A DNA stretch of 64,000 nucleotides from Tubulanus polymorphus (Eukaryota > Nemertea > Palaeonemertea > Tubulaniformes > Tubulanidae): the NCBI RefSeq assembly GCF_964204645.1, contig NC_134026.1:7254001-7318000 (forward strand), written 5' to 3'. Shown piece after piece: positions 1 through 64,000 of the stretch. Position 1 is the stretch's first letter; every line of letters starts with the position of its first letter. The translations under genes were made by a program, and so were the position numbers. The notes below the pieces were generated by a model that saw only the letters and a program-made list of their open reading frames with translations, did no database searches and was not told the DNA's origin.

Positions 1-21
1 TGTTAAAAAGATAATGAATTG

Positions 22-243
22 TTATAAGCAGTGGATGAAAATTAATAAAATGTTCATAAAAGAGAAACGAGTTTGTTTAAATGATAATATCTGATTGCTG
101 ATGGCCTCTTCGCTCATGGAATCGTAGCTTACATCGTGGCTCATCTCCATTCTGGTAAGCGAGGAAATTTTTTCATCAGCGACGAGTCGAACGGAAATGT
201 CTAGAATTTTTCCGGAAATTGCCGAGTTGTCCCGAGTGGACAA
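22..243 (-). CDS. Hypothetical ORF or exon, unrecognised
   Basis: This is an open frame of 73 codons on the minus strand, starting with ATG at 243. The first 50 residues look protein-like: charged and serine-rich, with a segment reading MEMSHDVSYDSMSEEA. After that the frame becomes hydrophobic and AT-rich. A GTAAGC follows SHDV and could be a splice donor, which would make only the first ~35 codons exonic. I recognise no family. It lies immediately downstream, on its own strand, of the long polypurine tract (polypyrimidine on plus) at 279-692. It could equally be chance. Confidence 0.2.
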   Translation of the reverse strand: MSTRDNSAISGKILDISVRLVADEKISSLTRMEMSHDVSYDSMSEEAISNQILSFKQTRFSFMNILLIFIHCL

Positions 244-278
244 CAGTAGACTGACTGATTACTCGCTGACACAACGAT

Positions 279-692
279 GACCTTTCTCTCCCCCTGTTCT
301 CTTCTCCTTCCTCCCCTGCTCTCTTCTCTTTCCTCTCTCCCCTCCCGTCTTCTCTCTCCCTACCCTCCCTCTTCCTTACACTCCCTTCTCTCTACCCTAC
401 CCTCACTGCGTTTCTCCTCCTCTCCTCTTTCCTCCATCCTCCCTCTCTCTTTCTTTCCATCTCCCCCTACCCTTCCTCTTCCTCCCCACCTCTCGCCCCT
501 TCTCTCTCCTCCTTCCCCTCCCTCCCCTCCCATCATTTCGCCTCTCTCTTTTCTCTTCTCTTTCCTACCCTCCCTCTCTCTTTCCTTCCCCTCCCCTTTC
601 TTATTTCTTCCTCCTCTCCCCTTTTCTCGTCCCCCACCCCCCTCTCTCTCTCTCTCTCTCTCTCCCTCTCTCTCTCTCCCTCTCTCTCTCAC
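279..692. repeat. Long polypyrimidine (CT-rich) tract
   Basis: About 410 bases on the plus strand are almost purely C and T and end in a regular CT microsatellite near 650-690. The long open frames on both strands here are low-complexity translations (Ser/Leu/Pro one way, Arg/Glu/Gly the other) and not genes. Such strand asymmetry can form triplex (H-DNA) structure. Confidence 0.9.
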
Positions 693-699
693 CCAATTC

Positions 700-3490
700 A
701 CACTCAAGTGATAATAACCCGTTCAATGAAAGGTCTTTCTCGTGAATGTGTCGTTTATTCATCATCCTGCACCGATATCCTCTAACAACTATACATACAA
801 ACACAATGCATGGCGACCTTTACCAATCGTCTCTGGGGCGCTGTTTAATTTTCAGACTGTCTGTATCCACTTCATCTCGACCGATATTGAAATGTATTTA
901 TTAACTCATTATCTTCGATTGAATAAAACTTTAAAAACAATTTTCAGAAATCGGAAACCAGTTATCTTTCGACATCAAAATACGTGAGTCAGGGAGTCAG
1001 AGTTGAAGAGTTTTATAGCTTAAAACAGTTTGAAAACATGAAGCAACTATGCTAGTTATTCTTGGACCTGGGCCCGAACTTTAAATCTGAATCGACGAAT
1101 CTTCAGAAAACTTAACAAGTTCGGTGCTGAAAAAGATTCAGAATTTGATTCAGCAAATGAACTAAATATTCAAATTCATAATAATGTGCTATCGAGTTCA
1201 TGAACTTTCATCCCAAGTTGCCGTCTGAGATGTACAAAAGGAGAGTGGCCACGTGACTAGCTGCTGCATCTATATGAGGCATATGAAGCAGCATCAGCAG
1301 CAGGCACTGGCAGGCGTTGGCGTTGGCGTTGGCGGCGGCTGCTGATTGTAAGATGTTCATTGATATGCGAATCAGGCCTATTGGAAACCGTATCTGTCGA
1401 CGCTACCGGAATAATACCATCTTGACATTCTCTTTACTTGTCCGTTAAAGGAACAGTGCAATGTGGTGCGGGTACTGTCTACTCCGCTCTTACAGCATCC
1501 CAGACGATATGTAGAGAGAGCAGCAGAAAAAAAGATGGCCGTCCCGCCTGCCTAATACTGCCTAGCAACAACCGCTCTGACGTCAGAATTAACATATAGC
1601 TATGGTAACCTGCGCGTCACTAGCCACTAGTGGCGCCATCCTCATTTCACGCACAGGGCTATAAATCCCTATACATCTTTTGAGTGCATTTGATAATCTT
1701 CAAGTTATTGGAAAATGTGGCTAAAAATGTAATGGTCACTTTATTACCTTTCATCAACGTAAGAATTTTTAGAATCATATTTGAAAAAAAAATCTCAATA
1801 CATAAATCATATATCAATCATATCATATCAATATATATATATATTTGGTTGTCACTGTTGGAAAAGTTGCTGCTGCTGCTGCTGCTGCTATTGCTGTTAC
1901 TATTGTGGAAACGAAATGGTTAAATTGAAAAGCATTAATTTCAGTAAAACTACATTATTCCCAGACTAAAGAGACACTACTCGGAGTTAGTTTACTCCGG
2001 GGATTAATTAGTCGTTCGTTAGTAGAATTGTTACGCTTCTCATTAGCGTTTTATATATCTTAATTACTTTTTAATTGATTTCTATTCTCTGTGTGTGAGT
2101 ACAGGTCTCCACGAAGAATCTAATTCTGATAGTTTGTTTTTTTCGGTCGTAAAAAATGCAGCATTGGTACCAGAGATATATTAGGAAAAATACCGAAATG
2201 GGTCTTATTTTACGATTGGAGCACCAATTCCAGAAATATCAGAAAAATACCGATATATTTTCTTTTTTTTCGAAAAATTTAAACATCCAATTTGATAGAT
2301 TGTCTGCGAGTACGAGATCTTTGCGACGTTTTCTATTTTATTCCATGCGTCAGCAAAAGTCGGAAATATAATCACAATGACGCAGGTTGCTTCGTGTAAA
2401 ATATACCTTCACCGTCTAAAACGCCAAAAATATCCGTCCGTTAAAAATAAACTATTGTTTCCATCGTATTCTGTGTGAGATGACTGGGTGAAAAAAAGAT
2501 GATTACCGAAATGCCACCGCGGTCGCGACGGAATGAGTCGAATCGTATTTCAGCCGTCGTCCAACAAAAAATAATAAACCAACTACACCGAATATACACA
2601 CCGCTTCACAACAGGTAATGAATGTATATCACCACCTGAGATAAACTAGGATAGAGAGATAGAGAGAGAGAGATGAGTAAGTTTAATACCGGGAGTTAGT
2701 TAATCTGGTATTATTTTGCACTAAGACAGACAGGCAGACAGACAACGATAGTGATTTATACAATGGTTTTATGTGATGCAGAGGATAATTAGGATGAATG
2801 TCTCAGGGATGCTGTATAGACGCGAGTAACTGCTGATATATCATTCCCAGGATCGTGGACTGTGGCAGCAGCAGCAGCAGCAGCAGCAGATACCTGTGCC
2901 ATCCCATATTCATTTCTAGCTCAATATCAGCAGTTTTAGTACGTATTGATGTCGATACTAAATTCGGTTTTCTATGTCCAGAAATGATCATAAAACTCTT
3001 TTTAGCAGCGATTTTTTTTGCGGATAAATACGACTACCGCCGCGAGCCCCGTGGCACGTGGATGCTCTTGACCTTCGCGTCAAGGTCATTCGATGCATCA
3101 ATAGTTAAGAGATGAGCGTCGAGTGAAACGCATGTAGATCGGATCTACCTTATCAAAAAAGCGAATTCACTTTCTGAAACCGTTTCTTGCTGAATTAATA
3201 ATTAACACCATCCTGTTGGCTTCATTCAACACGTATCCACTCTCGCGATCGCATCTCCGCTACAAGCGTCTATTTTAGCGTCAGTTTTTTTCGACACTGT
3301 GAAAACCACTACAATAATGTTTAAATACACTGATAATTACTACGCGTTATTCGAGGGGTTCTGTGTGATTCATGTGCTCTACGTCATCGATATTGACGTT
3401 TCAAAATAACAATTTTGTAATCAAATGTCTTTAAAAATCTTTTTACTTCTAATGAATTTTTATATATGTCTTTTCAATAATTAATTTTTA
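700..3490. other. Spacer without recognised gene; small trinucleotide repeats
   Basis: I see no supported exon here. There is a CTG-type run near 1867-1900, a GTTGGC-type run near 1316-1335, a pure CAG run at about 2865-2889, and a GA run near 2655-2672. A sequence at 1622-1637, CCACTAGTGGCGCCA, resembles a CTCF-type core. Open frames in this stretch are short and look like chance. Confidence 0.5.
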
Positions 3491-3529
3491 GTGGATGTGC
3501 CCTACGTCTATGGGATGTCTTTGGATTCT

Positions 3530-3624
3530 TCTTGTGCCAACCAGTTATTACATGCCCGAAGGTCACACTGTTGTTCGGGGATGCAGTAGCTTCAACCACC
3601 CGTCCTGTACACGAGAATTTTACA
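3530..3624 (+). repeat. Diverged direct repeat, left flank of LINE fragment
   Basis: This ~95-bp segment is similar to 4955-5051. The last 27 bases (3598-3624) match 5025-5051 at 26 of 27 positions, and the rest aligns more loosely. The pair brackets the retrotransposon fragment. Because the similarity extends beyond a plausible target-site duplication, it is more likely a dispersed repeat present twice. Confidence 0.5.
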
Positions 3625-4035
3625 TAGGAACAGTAATAGTAGTGATATATGCTTTTACTGATCAATTACTAAAGCATCCTGGAAAAAATGATTTTTGGAA
3701 TTTTCAGTTAAAAATGAAATTCCTTTATACGTAATACAAACATACATGAATAATCTTTATGTATTTTTGGTAATACCTATCGGCATGATACCGATTGGTG
3801 CACCTTTGTACGTAGAAATTATACCCAAATTCAAAACTATATACCATGATACAAAATAGAAAATACAAATTATTAGGAAAATTTGATAGTTCTTTCATAT
3901 TTATATTTTTTTTTGGAAAATTGTGGTCGTGTCTTACAGTTTACAGTTTATTTGACAAACTCAAGGTCTACAAATTAGACAATATGAGTGAAAAATGGAA
4001 CATTATACAAAATAACATAGCAGCGAATGCCGTGT

Positions 4036-4809
4036 TTACACAAATATTTTAGCAATTTTACTTATAAAGATACATAAATTATAAAGTGTTCTGATGTTTT
4101 TTGTCTGCATAAGGGAGGAGAATTTATACTGGTTTGGATAAATTGAAAATTTTCTCTCAATGTACTTGGTCCTTAAAACGTCAAGGGTTGGACAACATAA
4201 TATATAATGATATTCGTCCCCTATAGCACTGTTGCAAAGAGGACAGGTCCTGTTTTCTCTGGGTACTTTCATCCATCTACCAGTTTCAATTGGAAGTTTG
4301 TGGTTACACGTTCTAAATCTACTTAAACTATATAGCAGGTCATCAGGAATGTCCGACGTGTAAATAAATTCCAGGCTATGATTATCTTTGAATAGAGAGT
4401 AATAGTCACCTTTAGGTGATTCCCTTATGGATGCTCTCCATTCTTGGAGGAACTGGTCCATTATTTTTCGTTTTAAAGTAGATTGCAGCCATCTAGTGTT
4501 TGGGAAGGATTGATCATCCCATATATTGTTTAAACCTACAGAATACAGAATATCTTTTACATTTCTAATCCATTTGAAATTTGGAGCTATGCCGTTAATG
4601 TAAAAAGGTCGCATAACTGATTTATACAGAATGCTAGAAAGTTTGTTCTGAGAACTAACTAAATTAGCCCAAAAGGAGACAATTCTAGATTTAATTACTA
4701 TAGAAAGGGGGAATCTACCAGTTTCTCCGTACAACATGAACGTTGGTGTACTATTTCGCGCTTTCAGTACGTGTCTCAGAAAACTTAAGTGAACAGACTC
4801 AACTGTCAC
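4036..4809 (-). mobile_element. Non-LTR retrotransposon (LINE), C-terminal ORF2 fragment
   Basis: An open frame of 257 codons matches the C-terminal part of LINE ORF2 proteins as found in marine invertebrates: the region after the reverse transcriptase. Seen directly: an opening VHLSFLRHVLKARNSTP block, then GETGRFPL followed by a hydrophobic W-containing stretch, an RFRTCNHKLPIETGRW block, and near the end a zinc-knuckle-like CPLC-(8 residues)-H-(3)-CC pattern followed by LDVLR. The frame opens with GTG, and an in-frame TAA lies just upstream. The reverse transcriptase and endonuclease domains are not present in this frame. It is therefore a 5'-truncated, dead copy, the usual outcome of LINE insertion. 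The clade (CR1/Rex-like or other) cannot be set from this part alone. Confidence 0.82.
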
Positions 4810-4954
4810 CTGTTAGGTTGTGTAATCATAATGTTATCTGACTACAGCCTGGAGATTATGGTCAGTATGAGACGGCAAACAAACCATCCACAGTCCAATC
4901 ATGCGCAATCTATAGATTGACCAAATAGGTTAGTTTTGGATGGTTCTGGTACAA

Positions 4955-5051
4955 ACCAGTTTCTGACATCTACGACAGAAACCCACGCTATTGTCAAGCG
5001 ATGAAGGTAGGGGCTTCACTCTATACCCGTCCTGTACACGATAATTTTACA
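4955..5051 (+). repeat. Diverged direct repeat, right flank of LINE fragment
   Basis: This is the partner of 3530-3624; the shared core is 5025-5051. See the left copy for details. Confidence 0.5.
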
Positions 5052-5529
5052 ATGAAACGACGATTTTGGTGCGTTTTTTCCTAGGTATCTTGCGTACATG
5101 TTATGTAAAACTGATTTTCTATTCATGACCAGCGCGGATTTGATACATGAATGTTTATTCGACCAACAACGAGAAATCTTAGAGAAAGTAGTTCTAAACC
5201 TTGGAATGGGTTGTCTTTGATAAGTGATAATAAAATGAAAGAACATTTCCAAGGTTTCAAAACTGCTCCCAAAACTAATCATTTTACCCAGGCATAATAT
5301 ACATGGCTTACCTAATTAAATGTTAAATGTCATATACCGCGGTAATTCAATAAGCAAAATTTACTTTCATCGTCTAGAAAAAATATTGCCTAAATGCACT
5401 TGAATGCTTGAATGTTGAAAACGCCGCAGAGCAGGCTCTAAACCTGACAAAATTTACTTTTATAACCAATCGAACTGTTTAAATGTACTCTCAAATGTTG
5501 TAAATAGCTTAGATCAGTGTCGAACCAAA

Positions 5530-5584
5530 ATGGCATTGATGATAATAATTCTGATATTGAGAACTGTAAATAACTGTTATACTG
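5530..5584 (+). CDS. Candidate first coding exon with signal peptide
   Basis: An ATG in good context (CCAAAATGG) opens an 18-codon frame reading MALMIIILILRTVNNCYT. It is a strongly hydrophobic stretch after the start and looks like a secretory signal peptide. It ends exactly at a strong splice donor, ACTG followed by GTGAGT, in phase 1. I could not find a convincing second exon. The acceptor at about 5759 gives a stop after a few codons, and the one near 5890 gives only a short tail. It could be exon 1 of a secreted or membrane protein with a distant exon 2, or a chance alignment of signals. Confidence 0.3.
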
Positions 5585-7154
5585 GTGAGTTTGTAATCAG
5601 TAATACTGCTGTATGATATGATTATATAATCATGATAATATCTGTTGAACACCACTGTGAACTTTCTGCCGCCGTTAATTATCAATCTTTAGGGACATCG
5701 TGAGGATATCATTATATATGATATGAAATTCATTATTTAGATATCTGATTACTCCTTACAGCGACGCAGAGAGACCTGTAACATTGAGTGAGGCTGTGTG
5801 GACTCTCCGGGGAACCACGTTACCATCTGCGTACCCGCAAACTGCGAGCCTGCGAGCCTATCGTATCGGTATATCCTTACAGAAATTGATACCAAGAAAA
5901 AAGTGACACAAACTAGAATCAGATGTCGTTTAGGCAATTAGTACTTTAACGATTTGCTTTATTCTATTAAAAGTACGAGCTTTCGCTTTGAATAGAGTAG
6001 CTTCATCGGGTGAATGAGTGGACGAGTAAAATACCTACTCTGTACACTAGTAGCGAAAGCTCGAAAGAACTTCTAATAAAATTAACCTTGCTTTTTAACG
6101 TTTGCTGACTCGACACAACATAGGTTAACGCGGTTTTCCAAAAGAGAAATTGTAAAACCTTTCAAAAACCTCGATTCCACTTTGAACTATATATTCTTCT
6201 TGGTATATCGTTTTTCCGTATTCCGTATTTAGTTCCAAAAAGAGTTTTGGTTAGATTTATAATCAAGACTGATTTATAATTGGACTGAAACAATTGTTTT
6301 ATTTTCTCCAGTTATATATGAATGTATCTAGGATGGTTGGCGCTGTTGACTATCTCGTTGTGGAGCCCCGGTGGAGGGTGGCGTTATCGCGTTCTGAAGA
6401 GGAGGTCTCCCCGAAATGCCAGTCGAAGGTCTGAAGTCATCAAATTTCGTCGAGAGAGACAGAGACAGAGACAGCAGCGCGGCGAATCGCGTTGATATCT
6501 CAATCAGTGATATCTCAATAAATCATATCTATCAATAACTGATTGATATATCGCGATGAGTGAATATATCGTAAATTCAGGTGAAGACGTGCTCAGTCAC
6601 AAACAAACGCAGATTAGATATATTAGACGTCTGAGTCCGGCGTATCTATTTCTGAGATGAGATGTCAGGAGACCTACGGCCCCCCTTCCTCTTCCCATCC
6701 CTCGCGCCCCGCATCGTGACGGTGTATAGAAACAGGTTTATGATGCACCAATCATCTTCTGGATGTTTTTTCACTTCCATGATTATCACGTAATTTCTTT
6801 GATGTGGTATTCACTGGGGTATTGTCAAAAACTGTTGGCACCGGTAGCAGCAGCAACAGTAGCACCCGCACCAGCAGCAGCACCAGTAGCAGCACCAGCA
6901 CCAGTATAGTTTGTAGTGCACTTGAATATTAACTAGTACAAATGCAAGTCACGATTCATTTTATGATCGCACCCGACGTCCGTAAAATCGGATCGGTCTC
7001 AGTCTGTTTTTGTCGGAACTAACAATAACGAGATGACGTCTGTGGTGGAGTCGCGCGTTGTGGTTTCTTTTTATCGGTAAAACAAAAAACAAAAATGGCG
7101 ACGATATGAATGAATTATGAATCTTGTGTACCGTACGTGAATCCCGCGTAGCAT

Positions 7155-7400
7155 TTTCGTTTATTGTAATGTCAACAGTAAACCTGGCAGCTTAATTCAG
7201 ACATGGCCAGCTCGGGGACTATGACTAACCCGGATAAAAACAAAACAATTAACAATTTCTCCGACTTCCTGACGTATTTTCGATTCTTAATGCGGACTTT
7301 CTTTATTGTAATGCAACGAAACCTCGCAGTCTTACTCGGAAATGGCCAACGGATTTTTTTTACTAACTCGGACAAAAAATAGAATAAAATTATTTTTCTC
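7155..7400. repeat. Diverged tandem duplication, two units of ~140 bp
   Basis: The order CTTTATTGTAATG, then AACCT-GCAG, then a GGCCA motif and ACTAACtCGGA-AAAA occurs once at about 7158-7250 and again at about 7298-7385. It reads as a decayed tandem duplication. The minus-strand ORFs here are by-products of it. Confidence 0.45.
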
Positions 7401-9334
7401 AATTTCGAACGTATTTTCAGTTGGACTTCCATAAACTGGGACGAGTTTTGCCGCGGTCCTAGTTTGCATTCTTGTAAGGGCGAGATCTACTAGGGCATTA
7501 TACATCACAAACAAATCCTCATCTTAGGTATTTGTATGATAAGACGTGTGTACAATGTGTATATATATATATATGTATAATTATAGTTATGTAAGTGATG
7601 AAAAATATTTACGTTACAAGTCAAGTACCGTATGTTTGTTAAGAAGTATGTTTACAGTAATTAGTAAAGTATTTACAATTTGTGATCTGTAAAAAAAAAA
7701 TCTATTTTCCTCTGATGTCCGACTTCCTGTGTCCTTAAATGAGCTGTTTTCTGTAAAACCGATGACCCGGGTTCGAACCCACTCTAGTCCAATAGTGTGT
7801 GAACACGATCTCCTAGCGACGACACGAACAGAAAGAAAAACTATAAAGGAACTATTTCAAATATATTTTTTCTCGATTTTTATTTAGAAAATGTATAAAA
7901 TCAGAACCGCATGTACATGTACTGATACTGAAACGCATCGGTTTGCAGATCAAACTATATGATATTCTCGATATTTCGAGAAATAAAATCTCGTTTAATC
8001 GTTCATAAAGGTTTTAAACACGAACAGACGACTGTATTGATATTCCTATTGATTGCTTCGTAATGTAATACAATATAAAAACCTGAACTTGGTACCTGGT
8101 AGCATCATCTTACCTGTATAAATGGTATCTTCTGGTCACCAGGCTGTAAATGGGTACTGTGGTACCTATTCTCTTACCTGGCTGAACTGATACCCTCGCT
8201 ACCCCTCTAGAAGCCGATAGTAGGCCTACCCCTCACAGTTCCCCTATAAAAGGTACCCAGCCTGTAGACAGGTAACGGACACCCTACAGTGACTGCCCTA
8301 TACCAGCTCGCAACCGGTATAGCTGTGTAGTAACTAATGTCAATTTATCAACGGAAGTTTTCAGTGAATGATTAATAGGCTATGAATCCTACAGATATTA
8401 TAGATTGCCTTCTTATATCCGGTATTAATCTTAGCTTTGACAAATATTAGCGTAAAGCTTGAGAGTAACCCGACACGGAGACGGAGAGGTGGGTGGCTAT
8501 ACAGAGACTCACAACCCGGTTCCACGTTCCAGATTCCACAGTTATATTGATGAAATACATGTAACATCCATGTATTTTTGCTATATATTTCCACTAGTTC
8601 GTATCACTTCTTCATAATTAGTGAGATTGTTCTCGATTTTATATGTATATATATATTATAATTTTGCTATAACATTAGATATCATTGAAATCATATGTCT
8701 ATTAGTCGAAACGTTAAATGAATTACTATACTAGTTCAAGGAAGCATGTTGGACTCTAAATGATCTCAAGAAAGGTATCTAAATGGTCTAGAGTTTGAAA
8801 TATCGTGCGACACGAAACGAAAAAACCCTGATCGTTTTATAGTCGAGTTGCGCGAGCATTAAACGATAATTCTACGATTTCGTGCAATTATTCATCACGC
8901 GAAATTTAAGTAAAACCGAACAAGTCGTCGACCTGAGAATAAACGATTGTTAAATTTACACCGAACTCTCCGAATATAATTCCAGGTTTCTGATTTATGT
9001 TTTATATAATCAGTTCACGCAGAACAATGCAGTAAAATATTTGTTAGAAAAGAACATTTTCACTTACGTGAAAAAATATTTTTACGACTCGTAATAACTT
9101 AAACGTAGACTCTCACGAGACTATGCGTAATGCGTGCACGTAAAAACTTTAGGTTGTCTTGTTTTTGAAGGAAGGTTTTCTTCTAAATTAAACTACATTG
9201 TATATAAACCCATATAACTCAGATAAACCTTACCTATTATAGGCAGACAGAGTTCAGGTTATCAAAAATCTATAGAAGCGATAACAATATAAACCTCTTC
9301 GTTCTTATGAGTAAAACACAGTTTATTGACACGA

Positions 9335-9565
9335 ACATTCGGGGACCATATCCCCTCATCTGATGACACGATATCCCTCTCATCAGATCTAGTGAGATGA
9401 TATCTCCTCGTCAACTCATCAGGTGAGGTGATATCCCTCATAAGGTGAGGTGATATTCCCTTAGCCAGGGGAGGCGATACCCCTCATAAGGTGAGGTGAC
9501 ATTCCCTCATCCGGCTCGGTGATATATTCCCTCATCAGGAACGTGAGGTCATATATCCTCACCAT
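9335..9565. repeat. Minisatellite, GAGGTGATATCCCTCAT type
   Basis: About 230 bases are built from irregular copies of a GTGAGGTGATATCCCTCATC-like unit of roughly 26-30 bases, each internally semi-palindromic (CCCTCA against TGAGG). No open frame of note. Confidence 0.75.
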
Positions 9566-10029
9566 CCACCAGAACTATCAAAGAGGGAATCGATCTCGTT
9601 GATAGAACAGCGCCAGCTATAAATGCTATAATATGATAGTGCGATATTCAGTGCTGGCGTGGCAAAGGGGTTACTTCGTTCACTATGAAAACTTTGACTG
9701 TCACACACTTAGATTGTCTCTAGCAGTTTCGAGTCCTGCCGTCGCGGGCCTCCTATCTACTATACCCCTTGCGCAATCCAGCATTTTTGTTACTTTATAT
9801 CTTCTGTGTCAGTTGTTTTTATATGAGATTTGAAACCACCCATAAAAGCAAAACGAATAACAAGAATATAAACCCAAGTAGAGAATAACGATATCTAAAT
9901 CAGGAGATCTATATTGTCATCACTTTCGTTAATTGCCAATTCGATTCGTTTCCTTTTTGCCATTTTACATAACTTCATAAATACTTTAATATCCGCTCAC
10001 AAATGAAATCTTAAAGAAAATCAACTCAC

Positions 10030-10102
10030 CGTCATTGCTCGATTGTGCCGTAATAAGATTCGGTATAGGTCGGGCTGTCGTCAGAAACAGACGATTCCTC
10101 GT
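10030..10102 (-). CDS. Candidate exon, unrecognised
   Basis: On the minus strand a 73-base segment is bounded by a good acceptor (CGAACTTTCAG) at its high end and a strong donor (GGTGAGT) at its low end. One frame reads EESSVSDDSPTYTESYYG followed by TIEQ and a stop only two bases before the donor. A second frame is open throughout. The acidic/serine/tyrosine composition looks protein-like, but a stop that close to a donor is awkward for a terminal exon. No family recognised. Confidence 0.22.
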
Positions 10103-10334
10103 CTGAAAGTTCGGAAATCGTCGGGCGACTAACGAATTTTCAGCTTTTTTTATTCGGTCATTCCGACTTCGAAATCAATAGCAGGGCGTCCGAGCGATTA
10201 GGGAGGCGTGTTTGAATTAAGTCGGTAATTTGCGACAGCGGCGTTGTAGAAGCTGAAGCAAATACGTGTATTCTCAAGCAATAACATTATCAACAACATA
10301 TTATTATCTCAAGAATACCCGTAATCATTTCAGT

Positions 10335-10510
10335 TATATTATTGCTCGCTAGGTGGCGCGGTCATTCAGTTACACGGGGCGTTGATTTTACACTATACCT
10401 TATCTTTTCTTACGATTTGACTAGGTAGTGCCAGGATTCAGCTATGATAAACTGCTCGCTAGATGTCGCGGCGAATCTTTGTTATTAACTGCTCACTAGG
10501 TGGCACTTTG
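10335..10510 (+). repeat. Three spaced copies of a GCTCGCTAGGTGGCGC motif
   Basis: Copies start near 10345, 10452 and 10488 (the second is degenerate, the last ends in GGTGGCAC). The core CTAGGTGGCGC resembles part of the CTCF consensus. Spacing is irregular, so this is not a simple satellite. Confidence 0.4.
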
Positions 10511-10999
10511 AACTCCCACAGAATAACTACTTGACTGCTGTTTCGATTCTAAAAATAAATTCGAAAATGGATGCATTAAATCATAGTTATCTAATCTAAG
10601 ACGTCGTGCATTATGCCATAGCTCGCTTGAAAGTAAATTAATTTCAAAGAGAATGACGTCGTTAACCCCTGCTGTTAGCAATTGAATACTGACAATAGAT
10701 AGTTCGCATTAACACGTGGCGTTCAATTTATATGCGCGCGCACTCGGCTGCGTTTCTGCATTTGAATTAATAATCTGATATCTCATGATTGACCGCACCC
10801 AAATATCATGAATGATTCTATTACGCGTGAAGCACTGGGGGCACTGTAAGTACAGCGTCGAGGACTGCATTTCTTCATCAGCCTTATCTAAATATATATA
10901 CTTATACGCATACAGACAATCGTGTCAAAATCAGATGCACCTGAAATCTTTCCCTCAACACGTCTTTAGGAAATTGCCTACGGCAGATCTAGTCATCGA

Positions 11000-12240
11000 A
11001 TCTAAAACGGCCAAAATGGCGTTTTAGAATCCATATAGTCTATAAGTCGATTTGCTTTCGAATAATTCAAGAATCGAAAATCAAACTTATATCTAAATAT
11101 ATAGTTACGTAGCGGAGCCGTACAATGAGAACTAACAGTACTTAAAAGGTTAACTAGTTTATTTGAGGCGCACGAGCTTTCGCTACTGATTAAAGTAGTT
11201 TCATCAGATGAATGAAGATCGTGCGTCAAATAGACTCGTTAACCTAATTAAGTACTACTCGTCTTATTATATTTAAACTAAACAGTTAACACTGCCCGAA
11301 ACTTTTATCCGAATGTGAATCTATCCGGGCAATTTCAAATCTGTTTATTACGATCGAATTGAATTTTATTCTTCTTCTTTTCCATAAGAATTACGTAATT
11401 TGTTCTTTCATACTGTACGTAATCTTATTATTCATGAAATATTGGTATAATTTACAAAAAAATGAAGCAAATAATGATGAAAACAATAAAAACAATGTGC
11501 CAAAAATGACGTCTGTACTACGATTTGCTATCGAATAATTTGTAGAAATACAAGATTTACGTACTATATTATTGTAAAAATCGATATTTCCAATAAGGTT
11601 CTTCGATTCTAACAAGAATCATATAAATAAATTTTACCTACTGATCCGATGGGCTATAGCCCGTCATTATTGCGTCGAAAGATAAATTGATTTCAAAGCG
11701 GTGATTTGGAAATACGGTCTTCAATGACGATACGTAATTCTAAATATGATTCTAAAAAAATTTCCCGATATGAATATAGTATAAGATATCTGATATCAGA
11801 AGTAACAGCTATCATGGCGTCGTTTCTTTGATGTCGTGTATATGAATTTTCACCGCCGGTGTATTTTACACGGCTATGTCGGCATCGCTTGATGCTAAAG
11901 TATCTGTAACCTGCGTTGAATATAGTCAACATTTTACTGTAAAAACCGTTTCAATATAATGTTTTTATATATTGATTAGATTTTCATGCACTTTTTATAA
12001 CGAATAGGTGAATTGTCAGAGTGGATGTGCACTACGACATCAATATAGCGATATTAGGACTACATTGATAACTACTATGCGGGGGGTACTGCGTGAGTCG
12101 ATGTGCACTACGTCATCAATATAAGGGGCTAGACTGGGTGCCGGTAAGTTTAAGTTCAATTCAATAGTCGGTATTAAGTCGCAAATTCTAAGCAATGTCA
12201 TTTGCTGTGGTATCCATTAACTTTCAAGTTAGTTTTCTAG
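11000..12240. repeat. Cluster of decayed dispersed repeats
   Basis: Positions 11155-11260 carry the CACGAGCTTTCGCTACTGA ... TTCATCAGATGAATG module, also seen decayed near 5960-6090 and 54910-55020. The phrase GATTTGCT(T/A)TCGAATAAT occurs near 11048, 11520 and 18905. Near 12020-12125 the phrase GATGTGCACTACG-CATCAATAT appears twice. No gene seen. Confidence 0.45.
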
Positions 12241-12539
12241 TTACAAAAACCACTGTTTGAAATAATTCGTGGATATTCGTGTTTGTAATTACTCGAATCA
12301 GAATTACTGGAAAAAGAGCAATTTTCTTTGAAAGCAATCGCGAATATGAACTGCAAACATTTTATTATCCCTAGATCTCTTGTGATTTGTAATGTAACTG
12401 GCTCGTAGTGCGTGCTGTGTGGAGATAAAAACATGAAAAAATTCCGTGGGATTTTTTTTTCTTTCAATGAATTCATCGTTCGATAGAAAACCGGAGTTTC
12501 GAAAAGTAGTCATTGCCCGAACAACGACCAGGGACCTGA

Positions 12540-12690
12540 GACAAACCCACAACTCTGGAAATGGATCCATAGTCACATTAAACTCGCAAAACAGTGGAAC
12601 TGTGTCCAAGAGTCTAATTAAACCCGCACAACTGTGGAGCTGAGTCCAGAGCAAAATGTGGAACTAAGTCCAGGTTTGGTCCACATGTCA
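12540..12690. repeat. MITE family A remnant with tandem terminal motif
   Basis: Repeated AACTGTGGAACTG(A/G)GTCCA-type phrases (ACTCTGGAAATGGATCC, AACAGTGGAACTGTGTCC, AACTGTGGAGCTGAGTCC, AATGTGGAACTAAGTCC) in one orientation. This is the terminal motif of a family found many times in the window. Confidence 0.65.
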
Positions 12691-13114
12691 ATTAGTACAA
12701 ATATTTCAGGTGAGGCTTGGCGTAAAATGACGTTATCCCACTGAACAATAAATGAACAATTGACATAAAAACTCTTGAGACGAATCGATTTCATCAGAAA
12801 CAGCATCGGCCACCTCTCTCATCTATACACGTGCGATAATAGCGGGCGCTGACTTAACAACGATAGCAGTCGCTTACTTATCGGTCGATTCGAGTAGCGC
12901 AAGCGGTAACAAGATATCACATATAAGTAGGCTTTAGTCTGACCGATTTATCGTTGCAGTATTGACAGCCAGTTCTCCTCGAATTAAACCCGATACGACT
13001 TCAGTGAGGAGAGATTGCGGTGGTGACAATGTCTCCCTGTGAACGGACAGTGTCACTCGTTATTACCGCAGTTCAATCAAATACTCCTCCCCTGGAGCGG
13101 CCACTTAATGCCCT

Positions 13115-13292
13115 GGACCCAGTTGCACAGTCATGGCTTCAGATTCAAGATCAGCCTTTGACCAACTCAAATGGTATCAAACTAGTCTAAGGTCTAAGCT
13201 CATTTTGGTTCTCCGTCAATCTAACATCTTAAGGCCAGTCTTAGAATTAAAGACCACTTTTGGACTGTAGTCGCGACTGAGCAACTGGGTCC
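13115..13292. repeat. MITE family E copy with ~14-bp terminal inverted repeats
   Basis: The left end is GGACCCAGTTGCACAGTC. The right end, read in reverse complement, is GGACCCAGTTGCTCAGTC. The body contains the family phrases AAGACCAG, CTCATTTTGGTT and AATCTAACA-CTTAAG. Related, more decayed copies lie near 16449-16690, 27405-27515, 39915-40020, 43000-43095 and 62640-62940. It has no coding capacity and was probably mobilised in trans by a DNA transposase. Confidence 0.7.
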
Positions 13293-13432
13293 TGCCCCAA
13301 TGCACTTTTTCTTGGACTTTTAAAGATCAATTTACTATTCCCTTTATAGTAATTCCATTTCCCCATGGGTCTGTCCAGCTAAAACTTGAAACCTGCTAGT
13401 GTCTTATTGGATAACACCTGATGATAAATTAT

Positions 13433-13700
13433 TGTAATGAGAGAATGATAGCGGGTATTGTTATAGATGCACAACTAAACTGATCGATCACCAGTCACGA
13501 CAATGACCAGACAAACTCACAAACTGTGTCAATCACCACTGTTTTATGATCTAGTGGTTAGCATTCTCTGCCGACATGCTGTAGGTCTCGGTTTGAAAAC
13601 AACCAAGAATATCATCAGCCTGGAGAGAAGACGTTCATATTTTCTTAAATTGACTGCTTCATACGTAGTTAAGTGTGGGTTCTCAGTAGTGTGAAAATCA
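13433..13700 (+). mobile_element. tRNA-related SINE-like element, copy 1
   Basis: This shares its head (AGAGAATGA-AGCGGGTATTGTTA) and a series of CACCAGTCAC-like phrases with 26408-26690. Both copies then carry a tRNA-like promoter region. Here the A-box-like part is TAGTGGTTAGCATTCT and the B-box-like part is GGTCTCGGTTTGAAAAC, about 30 bases apart, resembling a tRNA-Asp/Glu class. It folds into no intact cloverleaf. Two copies with a common unique head and an internal pol III-type promoter fit a SINE family. Confidence 0.55.
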
Positions 13701-13818
13701 TTTGATTTTAAGAAAATCTGTAATTTTTCGCTGCAAGTGCGCAGCATTCTGATACGAAATCAGTACCATTATAAATAAACTATACACAATATATAAATAC
13801 GGGATGAAAGTATCAGAG

Positions 13819-13821
<3 letters not shown>

Positions 13822-13857
<36 letters not shown>
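13822..13857 (+). repeat. GA dinucleotide microsatellite
   Basis: About 18 perfect GA units. Confidence 0.97.
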
Positions 13858-13859
<2 letters not shown>

Positions 13860-14130
13860 GCTTTAGGGGAATTACACGTAATACGAGTACGTTTACGTTA
13901 CAATCATCATCAACCTCGCCCTGTATTGTTCTCACTGATCTACTGCAATAAGAGATCTACATTGAATCCACCACCTACAACAGTTTCTTCCTATCAAACA
14001 CTGGTTATCATCACTGTTAGTTTATATATCAATAATCTCTGTCTCAGAGTGGGAGAGTGTCCATTTCAAACAGACACATCTGAAATTAGTTGTCGAATGA
14101 ACACTATAATCCGTGTATACTGTAGATAAA

Positions 14131-14266
14131 TGAAGAAATCCCACACTTCGAATTTAAAATTATACGATCAAATTTATTATAGCTAGTCAACAGCCGAAAC
14201 GTTGTGGTTTCATTATAATAAATTTGATCGTATCATTTTAAATTCGAAGTGTGGGATTTCTTCATT
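14131..14266. mobile_element. Near-perfect inverted repeat (fold-back/MITE)
   Basis: The left arm, 14131-14181, starts TGAAGAAATCCCACACTTCG. The right arm, about 14215-14266, is its reverse complement with one mismatch and one single-base indel. The ~33-base loop contains GCCGAAACGTTGTGG. The phrase GCCGAAACGTTG also occurs in decayed form near 23248 and 29311. The high arm identity means a recent insertion or recent hairpin correction. Transcripts across it would form a stable ~50-bp hairpin. Confidence 0.85.
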
Positions 14267-14324
14267 CATTTACATCTGAAATAGTGTTGACTATACGTTT
14301 TGAATACATCTCAAATCTCAGTGC

Positions 14325-14610
14325 GGTTAGAGTTGCGAGTGGATGATATCGATTTGAGTGGATATCGGGTGGATACTGGGATGGATGTTTCTTGCCGATG
14401 GATTTTGCTAGGGTGGATAACTGATGCCGATGGAGTGGATAGGAGGGGTGGATTTTGCTAGGGTGGATACGTAACTGATGAGAATGGATGTATCTCGGGT
14501 TTGAACACTGACGCGGGTGGATGTTGGGTGGATACTGAGGTTGGATGTTTCTGAAGCGAATGTTGTAAGGTGGATAGTGATGGGAGTGGATCACGCAACT
14601 AGGGTGGATG
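14325..14610. repeat. GGTGGAT minisatellite
   Basis: Irregular tandem copies of units such as GGTGGATACTG, GGTGGATGTT and GGTGGATTTTGCTAGG. The 157-codon minus-strand open frame across it (rich in His, Pro, Ser, Tyr) is a translation of the repeat. Confidence 0.85.
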
Positions 14611-15029
14611 TAATGATACTGTTTAGGCTCAAGTTGATGATAGGATATTTTCATGCCGCTACAGTTTGAATTATACCAATCTACCGATGACGGATTATTA
14701 ACCAGAGACAAACTTTTAGAATTATCATAACACAACTGAAGCCGCGCAGATTCATTTCTAAGACAAATTCATATAAATTTCCAAACGATAAAAGGCGCCA
14801 TTTGTCAAAAATGGTTGCGAGTGAGGTGAATTAAGCGAGGTGTTGTGCGGTGGTTCGTTGTGATATCGTTAAATTAATGTCTGTTCTCGATTTTCAGTTC
14901 AACATTGCTCGTCACGCTACTTCCGTTCCGCGCACTCCCTCGAGACTCGTTCTCATATAAAATGGTAATTTTCGTTTGAAATGAATGTTTTACCGGTTTG
15001 AAATTGTAATAGCATCGAAACACAGAACT

Positions 15030-15172
15030 AGGCGGGGAGGGCAGATAACGGGATGGAGGGAGAGGGCAGGAGGACGAGAGGGAGAGACGAAGAGAGGAGG
15101 CAGGGGAAATGAGAGGGGGAGAGAGGAGACAGGGAAAGGGAGAGATGAGAGAGAGCGGGAGGGAAAGGAGTA
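15030..15172 (+). repeat. Polypurine (GA-rich) tract
   Basis: About 140 bases almost purely G and A on the plus strand. The open frame here (Arg/Glu/Gly) is low complexity. Confidence 0.9.
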
Positions 15173-17879
15173 AAAGCCTTATTTCTTGTTAAGTTCCTTT
15201 AATTACAGAGTTAACAACAACCATCTAAGCATTTATGAATATTGCCGCTGTTCTATCCAATTCTATTCTGTATTCTATTCTAGGAATTCACGGAATAATT
15301 GACGTCACGTGTGAGATATAACTGTAACAACTGTGTTTCAGAACACACTTTAATATACCTCTGGGGTGTGGTTGACAGGCTGACAGTTGCGAAGCAGAAG
15401 CTTTTGAAATATAGGCTCCAGCCCATTAGGTGTGTGTTAACTCTTGAGTCACTTGTTCATACTCAGAAATGTGAATGTGAATACGAAATACTCAGAAATG
15501 TGAATACGGGTAGAAGAATAAAGACCGTCAATTTTCTTAATAACTTGCGGTATGGCGGCCATTTGAGTGCAGAATTAATGAATTATTAACATATGATATA
15601 TACTAAATAGATAGATTGATGGATAGATGTGCTCCATATGTTTGTGATGTTTTTCAGTTGTTATATGATAAATAGGTGTTTGAATAGTCTGTGAAAAATC
15701 GTCGGTGGACGGTCACGGTCGCAGACGGTCAGAGAATGATCAATCGACGCGATTGAATCATTCGAGGAGGAATCGCTATCAAAGTAACAGCGACTCAATC
15801 AATAACTACAGACGTCAACCGCTCTCAATGAAATCAAATAAATACAACTGACAATCAATGGTTATAAGCGATTATTGGCTTAGACACGAGTCATGTGCTT
15901 ACGGGGAATCTGATATAACCATCACCCACTAGCTCTCCACCACTTAAATCAATTAACCTCGGAAAACTGACCAAACCTAACCGTACAGCCAGACAGCACC
16001 AGCGAGCTGTCTCAGTTATTATATATCATAGCTTGCAGACAGATTCTGCTGAATTCTGGACATGCATCGATGTTCTGACGCATATTTGACAGGGCAACAT
16101 GCATAACCATATATTCTGAGTAAGGAGATACTTCAGCAGAGCGTAGCTTTCTTAGAGCCTTATTGGATATCTGGTTAGAATTCGCAACTGAATTCTTCAG
16201 TTCTGACTTTTAAATTTGACTGAAAATGAATGCACTTTATACATGTCGTTGAATCTAACTCAAAGTTCTGTGGAACTGTATGTGGGACCAGTCAGGATTC
16301 ACCATAGTCATGTAAGCTCATTCTGTATTAGATCTAATAACTTTAGACCAGTCTTGTCAGATGAACACATTTTCCAAAGTTCGGATTAAGCGAGGGCTTC
16401 ATATTTGTATTCAAAAATTCAAATCAAGCTTTCAAAGAATCTGAACCTGTTGCACGTTCATGGCTTAGACTTAAGACCAGTCTAAAACATATTTAGTTCG
16501 AATCTAACAACTTAAGATCATTCTAAGATAAGGCCTTTTGGGCTTGTGCTGGCTCAATTGCAAATCCCAAAAGTCGTCTTGAATTTTTAAGACTATAGTT
16601 TTAAGTTGCTTGCTAAAGGCCCAGAACTATAAAGGTGTGATAAGACTGGCCTTAAACCTAAGCTATGAATGCGCAATTGGCCCCTGGGTTGATATGAGTC
16701 TAATAAGTCTTTAGATTATAATTTCAAGTCATTTCTACTCAGTTCTTCGATCTAGGTTGTATAACGAAAGTCATGTAATTTGACATAAAACCGACTGTGA
16801 TCGTTGTAAAGACAGATGGTTCATATTGTTATCATTGTGACACATCTAGAAAGTAACACTCGTCTCTCGCGATCGGGTATTTTATCCTCATAAATCCCTC
16901 AATGGTCCGCTTACTATAAAAACAACAAGATAAAATCAAGAACGGATCAAAAAATCATTCGCTGATTCATAGCGCAAAAATATCAGAAGCGATGAAGTGT
17001 TTAATGTGAAATTCTAGCTGTTTGAAGTCTAGTCTCTGTAGCTCAGTTTGGGTCTAATTAGGTGGTGCCGACGACGACGACTTTATGAGAAAAACTATTC
17101 TGAATATTCAGACTTCCGTCGTTTGTCTGCCGCAGAAACAGATTCGATTGTCATCCGAAATTAAAACGAATAAATTTATTTCGAATCGGAATAAATCGGG
17201 ATCGAGATGAAGCACGGATGGGGCCCAACGTGAAAAGAAAAAGATGGGGCCCAATACGAATAGGAATGACGCCCAACACAATTGCGAAAAAAATTATTCA
17301 TTTAGAAAAGGACCACATTTATAAATCAACTATCAGAGATTTTATCAAAATACAGAATTATTTCGGGCTGGTTCCTACGTATACCTCCTTTCTTCAGTTT
17401 GAAATGAAATCTAAAGATCTGTATTGTGTTTTAAAAGATCTTTGTTAATTTTGATCTCATGAATGAACTGCGGTGAATGCAACCTGTGGTGCTGCCTAGT
17501 AAGGGTTTAGTTTTGCAAGCTGTCACGGGCGAATTACTGCCGCATCGATAACTAAGATTTATCGCGCATTGATTTGATTTTGTACGATTTTTACCCCAGA
17601 CCAAACACAGCCACCTGTGGATAAACTGTGATCTTGATTTAACGAATCATCCGCGTAAATTGAAGAAGGTTCAATTCACTATTTAACGTGTCATTGAAGG
17701 TTCGCAGAAATATTGTACTAAATGGACATGTTCATAATGGAAATTGTATCGTCTGAATAACAATTTATATTGCTTATACATACAAGTATACGTCAAAACC
17801 CTGATAGTTAAGACTCATTGCGAATCTTATATTAAAATTACGTACCCCGATTTAACCTGTTAATTCGACCGATCATCCA

Positions 17880-18000
17880 ACTGTAATATCTGTACCTAGT
17901 TGTCCTATTTCAAATTCAAACCCCATGTTTCGTTCCCGCAGGTGTGACTGGTGGGTTTGCTAGGGCTTTTGATATATCCAGGGATTAAAAGATACTTGAA
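17880..18000 (+). repeat. Dispersed repeat family G, copy 1
   Basis: The shared order is GACCGATCATCCAACT, ATATCTGTACC, TTTCAAATTCAAACCCC, TTTCGTTCCCGCAGGTGTGA and GGTGGGT. The same order recurs at 19140-19265 and 62515-62620 (plus) and at 41965-42090 (minus). After GGTGGGTTTG some copies continue into GTAAGGGACAC. I do not recognise the family; it may be a SINE or a piece of a larger element. Confidence 0.6.
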
Positions 18001-19139
18001 TATATACATTCAACAACTTGAATATATACAATGAAGGGTTAGAATCAGAGCGATAGGTTAGGCTATAATTTTGTTAGTTAACTAAGGTTTATCATCTTAC
18101 CTCGTCGCATTAGTTTGTAACGACTATAGTCTGGATGAATATAACAAAATAATTCGCTATAGGTTCCGATATTCTTTTAGCTAATAATCCCTGGAAATAT
18201 CATCAACCTTTGTAAGGGACACGCAACCATTAAAGCAATTCAAATCAATCAGTCGAGTAGCTGAAAGGCGCATTCATCCCTATTTCAATGTGAAAACCTC
18301 AAGTATGAAACAAAGTTCAGTTCATTACTATATTTAAAGCTTAGTGAAGTCCAGGGGCTGGTTTGGTATCATCTTTAACCCGGCGTGGCTAACTCGATTG
18401 AAAGCGTGTTAAAGATGATACAACTATCGATAGCAATCTCGAAAAAGAATTCAGTTAGAACCCTTAGATTTAAGACCAGTATATATTAAACCGGGTCTTG
18501 ATGATGAATTCTATTGATGATATCTCGAGTTGACACTAGCACCAGCAGCAGCGAAGGCAGCAGCACCTTCAGGAGACAGGGGAGATGAACTCTAGTGACA
18601 ATGTCACTCACCACCTCCGGAAAATCTACTAATTTTAACCTTCGTCAGAATTAATATCCCAGAGCACACTGCAGTGTAGCGTGTTTGAATTTATCTATTA
18701 AGAAAATGCGCTGCTTGTAAAAAGCCTCGCCCTTTCGCAGTTCACTACAATCAGATCTAATTGAATAGATCATACTCGCTTACCAGGGATGGAATTCGTC
18801 TGTTTATGAAACCGAAGCGACGTCTAAGAACTAATTTGAAGAGTAATGAAACTGAGAATATATCATACAAGGGTAATTTACCTAAAAGAAATTAAGTCTA
18901 GCCAATTTGCTTTCGAATAATCTGTCAAATACAAAAAGATTAAGATTCGCATAATACTATATTTTTTGAAGTCATTTTGTAATCGAGAGAACTAAAATAT
19001 AGCATTGATCACCCGGGAGACATCGTTTCAGGAATTGGTTCCTTTTTTTATTATAGTCAGTCAACTCGCCAGGTGGTGGTGTTTGTCAAGACCACGAGTC
19101 ACCCCAAAAGCGACGTGTAGTGCTCGATTTAAACAGAGA

Positions 19140-19265
19140 ATTCTGTTAACTCGACCGCCGATCATACAACTATATCTGTACTTCGATTTCCGATTTCATA
19201 ATCAAACCCCCTAGAGTTTCGCTCCCGGCAGGTGCGGTGGGTCTGTAAGGGACACTCAATCAAAC
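19140..19265 (+). repeat. Dispersed repeat family G, copy 2
   Basis: Same phrase order as 17880-18000, ending GGTGGGTCTGTAAGGGACAC. Confidence 0.6.
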
Positions 19266-21002
19266 GAAATTTACCAACCAAATAAAAAAAACAGGGTCAA
19301 TCCCTATTTCAAGATCAAAAGCGTGCCGCGTCTGTTCTAACCGGAATTTCGATCGCGAATTAAGTGCGTTTAGGTCTTAAAACACAGAAGAATCTATTTA
19401 AGATTCACAAACAGTTTGGCAACCAGTGATAAATCAGCCAGCGACTGCCACAACGGGCATTACCCGTTGTTGCTGTAAAAATCTTATTTTTCTAAACGAC
19501 CATTAACGTCGTTGTAAATATATTCAGAAAAATGTTTCGGTTCTAGGAAACATTAGCAGAGCATAGCGAGGATTGTATTTTATCGGAAATCAAGCTGTCT
19601 TTCTTTAAACGAGCCAGGCGGAGCGGTGCGAGGTCGGTTGATCCTCGTGACTGCTGTATAGTTTTATTGCCTCGCGGAATGGGCTACAGTCTGTCGCGTG
19701 CTAGCTCAATATAATCTGTCTCTCAGTAAATCTGACGAATCGTTGACATCAGTAAATAAAACTAATGCATGTCACATCAGTTCGTGTGTTGTGTCAGTAT
19801 TATATCATTAATTATACACGTGCTGTCCTACACCCCATGACTCCCCCTCCCCGCAACTTACCCCCCCCCATCCACCCCCAACAATTTACTCCCTCTCCTT
19901 CCCCTTGTAATTGATGATGAAATACAATCGTATGCCATAGAGTGTAACGTCTAGTTTATAACTGTGTCAAGTTAACATTTTTCGTAAATAGTTAAATCTT
20001 AACTTGCAACCATGGAACTGGATTCTTTGTCGTTTGAGTTTGACTCAATGGAATTAAATCGAGAATTGTGGAACATTACGGCCCAATTTCGTGAACAAGT
20101 TGAACTAACTTTTTGGTTTATTTGCTGAATTGGTTGCTTCAAGTTTTCAATGATATTCGAAAACAACCGTTTAAAGCTTAAACTCATTCATGAAACTGGT
20201 ACCAGGGGTCCAGATTGTAACCAAGATGGAAGATATCGTTTTGATTTTAATTGAAAAAATTATAGAACTTCGCGTCAATTAAATATCGGATTTCGATTGA
20301 AATTTTCCTTTAAGATAAATCCTAGTTCTCCGATAAAGACTCGGTTTCATTGATTCACTGTTAGATTTATATCCGAAATCTGTTGATCTTAAAATATTCA
20401 AATCTACAGTCAAACTGTGGAACTGGATCCACGGTTCTGGATCCAGTTCATCAGTTCTGAGTAGAATTTCACTCTAGAATTAAAACATCAAAAATGTTCC
20501 GCAATTGTGAGTTAAACCTTGAGTTAAGATAAGTTTATTTCCAATGAGTTAACTCTGAGTCAAATCTTTACTCTTCATACAATATATGATATATGTAATT
20601 TTTTTATATTTTTCCTTGTTGAATTAACAGGACTCCGAGCTACGGTTGTTAATTCAGGTAACTTCATTTTCAATGAGTTTACGCGAAGCATTTATCAAAT
20701 CTCAACTTACAACTGTGGCGCAGAGAAAAAAAATAAACACGTATATACGAACTTTATGTTTGAAGTTGTATTTTATACTTGTTTTAGTCACATTTCATGA
20801 AATACATTTGAACTTAGTTATAAACAACGGAAGTGACTGTTAATAAGTTGTCAATCATTTTCTTAAGGGAATAAAAACATCGTATGGAAATCAAAGAGAA
20901 AATGTTTGAACTTACCCTGACCCGCTGATTAGAGGCTGTTGACATTTATAAACTCGTTAAACTGACGAGCACCCTCTCACTGAAATCAGGATGGATTCCT
21001 GA

Positions 21003-21141
21003 CTAACCGCAGTCGCATTCCCATCCAGCAGGTGCATCTCCATCCTCCCCGTCCTCCGTCTCCGCTGCATCCAGAGAGATGAGTGGTGTGATGTCGGCAG
21101 GTAGAGTACTGACCGCTCCCCGATATTTACTGGACAACGCC
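21003..21141 (-). CDS. Candidate last coding exon of an unidentified gene
   Basis: On the minus strand a clear acceptor (GATTATGTTACAG) at the high end opens a 45-codon frame with no stop until TAG at 21003-21005. The peptide begins ALSSKYRGAVSTLPADITPL, passes through an acidic stretch (AAETEDGEDGD) and ends GWECDCG. Codon use and composition look like a real C-terminal tail, and the other two frames close early. The upstream exons should lie at higher coordinates; I could not identify them in the repeat-rich DNA up to 35 kb. The entry phase is 2. No family recognised. Confidence 0.42.
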
Positions 21142-21699
21142 CTGTAACATAATCATAGCAGGCAATTAGCAGCTGACTCGCGTTCGGGCTTCTTCACTGG
21201 AGCCGTCATTAACAGATCAGTTTCCCTCTCTCCTCTCATCTCTCTCTCTCAATTATAATTAAAATCACGGACACTCGGAGTCGACCAGTTCATCTGCGTG
21301 TGCCGCAGCCTTGTATCTCTGTGTGTGCCGCATGCTCCTTACAAACAGTCTAATAAGTTCATCAACACGTGTGCCGTCGCCGTCGCCGTGTACGCAGATA
21401 TCTCATCACCGATCCTTTCAACTGTCGCGCACTCATTGTCCATCCGCTCCAAATGACCAGTCGATTCTTCTATGACTCTGTCGACAGCTGCTGTTGTCAT
21501 TTCTGCTTTCATAATTCCGTAATTCGAAACACATTTGAAACGAAGTCGTTATTCGATACAATAGAGTCATCCGCACCGACGAGTTGACTTGTTTGACCGA
21601 TATCAAAATGTCACCGGTGACATGAAACCCGCCCTGTCGCCGGCGATGTAGACGCGTACACGTGGCATCCCGTCCAGCGAGAGGCTGAATATACGACAT

Positions 21700-21870
21700 C
21701 ACTCAGCGTTTCAACGTAACGCTAACGCTGCTGCCTGCGCCGCCGAGAACTGATACGGCTTACACGGCGCAGCTAACGTCAACGCTTGATTGTAACTTAT
21801 TGACGCCGGTGTTTATTGCGTCGCGCCAGCGTTAACGCTGCGGCGTCCGAATTGAAGCGTTGAATTGAAT
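21700..21870. repeat. GC-rich inverted repeat (MITE-like)
   Basis: The left end has CAACGTAACGCTAACGCTG and the right end has CAGCGTTAACGCTGCGGCG ... GAAGCGTTG, giving partly complementary ends around a GC-rich core with GCGCC and GACGCC blocks. It stands out in base composition from the AT-rich surroundings. No coding frame. Confidence 0.5.
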
Positions 21871-22029
21871 GATTGAATGGTCAAACAGGATTGTGTAGTA
21901 TTCAACTGATCAACGCTCCTTTTTCCATCCCTCTTATTCCAGTGCTCGCGAAAACGAAAGTTTGGCTTCGCTTGGACCATACGGAAAGCTAATTCTTTTC
22001 TTTCGAATGTTCTTCCCTCTTAATTTGAC

Positions 22030-22320
22030 ACTGGTCAGTTCCACAGTTGTGTGGAACAAACTTCGCTCTGAAATCCATTTCCACAATTGTATGGGTTTAA
22101 TTTAACTCTAGGTCCAGATCCATAGTTGTGTGGGCTCAATTTTACTCAGGGACTAGTTGCACAGTTGCGTGAGTTAAATTTGTCTCTGAACTCAGTTTCA
22201 CAACTGTGTCGGTTTAATATGACTCTGAACCTATTTCCACAGTTTTATCAGTATGTTTTACTCGGACCCAGTTCATATCTGAAACTAGATTGCAACCACA
22301 TCGGTATTAAATCTAGCCTC
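22030..22320. repeat. Tandem array of MITE family A terminal motif
   Basis: Roughly 60-base units each carry (C/T)AGTTCCACAGTTGTGTGGGTTTAA-like phrases followed by (A)TGACTCTG-AC. Variants occur near 22035, 22078, 22118, 22150, 22193 and 22240. The plus-strand open frame here is a repeat translation. Confidence 0.6.
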
Positions 22321-22329
22321 CCCTGATGC

Positions 22330-24665
22330 CTGCGCTATATCAGATTACATTGAATTTCGCTCAGACATCAACGTTCCTTTTTTCTATCAACGGATAATTC
22401 GCATCACGACATTCACCGGAAGTGATAAAAATGTCGGCGGCTGCTGTTGTAACCTGGTGACAGTAAGTGCGGTTAAATCCTCGTTGAGTCAGGTCATGTC
22501 TCCACGCGTCATACCGGCGTTTTATCACTAGAACACGATCAACTTCCATCCTTTCTACGTCGTAGATGTTCCTCTATGTGTCTCTGTTACATACTGTGTC
22601 GTCTTATCTCAGAAAAAAAAACCTGCGAATAAAAATCTGACATATGACACGTGACCCTGGCTGTTCAATAACACCTACGCATGCGCGACACCGGTGGTAC
22701 AATCAGAAGTCCATGACTCTGACACCCGTATCGATATCAGCGTCTAGACAAACTAAGGTTACTACATTTTTATTCACCTGCGAGATCAATTAACAAGCAA
22801 CTTTAAGGTGGTGGTACCTTGTTTCCTGTATTCGGCCAGGTCACTTTTGTAAAATGCAATAGAATTAGTTATGTGTTCATTTAACTACCGCGTCTGTTAT
22901 CGTTAGTAAGACAGATGTACGGAGTTAAGGCGGTCAACTTTTAAGCTCAGCAGAAGTGAGGAATTAAGGAACAAGGTATGACGATAATAAAAAACGATAT
23001 ATACTTCGCTATTCTAACAGGACTGCAAATTCTCCAAACATCATCGCATGCTAGTTGATATCAGTTGACTGACATCGTAATAATGTCATCGGATATATTA
23101 GCGCTGACACGCAAAACAAAAATGAAATAACGATATTTTTGCAGTTAGATAGTCGTTTTCGTTTATAGTAGAAGCTCGACTTCTAAGTCGATCAAACGCA
23201 ATCGTAAACTAAAGATGTTACATTTCGATGAGTATACGTATAAGGCTGAAACGTTGTAACTGCCCGCCTGATGGTTGTGACCGAACGTCGCAAGATTTTC
23301 GTACGTACCAGGGATGCACGTAAAAAGGACAGGAATAAAGAGGGATGGGGATCGGAGTTAGAGAAAGAAGGGATGAGAGATGGGAGAGAGGGAGGGAACG
23401 AGGTAGAGGAGAGATACAGGGAGTGAATCGATAAAGTGAGCGCAGGGAGCGGGAAAAGGGGAGAGAAAGTGAGAGGAGAGAGAAAAGAAGGGAAAGTGAG
23501 CTAGAGAGAGGAACGATAGTTAAAGGGAATTAACTTAGTATCTGACTATGGAAGGAAGGCAGTCTGTTGCAAGCAGCAACAGCAGCATCAGTCGTAGACG
23601 GCAATGATGTTGTGTGAAAGACGCGAGTCGTGAAGAGTGGAGTCTAATCTGAATGGCCGCCGATCATTAATCAGAATGCAATGTTAATGGCGGTTTGTGT
23701 TATGAATACAAATACGACTCTCTTTCCCCGGAGGTTGGAAATACCAGCCGTTTCACTATTAACATACATTAATTCCCATGTGAATATTCTACAAAAACCC
23801 GCGCGATATGACTCCAATATATCCACCGTCAGAATCGATGCCGACGACGCCGAGTGGACGCCGCCGCCGCCATGTTTTTCTCACGAGGTCAAGGTCGCTG
23901 CGCGTCATACCGGAAGAAGCGTCGGTAGGATCATGTGACTGAATTAGTTTCGAGCGCGTTAAGGCGCATGCATTCAGTCTTCCAGATGATTCTTGAAGAG
24001 AAAGACTCCCTTCTAGATCCGCCCCTGAACAGTAGAAATCACTATATATAAAATCTTAAAACTTTTACAATATCACATGTATTCAATTTCAGTCTCGCAA
24101 TGCTTTTGTATAATTCGTCATTGGCGATACAAAACGCGACATCTTGACATTTTCCAAAAATAACATTACAATGAGTTATTTGCGAAACGTTTTTTCGGGA
24201 AACGTTACATCGCGAAAAAATTCCAAAATCCGAGGGACGTGTTCAAAAGTAACGTTCTTTCAAAACCTAAGCGCGTAATCTATGAGATAGCCGCTGTTCC
24301 CGTAATGACCACAAGGACAGATAAGATCACATGGCCGTGACTGACCTCAAGAGGTATAGGTATAGCTGTATCGGATGGACTCGACGATAAGAGCGCGGTG
24401 ACCTTAACGAGAAGATTTAAACCCCTCTAACTGGAAAATCGCATGTTGATGAATCTAAGATCGTATCTATGTATCTCTTCTAACTGATGTATATGCACAT
24501 CTTCTGTCTCAGTAATTACAAGATTAGCTTCCTACATACATACATGTATATCAGCTATACTGCCTGTTCAATATGCTAATGCGGATAACTAGTTTTAGTT
24601 TATCCACGTATTCTGCGGACAACGGCAATTTTCATCTCCGCCGCAACATGAATAAAACCGATTAG
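22330..24665. other. Spacer, GA-rich tract at 23335-23515
   Basis: No supported exon. Positions 23335-23515 are about 80-90 percent purine on the plus strand (GGGAGAGA-type). A CAGCAGCAT run lies near 23572. An ATG-led frame near 22431 ends at TGA just before a GTAAGTG and is not convincing. Confidence 0.45.
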
Positions 24666-24669
24666 ATAT

Positions 24670-25065
24670 CATCAGCACATGCTAAAAGCAAACCCTGCCC
24701 CGTTAGATGCTAAAATACAGCAAAACGTGCATGCTAAAATGCCTTTCAACTTACGTGCTGAAATATCTCAGAAGTTACATGCTAAAACACCTCAAAACAT
24801 GCATGCCAAAATGCCATATACGTGACATGCTAAAATGCTTTACAACTAAGTCCTATTACCTGCTAATGCATCGCAAGTTACGTGCTAAAATACCTCAAAA
24901 GTCTTACGTGCTGAAATCCTCACAATTATATGCTAAAATGCTAAATATAACATACAAGTTCCGCTAAAATGCCTCGACAAGTTACATGCAAAATGCCACA
25001 GCATGCTAAAATGTATCACAAGGTTTATGCTAAAACATGCTAAAAGGAGGTAACAAGACATATGC
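24670..25065 (+). repeat. Degenerate minisatellite, CATGCTAAAATGCC unit
   Basis: At least 15 imperfect copies of (A)CATGCTAAAATGCCTCACAA, roughly 18-26 bases each. The 86-codon open frame at 24707-24967 is a run of MLK-like repeats created by the array and is not treated as a gene. Confidence 0.85.
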
Positions 25066-25069
25066 TGAA

Positions 25070-26400
25070 ATTGCTCACATTATCATCATCATGATCAGAT
25101 TTATTTCAACGTCGCGCCTGACAAATCCTCACATAATTTCATGCAAAGTCCGCTGTACAACGTGCTAACATTTCTCAAATAGTAAAATGCTAAGTTGTAC
25201 TTATCGTACTATTATCAAGTACTTTAAATTTATATCAAAACACCTATTAGATGCATTCCTATACTTTTTGGAACGTTTTAATTCATTCGGGCGAAAGCAT
25301 GAATGGCAAATTCTGGTTTTCCTCAGTAGTGAAAGACGAGAATTATTGTATCTGTCTGTCTTCGCCTGTGCTGTCCTGAATAACAGATGAGTTCTGGTTA
25401 TCACAACGAATAGAATGACTGTTTCTCAGTTAACACGACATCCGAGAGGTTTCTTACACATCGAAACAGCAACATCATTCACTGAGATAAAACTATCAAA
25501 TATTTAACTCGCAGTCAGCGAAACGAATCAAAGAGAACAAGCGGGATTTCACAGATTCGGACACCCACACGTACCGGGAATCTGAGGAGGATTTCTGTAA
25601 GGCGGGTGACCTTGCAATCTTTACCTTACAGACCAAATCATGTCGATATATATACATATACGAATGAGCGACGGCATGGTCTGTCTGTAATCTAGTTTTG
25701 GGGTCTGCCGTGTGTCGGAGATTTGCTGCTAATCAAAACATCGGTTCGTTAGGACGCGTACAGAATTAAACTATACATGATACCGAATCCTGGAAACTCC
25801 CTCTCCCTCCACCACCCCTCCTAGCCCTTTCCACCCTCTCCCGCTCCCTAAATCATTTTAAAACTGTTAAACTGGATCCCGAGTCAATAAACTTTGGGAT
25901 TAGATGGGTGGTAATTAGAATAATTTAACAGTCGCACAAGGTTATTGTTATTAGAGCGGAAGTGCGAAGTATATATCGCGACTTTGTGCTTTGATAACGA
26001 GATATTTAAATAATTCCCATTGGTGGAGTTTGTAAATGAGCTCTACAGACGATACGATGGGAGGGGGGAGGGGAGGGAGAGGGGGTAAATAGACCGCATC
26101 AGTAGAAGGGTAAGAGAAATGTGGTAATTTGGTAATAAAACTTATTCTTGTCTCAGTTGTGTAAAGGGTATTAGTGTTGTCTGTAATGTGCAATTGTCCT
26201 CTTTAACCCAAAATAAACTACAGTTTCTTATAACACACTATTTAAATACAGACTCCTGTTCACTACGATTGACAAACACAGAAATTACATCGGTCATGAT
26301 GCATTACCAGAAATTACCTCAGATGCAAATCGGAGACTGTATTCAAAACGAAGCCGGAATCGAATTTCCTAAAAGTCATAAATGTTTTTTTCTGAAAAAT
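25070..26400. other. Spacer without recognised gene
   Basis: No supported exon. A stretch near 25795-25850 is C/T-rich and one near 26058-26090 is G/A-rich. Open frames at 25187-25404 overlap on both strands and look like chance. Confidence 0.4.
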
Positions 26401-26407
26401 GGTCCTG

Positions 26408-26690
26408 ATAAGACTGTTGTAATTAGAGAATGAAAGCGGGTATTGTTAGTGGATAGGGTCCCGCCAAACCCGATTGACCAGCAGTCAACACACCTGACTT
26501 GTCGCCAGTCACTACACCTTACTGGTCACCACAGATAGATGGTCATCGCACTGACCAGACTAGCTAGTGCAGTGGTCTAATGGCGATTGGTTTGCAGAGG
26601 TCCCGGGATCGAGGTTCGGGCACGTTCTCACTTAACGAAATCATTATTTACTGCCTCTGAAAAAATGATTAGCATCTGTATTTCAAATTT
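26408..26690 (+). mobile_element. tRNA-related SINE-like element, copy 2
   Basis: Head AGAGAATGAAAGCGGGTATT as in copy 1 at 13433. CACCAGTCAC/GACCAG phrases follow, then an A-box-like GCTAGTGCAGTGGTCTAATGG and a B-box-like GGGATCGAGGTTCGGGCAC. Copy 1 and copy 2 are strongly diverged in the middle, so the family is old. Confidence 0.55.
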
Positions 26691-26699
26691 CACATTTTT

Positions 26700-28687
26700 C
26701 TTCCCATCAAGCATTTGATTTTCGATACCACACGCATGCGCAGACGGCCGCTTGTCCTCGTTAAACCGCCGTCAATACGGATCACGTGACCAGATGATTT
26801 CACCGTAAAGCAGTCGTTTTTTACGACTTGTCGATTGCCGGTACCTTACACGCAGGTCACGTTAACAAAATACCATCCCGTTTACAGTGACGTATGAGCC
26901 GCTGATTAATTACAAATTGTGAAGCTGTGAATTTATGAGAACAGAGAGACTGAGAGACTAGGGATGGATGGATGGCCGCCGCTGCCGCTGATGCTGATGC
27001 CGCTGGAGCTCCTCTCTCATCTCCACCTCGCCATCGTGACGTTTACACAAGTTGATTGCAAAATGGTGATTATTAGGTTTCATATCGTGTAAATAGATTG
27101 AGGAGCGAGTTCTAACTGCGACGCAGTGGAATATTCCTGGAAAATAGAGACCACACTTTACAATCGCATCACCTACCACGACCAACATACATACCCTCGA
27201 TAGTTTTCGAATTAATATAATTGACGAAACACTAGGAGTCCGTGTTAAGACGATACAGTTACATATAAAAATCCCTGCGCACTAAGAGAGAAATAAAGAA
27301 TCTTAGATATTTTTCTTAAAGCTTATGAATAGTTCATTCGATGTTTCGGCCACGTCCTAAAAGTAATCATCAGGAATCCAGCATTCCTGAGCGGGCTGGT
27401 TCCTTAGTTGAGAAAGTCCAAAAGTGGTCTTAAATCTTGATACTGGTCTTAAGCTGTTAGATTGGCTATAGAACTAAAATTGTCTTAGACTTAAGTCGTA
27501 AGTTTAAGACATGACTGGCTCCGTGGATAACACATAGGATATAATAGTCGAAACATTGAAAAAACTGTTGGCAAACGAAACTATTCCGGACTCTTTTCAT
27601 TCTTAGTGTTGATTTTGTATCATCTTCACCACACTGACTCAGAGTGAAATTTCATCGATGCTTAAATCGCACTTAACTTTCTGAACCTTTCTACAGTCAA
27701 TCACAATCTAAAGATTAAGTCATTTCAATTTCGTATTCTTTCCGTTCAATGTTTCATCTCGGGAAACCTCGGCATTTCCGAGTGTTTCCGGGAATATCGT
27801 TCTTATATCGTTCGGATGCTTTTAACGGTTGATTAGAAAAGTTCAAATCTGCGTCACCACGTGACCACCATCACGTGCTCACACCGCGTTACGTGTGAAC
27901 GTGTTTACGTCACACACGTAATAGATGAAACGTTCATTAACGCCGTTGCGTAGCGACTCCGGATATAAAACGGTCAGAAATGACCATTTATATTCGACAC
28001 TTGACGTCACGTCACGTGACCTTCTATTGAACTACACGACTCATAGTTGACAATGTTACATCAATACATGTTTAGCTCTTGAATTCTAGAACAATGAAAT
28101 ATCCTTGAAAATGAAAAGTCACTTATATGAAATACCACACTCAGAATAGAAATCCCAAAATTTTTCCTTGCGTTAGTAGTTAATTCGATATCGCATATAG
28201 TCATCTTCAGGAATGTGATCCAATTTGGAGACCATTGCCGAAACACTGTAAAATCCTTGGCTGCACACTAAGAATGAAAACAATCTGAGATGTATTTCGA
28301 TGTGCTAATACTTCTTACTCGACGTTTCGAATTAGTCCTATATAACCATCTTGAGGAATGTATAATAATTTGGAACCACTGATGAAACGCTCTGAGTCCG
28401 TGTCGTAAAGAAAGTACAGAATCACTACTGTGCATACTAACGACAAATAAAGGAAAGGAAAGAACGATTAAAAGAATGGAGCATCCCCCCGAAGATGAAT
28501 ATTTAGTCCGGCCTTGATTCAACCCTGTATGCCGAGATGATTTAGTGTTATATAGAGGTGCCACGACTATATGGCCAGCCAAATAGACCAAGATGCTCAA
28601 AATGTTGCCGTAAACTCACGATTTACTGTCTTCAACTTAAGCTTTTGAACTTTGCCTCTTTGGCATGGAATTTCAGCGCTTTAAGTG

Positions 28688-28719
<32 letters not shown>

Positions 28720-29770
28720 CAACCTACTGAATATAACCTAATAGTCATATATATGAAATATGAGTTGTATTGATGATTCCCCAGATTAAAATTACTAATG
28801 GTAATAAGGGAGGGTTAGAAACAGTAAAAGACATAAAATTCAATTAGCGCAGTTCTCACTAGCTCACAGCTAGTCTCCATTTAAACATTATACTTACTAA
28901 TCATTCTTTACGGTTATCCGATATTTTCAAGGTCGTGTGGCGCGAATCTGTGGCTGTTTTAATGAGGTTTTTAGATATGATAAAAACGTCTGAAAAAAAT
29001 TGGATTTTTTTTGTATAGTGAAATGACCGTTGGTTTTAAATGATTGACGGCAGTGATGACATTGATATTTTTCTTTTTGTCGCAAGTTGCTCCCAAAAAC
29101 ATAATCCGTTAATAGAATTTCATGTTCTATATTCATCGTTTTTATCGACTGGATGATTTTTGCACGCAGAAAAATTAATCTGAATGAATGATTTAACAAA
29201 TAAATTCTAACGTTTATTCAGTTAGGTGATATGATAGGTCGAGAAGATACACAATTTCCGTTTTGATACGTAAGAAATGCCACAATAAACGTACGTCAAT
29301 ACGTCACTTCGAAGCCGAAACGTTGCTCGAAATGTATTAAACCTTTTACTCAGAACTTTTTGTTTTTTGCTGAAATTATTGTGGGATTTTTTACGTAGGT
29401 TATGATAATATGAATCTCAGTATTTGGAATATAGATTTGAACAGCGGTCCGGCTCTTGAAAGTTGGTTAAAGATAACCAGCGGATAACCCGCCACGTATA
29501 GTTATCAGATGCTAGTTTTACCCATTAAAAAATCACTAGACCGATTTCATTTTGTCATGGGCCGTATTTAGAAAAAACATTGCTTTTAATCAAATATCCG
29601 GCGAATGATCATAGAATATGAATCAAGGCTATTACGACATATCTGCATAATCTCGCATGATCTAAATCATATTTGCACCGTGTGGTATCAATAGACCGAC
29701 ACGCAGCCAGCCAACGACCTGCCGACCAACGACCTTCAGTGACAGTCACGTTAAGAGATTATTCGGTTCA
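26700..29770. other. Spacer without recognised gene
   Basis: No exon I would defend. A minus-strand frame at 26958-27188 has a possible acceptor (CTCTATTTTCCAG) near 27134, after which one frame reads EYSTASQLELAPQSIYTI and stops; this is weak. Decayed repeats with the phrase CATCTTCAGGAAT recur near 28205 and 28350 (and again near 45880), and an ATT microsatellite lies near 28690-28722. A MITE family B remnant lies near 29450-29530. Confidence 0.4.
27857..28022 (+). promoter_or_regulatory. Candidate promoter/enhancer: E-box and CRE cluster with TATA-like box
   Basis: Within 170 bases there are three CACGTG E-boxes (CCACGTGACC, TCACGTGCTC, TCACGTGACC), a full CRE TGACGTCA at about 28001, and several TACGT(C/G) half-sites. 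A TATAAA sits at about 27963. The density is well above the surrounding sequence. No exon is recognised directly downstream on either strand, so function and direction are inference. Confidence 0.3.
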
Positions 29771-29774
29771 GACA

Positions 29775-30118
29775 GCAATCTCCCTCTCTCCCTCTCTCTC
29801 CCTCTCTCTCCATCCCTCCCTCTCCCTCTCTCCCCATCTCTCCCGCTCTCCCCCCTCGTCTCCTCTGTCTTTCCCTCCTCCATCCTCTCCCTTCTCTTTC
29901 TCCCTCCTCCCTCCCCTCCTCTCCTCTATCAGCTCTCTATTCTCCCCTATTCACTACCCCCTCCCGTCTCTCCTTTCTCCCTCCTCCATTCTCTCCCGTC
30001 TCTCGTCTTCCTTCATCCTCTCCCGTCTCTCCTCTCCAGTCTCTCCTCTCTCTCCCTACTCCCTCCCCTCCTCTCCTCTATCAACTCTCTCTTCTCCCCG
30101 TTTCTCCTGTCTTTCTCT
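29775..30118 (+). repeat. Second long polypyrimidine (CT-rich) tract
   Basis: About 340 bases almost purely C and T on the plus strand, with CTCTCTCC and CTCCCGTCTCTC units. The 152-codon Ser/Leu/Pro open frame is low complexity. Confidence 0.9.
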
Positions 30119-31768
30119 GTCGCTTCCATAACAGCCACCGTTCGATTATTAAAAATTCCACGTCTTTCTAACCAGATAATGACTTTTATGGAAATTCTGA
30201 TGAATCTGTTGGAAAAATATTGCGCGCCGTTGTGCACAGAAGGTCACGGAGTTTGTTGATGTTTTTATATTGAGTAAATCCGGTTAGGAGTTTACCGTCT
30301 AGAAACCCGTTTAATGTCGATATTATTTCATGCTCGGTTAACTCAGATATCCGCCCCTCACGCAGTGTGAGGGGTGCTGACGAAGGTCTGTAGTTGTTTG
30401 ATCTTCCGAAACTCTTAATAAATTTCACTTTTACATTTTTCAAATTTACATTTCAGTGTGTTCGCCATCAGGGTTCCGTTTCATGAAGGTGTTTGAGCTT
30501 AAAAACTTAGAACATTAACATGCTCATTGAAAACGTGAAGTAAAGCAATTAAACCACTTTCTCGTGAAACCGGATCCAGTAATCATTCTACGTATTACAG
30601 GTTATGAAACTTTGTTCGATCAAGGTCCAAAGAAGGTGTTAAACTGTCAAGGTTTCCTGGGATTATGAATGTTTACCTTGAGAAGCGTTCACAATGTCCA
30701 CCTCTTAATCGCTCCACAAAAGGAGAAATCGCACGCCGGAAATTGTGCTTGTTGCCACCGAATCCTTGACAGACGTTAGATACGTGATGTTTTTTTAACT
30801 GCCGGTTAGGCACATTGCGGTGACCTTGACGGCCACTAAAGTCGTCTGGATAGGTTTCAGTGAACGACCTTGACCACTTGGCGGCAGGATGCTTTGTCGC
30901 TTTCGCGCTCCAAATCTGAATGATCCCATTGCATAACTAAGTATTTTGATTGATATAAATTTCTAAGGGCTCGTATACATTAAGTACATATTTAACAAGT
31001 GGGTCCATTTCTCACCCACTTAAAGACAGCCCCGAAGGTATTGTACGCATTAATGACCAATTCTTTATTACCATGAATTCTACTTTGTGACCTTTTTCAA
31101 TATAAGATCGCTCGCAACCCGGGTATTTTTCTTTTTCTGTCAATAACTTATCACAAGTAACAGCGGCAGCGTTACTTTTTGAGATAGAACTGTGACGCGT
31201 TGGATCCCGTTAAAACGTCATATTTTTTCTTTCGCGTTACTTTTGCTTATTGCGGTAGATTTTACTGCAGTGCCTCACGGAGACTTTAAGAAGAGGTACG
31301 CGTATGTTATGTTACCGCTGCTCTACTGGCTGACTGGATGGTGGAGAGAGAAAGGGAGAGAGAGAGAGAAAGAGGATAAGCTTAATTTATCACCAGTTAA
31401 AAACTATCGGACGGCGGCAGTAAATGGGGCCCTGGTGTCCAGTAATCTTACCTCTGACAACTATAAAAACATACAATAAACGGGAGAACACGTTTCGGCG
31501 AATTCCGGTGCAAACACATTCAGACAGTCGTTAAAGATCGGTAATGTCCGTAAGTGATCGTTAATGTTCGGTTAAGTCCGGCTGGTAGATTATTTATGGT
31601 CTACGATACGCGGGTGATTTGAGCTGAAAACAGCAGTTTTTGAATACACCAAAATTCGGTAATTAAATCATTTTAGAAATGTTTCGATTAATGTTTATAA
31701 TTTTAGAGTCAAACTTAAATAATCAGTGGATCCACCAATAGCGACTGGTTACTTTTTTGATAGTAGCC

Positions 31769-31948
31769 TACGTGGAACTTCGTTACAGCGAACTTCACGG
31801 GGCCAGATGATATGTTCGGTATAACCACAGTTCGCTGTTATATCCAGTATAAAATTTATCAAATTTTCTTACTCGGGAAGGAATTCTATACATGTTATAT
31901 TCGATGAATCCGTTGTATCCGAGTTCGTTATAACGAGGTTCCACTGTA
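31769..31948. mobile_element. Palindromic MITE (family D), CGTGGAACTTCGTTA end
   Basis: The left end is TACGTGGAACTTCGTTACAG. The right end, in reverse complement, is TACAGTGGAACCTCGTTATA. Both ends abut TA. The terminal sequence CAGTGGAACCTCGTTATAACGAA resembles ends of pogo/Tigger-class (Tc1-mariner superfamily) elements, which duplicate TA. It has no transposase. Confidence 0.7.
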
Positions 31949-34375
31949 AATCACTAATGTCACTTGGACCGGTTTCAATAGTCTTCGTTTTTTGTTGTTA
32001 TCACGGTAATTCTTAATGTATCATCATTTTGAGGAATAACTTTTTTTGTAAAATCTTTATAAGATTCGGGTGTCCTCCTGTTAACTTCACAAATTTTAAT
32101 TATATTCATCATATTCATCGAGAAAAAATGCATTCCAATTCAGTTCGCCTGGAATCATTTGTTAATCAGTTTTTGGGTGTGAAACTGTGTCGTGTTAGAG
32201 GATCACCGGCTGCCGATCTGTTTTCTCTGTGGCGCAGACGCGCTTTTGAAGGTCACTAATCGCCCGCTGCTGTGGTACGTACGCAGAATCTAAGCGCAGA
32301 AGGTAAGAATTGATCGGATTAGCCGTCGAGGTAATCCGTCAGTACTAAACATTCCGCCGGTACTTATCCTTATCGGAATAAATTAGATAACAGTTCGACT
32401 AATGATGCCGTATAAATGACATTTACTTATCGGACTAATGACCGTCACTATAATGTAACTAACTAACATCCTTCGCTTGCCCCCAGCCGGCCAGCCGGTC
32501 ATTTATAATATGTATATACGTACATATATTTATATATATATATATATATACCTATCGATTATCACTTCGATATTACCCACTAGGGGACGCTGATTAATGG
32601 GCTGACCCACGTGGTATGTCGCTGTGTAGAATACATAATTAATGAATTAAAGACGTCGTTTAGAGATGTTAGTTAGATGTTAGAGGTGTTAGTTGTCCTT
32701 GTGTTTATTGTGGGACAAGATGGTGTTTTATGAACGAATTTCACAGAAAGGGGTCCTTTGCATTCATAGGACCGTATATCATTCATTCCCGTCATGCACA
32801 GGGCCCTATACCATTCACAGCTCCAAACCCATAGCCAGGGGGTTCGTCCGTTCGAACGAACGCCCCTTTTGAAATTTGAAATTGAAATTCTTTATTTACG
32901 AATTAAATTACATTAGAAAATAACAGATAATAATATGGTAATGTAATATAAGTCGATGGATACCAGGATAAGTTAAAAACTTGTAACCTTAAAGCATGGC
33001 ACTGGCACCCATTTTTAGAAAGTGCCCTTCATGATTTTTTTAGCCTATGTAACAGGTTCAGATGCACCACTTGAGATGTTCAGTGTAGGACACACCCTTC
33101 CGGCGACTCAGCTCCGTTGTTTATAATTCGAGAACGCCCCTTTCAAAATCCTGGCTATGGGCTTGGGGTCCTATACCGTTCACAGATTTCTGCCATGCAC
33201 AGGGTTATATCATTCACATCGCCGTTTACCACTCATAGGTTCCGATGCCTATTCATATGATCGTATGCCATTCACAAACCCTGCAACTACCGACTGCTAT
33301 GAACCGTCTCGATATGTATCTGCATGGTACAAACCCCTTTAGCATATTGCGGACCGCGCTAGCGGAACCCAGCTCGCGGCGGGAGTGCTGTATGAAAACT
33401 AACCGCTTCAGTCGCTCATTAATAATTTACAGCAGAAAAAACTGCGTCCACCTTTACAGAATATGTAATCAAAACCGACAATATAACGGCTGGGCGTCTG
33501 GGGATTAAACATCTACATAAACTAGCTAGAATCCATCGTGTCTGTAGACAGCGCGGTACAGGCGTGCGGGAGACAGCGCGCGGTACAGGCGCGGCGGGAC
33601 TTCGCGCCGTCAACCCCTAATAAACATTAACATCATTCATCGAGCGCGTACCTGACTACGTCACGTTTACACGCAGTCAGAGAACCATCACCGACCCAGT
33701 TCCCAACCCATGTCCACCATCAGTCACGGCAGTTCTACAGTTCTAGACTCGTTTCGCCACAGTTCTGGACTTGATCAGTTCCACAAGTTCTGGACTCATT
33801 TCCCCACTCCCGGGGACCCGTAACGCAATCGTCGGAAACATTTACTCCACCTTATACTGCCTTCTTGTGCTAAATACTAGGCTTTCGGGAATGTGTTTTG
33901 GCCCCGTAGAGCATAAAGGGCTTTTACTGCAACACATTAGAACAATGATTTGCTCTTGTTACCCGAAATTTACGTATGAACTGTGTGTATTATCAAGGCC
34001 ACGACGTTCTATATCATTTTATACCGAATATCATCACAGGTTTTCCCTCCTCGAGTCATCATTGATTATGCACGATTCCATATTTAAAATGACCCCTAAA
34101 ACAACAGACAATAATGCGAGTTTATACCTATAAAGCGCTAGCTGTATAATGGCTACGGCGCGGTAGTTTTATAGTTATTACTGGCAGACGAGATGATGAG
34201 ATCTAACGTTCATTTCCTCATATAGCTAATAACAAGTGTCGCTGACGTCATCAGTGCTATGTTTGGTATGCACTAAAATGCTGACAACATTTTATATTGG
34301 AGTTAGAGTCGCATGATGTATTGTCTTAAACGCTACCGGGTACCACTGCGAAATGATCGTACGTATCTGTTACAC

Positions 34376-34542
34376 TACAGCGGAACCTCGTTATAACCAA
34401 CTCAGGTTTAGCTGTTAACAAAAACCTAGAATTTCATCCCAAATAGGACAATCTTTATTACTTCATATATACTAGATACTATCGGTTATAACGAACAGAT
34501 TTTCTGGTCTCCTGAAGTTCGTTGTAACGAGGCCCCACTGTA
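34376..34542. mobile_element. Palindromic MITE (family D), second copy
   Basis: The left end is TACAGCGGAACCTCGTTATA, and the right end in reverse complement is TACAGTGGGGCCTCGTTACA, again with TA at each end. A further partial copy follows directly at about 34543-34610, and a fragment lies near 46288-46335 within an intron of the TRP gene. Confidence 0.7.
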
Positions 34543-35529
34543 TATAGAACTTCCGGTTACGAACAGATTTTCCGTAGCCCTGAAGTTTGTTGTGTAACGA
34601 GTCATTCCGCAGTAGACTGCCACATGTCATAATTCCAAAAATGTTTGATATACGTTTATCGTACAATTTATCAATTCATATCAATTATGGATTATGTAAG
34701 TTTGAAAGTTAATTTGTGGTAGTGATAATTCGAACTAACATATACATTTTAATATTTTAATTAGGAAACATTTTGAGGAGCCCTAAATGAATTTATTATC
34801 ATATGTATGTATCCCCAGTGAGAAAATGTCGCCGTCACATTTATTGAGTTTTTTGGGGGGATGTTTAGTCGCGCCGCTGACACATGTCTGAACTGAAGAT
34901 GAAAATAACAAAATAGAAGATTTTGCCGAGTAATGAAGAAAAGTTAAGAGAATTTATATCCGAAAAAGTGAATTTTGATATATTTGAAATGTTATCTTCG
35001 TTTTAGAAAATTTTCTCGTATTTCATGCGTATAGATACGTATCAAACTTCAAGAAGGAATATTTGTTGTCTTGTATTTATTTCAGCTAGAAATTAAAGAG
35101 AGAACGTTGAAAATAAGATTAACGCATCTGTTTTCAGCAGGGAATGGCGATCCAGCAGATATGGAGTCTAATTCGGGCCACATTAAGCGTCCAATCTCTA
35201 CCAAATTTGTTTGTTACCGAACACAAAGATTCGCAATGTGAAAACGGTTTAAATCCTAAATAAATATTCGGGGAATTTTTCAGGAGAGCTTTAAGGTTTG
35301 TGATTCTTGAAGAGACCAGGTTCTAAATCTACGATACATGTAGACGTGAAAAGACGATTCAAAATACAGACAACATATCGTGGACAACAAAACAAATCGT
35401 GAACTTAGAAAATATTTATTTGTTTGTCTAATAAAACACTCAAGTAACTCGGTATCAACTTTAACCTCACTCAATATTCATTTTCAAATCTCAAGTTAAC
35501 GCCCAGGTTAAAGATAATACGCACGTCTT

Positions 35530-35735
35530 CACAGTTCCACAGTTGTGAGTTAAGAGTTAGGTCTGAGTAAAATCTGTGAATTCTCAATGAGTTACTCAGA
35601 GTTAAATCTCAACCAAGACTGTGGAAAATGGTCCTGGACCCAGTTCCACAGTTCTGTGTTAAGATTTGACTCTGAGTTAACTCATTGAAAATGAACTAAT
35701 CTTAACTCGGTGTTAAATCTGGACAAAGAACGTGG
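35530..35735. mobile_element. Two adjacent MITE family A copies
   Basis: Each copy runs from CAGTTCCACAGTT(G/C)TG through TTTGACTCTGAGTTAA, a centre TTGAAAATGAACTAA or similar, to AAGAACTGTGGA-type ends. They lie immediately 3' of the first GPCR copy. Confidence 0.7.
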
Positions 35736-35737
35736 AA

Positions 35738-36945
35738 TACATAATGAAACCACAGTCCGTTGACGACGACTTAAAGTAATAAACGATTTAGTGAATTCAG
35801 AAATATGTTACGTATTTCTTTACCGGTGATTATATACAAATAGAAATTCGTAGAATAATTCAGGACGATTAGATCCGTACAAATGGAGAAAGCTTTCGGG
35901 ATGTATCGCGATAAATTCGGAACGGACTGTAACGGAGCCAAAAGACAGACTGGAAGAGTCGTTATCAGAAAAAATATCGATACAGTTAAAAGAACACCAG
36001 TTACTTGTCGGGTCGATGACGAAAGTTTGTTCGATTCGAGTTGTTTTTGATTTCGTAACGTGAAAATGATGGTAAGACTTAACGTGGTTAAAAGTATCGT
36101 CGGTAGAAACGACATAAACAGCACGACAAGAACTGATTTAATACCGTGAAAATCTACCCGAACACAACCGATATTTCTGATATACACCAGATCGAAAATC
36201 ATAAAACTGAAAATCATGGCGAAAAAAGACGGAATTGATAAACATAAAAACGTGGATAGTTGTAAAGTCCAAATACGCGGCGCTCTAAACGGGTAACGTA
36301 TGATACACATGCGTTCTGTAGAAACGGCCACTAAAATCCACGGACTCGAAACTAACGCGATATGTGTGAAATAATCTAGTAACGTACACTGTAATTGTGA
36401 GGTGATATCGATGAGAATTACGTGGTAGAAATGGAAACAAATCGTATTGACGTATTTACAACAGAAATACGATAAGCCGATCGTATCGGAGAGGGCGAGC
36501 ACGACGAAAAAACGACTGTACGATAGTTTCCATAGTTTCGGTTTTAACATTACCCATACGATCAAAGAATTACCGACGAGTCCGAACAGAAAACACGATC
36601 CGATGAATACGAAGTAGAATATTTTATAGACGAAACCGGTCGGTTTTTGAGGGCTGAATACGATACCGATGTACAGGTTACTGAGACGTTGGTTAGTTGA
36701 ATTCATCTGAGGGGAGGGAAAAGTGTCAGAGCAGCAGTAGCAGCAGTAGCTGCAGTTCCAGCAGCAGCTAACAGCTCCACACCGGTCTCTAACAAACTGA
36801 TCTGCCAGATTGAGCTGTGATACATGCGTATTTCATACATCAAAGAAAGACATTTGGGAATCGCATATCCTTCCTCAAATAACTCGTTTAATATTAATTC
36901 AGCCTACTGGCTCATGGAAACTGCATTAAAATATCTAAATAGTTG
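35738..36945. repeat. Tandem segmental duplication, unit 1
   Basis: Homologous to 38198-39425, in direct orientation with a 2469-base offset. The left edge is at AATACATAATGAAA. The coding part and the first ~100 bases beyond the ATG are highly similar; the right side then decays with indels to about ATGGAAACTGCATTAAAA. Confidence 0.8.
35771..36706 (-). CDS. Class A (rhodopsin-like) GPCR, peptide-receptor type, copy 1
   Basis: A seven-transmembrane receptor of 311 residues in a single coding exon, expected in the plasma membrane and coupled to G proteins. Seen: TM1 with GNSLIVWV (GN at 45-46), TM2 LALSD (D74), C107 before TM3 and C181 in loop 2 (likely disulfide), ERM at 131-133 in place of DRY, TM6 with P252 but no CWxP tryptophan, and TM7 NYSTNFYLY (283-291), the form seen in many invertebrate peptide receptors instead of NPxxY. 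An N-glycosylation site lies at N2. The ATG directly follows a splice acceptor (TTTTCCCTCCCCTCAG), so a 5' UTR exon probably lies upstream. The gene is duplicated at 38240-39175 (301 of 311 residues identical). The ligand is unknown; the short length, ERM and missing tryptophan fit an expanded, divergent neuropeptide or chemosensory-like group. Confidence 0.9.
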   Translation of the reverse strand: MNSTNQRLSNLYIGIVFSPQKPTGFVYKIFYFVFIGSCFLFGLVGNSLIVWVMLKPKLWKLSYSRFFVVLALSDTIGLSYFCCKYVNTICFHFYHVILIDITSQLQCTLLDYFTHIALVSSPWILVAVSTERMCIIRYPFRAPRIWTLQLSTFLCLSIPSFFAMIFSFMIFDLVYIRNIGCVRVDFHGIKSVLVVLFMSFLPTILLTTLSLTIIFTLRNQKQLESNKLSSSTRQVTGVLLTVSIFFLITTLPVCLLAPLQSVPNLSRYIPKAFSICTDLIVLNYSTNFYLYIITGKEIRNIFLNSLNRLLL

Positions 36946-38197
36946 GTAAAATATTTTGAATTATAAGTGGTATTTCTTTATATGTGAAGGGAATAATCCC
37001 CAAATTATCAACGGTGCAGTACGGTGGCATAATGTAACTAGGTCGTGATTCGTAGACTGAGGTGATTCTGTTAATGTGCTTTTTCAACATGAATTTTTAC
37101 AGGTGAGATTTTTGATTTCAAGATTTCGCCTAGAATTTCTGTGTCAGTAGCATATCTAGTTTCTTCATTTTCTTTATTATGACGACATTCTGGGTATAGG
37201 GTTTTTCTTTGCTGTGTGTGAAAAATGAAGGATCGATCGAGTTTGTTTGCGAGTAGCCAATAATGTAAACGTAGACAATGTAATTCTTTATTCGTTTGCG
37301 TAATAAGGTTTTTGAGATTTTCGTCGTGACTTAAGCAATTATAGCATCGTCAGTGAATCTATAAGTGAAAAAATAGATATCGTTGAGTAGAGCAAGAATG
37401 ATGAAGGTTCAATGATATCCTTGAAGGACACCACATTGAGAAGGAAGGGAAGGGGATTTGTTTAAATTAAGGATGTTGTTTGGTTTAAATGAACGATGAA
37501 ATTAAGTTTAGAGGAGTTCCTCTGGTACCAAAGTGCTGGAGTTACTTAACTACGCAGGATACTGTGATCTTAGTATATCGAAAGCTTTTAGAAAGATCTA
37601 GAAAAATGTCAATAGTTTGGATAGGGATTTGGAAAGACCGTTGCGTAGCACTAGTAAATCCAATTTGGCCCAGGGGTTGTAGGATTCCTGGATTTCACCC
37701 AGGCGGTCCAGGTCCGATTCTCGAGGTGGGAACTCCACTTTTTTAACGTCCAACATGGCTCACTATCGGTCAAGAATTCTCAATATTCATTCATATGTTG
37801 ATGTGTGGCTGGTGTGTAAAGTCACTCGCAAGATACGTATCACCTACAGTACACAAAGTAACATGGCCCACAATTCTAAGCTTTTAATCTCACTTTGCAA
37901 TTCAATTCACTGAAGTTTAAGTCGTGATGTGGATAAGTAGTCGGCATAATAATCATCTCAACTAACAAGCTAATTTTCACTATACAAATCCTGATCCCGC
38001 TTCCGCCGTTCTCTCGGTTAAGATTGAATTCTAAAGAGTTTAAAACATTGAAAATGAACGAATTAATTCAGAGTAAACTCGCGATCCTAACTCACAACTA
38101 TTGACCATGATTCTGTATCAATTAACCCGGGGAACAACTGAATTCATTTTCGATTTCAGTTTTTGCGAAAGTACAACCGTGGCTACCAGTACGTACA
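36946..38197. other. Spacer between GPCR copies
   Basis: No supported exon. A plus-strand frame at 37489-37746 has no recognisable domain. Confidence 0.4.
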
Positions 38198-39425
38198 TGA
38201 AATACATTATGAAAACACAGTCCGTTGATGACGACAGAACTAAAGTAATAAACGTGTTAGTGAATTCAGAAATATGTTACGTATTTCTTTACCGGTGATT
38301 ATATACAAATAGAAATTCGTAGAATAATTCAGGACAATCAGATCCATACAAATGGAGAAAGCTTTCGGGATGTATTTCGATAAGTGCGGAACGGACTGTA
38401 ACGGAGCCAATAGGCAGGCTGGAAGAGTCGTTATTAGAAAAAATATCGATACAGTTAAAACAACACGAGTTACTTGTCGGGTCGATGACGAAAGTTTGTT
38501 CGATTCGAGTTGTTTTTGATTTCGTAACGTGAAAATGATGGTAAGACTTAACGTGGTTAAAAGTATCGTCGGTAGAAACGACATAAACAGCACGACAAGA
38601 ACTGATTTAATACCGTGAAAATCTACCCGAACACAACCGATATTTCTGATATACACCAGATCGAAAATCATATAACTGAAAATCACGGCGAAAAAAGACG
38701 GAATTGATAAACATAAAAACGTGGATAGTTGTAAAGTCCAAATACGCGGCGCTCTAAACGGGTAACGTATAATACACATGCGTTCTGTAGAAACGGCAAC
38801 TAAAATCCACGGACTCGAAACTAACGCGATATGTGTGAAATAATCTAGTAACGTACACTGTAATTGTGAGGTGATATCGATGAGAATTACGTGGTAGAAA
38901 TGGAAACAAATCGTATTGACGTATTTACAACAGAAATACGATAAGCCGATCGTATCGGAGAGGGCGAGCACGACGAAAAAACGACTGTACGATAGTTTCC
39001 ATAGTTTCGGTTTTAACATTACCCATACGATCAAAGAATTACCGACGAGTCCGAACAGAAAACACGATCCGATGAATACGAAGTAGAATATTTTATAGAC
39101 GAAACCGGTCGGTTTTTGAGGGCTGAGAACGATACCGATGTACAGGTTACTGAGACGTTGGTTAGTTGAATTCATCTGAGGGGAGGGAAAAGTGCCAGAG
39201 CAGCAGTAGCAGCGGTAGCTGCAGTTCCAGCAGCAGCTAACAGCTTCACACCAGACTCACAAACTGATCTGCCAGATTGAGCTTTGATATACCCGTATTT
39301 CATACATCAAACAGAATTGTATCCAAAGAAAGAATTCTTATTTGTTGAATCGCATTTCCTTCCACAAATAACTCCATTAATTCTATCCTTTGAACTGATG
39401 CGTGTAAACTGCATTAAAACGTTTT
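38198..39425. repeat. Tandem segmental duplication, unit 2
   Basis: Partner of 35738-36945. The 1.25 kb between the units (36946-38197) has no recognised gene; it holds a decayed MITE family A copy near 38020-38100. Confidence 0.8.
38240..39175 (-). CDS. Class A (rhodopsin-like) GPCR, peptide-receptor type, copy 2
   Basis: Tandem paralogue of the receptor at 35771-36706, with the same length, start, ERM motif, cysteines and TM7 motif. Compared with copy 1 it differs at F17L, M164V, F168Y, G237R, L239V, V253A, N264H, R267K, T277M and N307T. Nine of the ten lie after residue 160: TM4, the base and middle of TM6, the third extracellular loop and TM7. These are regions that shape ligand entry and G-protein contact. 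The G237R change adds a charge at the cytoplasmic end of TM6. The splice acceptor directly before the ATG is kept. Both copies are intact, so both are probably functional. Confidence 0.9.
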   Translation of the reverse strand: MNSTNQRLSNLYIGIVLSPQKPTGFVYKIFYFVFIGSCFLFGLVGNSLIVWVMLKPKLWKLSYSRFFVVLALSDTIGLSYFCCKYVNTICFHFYHVILIDITSQLQCTLLDYFTHIALVSSPWILVAVSTERMCIIRYPFRAPRIWTLQLSTFLCLSIPSFFAVIFSYMIFDLVYIRNIGCVRVDFHGIKSVLVVLFMSFLPTILLTTLSLTIIFTLRNQKQLESNKLSSSTRQVTRVVLTVSIFFLITTLPACLLAPLQSVPHLSKYIPKAFSICMDLIVLNYSTNFYLYIITGKEIRNIFLNSLTRLLL

Positions 39426-40060
39426 AAAATCTTTTAGATATTTCCCCGGTTTGACAAATATATAGATATAAAATCTTGCTCAAATTGGATAAAAGCGTGA
39501 AAAGAACATTGACATTGACGAAAATATTTTATTTCTTCATGAATTATCAACTAAGGCCCACACAGTCTCCTCACAGTTCCACAGTTTTTAGTTTTCGGTT
39601 ATGAGTTGACTTAATTTGCAGTAAACATAGAAAATAAACTGATTTCAAACTCTATTGCTAATGTAGAACTGGATCCCTACCGAGGCCCAATAGTGGCTGA
39701 AAGAGTAGAATAACGGTAATTCCATAGAAAATAAAGCTTGGTCCCCTCCTCTTAAAGAGATAGCAGGTCACATTACCGAAGTTTTCCTTGTTTTTGAGTC
39801 CCATTTAATTCCACTTACTAAGTGCGACTCATTATTTAAATAAGCCGACACGTTTCTGAAGTCACCTCTTTTTTAGAGTCCTAACTTGTACTTCAGTTGA
39901 CCAAGTCGCAAGGCTCCAGTTGCGTAGTCAGATTTGAGACCATCTTAGTTCCAGTCGATAACAACTAAAGACTAGTCTCAAGATATAGATCCACTTTTGG
40001 ATTTAACTCTGGTCCTGTAGCTCCTGATGGGGATAATAAGTCACGGCATAGAAAGGAAAC
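39426..40060. other. Spacer downstream of the TRP gene
   Basis: A family A MITE remnant lies near 39570-39670 and a family E remnant near 39915-40020. No gene seen. Confidence 0.4.
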
Positions 40061-40088
40061 AAAACAATGCAACCTCGTTTAAAAATAG

Positions 40089-40094
40089 TTTATT
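40089..40094 (-). terminator. Candidate polyadenylation signal of the TRP gene
   Basis: AATAAA on the minus strand about 1.2 kb below the TRP stop codon, preceded by AT-rich sequence with further AATAAA-like hexamers. It is one of several possible sites; an AATAAA also overlaps the stop codon at about 41297. Confidence 0.35.
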
Positions 40095-40881
40095 TCTGAA
40101 ACTTTAAATATCAGTAACATGATACCATAGTAAACTCCATCCATATCATTTCTTATAAATTACATTCAATAAACTTATAAATAAATAATCTGAATTTCTT
40201 CTTTAAAAAACAACAAATTGTAATGAAAAATATCTCCTTAATAGAAAATTGTAGACATATTCATTGTTCATTTCATACATAGTACTTATAAATAATCCAT
40301 AACTAAAAGTGAATTTTTATCATTATTACAATTAGTTACTAAATAATTAACAAAAAAATCTTATAATCGATAACAAAAACAGGACGGATTTATTACAAAC
40401 ATAGTTAACAATCGGTGCATTTCAACTGCCGACCCCCTCACCCCCAAGGGACGCTACGACAAATTACCCCTGGATACATAGTGATATAGTTCTTGTTTAA
40501 GCTTCATTTTCAAATGTTTTACCTCTAGCGACAAATTCTAAGTCAGAACAGTACTGTAGAACTGGGTTTTAGTTTATGCCAAGGACATGACACGTTGTTT
40601 AATTGCGAATCTTTGGTTTCAGCAAACAATAAATTACATTGTTACACACAGGCTATAGTGATTATGTATGTTGTATTACGATCATTCACCTTCATCTTTG
40701 CAATCAATACCCCTTAATCTGTTCAATACTATTTCGGATTCTCATAAACCTAGTTGATCGCCATTTTATTGTGAAAATCTTACTAGACGAGCATCAGTAC
40801 GGTCTCAAGTCATTTAGGTTTCTATTTATCGTCACCAGTTTTATCTCCCTGAAACAAATAGAAAACATCATTAACTTCAAT

Positions 40882-41171
40882 CAGTTCCACAGTTTAGGAT
40901 CCAGTTCCACTGTTCAGGATCCAGTTCCACAGTTCAGGATCTAGTTCCACAGTTCTGAACCCAGTTCCACAGTTCAGGACCCAGTTCCACAGTTCAGAAC
41001 CCAGTTCCAAAGTTCAGGACCCAGTTCCACCGTTTAGGACCCAGTTCCACAGTTCAGAACCCAGTTCCACAGTTTAGGACCCAGTTCCACAGTTCAGAAC
41101 CCAGTTCCACAGTTCAGGACCCAGTTCCACAGTTCAGAACCCAGGTCTGCAGTTCAGGACCCAGTTTCACA
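40882..41171 (+). repeat. Minisatellite of 20-bp unit CAGTTCCACAGTTCAGGACC
   Basis: Fourteen to fifteen copies in tandem, alternating between CAGGACC and CAGAACC endings. The unit is the terminal motif of MITE family A, and the array runs straight into the body of such an element (about 41171-41280, ending AAGAACTGTGGAA). It lies in the inferred 3' UTR of the TRP gene, so the transcript would carry the complementary repeat. Confidence 0.93.
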
Positions 41172-41294
41172 ATTGAGAGTTAAATTTGAGGTTTTGAGAT
41201 ACAAACTTCCATTTGACAGCTAAGAGTAAAATTTAATATGAACCGATTTCAATTTTGAGTCCAAAAAAGAACTGTGGAAAAGGGTGCGGTTTTA

Positions 41295-43275
41295 TCATTT
41301 ATTGGAATGATAGCTTACATCAGACCAGGCCGATTCTAATTGAGGAGCAGGTGCCGCGAACGTTGAAGGCGTCGGACGAGAAACTGTATCATTATCTACA
41401 TCAATAACCGGGTGAGGAGCTGAGTGAGGCGCAGAATGAGGAGCAGCTGAGACCTGATGACTCGCTGTAACATTGAAAAAAAAACGCATCATGAACGACT
41501 TCACAAATGACTGTATCAAGCCCAGGCAGGGAGGTGGGTTCCTGCCTAGGGCATTAGTTTGAAAGCTTGGCGGTTTTAATGGACAACATTGCTCCTGAAT
41601 AGTGTGTTAGTTTGCTAGAGTACCTGGTGGTGGGAATGTAGCTGCTGCTGCTGATGATGGTTCGGCTCCTCTGTGTTTCCTCTCCCGTTGTCTTTTCTCC
41701 CGTCTCCTGCTCGTCTCTGAAGCTGCTGATGATGCTGCTGGTTGCTCAGTAGCGGTCGATGGTTGGAATGGACCGGCTCTGTCGTACAGTCGACCATCCA
41801 CTATATCCTGATGAGAGGATCCAGCTCCTCCACCTCCACCTAGAAAACAAACCAATCACTAATACATCAACATCTTAAATTCATTCTCTACATTATAAGT
41901 TGGAACTAACATTTTAAATCTTAAAATAGGGATATCTATTTGATTGGTAGATTCAGTTTGATTTGTTTTGATTTAGTGTCCCTTACAAACCCACCAAACC
42001 TGCCGGGAGCAAAACACTGGGTTCAATAGTACAGATATTATATATGTGTGATCAGCGTTCAAATTTATAGAATTTCCTGTTTAAGTCGAAGTACTACATA
42101 ATTGGAAATTTTAGTAACCATTCCACATTATAAGATAATCATTCTAGATTATAAATTTGAACTAGATTTAACTAAGTCGGAGACAAATAATAAAGTAAAA
42201 TGCTCGACTGCATTTTATCAAATACTCAGCAAAACTGAAATCATCCTATGGTCCCACAGTTCTGAGTTTAAATCTGACTCTAGAGTAAGATCATTTGTAA
42301 ATGAACTAATTTCAACTACGCGTCAACTAAACCAGAGACCTGTCAAATTGAGTCCTCAATTGTTTAATCTACAGTCTAACTCAAATCGAGAACTGTGGAA
42401 CTGGATCCAGAAAGTTTGTTTCGATAGACAAAGTGACTGTCTGATATGAATGAAGTAAAAAACCCACAATGTAATGAAAACAAAACTAAATGAGCATTTC
42501 ACATTTCGGCCTAATTCTATCGGCCGTTTTCAAAACCGGTCAAATTCTCATTTAGGTTTTTTCATTATTGTATGGGTTTTATTCATGGCTGCAAAAGTTT
42601 GAATAATTTACCGGCCACAGATATCAGTAAACTCTGTAAAGTCGAATGGACCATCATTAAATCTTTATGAAGTTTCTCTTCGATTTCGTTTTGACGAACG
42701 AAAATTTCTCGAACTTCTTCGCGAATCAAATCGACTTCGTTTTCAAATTTCTGAACGGTGACGCGATTAGAACCGGTGACATCATCAGCGGCAGCACCTA
42801 ACTGTGTGAGCAAAAACAAAACAACCGAATCAACATGTTGTGAGAAATTCGTTTTCAGATCCCGAGGTGGATCTAAATTTACGTAATTTTAAAATATCAT
42901 TGATTTTCAAAAATAAGCATCGAATCTCTTGTCAGTTTTATTCATATTCATCAACCTGGCGAAATTGTAAAGTTGTGACTTACTAGGTTAAGACCATTTA
43001 AGTTCCATTTAAGGATAATTTAAGTTCTACATGTATAACCATTATAGACCAGTCTTAAGAATGAAGACCATTTAGGTCTTAGGTCATAAAAGCGCATATT
43101 CAATTTCAAAATTTCATTTCAACTAGACCAAGAGTTGAACTATGATAGAAATACAGCTTTAGTGGATACTAGGGTGGATAGTAGAGTGGATTCTAATTCT
43201 TACCAGTGAACCTCCATCTGTGCTCTCACTCTTGAAATTACTGTTTAAAATCTCCATCACTTCGTCCATATCATC
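41295..43275 (-). CDS. TRP gene: C-terminal exons with coiled coil
   Basis: Exons 43204-43275 (acidic, DDMDEVMEILNSNF), 42612-42801 (a heptad-patterned segment NEVDLIREEVREIFVRQNEI then EEKLHKDL..., likely a tetramer-stabilising coiled coil), 41624-41839 (Gly-rich, then Ser/Ala with a very basic SRRREKRQRERKHRG patch) and 41295-41464 (APHSAPHSAPH repeats, ending ESAWSDVSYHSNK and TGA). The basic patch could bind lipid or calmodulin; this is inference. Confidence 0.8.
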
Positions 43276-46200
43276 CTGGAAAACAATAGAATCACAAAAT
43301 TAGATTAGAAAAATACCTCGAATTTATTCAGACCGGAAAATGAAAATGCAACTTGCATGCAACTTATGATCAGATTGGGAAAGTTTGATGATGAATTTCA
43401 TGGCCCGGTTTTACAGTTTTCAGTTAAGTTAAGAGTCTCAAGTTGAAAAGTTGAAATAGTCATATGTATTTCATCTGTGAAACTCGATCAAAGGGTCGAA
43501 TAAAAAATTGATATCTTCAATACACATGTCAAATACAGAGTTTCAGAGTGCTTTTAAAAGTTGTTTATTTCTGGATTTCTCCAAATACTAAAAAATCGTC
43601 ATCAAACTTCATCCACGTATCGATACAATTCCAGCATAGAACAGAAATAAGAGACCCTCCCAGAAAGATGGCTGCCTCTATTGAATCCCCTTATGACATC
43701 ACTCGGTCATTTTCTGAATTTGGGATGAATTGAAACAAGTTAGGTCATTTCAGTGATGTCATAGAAGGATTTTTTTGTAGGTGGCCACCTGTTCGGTAAG
43801 GCCAAAAAATCCTCATACCACTGGATGTAGTTCGACAGTTCTGAGTTAGATTTTAAATCCACCTCAACATAGAATTCGAAAACTTTCAAATATAGTAAAT
43901 GAATAATTCAACCAAAGAGTTTAAGGTTTAAACACCGCACAACTGTTGAACTATTTCCAAAAAACTCATGCTCAACGTGAACTGAAAAAGTAACGTTTAT
44001 TTGAACAGAACTGGAGTTACAAGTATTCAGGGGCAAGTCTAGGTTAAGTGGAAGGCAGTGGTCCAGAAGAACGGAAAGGTTTTTTTATTCCTCGTAATGA
44101 AGACAGCAAATGGGTTCCCCCTCTTGTGCTAGAAATACATTTGAAGAGACGCAATATCTGAGAGGATGAGTGTGAAATTTGCAGCAGTTTTTTTACAATC
44201 TCTCTCTCTAGACAAATAGGGGGCAACCTCAATGAGACTGTAGGGGGGGTCCAGACCTCTGACATCGTGGCTGCTGAAGTAGCAAGGCTTTTGATCCCCC
44301 CAAAGATTCAGAAAATATAAGTTCAATTTTGGTATAATCTTTTTTTCACATTATATCAATATATTTCAATGCAATTACCAGCATTGCTAGAATATTGACA
44401 TCCATTCTGGTAAGGACAGCAGACATCTTATAAGGGGTGGCTGACTTGCAGAGGTGGAAATAAAATTGAAAGGAGTGAATGCCACCTAGATCAACCCCTG
44501 GTTATTACCGTAAATATGCTGACTTATTAGCAAGAAGTGCAATGGGTAATGAAGCAATTGCAGTGATAGGTTATATAAGCAAAATGATCAGTGATTGGTT
44601 TGTATCGTTGATGGAATTAATAAGCACCATATTGTATCTAGCCGGTTGTGGTTTTTTGCGAATTAAGTTGCAAAATGGAAGAAGCATTTCTTTCAGATCG
44701 TCCATATCAACCTATAGTAAATAATACATTCATAAACAACAAATCAACCAGTTTCAAACTATTCAAAATTCAAGCAATCCAAATGAGCAGCTTTTGACCA
44801 AGATCCTTAAAAAAGCTGTTAAACAATTAGATATTTCAAATCGTTTAATCTATCTATGAATACAGTTCCACTGATCCACAGTCATATAAGTGATAAGATT
44901 GTCAAACAGGTTGGACACTGATCTAGTACTGTTACTTCTATGATTCACTTCACTGTGAATCAGAAGAATTGTGGAACTGGGTTCTAAAGTTAATAATCAG
45001 CTAAAAGAAGCAAAGCTAATAATCTATACAATCAAACTCAGGTAAGTCATCAATTAGATAAGTCGTCACATTACTGAAGTCATCTCTGTTTTCGAGTACC
45101 AATATGCATTTATAATTCAATTAACTCAGTGTTTAAGTCGTCGACATAATATAATGATCATCATAACTACAACAGTTTGACTAATTCACAAAATGAGGAA
45201 AAACATTGTGTTGTTTTTATTTCATTTACCTTCAGTTGAAGCGTAACTTTCTTCAGTTCGTCCTCTCCATCAGTTGATAAATCATCATCGTAATACAAAC
45301 ACTCCGGGGCGCATTCCGTTTGAATTTCATACTGAAATCTATTGTAATATTTCCCCGGCAACAAGCTGTCTTGTATGTTCAATATCGTAATCGCTTTTTG
45401 CATAATCGCGTTTGCGTTGGCATTATCATACACCCTGGAAAATAGACGACAAATATTTGAATATTATAACATAGTAAAAATACGGAGCATCAAAAGTTAC
45501 ACAAAGTTAAAGTTCAACAAAAAGGGCCTCAATGTGTTAAGGTTTTTAAGACCCGCTGAGCACCACTCAGGGCATTATTAGTAGGTCTAATGTCCTCCCT
45601 GCAGCTCATCACAACCTCAATATTACGTACCTTTGAAATGTGTCCGACATCAAAGCTATGAATAGATTCAAACAAATGATAGCGGAAACAGCCAACCAGG
45701 TACCGACTAGAATATCAGTCATCAGTGAATCTACTAATTTCATATCCTACAAATTCAACGAAATCAACAAAATGTAGAGAACCGTGAAGATGAAACGTAT
45801 ATAATCCCGGCAAACTACGAACGAAAAGAGTCTGAAATGTTTCCTTCAGTTAATAGTTTATTCAATATCCTAATAGTCATCTTCAGGAATACTAAGTGTT
45901 ATATGTCAAATAAATAGCAGCTCATGGAAACATAGCGAAATCTTTATCATTCATATAATGTGCAGGGGTCTTATATTAGGAATATAGAAAGGATGCATGG
46001 GACATTTTCATCAAATATTGAATATATTCAAAAATTTTCTTGATGTAATTTGTCACATTTTCTCATCAAACGAAGCAGATTTTATAGAACTTTTACGTAC
46101 GTTATACTGATATTCATCGACTAACGTTAATCGAAACATCGTGAATAAAAGCGCATTGAAATTCTGGAAACCATCGACGACCATTGTTATGTTCTCACGC

Positions 46201-49200
46201 GGAGTTCCGATATCGACTTCTTTGGGATTTTCGCCTCCGAGAATCATCCAAAAAGCACAAACTGGAAAAAAATAGGAAAACCTTATCGTTATAGCCGGTC
46301 GTTACAGCGAACTTCGGGCACCAGAAAATCTATTTTTTCAATTCACTCACCGTAAGGAATGTAGAATACCAAATATAAGAATGCAAACTTCACAATATCA
46401 CCGAACATACTTCCTACTATTACGATGAAGGGACCTGAAAATAATACAAACAATTTAAAACTAGTCGATTCGGAAGTTTAAACCCGTGAAATCGGATCGA
46501 ATCAAGTAATTTCGTAGCTGGTTCTTCCAATTTACAGTTAGATATGCGCACTCAGGCACACGCTTATGACACAGTTCCTGATTGGCTGGCAATGTGAACA
46601 AATTCTGCTTCATTCTCAATGCACATTGGTCAATTTCGAGCAAAGGCTGACTATGTAACAGCTTCAGTGCTGACCTACGAGTATATTCGCAGGGGCAATA
46701 GGGGGCAGCACTGTATGAAGACAGTGGCAGTAATCGCGTTTAGTACTTACCTAATGATGAAAAGGCTCGAGCGTTTTTCATCAATCTCAACCACAACATT
46801 ATAATATTAACAGCGTTGATCCTATTGTGCCATAAAGCGAGGAGATGATTGTGGTTAGCAACGTCCACAAAATGAGTGACAAGCACGACGATAATCAGGA
46901 AATAACATAACCAATCAAATATATTCCTGTAACGTAGAGAAAAAAATAAGTTTGTCAGTTATGATATGATATGATTTATTTTCAAGTAAAATTTTTGGAA
47001 AAATTAATGAATAAGGAAATGCATTAAAGATGATGTAATAATATTAAATGAGGGACTGCTTTGAAGCAACATTTAGCTTATACAAGAAAGCAGCCCTAGA
47101 AAAGAGGAAAAAATATAGACAAGATGAAAATAAAGAGAAGAAAAACGACATAATACGGATATAATAACGACATACATATCCATACATATACATAACACAT
47201 ACACATACATATACACATACAACCATACTTCTATTCTAAGTTAAAATCGTCGGTTAAATTCGAAATTCAAATAGACTTAGATAAATGGAATAAAAACTCA
47301 ATATAAGCTATGAAAGTAGGAAACAAAAATAAGCAAGGATAAACTTGATTTTGTTCCAAATCTCAGTTGCTCGGGACAATCGCAGTGGTAAGAATTCGCC
47401 AGATTCGAGTCAAAATTCATATCTCAGTTCCAGAGTTGTCGCAAGTTTGACTAGGGTTTAAATTAGTTCATATTTTCGATGCTCTAACTTTGGAGTCAAA
47501 TTCTAGTGAGAACTGTGGAACTGGATCCTAAACATGAATTGCGGCTGTGTAGAGTTGTGAAGTTGATTCCCGGTGTTTTTGTGAATGAATGAAATTGCCA
47601 ATAGGCCCTAAAAATCATGGTCAAAATCTTACCAGAAATCGTTGAAATATTGCGGTTTTAATTTGTCCATATCTTCTTTCTCGAGATTTAGGAACATTTT
47701 CTCTTCGGGCCATTGTGGATGACAGTATTCCTCATCGCGCGCGATTTCTTTCAATCTCCAACGTTTCCATTTCTACAACAAATAAATTACAAACAAACCT
47801 GATATTCATTGTTTTGTGTGGAGGCTCCACAGTTCGTTTTACAGTTTTCAGTTAGAACTTGATTTTCAATTACGAACATTTGAAAAGACTTTGGAGTTTG
47901 ACTCCTTGGAGTTAAAAAAATGCAAATGAACTGATTCTAGCTCATAGAGGCAAATTGAACGTGTGGAACTCGATCCAGAATTGTGGAACTGTATCTTGGG
48001 TGTGGTTTGGAACATCATCTAGGGGTTTGGACCTGTGTCCTAGGATGTGGAACTGTATCCGCGGGTTCGGAACTGCGTCCTTGGATGTGGAAATGGATCC
48101 ATGTGAAGCCGACTATAAAGAACTTACCTCATGAGCTACTTTTGATTTCCTGATTTCTAGAATCTCCATTACAACCTGATGAAGTGTCATCAATGATGCA
48201 GTACACTGAAAATATCATTACAAAATATTGTCAGTATTCAATATTCTCCATATAGTGCCGAGTTAAATTTGACTGAAGGTAAAATGTGTTCATTTTGAAT
48301 CTGGAGTCAAATTCAAACCTAGGGATCGGTGGAACTAGATCCAGAAATAAGACCTCAAATTTCAATAATCAGATAGTAACGAATACTTACCAGAACTACA
48401 ACCCTCCAGGCGTCATATGGAAATTTATAAGTATGTTTTATTCTCCAATCTTCAATCGTAGCCAAACACGTCCATAGTATAATAAATACTAGATTATATA
48501 TCAGATTATACCAGGCTCCAAACCTACAAATAACCCAGCATAGATTTGTATATATTGAAACTTTATTCATATTTGTTACAGATTAGTGCGTTTTTCAATG
48601 AATTGTTTTCAGTATACATCAGAAAAAAACACGTAGATTCAATAACGTGATTGATGAAAACAATTAGTTAAATCAATATCAAAATGATCCAACTAGAAAG
48701 AACTCGTGTAAGTTGTCATCACATAATCATTACTCAAGCCATCTACAGTTTTGAGTTGTCATTTTGCTGATTTACCAATACATATGATCATCATAACTAT
48801 GACGAGTGATCCTAATCATTTACTCCAAGGATGACTTCAGCAAGGTTTATAGTGATTGTGTATTATCCACTGTACCACAGTGAAAGGAGAGTGACATGTA
48901 CAACAGTGAAAGAAGAGTGACATATACCACAGTGAAAGGAGAGTGACATGTACCTACTACAGTGAAAGGAGAGTGTATCATAAACAAACACGATCTCACG
49001 ACACTGAAAACAAACCTTCCAAACTGATTCCATTTTCGTTCTAAAAGTCTCACGAATACCGGGTGTAAAATGAGGTCATGTCGGCGTTTATTTACGCACA
49101 TTTTTAACTGTAAATTAAATATTGTGTTAGAGAAGTAAAGAAGGATTAGATGCTGATGATCACAGCCCAGGTTCCAAGAACAGAACCGCACAAACCAAAA

Positions 49201-52200
49201 CCCAGAGGCTAAATTTAATCAACAAAGTGTCAGTTATTAACCAAAGGCTACTGTCTCGATCATCCTCCCTCGGCAGGGATGTACATGCGAAACGGTGCTA
49301 ATCAGGCAGGGTTTCGCGTAGTGGCAGAGCATCGCGAGGCCATCAGCTTTCGATCCCCAACGAGCAAGGATGAACAGTCAGTCATGAGCAAAACTTGTTA
49401 TCAGTTAACTTAAGAACAAAGCATAAAACTGTCGACAAGAAAAGCTTCTCCATTTGATCAAAGTTAGATGAGTTGGGTTATAAAATCAGTGGTTATAGAG
49501 TATATAGAGCGGGTGGTTATTGTTGGGGGGTACATACTTGCCGAATTGACACCATTTACGATCAATTAATCTTTGAACTGAAGTGTGGGTGACAAGATCA
49601 AACTGTTTATGGGCAACTATTACTTCCAACTAAAATAACATTAACAGGAGAATAAAATATCAACTAGAAATAATAGAACTCGAAAATAATGAGCAAATTC
49701 TAATAATGAATTCTTGTCTTGTTCTTATCTATGAAAAGGTTGGTTCCCCTCAACCCGCTGAGCTCCACTCAAGGTAGCCCTCAACCCACTCATCAGCTCC
49801 CCTCAGGGCACCCTAAATCCTCTGAGCTCCACTCGGGGCACCCCTCAACCGACTCAGCTCCACTCAGGGCAACCCTCAACTCCACTCAGTGCACCCTCAC
49901 CCGCTGAGCACCACTCAGGGCTGCTTACAGTATTATTCTCAGCAGGTTTCTACGTTTTACTCACCGTTGTTTGTGAAGCATTGTCTTCTGAATTTCCAGT
50001 ATCAGCTACAAAATTAAACGAATATCAAACATAAGAGATTTTTAAATGAATGGTTTGAGATTTTGAAGAAATTGATATTAATTCTTGAAAGTAATGTGGA
50101 TGTTGTGGATGAAACGAGTGGAATGGGATTTTACTTACAGTTGATTTCGTGTTCTAGTTTATTAAGGAAGAAATACTGTTTTCTGTTTGCGCGGTCTGTG
50201 ATGTGAAACTGATCCAGAGCTTCTTTAGCCTTTAACATAAAACAATTACTAAATCATTTTAAAGAAATAAAACATTCCCTAAAAAGAAATTGTTTGTTAC
50301 TTAAAAATTTGATATATTCTTCCATTGATTAGAGGCGATTGACACTTTCTATCCGACCCCGATTGAAAATTTGGGCAGTACACAATTAAAGACAAGAGGT
50401 TTAAGTACAAGGCTGAGTCAAGAGCAGTTCATGGAAGGGTAGTCATAACAAAGCGCTGCTCTGAGAAGATAAGACACTGACGGTGTACGCATATTCCTAA
50501 AATCATGGTTTCAAGAAATAGAGAACGAAATATTCCTACCACTGGCGCCATCTTTGTAATCATCCAAACAATCGCTCGCTGGCCGGTAGAATCAACACCG
50601 TCAGCAGGAGCTCCCATTTCTAATAGTAACCTCGCTGTTTCACTACGATCTACAAAAATAAAATAATTCATACGTACATGTCCTAGCTCTACAGTTCTGG
50701 ATCCAGATCGACTTTTGAATCAAATCTTTTAAGCATTAAAACTGTGGAACTGGACCCATTAGTTACCGTTTGGGGTTTAAAAACCTACCTAATTCAGCGG
50801 CCACATGGACCGGCGTTCGGTTTTTGTAATCGACCACCTTTTTATATTCGCAATCGAGTTTGATTAACATCTTCAACGAATGACAAGCATCATTTCTAGC
50901 CGCAAAATGAACGGGAGTTTGATTTTCACCTTTCGTTCGAGCTTCTTTATTCGCTGTAAACAAAATATCAGAAATGTCCTCACGTTTCATCCGTAAATTG
51001 ATAACTGAAAACTTTAAACATTGAACTACCTACATAAAATGAACTAGATGAAATGAAGTTTATCTTGAATCTCAATTTGTCAAGGCCCGGTAACTAGATG
51101 ATAAACTCAGTGTGTTGGCAGGTCACATACGTATAATCAAAAGTAAGACTTTTTGAAATACCTGATAAATTAACTTAATCTGGTTCCACAATCGGGTTAG
51201 ATTTAAATCCGTTGAGTTAAAATCAGTTCATTTTCAATGTTTTAACTGTAGACTCAAATGTTAACCAAGAACTGGTAGAACTGGAAACAGGTTTTTCTAG
51301 AAATATCAGGACCCAGTTCGGTTATGTTTGATTTTAGTCAAATTTTATCTGCCGAACTGTGGAACCGGATCGTGAATAAATTGGGGAAGTGGATAGTGGA
51401 TTGAGATGCGAAATTATACATACCTCCATTTTCGATGAGGAATTTACACATTTCTGGGTAATCTACAGCAGCCGCGACGTGAAGAGGAGTTCGGTCGTAC
51501 GTATCACATATATTTACATCAGCTCCATTCTCTATCAGAAACTTAGCTACATCCGGGTGCCACGCCCGAGCTACCTGTAAAAATGCATCAATTGTGTAAT
51601 GTATGATCGTGTATAATCATGATGTAATAGTAACCATCACATCATCAATTCAGGACACAATAGCTATTACGTGTTATAGGGAGAAGCGTTAATCATCAAA
51701 GATCAAATAGGGTTTTTGATGATGTCATAGGGGGATGTATGGAGGCAACCATCTCTTCAGGAAGGGTTTTTGATGATGTCATAGGGGGATATATGGAAGC
51801 AACCATCTCTTCAGGAAGGGTCTATAGGTGACTAAGCAATTTGATGACATCATAGGGGGATCTCATGCAGTCATCTTTTCCACAACAGATAAATCCACTG
51901 ATTGACTGATGTCATAGGTGGATTGATGGATTAATAATGAGTGAGTGATGTCATAGGGGGATAGATGGAGTAATGAGTGATGTCATAGGTGGATCGATGG
52001 ATTAATAATGAGTGAGTGATGTCATAGCCAGGGGGATAGATGGGGTAATGAGCGATGTCATAGGTGGATTGATGGAGTAATGAGTGACTGATGTCATAGG
52101 GGGATAGATGGAGTAATGAACGATGTCATAGGGGGAATAGTCTCGATGTGCGTACCTCATGGAAGATAGTCTGTCCGTATTTATCACAACAATCGAGTCG

Positions 52201-55200
52201 CGCTCCGTTTCTGAACAACGAATAAACGAATTCTAAATCGAGTCGTTCGGTCATGTCGAACGTCGCTCCTAGACGAGCGAAATACTGCAACAATGTACGG
52301 TTACTAGCGACGATCATCTGGTGAGTCGTATCCTTGACGGACGGACTGAAATCATCCTCCAGTTCGCTGAGTCCGACTCCACCAGTGTTGGAACGGTTTA
52401 AACCTTTCTCTTCGACTAAAAGTAAAAACATTCGAAAATCATAATTCTGATGAGGGTTGGTCGGACAGTCAGCGTTAGTTTTGCTGGAATCATTTATATT
52501 AAGTTGTTTTAGATTTTTTTAATCATTAAAACGGATTTAAAAGCATTTATCAAAATATTCTACTGTACGTTACCGGTTTGAAATTTCTAACAAAGTTTGC
52601 TCAAATTTCGATAAAATCACAGCCAAACTTTCATCTAAATCTACTGATTTGAAACCGATGCTTTTTAGTTGGTCATTGATTTCAGAAACTGTCAAAATTC
52701 TACTGATTTCAAGGTAAATTATACGTGGGACTTGTGTTATTCAAACATATCGGTTGAATTGTTACATATCTAGACTATCAATTTGCATTAAGTTATCGAA
52801 TATAATACGTAGCTACATTTGATGACTAGGATTCATTCCAATAAATCTTTTCCGACTTTTCTCAAGTAAAACCGAGTTCGTTGGGCCCAGTTCCACGGTA
52901 CTAAGAATTTTACTCTGTTACTAACGACTATGAAACTGGGACCACGGTTGTCCATTCAACTTTACATTTTATTCACAATGAATTGAAATGCCATGAGTTG
53001 GAAGTTAAAAATCATGCCCCAGGTATTCGAATGAAAACCTTGTCATCAATATAGAGTCATTTCAGGGGTGAAATAGTGATATATATATATATATATATTT
53101 CATTAAAGAAGCACACAACACTCTGTATCTATACAGTTAGCAATACGCAGTGAAATTTAACTAAATTAATCAAAGCAGATTTTGATGATGATATCATTTC
53201 TTCCGGGAAGTGATGCGGAATACTTACGTTCAGTATCTTCAAAAAATGTGAAAAAATTAATGAAATAAATATACAAACAATAAGATTGAGAATATACATA
53301 GAGCATACCTCTTCTATCCCGATTAAGATGATTATAATCTGGTATTATAAATCATTATTTAAAAAAAAAAGACATTTAAAGCAAATTATAGATTAAATCA
53401 TTTATTAAAAGCCATGCAATCAATCATTTAGGCCCCAATAGCCGCAATAGATTAAACTCCTTCCCTTAATCATCAGGGTCCAGTTCCACAGTTCTGAGTT
53501 AAGATTTGACTCTGGGTTAAAACATTGAAAATGAACTAACTTTAACTCAGAGTTAACTCTAACTCACAACTGTGGAACTGGGACCTGCCAGTTATATAGT
53601 GGATGGTGTAATTTGACTTCATTTTCAATTTAGTCCGACTCTTCAGTCAATTCTGAACTCGCAACAGTGGAACTGGATCCTGAATTAATTATCAAGGTTT
53701 TGGGACGCAGAAAATCAAGTTTTTTATATATTCATATTGTGTATCATTGAAAGCTGGTGGTTGGTTTTATTTCTCCTACCAGTTAGAATACCCGGACCAA
53801 CACTTGAAATATAACCAGTTGGTTGAGATGATTTTAGGAAATCTAATCCTATTTCAACTAAAATAAAAACTTCTACAGTCAAGACGAGGTATATTTCATG
53901 GATACTAAAAGACAAAGTTCATTTCAATGCAGACAGTATAAACATCGGGGGCTGAAGAGCTTTAAAAATCTGCTAAACTGAATAAGAAGCACGTGATTCT
54001 ATAAACTAATTCAATTAAGAAACTACTGATTGATAGTCGTTCACATTTTCTCTAGTCAAACTAATGGTCCCAGCATTGTAAAAAGTTGGTTTAAGAGCCA
54101 AACCAGTGGATAACTGATATATACAGGACCCAGTTCCACAGATTAGAGCATGGTGGTATAAACTAGTTTATACACTCATGGTTGGAAAAAACATTAGTCG
54201 ACAAAATGGGTCACATTTTAATTCAGACCTGTGGAACTGGGTCCGGCTGATGGCCAACTTTAAACTTTTGGGCAACTGGTCCCCGGTGCAATTTCTAATA
54301 ATTTTCTTGCTATACATTTCTGTCTCGTTTTTTTGATAAGCATTAATAACCCAAACCCGTATACTACAACACAAACTCCTCCTCCACCAATTCGTTACTA
54401 AATGAAATTAGCCCTGAACTATGTACAGATGTTGGACTAAGTTTTTCTAATGCTAATTGAAGAAAAACAGACATATCAAAGCATTAAAATAAAACTAAAA
54501 GCATCAGACCTGTATTAAATGCACCCACAACACGCTAGGCCTATCACTTTTATATCAGGGATATTTCCTTTCATTTCACGTGAAAGCAAATTTCAATTAT
54601 GAATAAATCATTTTACCTTTTCGTTTGATGATACGTTTATTAGTCGCATACTCCATCCAACGCGAAGCGCCTTGTTTAACATTGCTGATCAAATTCAACG
54701 CATTTCTAGTTGGAAAATCGATCAAATTCAGTTTCCTGGAAAGCAAACAACTTAGAATCAGAACATCGAAAAAACCTGGGGCCGGTTGCTCAAAAGTTGG
54801 TTAAGAGTAACCAGTGGATAGTTGATGGTGACAATTGAAATTTCATTGTTACTATGGTATTTAACGGCCGGTTATCTTTAACCAACTTTTTAGCAACTGG
54901 CCCCTGGTTCCATTTTTTATTTGATGCACAAGCTTTCACTACTAATGTAGAAACCTGATGAAGCTGCTATACATCAGTAGCGAATAGAATAGTAAACCTA
55001 TATAATACTACTTGTCTCGTCGTATTTATTCTACACCCATTTAATGTACGGTTCCTCTACAAGGTTTAAACGGGTTAAGTTTGAATTCTCGTCCTCATTC
55101 AAATCCTGTAGTGACCATTAAGCAAATGAGCTGCAAATTTGAGACTATCTTTTATTGTGAAATTGCAGTATTAGAATCGATATCAAGATCTATCCAACCA

Positions 55201-55663
55201 GAGAAAAACAACTCAGGGTCCAGTTTCACGAAAAAGTTTAAGCCTAAAACGGTTAAGTTTGAATTGTTGTCCTCATTGAAAACATGAAGTAACCAATGGC
55301 AATTACACCAAAAATTTGAGTTTAACTTTTTCGTGAAACCGGCCCAGGTAACGATCTAAGTCAGTAACCAGTCTGGAATACGTGGTTTCCATGCGATTAT
55401 AGAAGTGCAAACCGCCAATAATGAAGTCACTGATAAATTTGAACCAGGACTGATTCTAACGCGGGTTAATAGTTAAAACCAGCCACACAGATTGCAAATG
55501 GAACTTACTTTTTATTATTGATTTTATCATCTGTATCTCCGCTGGCTGCTGGGATTTCTTTGACGTAAGCCGGGTTTTCATAGTGTAACGATTCATCCGT
55601 CGACATCGGTCCAACCCGATGTCTTTTATGTGACTTCTTCGGATGATCGGAAGAATGATTCAT
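41295..55663 (-). CDS. TRP cation channel, TRPA/pyrexia-like, 20 constitutive exons plus one alternative pair
   Basis: A tetrameric six-helix cation channel of the ankyrin-TRP group, in the plasma membrane, likely sensory. I joined these minus-strand exons by splice signals and phase: 55509-55667, 54617-54735, 52156-52415, 51424-51574, 50789-50953, 50540-50649, 50139-50229, 49965-50005, (49538-49629 or 49016-49107), 48391-48523, 48128-48205, 47633-47772, 46751-46926, 46351-46434, 46101-46261, 45631-45746, 45230-45434, 43204-43275, 42612-42801, 41624-41839, 41295-41464. The sum is 2925 bases, 974 residues plus stop, with every phase matching. Domains: acidic/basic N-tail (1-90), about five ankyrin repeats (135-320), linker (320-395), S1-S6 (396-690) with a pore LTLVDEYQYN, then a C-tail with a coiled coil (785-846) and a Pro/Ser/Ala-rich end. 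The start ATG lies 4 bases inside its exon, so a 5' UTR exon lies upstream. The subfamily is inferred from LDQFH-TDRANRKQYFFLN, the CHPQWPEE segment in S2-S3 and FRLTLVDEY. Confidence 0.88.
41965..42090 (-). repeat. Dispersed repeat family G, copy 3 (intronic, reverse)
   Basis: In reverse complement it shows the same phrase order as 17880-18000 (TACAGAT..., then TTTGCTCCCGGCAGGT, GGTGGGTTTGTAAGGGACA). Confidence 0.55.
42245..42415. mobile_element. MITE family A copy in TRP intron
   Basis: From GGTCCCACAGTTCTGAGTTT to CGAGAACTGTGGAACTGGA, with TGACTCTAGAGT and AAATGAACTAATTTCAACT in the middle. The 115-codon plus-strand open frame (42102-42449) that spans it is a repeat product. Confidence 0.6.
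45230..45434 (-). CDS. TRP gene: post-S6 exon
   Basis: It encodes RVYDNANANAIMQKAITILN, the helix continuing S6 in place of a classic TRP box, followed by a linker with two cysteines (TECAPECLYY) and an acidic run DDDLSTDGEDE. Enters in phase 2 and leaves in phase 0. Confidence 0.85.
45631..48523 (-). CDS. TRP gene: transmembrane exons S1-S6
   Basis: Seven exons (48391-48523, 48128-48205, 47633-47772, 46751-46926, 46351-46434, 46101-46261, 45631-45746). S1 is FGAWYNLIYNLVFIILWTCL. S2 starts DAWRVVVLCTASLMTLHQVV. A long charged S2-S3 loop contains CHPQWPEEKMFL. S3 is FDWLCYFLIIVVLVTHFVDV. S4 is INAVNIIMLWLRLMKNARAF, with only weak positive charge as usual for TRP. S5 starts at PFIVIVGSMFGDIVKFAF. 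The pore is FNALLFTMFRLTLVDEYQYN, with acidic D-E after the helix giving a cation-selective mouth. S6 is LVGTWLAVSAIICLNLFIAL, then MSDTFQR. Confidence 0.92.
47937..48110. repeat. Array of MITE family A terminal motif in TRP intron
   Basis: Copies of GGATGTGGAACTGTATCC-type units, six or seven of ~20-26 bases, diverged. They follow a family A body at about 47825-47990. Confidence 0.65.
48868..48978. repeat. Minisatellite next to alternative exon J
   Basis: Four copies of TACCACAGTGAAAGGAGAGTGACATG, about 26 bases, in the intron just downstream (in transcript sense) of exon 49016-49107. Purine-rich GAAAGGAGAG blocks resemble splicing enhancers, but the transcript carries the complementary strand. 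Confidence 0.85.
49016..49107 (-). CDS. TRP gene: alternative pre-S1 exon, version J
   Basis: 92 bases, phase 0 in and phase 2 out, with acceptor TTAATTTACAG and donor GTTTGT (weaker than version I's). It encodes LKMCVNKRRHDLILHPVFVR followed by LLERKWNQFGR. Version J is more basic in its first third (NKRRH against AHKQF) and has HPVFV where version I has HTSVQ. The 430-base intron between I and J contains a tRNA-like repeat (49255-49400). Confidence 0.88.
49255..49400 (+). mobile_element. tRNA-like SINE remnant between the alternative exons
   Basis: GCGTAGTGGCAGAGCATCGC (A-box-like) is followed about 18 bases later by CAGCTTTCGATCCCCAACGAG (B-box-like). No anticodon arm can be drawn, so it is not a working tRNA. 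It sits in the 430-base intron separating exons I and J. Confidence 0.45.
49538..49629 (-). CDS. TRP gene: alternative pre-S1 exon, version I
   Basis: 92 bases, phase 0 in and phase 2 out, with acceptor TTATTTTAG and donor GTATGT. It encodes LEVIVAHKQFDLVTHTSVQR followed by LIDRKWCQFGK, the helical segment joining the ankyrin part to S1. It is a homologue of 49016-49107: same length, same phases, 13 of 31 residues identical, including the RKW-QFG end. Using both exons would break the frame, so one or the other must be chosen. A CTGAGCTCCACTCAGGG minisatellite lies in the intron just upstream. Confidence 0.88.
49738..49925. repeat. Minisatellite upstream of alternative exon I
   Basis: Six to seven irregular copies of CTCAACCCGCTGAGCTCCAC followed by TCAGGGCACC, about 26-30 bases, within the intron between exons 49965-50005 and 49538-49629. 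CTGAGC-CACTCAG makes each unit partly self-complementary. Confidence 0.85.
49965..50229 (-). CDS. TRP gene: linker exons after the ankyrin repeats
   Basis: Exon 50139-50229 encodes AKEALDQFHITDRANRKQYF then FLNKLEHEIN, a segment typical of pyrexia-type TRPA linkers. Exon 49965-50005 (41 bases) encodes SDTGNSEDNASQTT, short and hydrophilic, ending in phase 0 where either of the two alternative exons can join. If it were skipped, the phase after 50139-50229 (1) would not fit the next exon. Confidence 0.8.
50540..52415 (-). CDS. TRP gene: ankyrin-repeat exons
   Basis: Four exons (52156-52415, 51424-51574, 50789-50953, 50540-50649) encode the ankyrin region. Clear repeat signatures are NGARLDCCDKYGQTIFHE, ENGADVNICDTYDRTPLHVA, the following MCKFLIENGANKEAR, GENQTPVHFAARNDACHSL, YKNRTPVHVAAELG and ARLLLEMGAPADGVDSTGQR. 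Exon borders fall near repeat borders. The last exon ends at ITKMAPV. Confidence 0.9.
51705..52142. repeat. Minisatellite GATGTCATAGGGGGAT in TRP intron
   Basis: More than ten copies of TGATGTCATAGGGGGATAGA then TGGAGTAATGAG..., of variable length 30-70 bases, fill most of the intron between 51574 and 52156. The end of the array is only about 14 bases from the donor of exon 52156-52415. Confidence 0.88.
53228..53236 (-). CDS. Candidate 9-nt cassette microexon of the TRP gene
   Basis: On the minus strand ATACTGAAC is bounded by a pyrimidine-rich acceptor (CACATTTTTTGAAG) and a full donor GTAAGTA. It lies between the exons at 54617-54735 (ending in phase 1) and 52156-52415 (starting in phase 1), so inclusion keeps the frame. 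It would change one junction codon and add three residues (V to D-T-E-L), just before the ankyrin region. Microexons of this size are known in neuronal genes of many animals; its use here is inference. Confidence 0.35.
53474..53587. mobile_element. MITE family A, best-preserved palindromic copy
   Basis: The left half CAGGGTCCAGTTCCACAGTT ... is nearly the reverse complement of the right half ... AACTGTGGAACTGGGACCTG. Internal blocks TTTGACTCTGGGTTAAAACA and TTTAACTCAGAGTTAACTCT also pair. About 114 bases in all, no coding frame. At least 15 recognisable relatives lie across the window, many in TRP introns. Confidence 0.8.
54775..54907. mobile_element. MITE family B (GGGGCCGGTTGCTCAAAAGTTGG)
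   Basis: The left end is CCTGGGGCCGGTTGCTCAAA; the right end in reverse complement is CCAGGGGCCAGTTGCTAAAA. Both continue into AGTTGGTTAA(G/A)GATAACC. About 133 bases, palindromic, intronic. Remnants lie near 29450-29530, 54085-54115 and 58430-58470. Confidence 0.75.
55216..55346. mobile_element. MITE family C (CCGGTTTCACGAAAAAGTT)
   Basis: The left end is GGGTCCAGTTTCACGAAAAA; the right end in reverse complement is TGGGCCGGTTTCACGAAAAA. Intronic, about 131 bases. A fragment lies at about 55065-55135 and a diverged copy near 30478-30580. Confidence 0.72.
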
Positions 55664-55667
55664 TTTC
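55509..55667 (-). CDS. TRP gene: first coding exon
   Basis: Acceptor TTTGTTGCAG, then GAAA and the ATG at 55661-55663. The donor is GTAAGT. It encodes a hydrophilic, His/Lys-rich N-terminus (MNHSSDHPKKSHKRHR...) with a possible YENPAYV motif near residue 28. The next exon, 54617-54735, encodes LIDFPTRNALNLISNVKQGA followed by RWMEYATNKRIIKRK. Confidence 0.75.
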
Positions 55668-57640
55668 CTGCAACAAAAACGAATTACTGAAAACGTAATA
55701 ATTTTGTGATGTTCATCTTTCAGCATGCTTTACAAACCCAGCACATAACAGCCATGGTACGGGGTCTATAAACCTCCCCAATCCAGGCTGTCGGTCACCT
55801 CTCCAAACACTAACCAGGCTCAATGTTGCTTAACCATAGGGATCGTGTGAGAACTCTCAGTGTTTACATGGTAAAGACAAATTGAGTGGATATGGAAAAC
55901 AACGGAATGATGATTTTGAAGTACGCCGCAGTCTCATCACAGGTGAGCAAAAGCTCTCAGCATCATTGATTAGAAATTCATCCATCCAATATTTCTGAAC
56001 ATCACTTTGCCTTTATTCATTTATTCCAGGTGCGTTGTTGGAAGCAATTTTTGATTGCTGCGGCCAAATGCCGATTTTGGACAGGTTCTAAATATTGCAG
56101 CGAATTTACTTAATTTCTTCAAAAATGTGGTATTCATAGAAAAAAAATGTCAATCAGCAAATTATTGCCGCGGATTTCGCCGCTGCATTTCCAACGCCAC
56201 TGTATTCACGTACGTGTCCCTTTTTCCAATAGGTCCATCACAAGGACCGCAATTCTCTTCACGTAGAAGGAATATCATTAAGACAAGTGGTGTGGATCTG
56301 GGACTGGGGAGGGTAAACTCCGACTCATCTGAGTCTGAGACTGTCTGAGTACTGTACCTGTACTGCTGTACTACTGTTGTTGTCTGTTGTGCCTCTCTCA
56401 GTCTCATCATCTCAGTCTCTATACATATTCATCATTTGACATCAAAATGAAATACAATTTACTCTATTAAACTATCAAAATATATCAATATAAATCACCT
56501 CAGTTCTGTGGATCAGTTTCGATGAAAGTATCCAATAATTTCATGTATATTTAGCCGATTTTAGTCGATATTTCAATCCTATCTCGTCTATGTGACCGCC
56601 ATATTGTTAGACTATTGATATGGAAACGGCTGTTAGGTGGCGGTAATGGATGGTATGTGCTGTTCGTGCGGGTTCCTACCCGTCCAGACGCGCCCGTTTT
56701 GACCACTTCTTCGTAATTAAATATCTAATTAACAAATCTATCTAGGCCTATTAGTATCCACTTTGAGTTTCATCAAGAACCTTAGTGTATGATCTAACAC
56801 AGGATCAGAGGGACAGATCACACAGTGGAGACCGGTCGAGAGCCCGGCCGGTTGGTTCCGGGCCTCAATAACTACTTTTAACTGATCTCGATGTAGAGCA
56901 ATGATTGGAGAATTAAACACCGAGATTGCGCTCCAAACTCCATCTCCCCGGCTGAAGATTTTTCTTCTAGCTCGTTTAGCTCTGGGTAGCACCCAAGTTG
57001 TAAGATAAAGAAAAAAGGACTATAGTGTGTATTGCGATATCGCATCCAGGTCTAGATGTGTAGATAGTTGTGAATAATTTTATGAAACGAATGTACCGGT
57101 AATGATGAATGATATCTATAAATGAAAAGATATTGATTTTCTTGCTATTCCAAATCTTTAAAACCTCTCCACAGGGCGGCCCCCTCGTGGACTTAAGCGG
57201 GTTGTCGTAGTTTTAAATTCAAAAAGCTATCTCTTTTACTATGCCATGGTACGGTACCATCTAATCGTGTCTACCAAATGAATGTACCACCAGACTGGAC
57301 ACAGGCGGAGGGGCTACTCGGCCGCTGCTCGCTGTGTCTCACGCTGTCGCGTCCAAGTATAGTGCGTTTCGCGGCGAACCCGCTTTCCGCTAGTATCCCC
57401 TGCGAATAATTTCATTGTCAGGGACCCCGATGACCGATAGCCGAAACCTGCAAGATGGACCCGGTGCACCATGGTAAACGAGTAATAGGGTCAAACATGA
57501 GCATTTAATCGTATGAGAGCGAACCGGCAGAAAGATCCAAACCGAGTGGAGAATGACGGGAACGGACATTACAGGTCCTGGTCGATTCGAACTTCAACTG
57601 CACCACATTGGGCCATAATGGCAAAAAATAATCAAAGTCA
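55668..57640. other. Region 5' of the TRP gene: intron/5' UTR/promoter and spacer
   Basis: The TRP 5' UTR exon and promoter should lie here but I cannot place them. Positions 55990-56235 hold a partly inverted repeat (GCGTTGTTGGAAGCAATTTT ... GCATTTCCAACGCCA) with GCTGCGGC/GCCGCGG blocks. GACCGCCATATTG at about 56588 resembles a YY1-type element. No other coding exon is seen. Confidence 0.4.
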
Positions 57641-57664
57641 ATTGATATTCAAACATTCATAGAA

Positions 57665-57670
57665 TTTATT
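57665..57670 (-). terminator. Candidate polyadenylation signal of the Kv gene
   Basis: AATAAA on the minus strand, about 880 bases below the Kv stop codon, followed by AT-rich sequence. Confidence 0.4.
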
Positions 57671-58553
57671 CAACTTCATAATAAAAACACAAGTGTTTCC
57701 AGTGAACAAATAAAAATACAGCGTACGTACAACATGTGATAAACATTTTACACATCGCAATAAAATCAAAATCGATGAAACTTTAAAAAACAAACCGTGT
57801 ATAGTTGCAGGTGCGCGCACGTGTGGTGACAGGTGCGCGTATGCTCCATATCACTGAACATCATTAAACAATTAATAATCCGTGATGCTGCGACTGACAC
57901 AGTTTGAAGCCCTGCCGGGAGAGGGGGTTCCTTTCCCGGATTTATCACATAATCACCCATTATCCGTATTCATGGTCGAGGTAGAATTAAATCTGAGGAT
58001 TTCATTTTCGAAATTCGCAGCAGAACGTGTGTTCACCAAACCTTCACGAGTTTGAGAAAAAGGTGAAAAGGCACAACAATTATTTCAGCTAAAAAAATCC
58101 CTGTGTGCGTCACAGTGTGCGGCGTCGCGGTGTGCGTCACTGTATATCTCAGTGTGGGTTATTTAATATGTATATGTATATATATAAGAATAAAAAGATG
58201 ATTCAAACTAAAATGGTGACAAGCAGCTTAAGAATATGATGGCGATTGAGATAGCTATTAAAAGCCAGTAAATGTGTAATGTAACAGGACTCAAGATACG
58301 TAGAGTTCAGGCGTCACCCAGTAATTTGTGTTCATCAGCATGAAGCTTAGAGTTAACTCACACCATATCTATAACGGCTGACAGTATTACAATTTCAATT
58401 CTGTTTATGATGAGAGTGGACCAAGTTGTTCAAAGGTTGGTTAGAGCGTTTAGATTAGAGTCCATGGTTATTAGAATTATACATGTCATTTAGACCACGC
58501 TAGGCTATTTCACTATAGTCGTGAAGCCGTTCCCGGTGTTCATTTTTTCAAGA

Positions 58554-59447
58554 CTATTTATCATCATTTTTCTGTCGGGCAGGTGCTTGCTGCTGCTGCG
58601 GTCCAGTGTATTTCCTCGAGTACATCGTTATTTTAGTTTCGCCCACGTTGTGCTTCCTTCTAATCGAATCTAACGTTTGAGCTTGTTTATAATACTGTAG
58701 GAAATTCACTGTAATCACGGGCACGGCGAGAGCGCTCAGGAGCACCCCGGTTATGGCGCAGATACCGCCTACTATATGCCCTAACGTGCCGGTCGGTACG
58801 ATATCCCCGTAACCAATTTTCGTCATGGTAGTTACCGCCCACCACATTCCGGTCGGGATATCTTTGAAACTATCTTCGCCTATTTCCGTCATGAATATCA
58901 AAGCTCCGTAGATCAAACAGAAAGTACCCAGCACCAAACACAACAGAAGAAGCTCGCCGGCGCTTTTCTTCAAAGTTAATATCAACACTTTCAGACCGCG
59001 GTATTGTTTAACGAGTTTGAATATTCTGAATATGCGCAATACTTGCAGCAGTCTGACGACCACCATCGAACTGTAGATACCGATGTGGGAGTAGTTCTCG
59101 CCGAAGCGACCTCTGAAGTGAAATATAATCACCGACACCCAATACGCCGATATTATGCACAGATCAATCAGATTCATCCACGACGCGAAGAAAAGCCGAA
59201 TTTTCGGCGACATAATGAGGCGAAATAGGTACTCGAGAAAGAATATACCCATCAGCACGTACTCGGTGGCTAATAGCGAAAAATGTGGTTCGGTTTGGCC
59301 GAGGAAGATTTGTTGGGCGTGGTTCGTACCGTTTTTGAAAGTGACGAACGACGGCGGAACGACAGGTCTCCGCATCGACGGAATCGTCTCCATAAATATC
59401 AGAATTATTGATAGTATCGTGAGCAAGGCGAACGTCACGGCCCATAC
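58554..59447 (-). CDS. Voltage-gated K+ channel alpha subunit, Shaw/Kv3-like, last exon (S1 to C-terminus)
   Basis: Six-helix potassium channel subunit. The exon opens at acceptor CTATTTGTAG in phase 0 with VWAVTFALLTILSIILIFME (S1), then an S1-S2 loop with an NGT glycosylation site. S2 contains EYVLMGIFFLEYLFRLIMSP and S3 WMNLIDLCIISAYWVSVII. S4 is VRLLQVLRIFRIFKLVKQYR (R, Q, R, R, K, K at every third place). S5 follows, then pore WWAVTTMTKIGYGDIVP, S6 GVLLSALAVPVITVNFLQYY, and a short tail with QQQQ ending QKNDDK and a stop. The residue before IGYG is lysine (codon AAA at 58818-58820) where Kv channels have threonine, and the S6 PVP is AVP (GCC at 58725-58727). The cytoplasmic T1 tetramerisation domain must be encoded by upstream exons, which I do not find up to 64000. 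Kv family certain; Shaw/Kv3 placement inferred from the S4-S6 pattern. Confidence 0.9.
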   Translation of the reverse strand, partial: VWAVTFALLTILSIILIFMETIPSMRRPVVPPSFVTFKNGTNHAQQIFLGQTEPHFSLLATEYVLMGIFFLEYLFRLIMSPKIRLFFASWMNLIDLCIISAYWVSVIIFHFRGRFGENYSHIGIYSSMVVVRLLQVLRIFRIFKLVKQYRGLKVLILTLKKSAGELLLLCLVLGTFCLIYGALIFMTEIGEDSFKDIPTGMWWAVTTMTKIGYGDIVPTGTLGHIVGGICAITGVLLSALAVPVITVNFLQYYKQAQTLDSIRRKHNVGETKITMYSRKYTGPQQQQAPARQKNDDK

Positions 59448-61349
59448 CTACAAATAGACAGAATATTATATAATAATAATTTTTTTTTCATTTAACTTAC
59501 ATTTCCATGGTGACAGTAAAGAATAAATGAAATAAAGTTAGATTAAAGATCCATAGAAGCAAAAACAGTACAAATCTCATTTTCTAATGAGTAATATATA
59601 TTTATTAAGCGAACGTTTTCGGGAGGTACATTATACTGGTATTCATTGACAGTGCCAAGACAATTACAATACAAAGATAATTAATTACACACAATCTAAA
59701 TTACTGAGTGAAGATATTTGACTAGTAGTTATTTATCTAAAAACATTGAGGATGAATCCTGACCCGTGTTCGAATAGTTGTTGATTAAGGGAGGGCTTCT
59801 ATGGATCTTGAATTATCTAGACTCTCTACCTAAGATCTAAAGTTAAATTAAGGTTACAGTGAGAGCCTTCGGGGCTGTACAGGTCGCTGCACCTTAGAGA
59901 ATATTAGAGAAATATAGGCACAGAACATGTGTTGAAATTAAAGACGACTAAAAGTGTGTAGCTGGATATGGATTCTAATATTCATCTAGCCGTTGTTCAA
60001 ACATACATCGGCTGGTTTTCAAACTACAGGATGATCGATTAGATATTGGTCACAATATGGTATTGTCTCAGAATTAATGTTTGTACATATGAAACAATCA
60101 GTAAAATATGTCACGGTCCAAGCCTACAAATAGAGGACATGATAGGGCAATTTTGGATATCCTTGAATCCATGTTTGCATTTTCATTACATTTCTCTTTT
60201 TTCTTCATTCCCTTTTCTCTTTTGAGGGACCTGTTATATATAAACTATATCTTAGTTTTCTCTTAGTTTCCAGAACCCTCCAAGTCTAATATACTGTATT
60301 TTGTATTATGCCTTTGTACTCTATGCTGTAGATTATATTTGAAAATAAAGCGTTCCATTCATTCGTTCAAAAGTTACATTTGTCGGGTAGGCTCAAAAGA
60401 TGTTAAACCCATCGTTTGGTTCTTATGAAAAGAAGAAGCTTCCCCATCGGTATCTTGCGCATAGAGGCAAACCATGCTCGCCCAGAAGAATTACAATGAT
60501 CCGAAGATAAAAAGTATTTCACATGTAGAATACATGTATCAAAAACTGCAGACTAAACAGAGTCATACAGACTGCATATAACTAGACAGTCCGCAGGCTG
60601 CTTAAGGAAATATTAGTTTATTCAGGTTTTTTGGTAAACATTTGATATCAAAAATTAAATTCGTTACAACATTTGCGTTGAAGCACAGACGCCTGTTTTA
60701 TAGACCAGTTTTAACATCAATCAGTTGAGATGATTCCAAGGTTTAAGTTTAAACTATTTTATCAATTGAGCCCGGATGTTGATTAAGCTTGAGCCAGTAC
60801 CACTATAGGGTCACAGTTCGGACTGGATTCCAATCTATGAAACGAAGCCCTGTATTCAATCGCAGATTATTTGAGATGACAGACCGCGCACCTGTTCTGT
60901 TAAGCTGTTAAGAGCTGCATCGAGCACAGGAAAACTTCACAGAATACTCAGATCATGTGTACGCAGCATATAGATTCAGCTTCAAGAATTATAGATTTTC
61001 AGACATTGATATTCATTGAATTTGATCGCACTTCATCTCAACAGTGAGAGGTGATGAATACATGAAACATGAAACTATATACTCAAACAACGGGAAAACG
61101 TATATCTGTATGTGAGGTGACGTCGGTACAATATGGATTAACAGTTTAGAATTGTATGAATTCCGACTATTGATACCCTACATGCATGCAGGCAGAAAGC
61201 TTTAAATCCATCGGAATTATAACTTTTCATTTTACAAAACTATAAGAAGATTACATTCTAAGAGATAGTATAGTCCTATACTACAGGATTAAGAATAATT
61301 AGAAATTTTTCTGGTCTGATTGAAAACTCGGTTATTCTTAAGTGTCGAA

Positions 61350-61512
61350 GTTTGACATGGGAACCGGGGCCAAACCAGTGGAATTGTGAGTGGAACTGGG
61401 TCCAATTCCAAATGTGGAACTTGACACACTCCCCAACTGTGGAACTGGATCCGAGCCCACCAGGAACTGAGTGGGAGTCCGACTCCAAAATGTGGAACTG
61501 GTGCAAAACCTT
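61350..61512. repeat. Array of MITE family A terminal motif
   Basis: Phrases GTGGAACTGGGTCC, AATGTGGAACTTGA, AACTGTGGAACTGGATCC and AATGTGGAACTGGTGC within 160 bases, same orientation. Overlapping ORFs on both strands here are repeat translations. Confidence 0.65.
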
Positions 61513-62514
61513 CAAATGTGGATACACGAGTGAGTACTGGATGGTGCTTTTTAATCCAACGCAATAAACAAAGGGTTAAACAATGACGTCACTAATGGGG
61601 CTGAGTACGCGTAACGGTATAATTTGTAATCAGGAGTTAAGTGACAGATCTGAGGAGAGACTGAGAGATCACGATCCTTCTGCTAGACCTAGACCTATTC
61701 ATCTCACATCAAACACACATACACAAACACAGACACTGTGAGAGCTCGCGTTGTTTTATTCATGATTTCTACACAAATAGAGCCGTCGCACAGTGTCGCA
61801 GTGGCAGCTAGGCCCCAGACCAGTTGCACAGTAACGTCTTAGATTGAAGATCGGCGTAAAAATCGCATGCGAAAATATCAAATGTTGTGATGAAGCGATG
61901 ATGCGATGAAATCGGTTCCGGATGCCACCGCATACCTTTATGGTGATGCGATAAAACCGTGCGATGAAGCGATCATACGATCAATCGCAAAGGTGTGCGC
62001 CGGGCCAACGCAATATTTATTGCCTTGACTGGCTGCACAGCTATAGGCTTCTGAAAAGGCCCCTAGATGATAAAACCTTGGAGTATAATGATTTGTCCAA
62101 GGATTACTGCAAGAAAAAACACACTGATTCCTCTGCCGCTGTGTGATCACAGGTGGTAGCATTCGTCATCAAAATACACGTACAACAATAAACTGTTTAA
62201 TAAATAATGCGACGAGTGAAATATACTGAATCTATGCGTTCAGTCTGTCATCTGTTCCCAGCACAATCGACAGTATAGTACACCCATTTACATCAGCACA
62301 AACGAGCGGCGACGATTCCTTCGCAAAATTACAAAACATAAATCAACATGGTTTTTTTATTACTCAATCGGCTGTTACTATATAGAATACAGCGCTTCAT
62401 CGATATAATATTCACACACGCAACATTAGATTGAATCTTATCAATACTGGATGAAGACCTGTCTAGATTTCCAATTATGTATATCGATTAGAAAAAAAGC
62501 AACAGTTTCTATAT

Positions 62515-62620
62515 TCGACCATCATCCAACTACATATCTGTATTTCGTTTCAAAGTCAAACCCCTGTTTCGTTCCAGGCATGTGTGACTGATGGATGGCT
62601 GAATTGAATAGATAAATGAA
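62515..62620 (+). repeat. Dispersed repeat family G, copy 4
   Basis: Order GACCATCATCCAACTACATA, TCTGTATTTCG, AAGTCAAACCCC, TGTTTCGTTCCAGGCATGTG. It matches 17880-18000. Confidence 0.55.
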
Positions 62621-62639
62621 CATTTCCTATTTCAAGATC

Positions 62640-62940
62640 TAAGCTCATATTTCAAGATCTAAGCTCATTTTGGTTTTATTGCCAATCTAAGAACTTCAGT
62701 CTAAACTCATTTTGGTCCTAACCAATCTAACAACTTGATACCAGTCTAAGCTCATTTTGGTTCTATAGTCAATCCAGTCAAAGCTCATTTTGGTTCTACA
62801 GTCAATCGAACAAATTAAGACCACAATCTATGCTCAATTTAGCTCTAAAGCCAATCTAACAACTTAAGATCAGTCTATTAAGTTTTAAGACCACTTTTGA
62901 ACTTAGGCCTCATGGTCGCCAACCAACAGTACACATCAAA
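62640..62940 (+). repeat. MITE family E, tandemly iterated internal block
   Basis: The block AAGCTCATTTTGGTTCTA then (A/C)AGTCAATCTAACAACTTAAG and ACCAGTCT is repeated five to six times with variation, ending in AAGACCACTTTTG. A single family E element has one such block, so this is a local expansion. Confidence 0.7.
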
Positions 62941-64000
62941 TCTAGAACTGTGGAACTGAGGGTCATAAGATTAAACCTGGTGTTAGTTCCTGACCGTTGT
63001 TATCTGTGGTAACCCTGGTCAGATAAAACCATATTTATTACATCTTAACCTAATGCATTACCGGACATTATTAGAGATTATACGCGATGATGAGTCTTGG
63101 AGAGTAGTGCAGTTATAGTTTCCCAGGTGTTCAATATCAGTCGCCGCAGTTATTTCCTCTAATGGTTAATTTATGAAGACGTTTTTCCACGCTGAATATC
63201 GTGGCGTATATCACGTGGATAACGCGTTGTGATATGAGATCGGAGCTGGCGAGAAGTGAGGAGGAGGTCGATGAATAACCCGTCAACAGAGCCACAAAAC
63301 ACACCATAAATCACGACTTTCAACGAAACTCGTAGACTATCACGATGACCATGAATTATAAACTAACTCAGATCAGAGAGTCGTGATTAGAATTAATAGC
63401 TATAAACAGGGTCAGTCTGACGAGGGTTTTATGGGTAATAGATGGACTGGACCAAGCGCTTTATTCATCGTGGAAATATCTAAAAAATGTCAATGCACAA
63501 AATATATCATGCAATTAGACCATGGCATGCGAGTATATGGACTATTAATAGCAGCGTGGTAAGTGGTAACCAGCTGTGGTCAGTCAGTAATTGTTGTTGG
63601 TTGTCATGGTCAAATGGTTCATTGTTTCGGTATCCATGGTTTTAATGGTAGCATATGGGGCTGATTCGATAGAAACAATTTTTTGCCTACGCAAGGGACA
63701 GAAATGATTTGGTGCCTGATTCTACTGGGATCCCCTCAAAATATAAGCTAATCGGGTCGTTATTGGCCGACTGATTGCTTCCTGTTTCAGTAATGGCCGA
63801 AGCAATTAGAGCTAGTGAGTGTCAGAGTGGCGCGTGTCCGGTGTGTGGAGCGGCCGAAGAATAAACGTTAGATTCAAAACCCGATGTTTTATCATCGGTC
63901 AATGTCAGATGGACATTACGGTGGCCATTATATCATTCTAACAGAATCCGCAGCGGTGCTACCGCAGCAATCCGTCCACACAGACAGAGAAATAAAATAC

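Follow-up and report, generated by a model that had tools for sequence, protein, structure and literature searches.

Mutually exclusive exons between the ankyrin repeats and the membrane region of a TRP channel have been described in fly TrpA1, where exon10a and exon10b are the alternatives (PMC11471635). In the passages of that paper on these exons, the fly exon10a/10b isoforms and the mosquito exon6a/6b isoforms (‘BAT’ region) differ in their response to electrophiles, and a heat role for the insect TrpA1 alternative exons is given as an earlier proposal (PMC11471635). The pre-S1 region has also been linked to lipids. In TRPC6, PIP2 affinity is controlled by R437 and K442, two basic residues of the pre-S1 (PMC9232555), and the membrane-proximal domain of TRPV1/V2 binds phosphatidic acid in vitro (PMC6387362), according to the relevant passages of these papers.

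The window analysed here, a stretch of 64,000 nt from Tubulanus polymorphus, contains a TRP channel gene with a comparable pair of exons. The whole coding gene model (44571..55663, minus strand) has 18 exons per isoform and 805 aa, comprising ankyrin repeats, a pre-S1 segment and a six-helix pore; the start codon and the first two exons are its least certain part. The two alternative exons encode the ankyrin-to-membrane junction, just before S1. Exon A, the upstream alternative (49538..49629, minus strand), is assigned from its splice sites, reading frame and homology to B and to an exon of a paralogue. Exon B, the downstream alternative (49016..49107, minus strand), is assigned from its splice sites, frame, homology to A and alignment with the TRPV1 pre-S1. 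Both are 92 bases long, have AG/GT borders, and enter in phase 0 and leave in phase 2, which confirms the preliminary description of two 92-base exons of equal phase before S1. The product of exon A is LEVIVAHKQFDLVTHTSVQRLIDRKWCQFG-K and that of exon B LKMCVNKRRHDLILHPVFVRLLERKWNQFG-R. The 13 identical residues counted previously are also found, over the 30 whole codons, with a split 31st residue that is K (A) or R (B); the common core is DL..H....RL..RKW.QFG. Thus A and B resemble mutually exclusive tandem exon duplications in general, in being adjacent, homologous, of equal length and phase, and frame-exclusive. The analogy drawn earlier with the fly TrpA1 exons is apt, since both pairs encode alternative versions of a short segment located between ankyrin repeats and membrane (PMC11471635, in the passages on exon10a/10b).

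Gene model and frame place the pair between a common upstream exon of 41 bases (exon 8, 49965..50005, minus strand), which joins to A or B, and a common downstream exon that encodes S1 and receives either (48391..48523, minus strand). The model reads through 805 aa free of stops when it contains only A or only B. With both, joined by their ordinary sites, the first stop comes after 395 residues, and with neither it comes after 369, as expected from the earlier statement that both or neither shifts the frame. The rule of exactly one exon thus holds at A/B, while five weaker alternative junctions, discussed below, would permit both. Because the frame works with exactly one exon, one gene probably makes two channels, via A or B. 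Messages mis-spliced to hold both or neither would undergo a frame shift, followed by degradation or truncation.

Several comparisons bear on the homology of the two exons. Shuffling B's residues 100,000 times never gave 13 identities with A. A genome-wide search with the exon A peptide gave two matches, exon A itself (8.4e-15) and exon B (E 0.28). When all 19 exons of the gene were matched against their 2-kb flanks on both sides, the A-B mutual score was 70, and the other 17 exons scored 22-50; the top three of these (43, 50, 50) are ankyrin exons matching one another. Synonymous sites between A and B are saturated (pS 0.95 vs pN 0.41), and identity is 8/30 at third codon positions vs 21/30 at second positions (Fisher p 0.0017). 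An open frame of 30 codons is by itself weak evidence, as 22-25% of runs simulating neutral decay still retained one. Neutral runs that kept both an open frame and at least 13 of 30 residues made up 7.4% at 0.5 substitutions per site, 0.03% at 1.0, and 0/20,000 at 1.5, 2 and 3. By these measures A and B are an old tandem exon duplication kept under protein-level selection; the genome sequence shows two intact, homologous and frame-exclusive exons under constraint at the protein level. Frame, genome search, pS/pN with simulation and flank comparison all support this part of the preliminary description.

A paralogue about 242 kb away (L004) has the same exon layout. For all 17 exons compared, the length difference is a multiple of 3, being zero in 8. 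From this comparison of layouts its pre-S1 exon, P (L004:5482-5573), is a single one of 92 bases with the phases of A and B, and no second copy is present within L004:3401-7600. The order of the exon duplication and the gene duplication was assessed by comparing the three topologies of A, B and P on 31 columns. The AU values are 0.785 for A with P, 0.289 for A with B and 0.097 for B with P, so that none is rejected, although by the RELL bootstrap alone the B-P tree would be excluded (0.043). The duplication may even predate the split from the paralogue, which would then have lost one copy, the A-P tree being the best but not significantly so. A search of the genome with the membrane part of either gene made no third gene of this type evident, with the proviso that divergent ones could be missed.

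The preliminary description called the channel TRPA-like, and this label is not supported. Matches were counted by hand at 12 published TRP fingerprint positions. The published TRPVL (vanilloid-like) row reads W - N G aromatic F W N F I A A and, in the passages available, was sampled from cnidarians and annelids. The residues here are W A N G Y F W N F I A A, which fit TRPVL at 11 of 11 specified positions, the TRPV row at 7/12 and the TRPA1 row at 5/12; the G and R of the S6/TRP helix in the TRPA1 fingerprint are A and A here. The nearest solved structures to the transmembrane region are TRPV1 and Nanchung, and TRPA1 is absent from the best 60 of 188 and the best 60 of 211 transmembrane-region matches. 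Pfam finds Ank_2 (1.3e-25, N-terminal repeats) and Ion_trans (1.2e-15) in the model protein, whose N-terminal ankyrin repeats and six-helix pore are those of the TRPVL subfamily as well; the best-scoring ankyrin stretches lie within residues 151-246. The TRPA ankyrin array has about 16 repeats of 33 residues. The 364 residues that precede the pre-S1 exon here are too few for 16 repeats, an argument that an unfound upstream exon would weaken. Contrary to the TRPVL correction, the pre-S1/S1 stretch taken by itself has fly TRPA1 as its top-scoring match (E 3.4e-4), and in the whole protein residues 168-416, mostly ankyrin repeats, match fly TRPA1 with an E of 6.2e-31. A TRPA assignment was rejected on the fingerprint and the transmembrane matches, and by the same two comparisons the gene is predicted to encode a TRPVL cation channel.

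It follows that the insect pair lies in TRPA and the present pair, by fingerprint, in TRPVL. The organism's own TRPA gene (L005) has a pre-S1 exon of 185 bases with boundaries unlike those of A/B, and no second copy of it occurs within 1.5 kb on either side, where the highest score (36) belongs to a different part of the same gene. With a different TRP family and a single, differently bounded exon in L005, a common origin of the insect TrpA1 pair and A/B looks unlikely.

The reading that we prefer, at a probability of about 0.8, is that this is a TRPVL channel with an old pre-S1 exon duplication, in which A and B are spliced mutually exclusively and the choice alters the coupling of ankyrin domain and lipids to the gate. 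Tandem duplication of the pre-S1 exon would have given A and B, each now presumably used in some mRNA. It should be noted that the splice signals of both are weak. The exon B donor, AAG/GTTTGT, scores below 32/32 comparison donors and is the weakest of all compared; the exon A acceptor scores below 31/31 comparison acceptors. One exon could thus be rarely used, but the acceptor of the single paralogue exon P also scores below all 31. The weak sites would fit a rival reading in which just one of the two exons functions and the second is either a relic or a regulated poison exon, seldom included, that shifts the frame, as any wrong combination of ordinary sites would do, and lowers channel output instead of adding a second channel. 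We consider this unlikely. A relic should have lost its frame or residues over the time needed to saturate synonymous sites, yet A and B keep 30 codons, the core and AG/GT, and a poison exon has no need of a conserved protein sequence.

Less probable still is that exon B is an alternative first exon, its codon-3 ATG starting a channel without ankyrin repeats and A serving the full-length form. This ATG is in frame with the channel, and the frame is open for about 37 codons upstream of B (ORF 49218-48847). Against this, exon A has no in-frame ATG, and B carries an AG acceptor at the position homologous to those of A and the paralogue exon and shares their phase; a first exon needs neither acceptor nor phase. 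Inclusion of A and B together in frame through other junctions is very improbable. A scan that covered GT donors 60-299 nt past the A start, and AG acceptors between 150 nt upstream and 60 nt downstream of the B start, gave five in-frame junctions. In the best of them A ends at 49560 (donor 6.3) and the message continues from 49208 (acceptor 6.8) with additional intron-coded sequence, but its combined score of 13.1 is below the 15.0 of A donor plus B acceptor, the other four reach at most 7.5, and it removes the conserved KW..FG end of A. The ordinary sites lead only to the premature stop given above.

Mutual exclusivity of A and B would not require a dedicated enforcing mechanism, since frame and regulators can suffice. 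The A-B intron (49108..49537, minus strand) has GT-AG sites and, at 430 nt, is not too short for splicing; it contains a stretch recurring elsewhere in the genome. RNA pairing among the three introns around A/B, assayed bluntly with whole introns, did not exceed that of shuffles, of which 28, 44 and 59 of 60 did at least as well, and pairing as a splicing lock was rejected. Thus neither a too-short intron nor, in this one blunt test of the flanking introns, the competing RNA structure of other mutually exclusive exons was found, and no exclusivity-enforcing mechanism is identified. A 26-nt tandem repeat of 3.9 copies (48871..48975), about 40-145 nt past the B donor, is pyrimidine-rich on the transcript and is a possible splicing element. 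No known RNA families matched at gathering score in 44000-56500.

A choice between A and B would change how the gate is coupled to membrane lipids and to the ankyrin domain. Residues 7-31 of exon B align without gaps to TRPV1 407-431, including RHD and KW. The RHD run lies at the positions of TRPV1 R409-H410-D411, where exon A has QFD and so lacks the RH pair. We know of no alternative exons at the TRPV1 pre-S1. Net charge is +6 for exon B and +2 for exon A. With B strongly basic and A less so, the likeliest functional difference would be in phosphoinositide or other acidic-lipid sensitivity, as the charges suggest. Paralogue exon P, although basic overall (net charge +5), has neither R nor H at the TRPV1-RH positions, so the RH pair is not shared by TRPVL channels in general.

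No report of a splice pair in TRPVL was found among the papers listed in the literature searches, and the literature passages on TRPVL contain no description of its function. The pre-S1 segment is thought to relay ankyrin-domain and membrane-lipid signals to the gate, and the gene, should it produce both forms, would be a natural swap experiment on this segment of TRPVL. More tentatively, and with the odds against it, a second, independent TRP family may have evolved an either-or pre-S1 exon, a switch that swaps a basic lipid-facing surface (B) for a nearly neutral one (A). If true, its recurrence in insect TRPA1 and TRPVL would single out the ankyrin-membrane junction as a preferred site for the evolutionary tuning of TRP gating by splicing.

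The gene is on the minus strand, from 55663 to 44571, and splice sites together with the reading frame give 18 exons per isoform, with GT-AG borders at every intron; the model is less certain at its 5' end, where the start codon and exons 1 and 2 were chosen by us, than elsewhere. Two alternative exons, A (49629-49538) and B (49107-49016), encode the pre-S1 segment between the ankyrin repeats and the first membrane helix. Both are on the minus strand, have 92 bases, and enter in phase 0 and leave in phase 2, in agreement with the preliminary description. The protein has 805 residues without a stop codon with exon A or exon B alike; inclusion of both leads to a stop at residue 395, omission of both to a stop at residue 369. 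The previously described identity of 13/31 between A and B is also correct, and consists of 13/30 whole codons plus the split codon, which gives K or R.

Shuffling of the exon B residues produced at least 13 identities in none of 100,000 trials. A protein search of the whole genome with exon A yielded two matches, exon A itself and exon B, the latter with an E value of 0.28 for the whole genome, across the 430-nt intron that separates them. Each of the 19 exons of the gene was also compared with the 2 kb flanking it on both sides. A versus B scored 70 and the remaining 17 exons 22-50; the top three of these (43, 50, 50) are ankyrin exons that match each other.

Identities between A and B at codon positions 1, 2 and 3 are 14/30, 21/30 and 8/30. 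Synonymous differences are saturated (pS 0.95), but nonsynonymous differences are not (pN 0.41). In a neutral-decay simulation started from B, the share of runs that kept at least 13 residues and stayed free of stops was 7.4% at 0.5 substitutions per site, 0.03% at 1.0, and 0/20,000 at 1.5, 2 and 3. A stop-free frame alone is weak proof, as it persists in 22-25% of neutral runs. Thus, from the saturation of pS and not pN, and from the rare or absent retention of residues under neutrality, both exons are judged to be long maintained as protein-coding.

A genome search with the membrane part revealed one close relative, on the opposite strand of the same contig (L004, G000:C2:7550001-7560000), with the modelled coding regions ~242 kb apart. 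The exons of the two genes correspond one for one; all 17 compared exon lengths differ by multiples of 3, and 8/17 are equal. The S5-pore exon of the paralogue is longer (221 vs 161 bases), and its C terminus is predicted, with the end not located. Its sole pre-S1 exon, P (L004:5482-5573), has 92 bases and phases 0/2. No second pre-S1 copy was detected in L004:3401-7600 with A, B or P as query (three best scores each, 24-27). P shares 13/30 residues with A, the same as A with B, and fewer, 9/30, with B (A-P: pS 0.85, pN 0.40; B-P: pS 0.77, pN 0.54). Third-position identity between the paralogous genes is 0.26-0.43 in six equal-length exons, a saturation similar to that of A-B; thus the exon and gene duplications may be of comparable age.

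Pfam shows ankyrin repeats and an ion-transport domain. Against solved structures, the whole protein matches ankyrin proteins most strongly; fly TRPA1 is also among the matches (6.2e-31, residues 168-416), and NOMPC stands above it (5.3e-55). The membrane part alone has TRPV1 and Nanchung as top matches (~1e-10), and a profile of the A form, the B form and the paralogue finds "Osm-9-like TRP channel 1" (2.4e-15), presumably another name of TRPV1, and TRPV1 (2.9e-14). TRPA1 is absent from the best 60 of 188 matches of the membrane part and the best 60 of 211 of the profile. Twelve published TRP fingerprint positions (PMC9242649) were transferred through the structure-match alignments; as a check of numbering, TRPV1 letters at nine membrane positions equal the published TRPV row. 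The protein reads W A N G Y F W N F I A A, and the published row for the vanilloid-like subfamily TRPVL is W - N G aromatic F W N F I A A (PMC9242649). The fit is 11/11 specified positions for TRPVL, 7/12 for TRPV and 5/12 for TRPA1. In S6 and the TRP helix the paralogue has the same W, N, F, I, A, A, but it has H in place of N at the S1 position. However, the pre-S1/S1 stretch alone speaks against TRPVL: its top match is fly TRPA1 (E 3.4e-4), followed by TRPV1 (0.018). We conclude from these comparisons that the channel is a TRPVL, and the earlier TRPA-like label is not retained.

The matrix for scoring splice sites was built from both genes (32 donors, 31 acceptors), with A, B and P left out, to their disadvantage. 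The donor of A is below 28/32 and that of B below 32/32; the acceptors are below 31/31 and 29/31, respectively, and the P acceptor, in the single-exon paralogue, is likewise below 31/31. An intron of 430 nt is too long for steric exclusion. Intron-intron RNA pairing was not above shuffles, and five weaker junctions would permit A and B together in frame. A 26-nt tandem repeat ~40-145 nt beyond the B donor, pyrimidine-rich on the transcript, might be a regulatory element. Within the A-B intron, a stretch of ~60-95 nt in the region 49200-49420 has six other genome matches at 73-85% identity and is thus probably a dispersed repeat. Tandem repeats also lie in the intron that separates exons 3 and 4, at 51899-52136 (unit 71 or 32 nt) and 51709-51821 (54 nt), whose units have a TGATGTCATAGG core in common.

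Directly upstream of the gene is a large voltage-gated potassium channel exon (58554-59447, minus strand; TKIGYGD filter, Pfam Ion_trans match). Two near-identical tandem minus-strand frames at 35771-36832 and 38240-39256 (353 and 338 aa, 323 residues identical) read as seven-helix-receptor-like, and a 258-aa open frame at 4036-4812 (minus strand) gives the impression of part of a retroelement protein.

Insect TrpA1 is known to have mutually exclusive exons between the ankyrin repeats and the membrane (PMC11471635). The mutually exclusive TRP exons described in PMC7143563 and PMC6137742 instead alter N termini. No TRPVL gene with such a pre-S1 pair was found among the papers listed, mostly from outside subscription journals, on TRPVL/TRPV-like channels, on mutually exclusive exons in TRP channels and in annelids, and on exon duplication or pre-S1 segments in TRP channels.

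Residues 7-31 of exon B align gap-free with TRPV1 407-431; thus the alignment places the segment recoded by the exon pair at pre-S1. Counted as K/R minus D/E, the net charge of B is +6 and that of P +5, against +2 for A; over residues 1-13 the values are -1 for A, +3 for B and +1 for P. The positions of TRPV1 R409 and H410 are occupied by R-H in B, Q-F in A and S-Y in P. According to published work, pre-S1 R437 and K442 set PIP2 affinity in TRPC6 (PMC9232555), membrane-proximal domains of TRPV1/V2 bind phosphatidic acid in vitro (PMC6387362), and TRPV1 R409/H410 are listed as PtdIns contacts and then called solvent-exposed, without direct contact (PMC8095115). Because this evidence on R409/H410 is mixed, we propose only as a hypothesis that the choice between A and B could act as a switch, whereby the lipid sensitivity of the channel would be altered.
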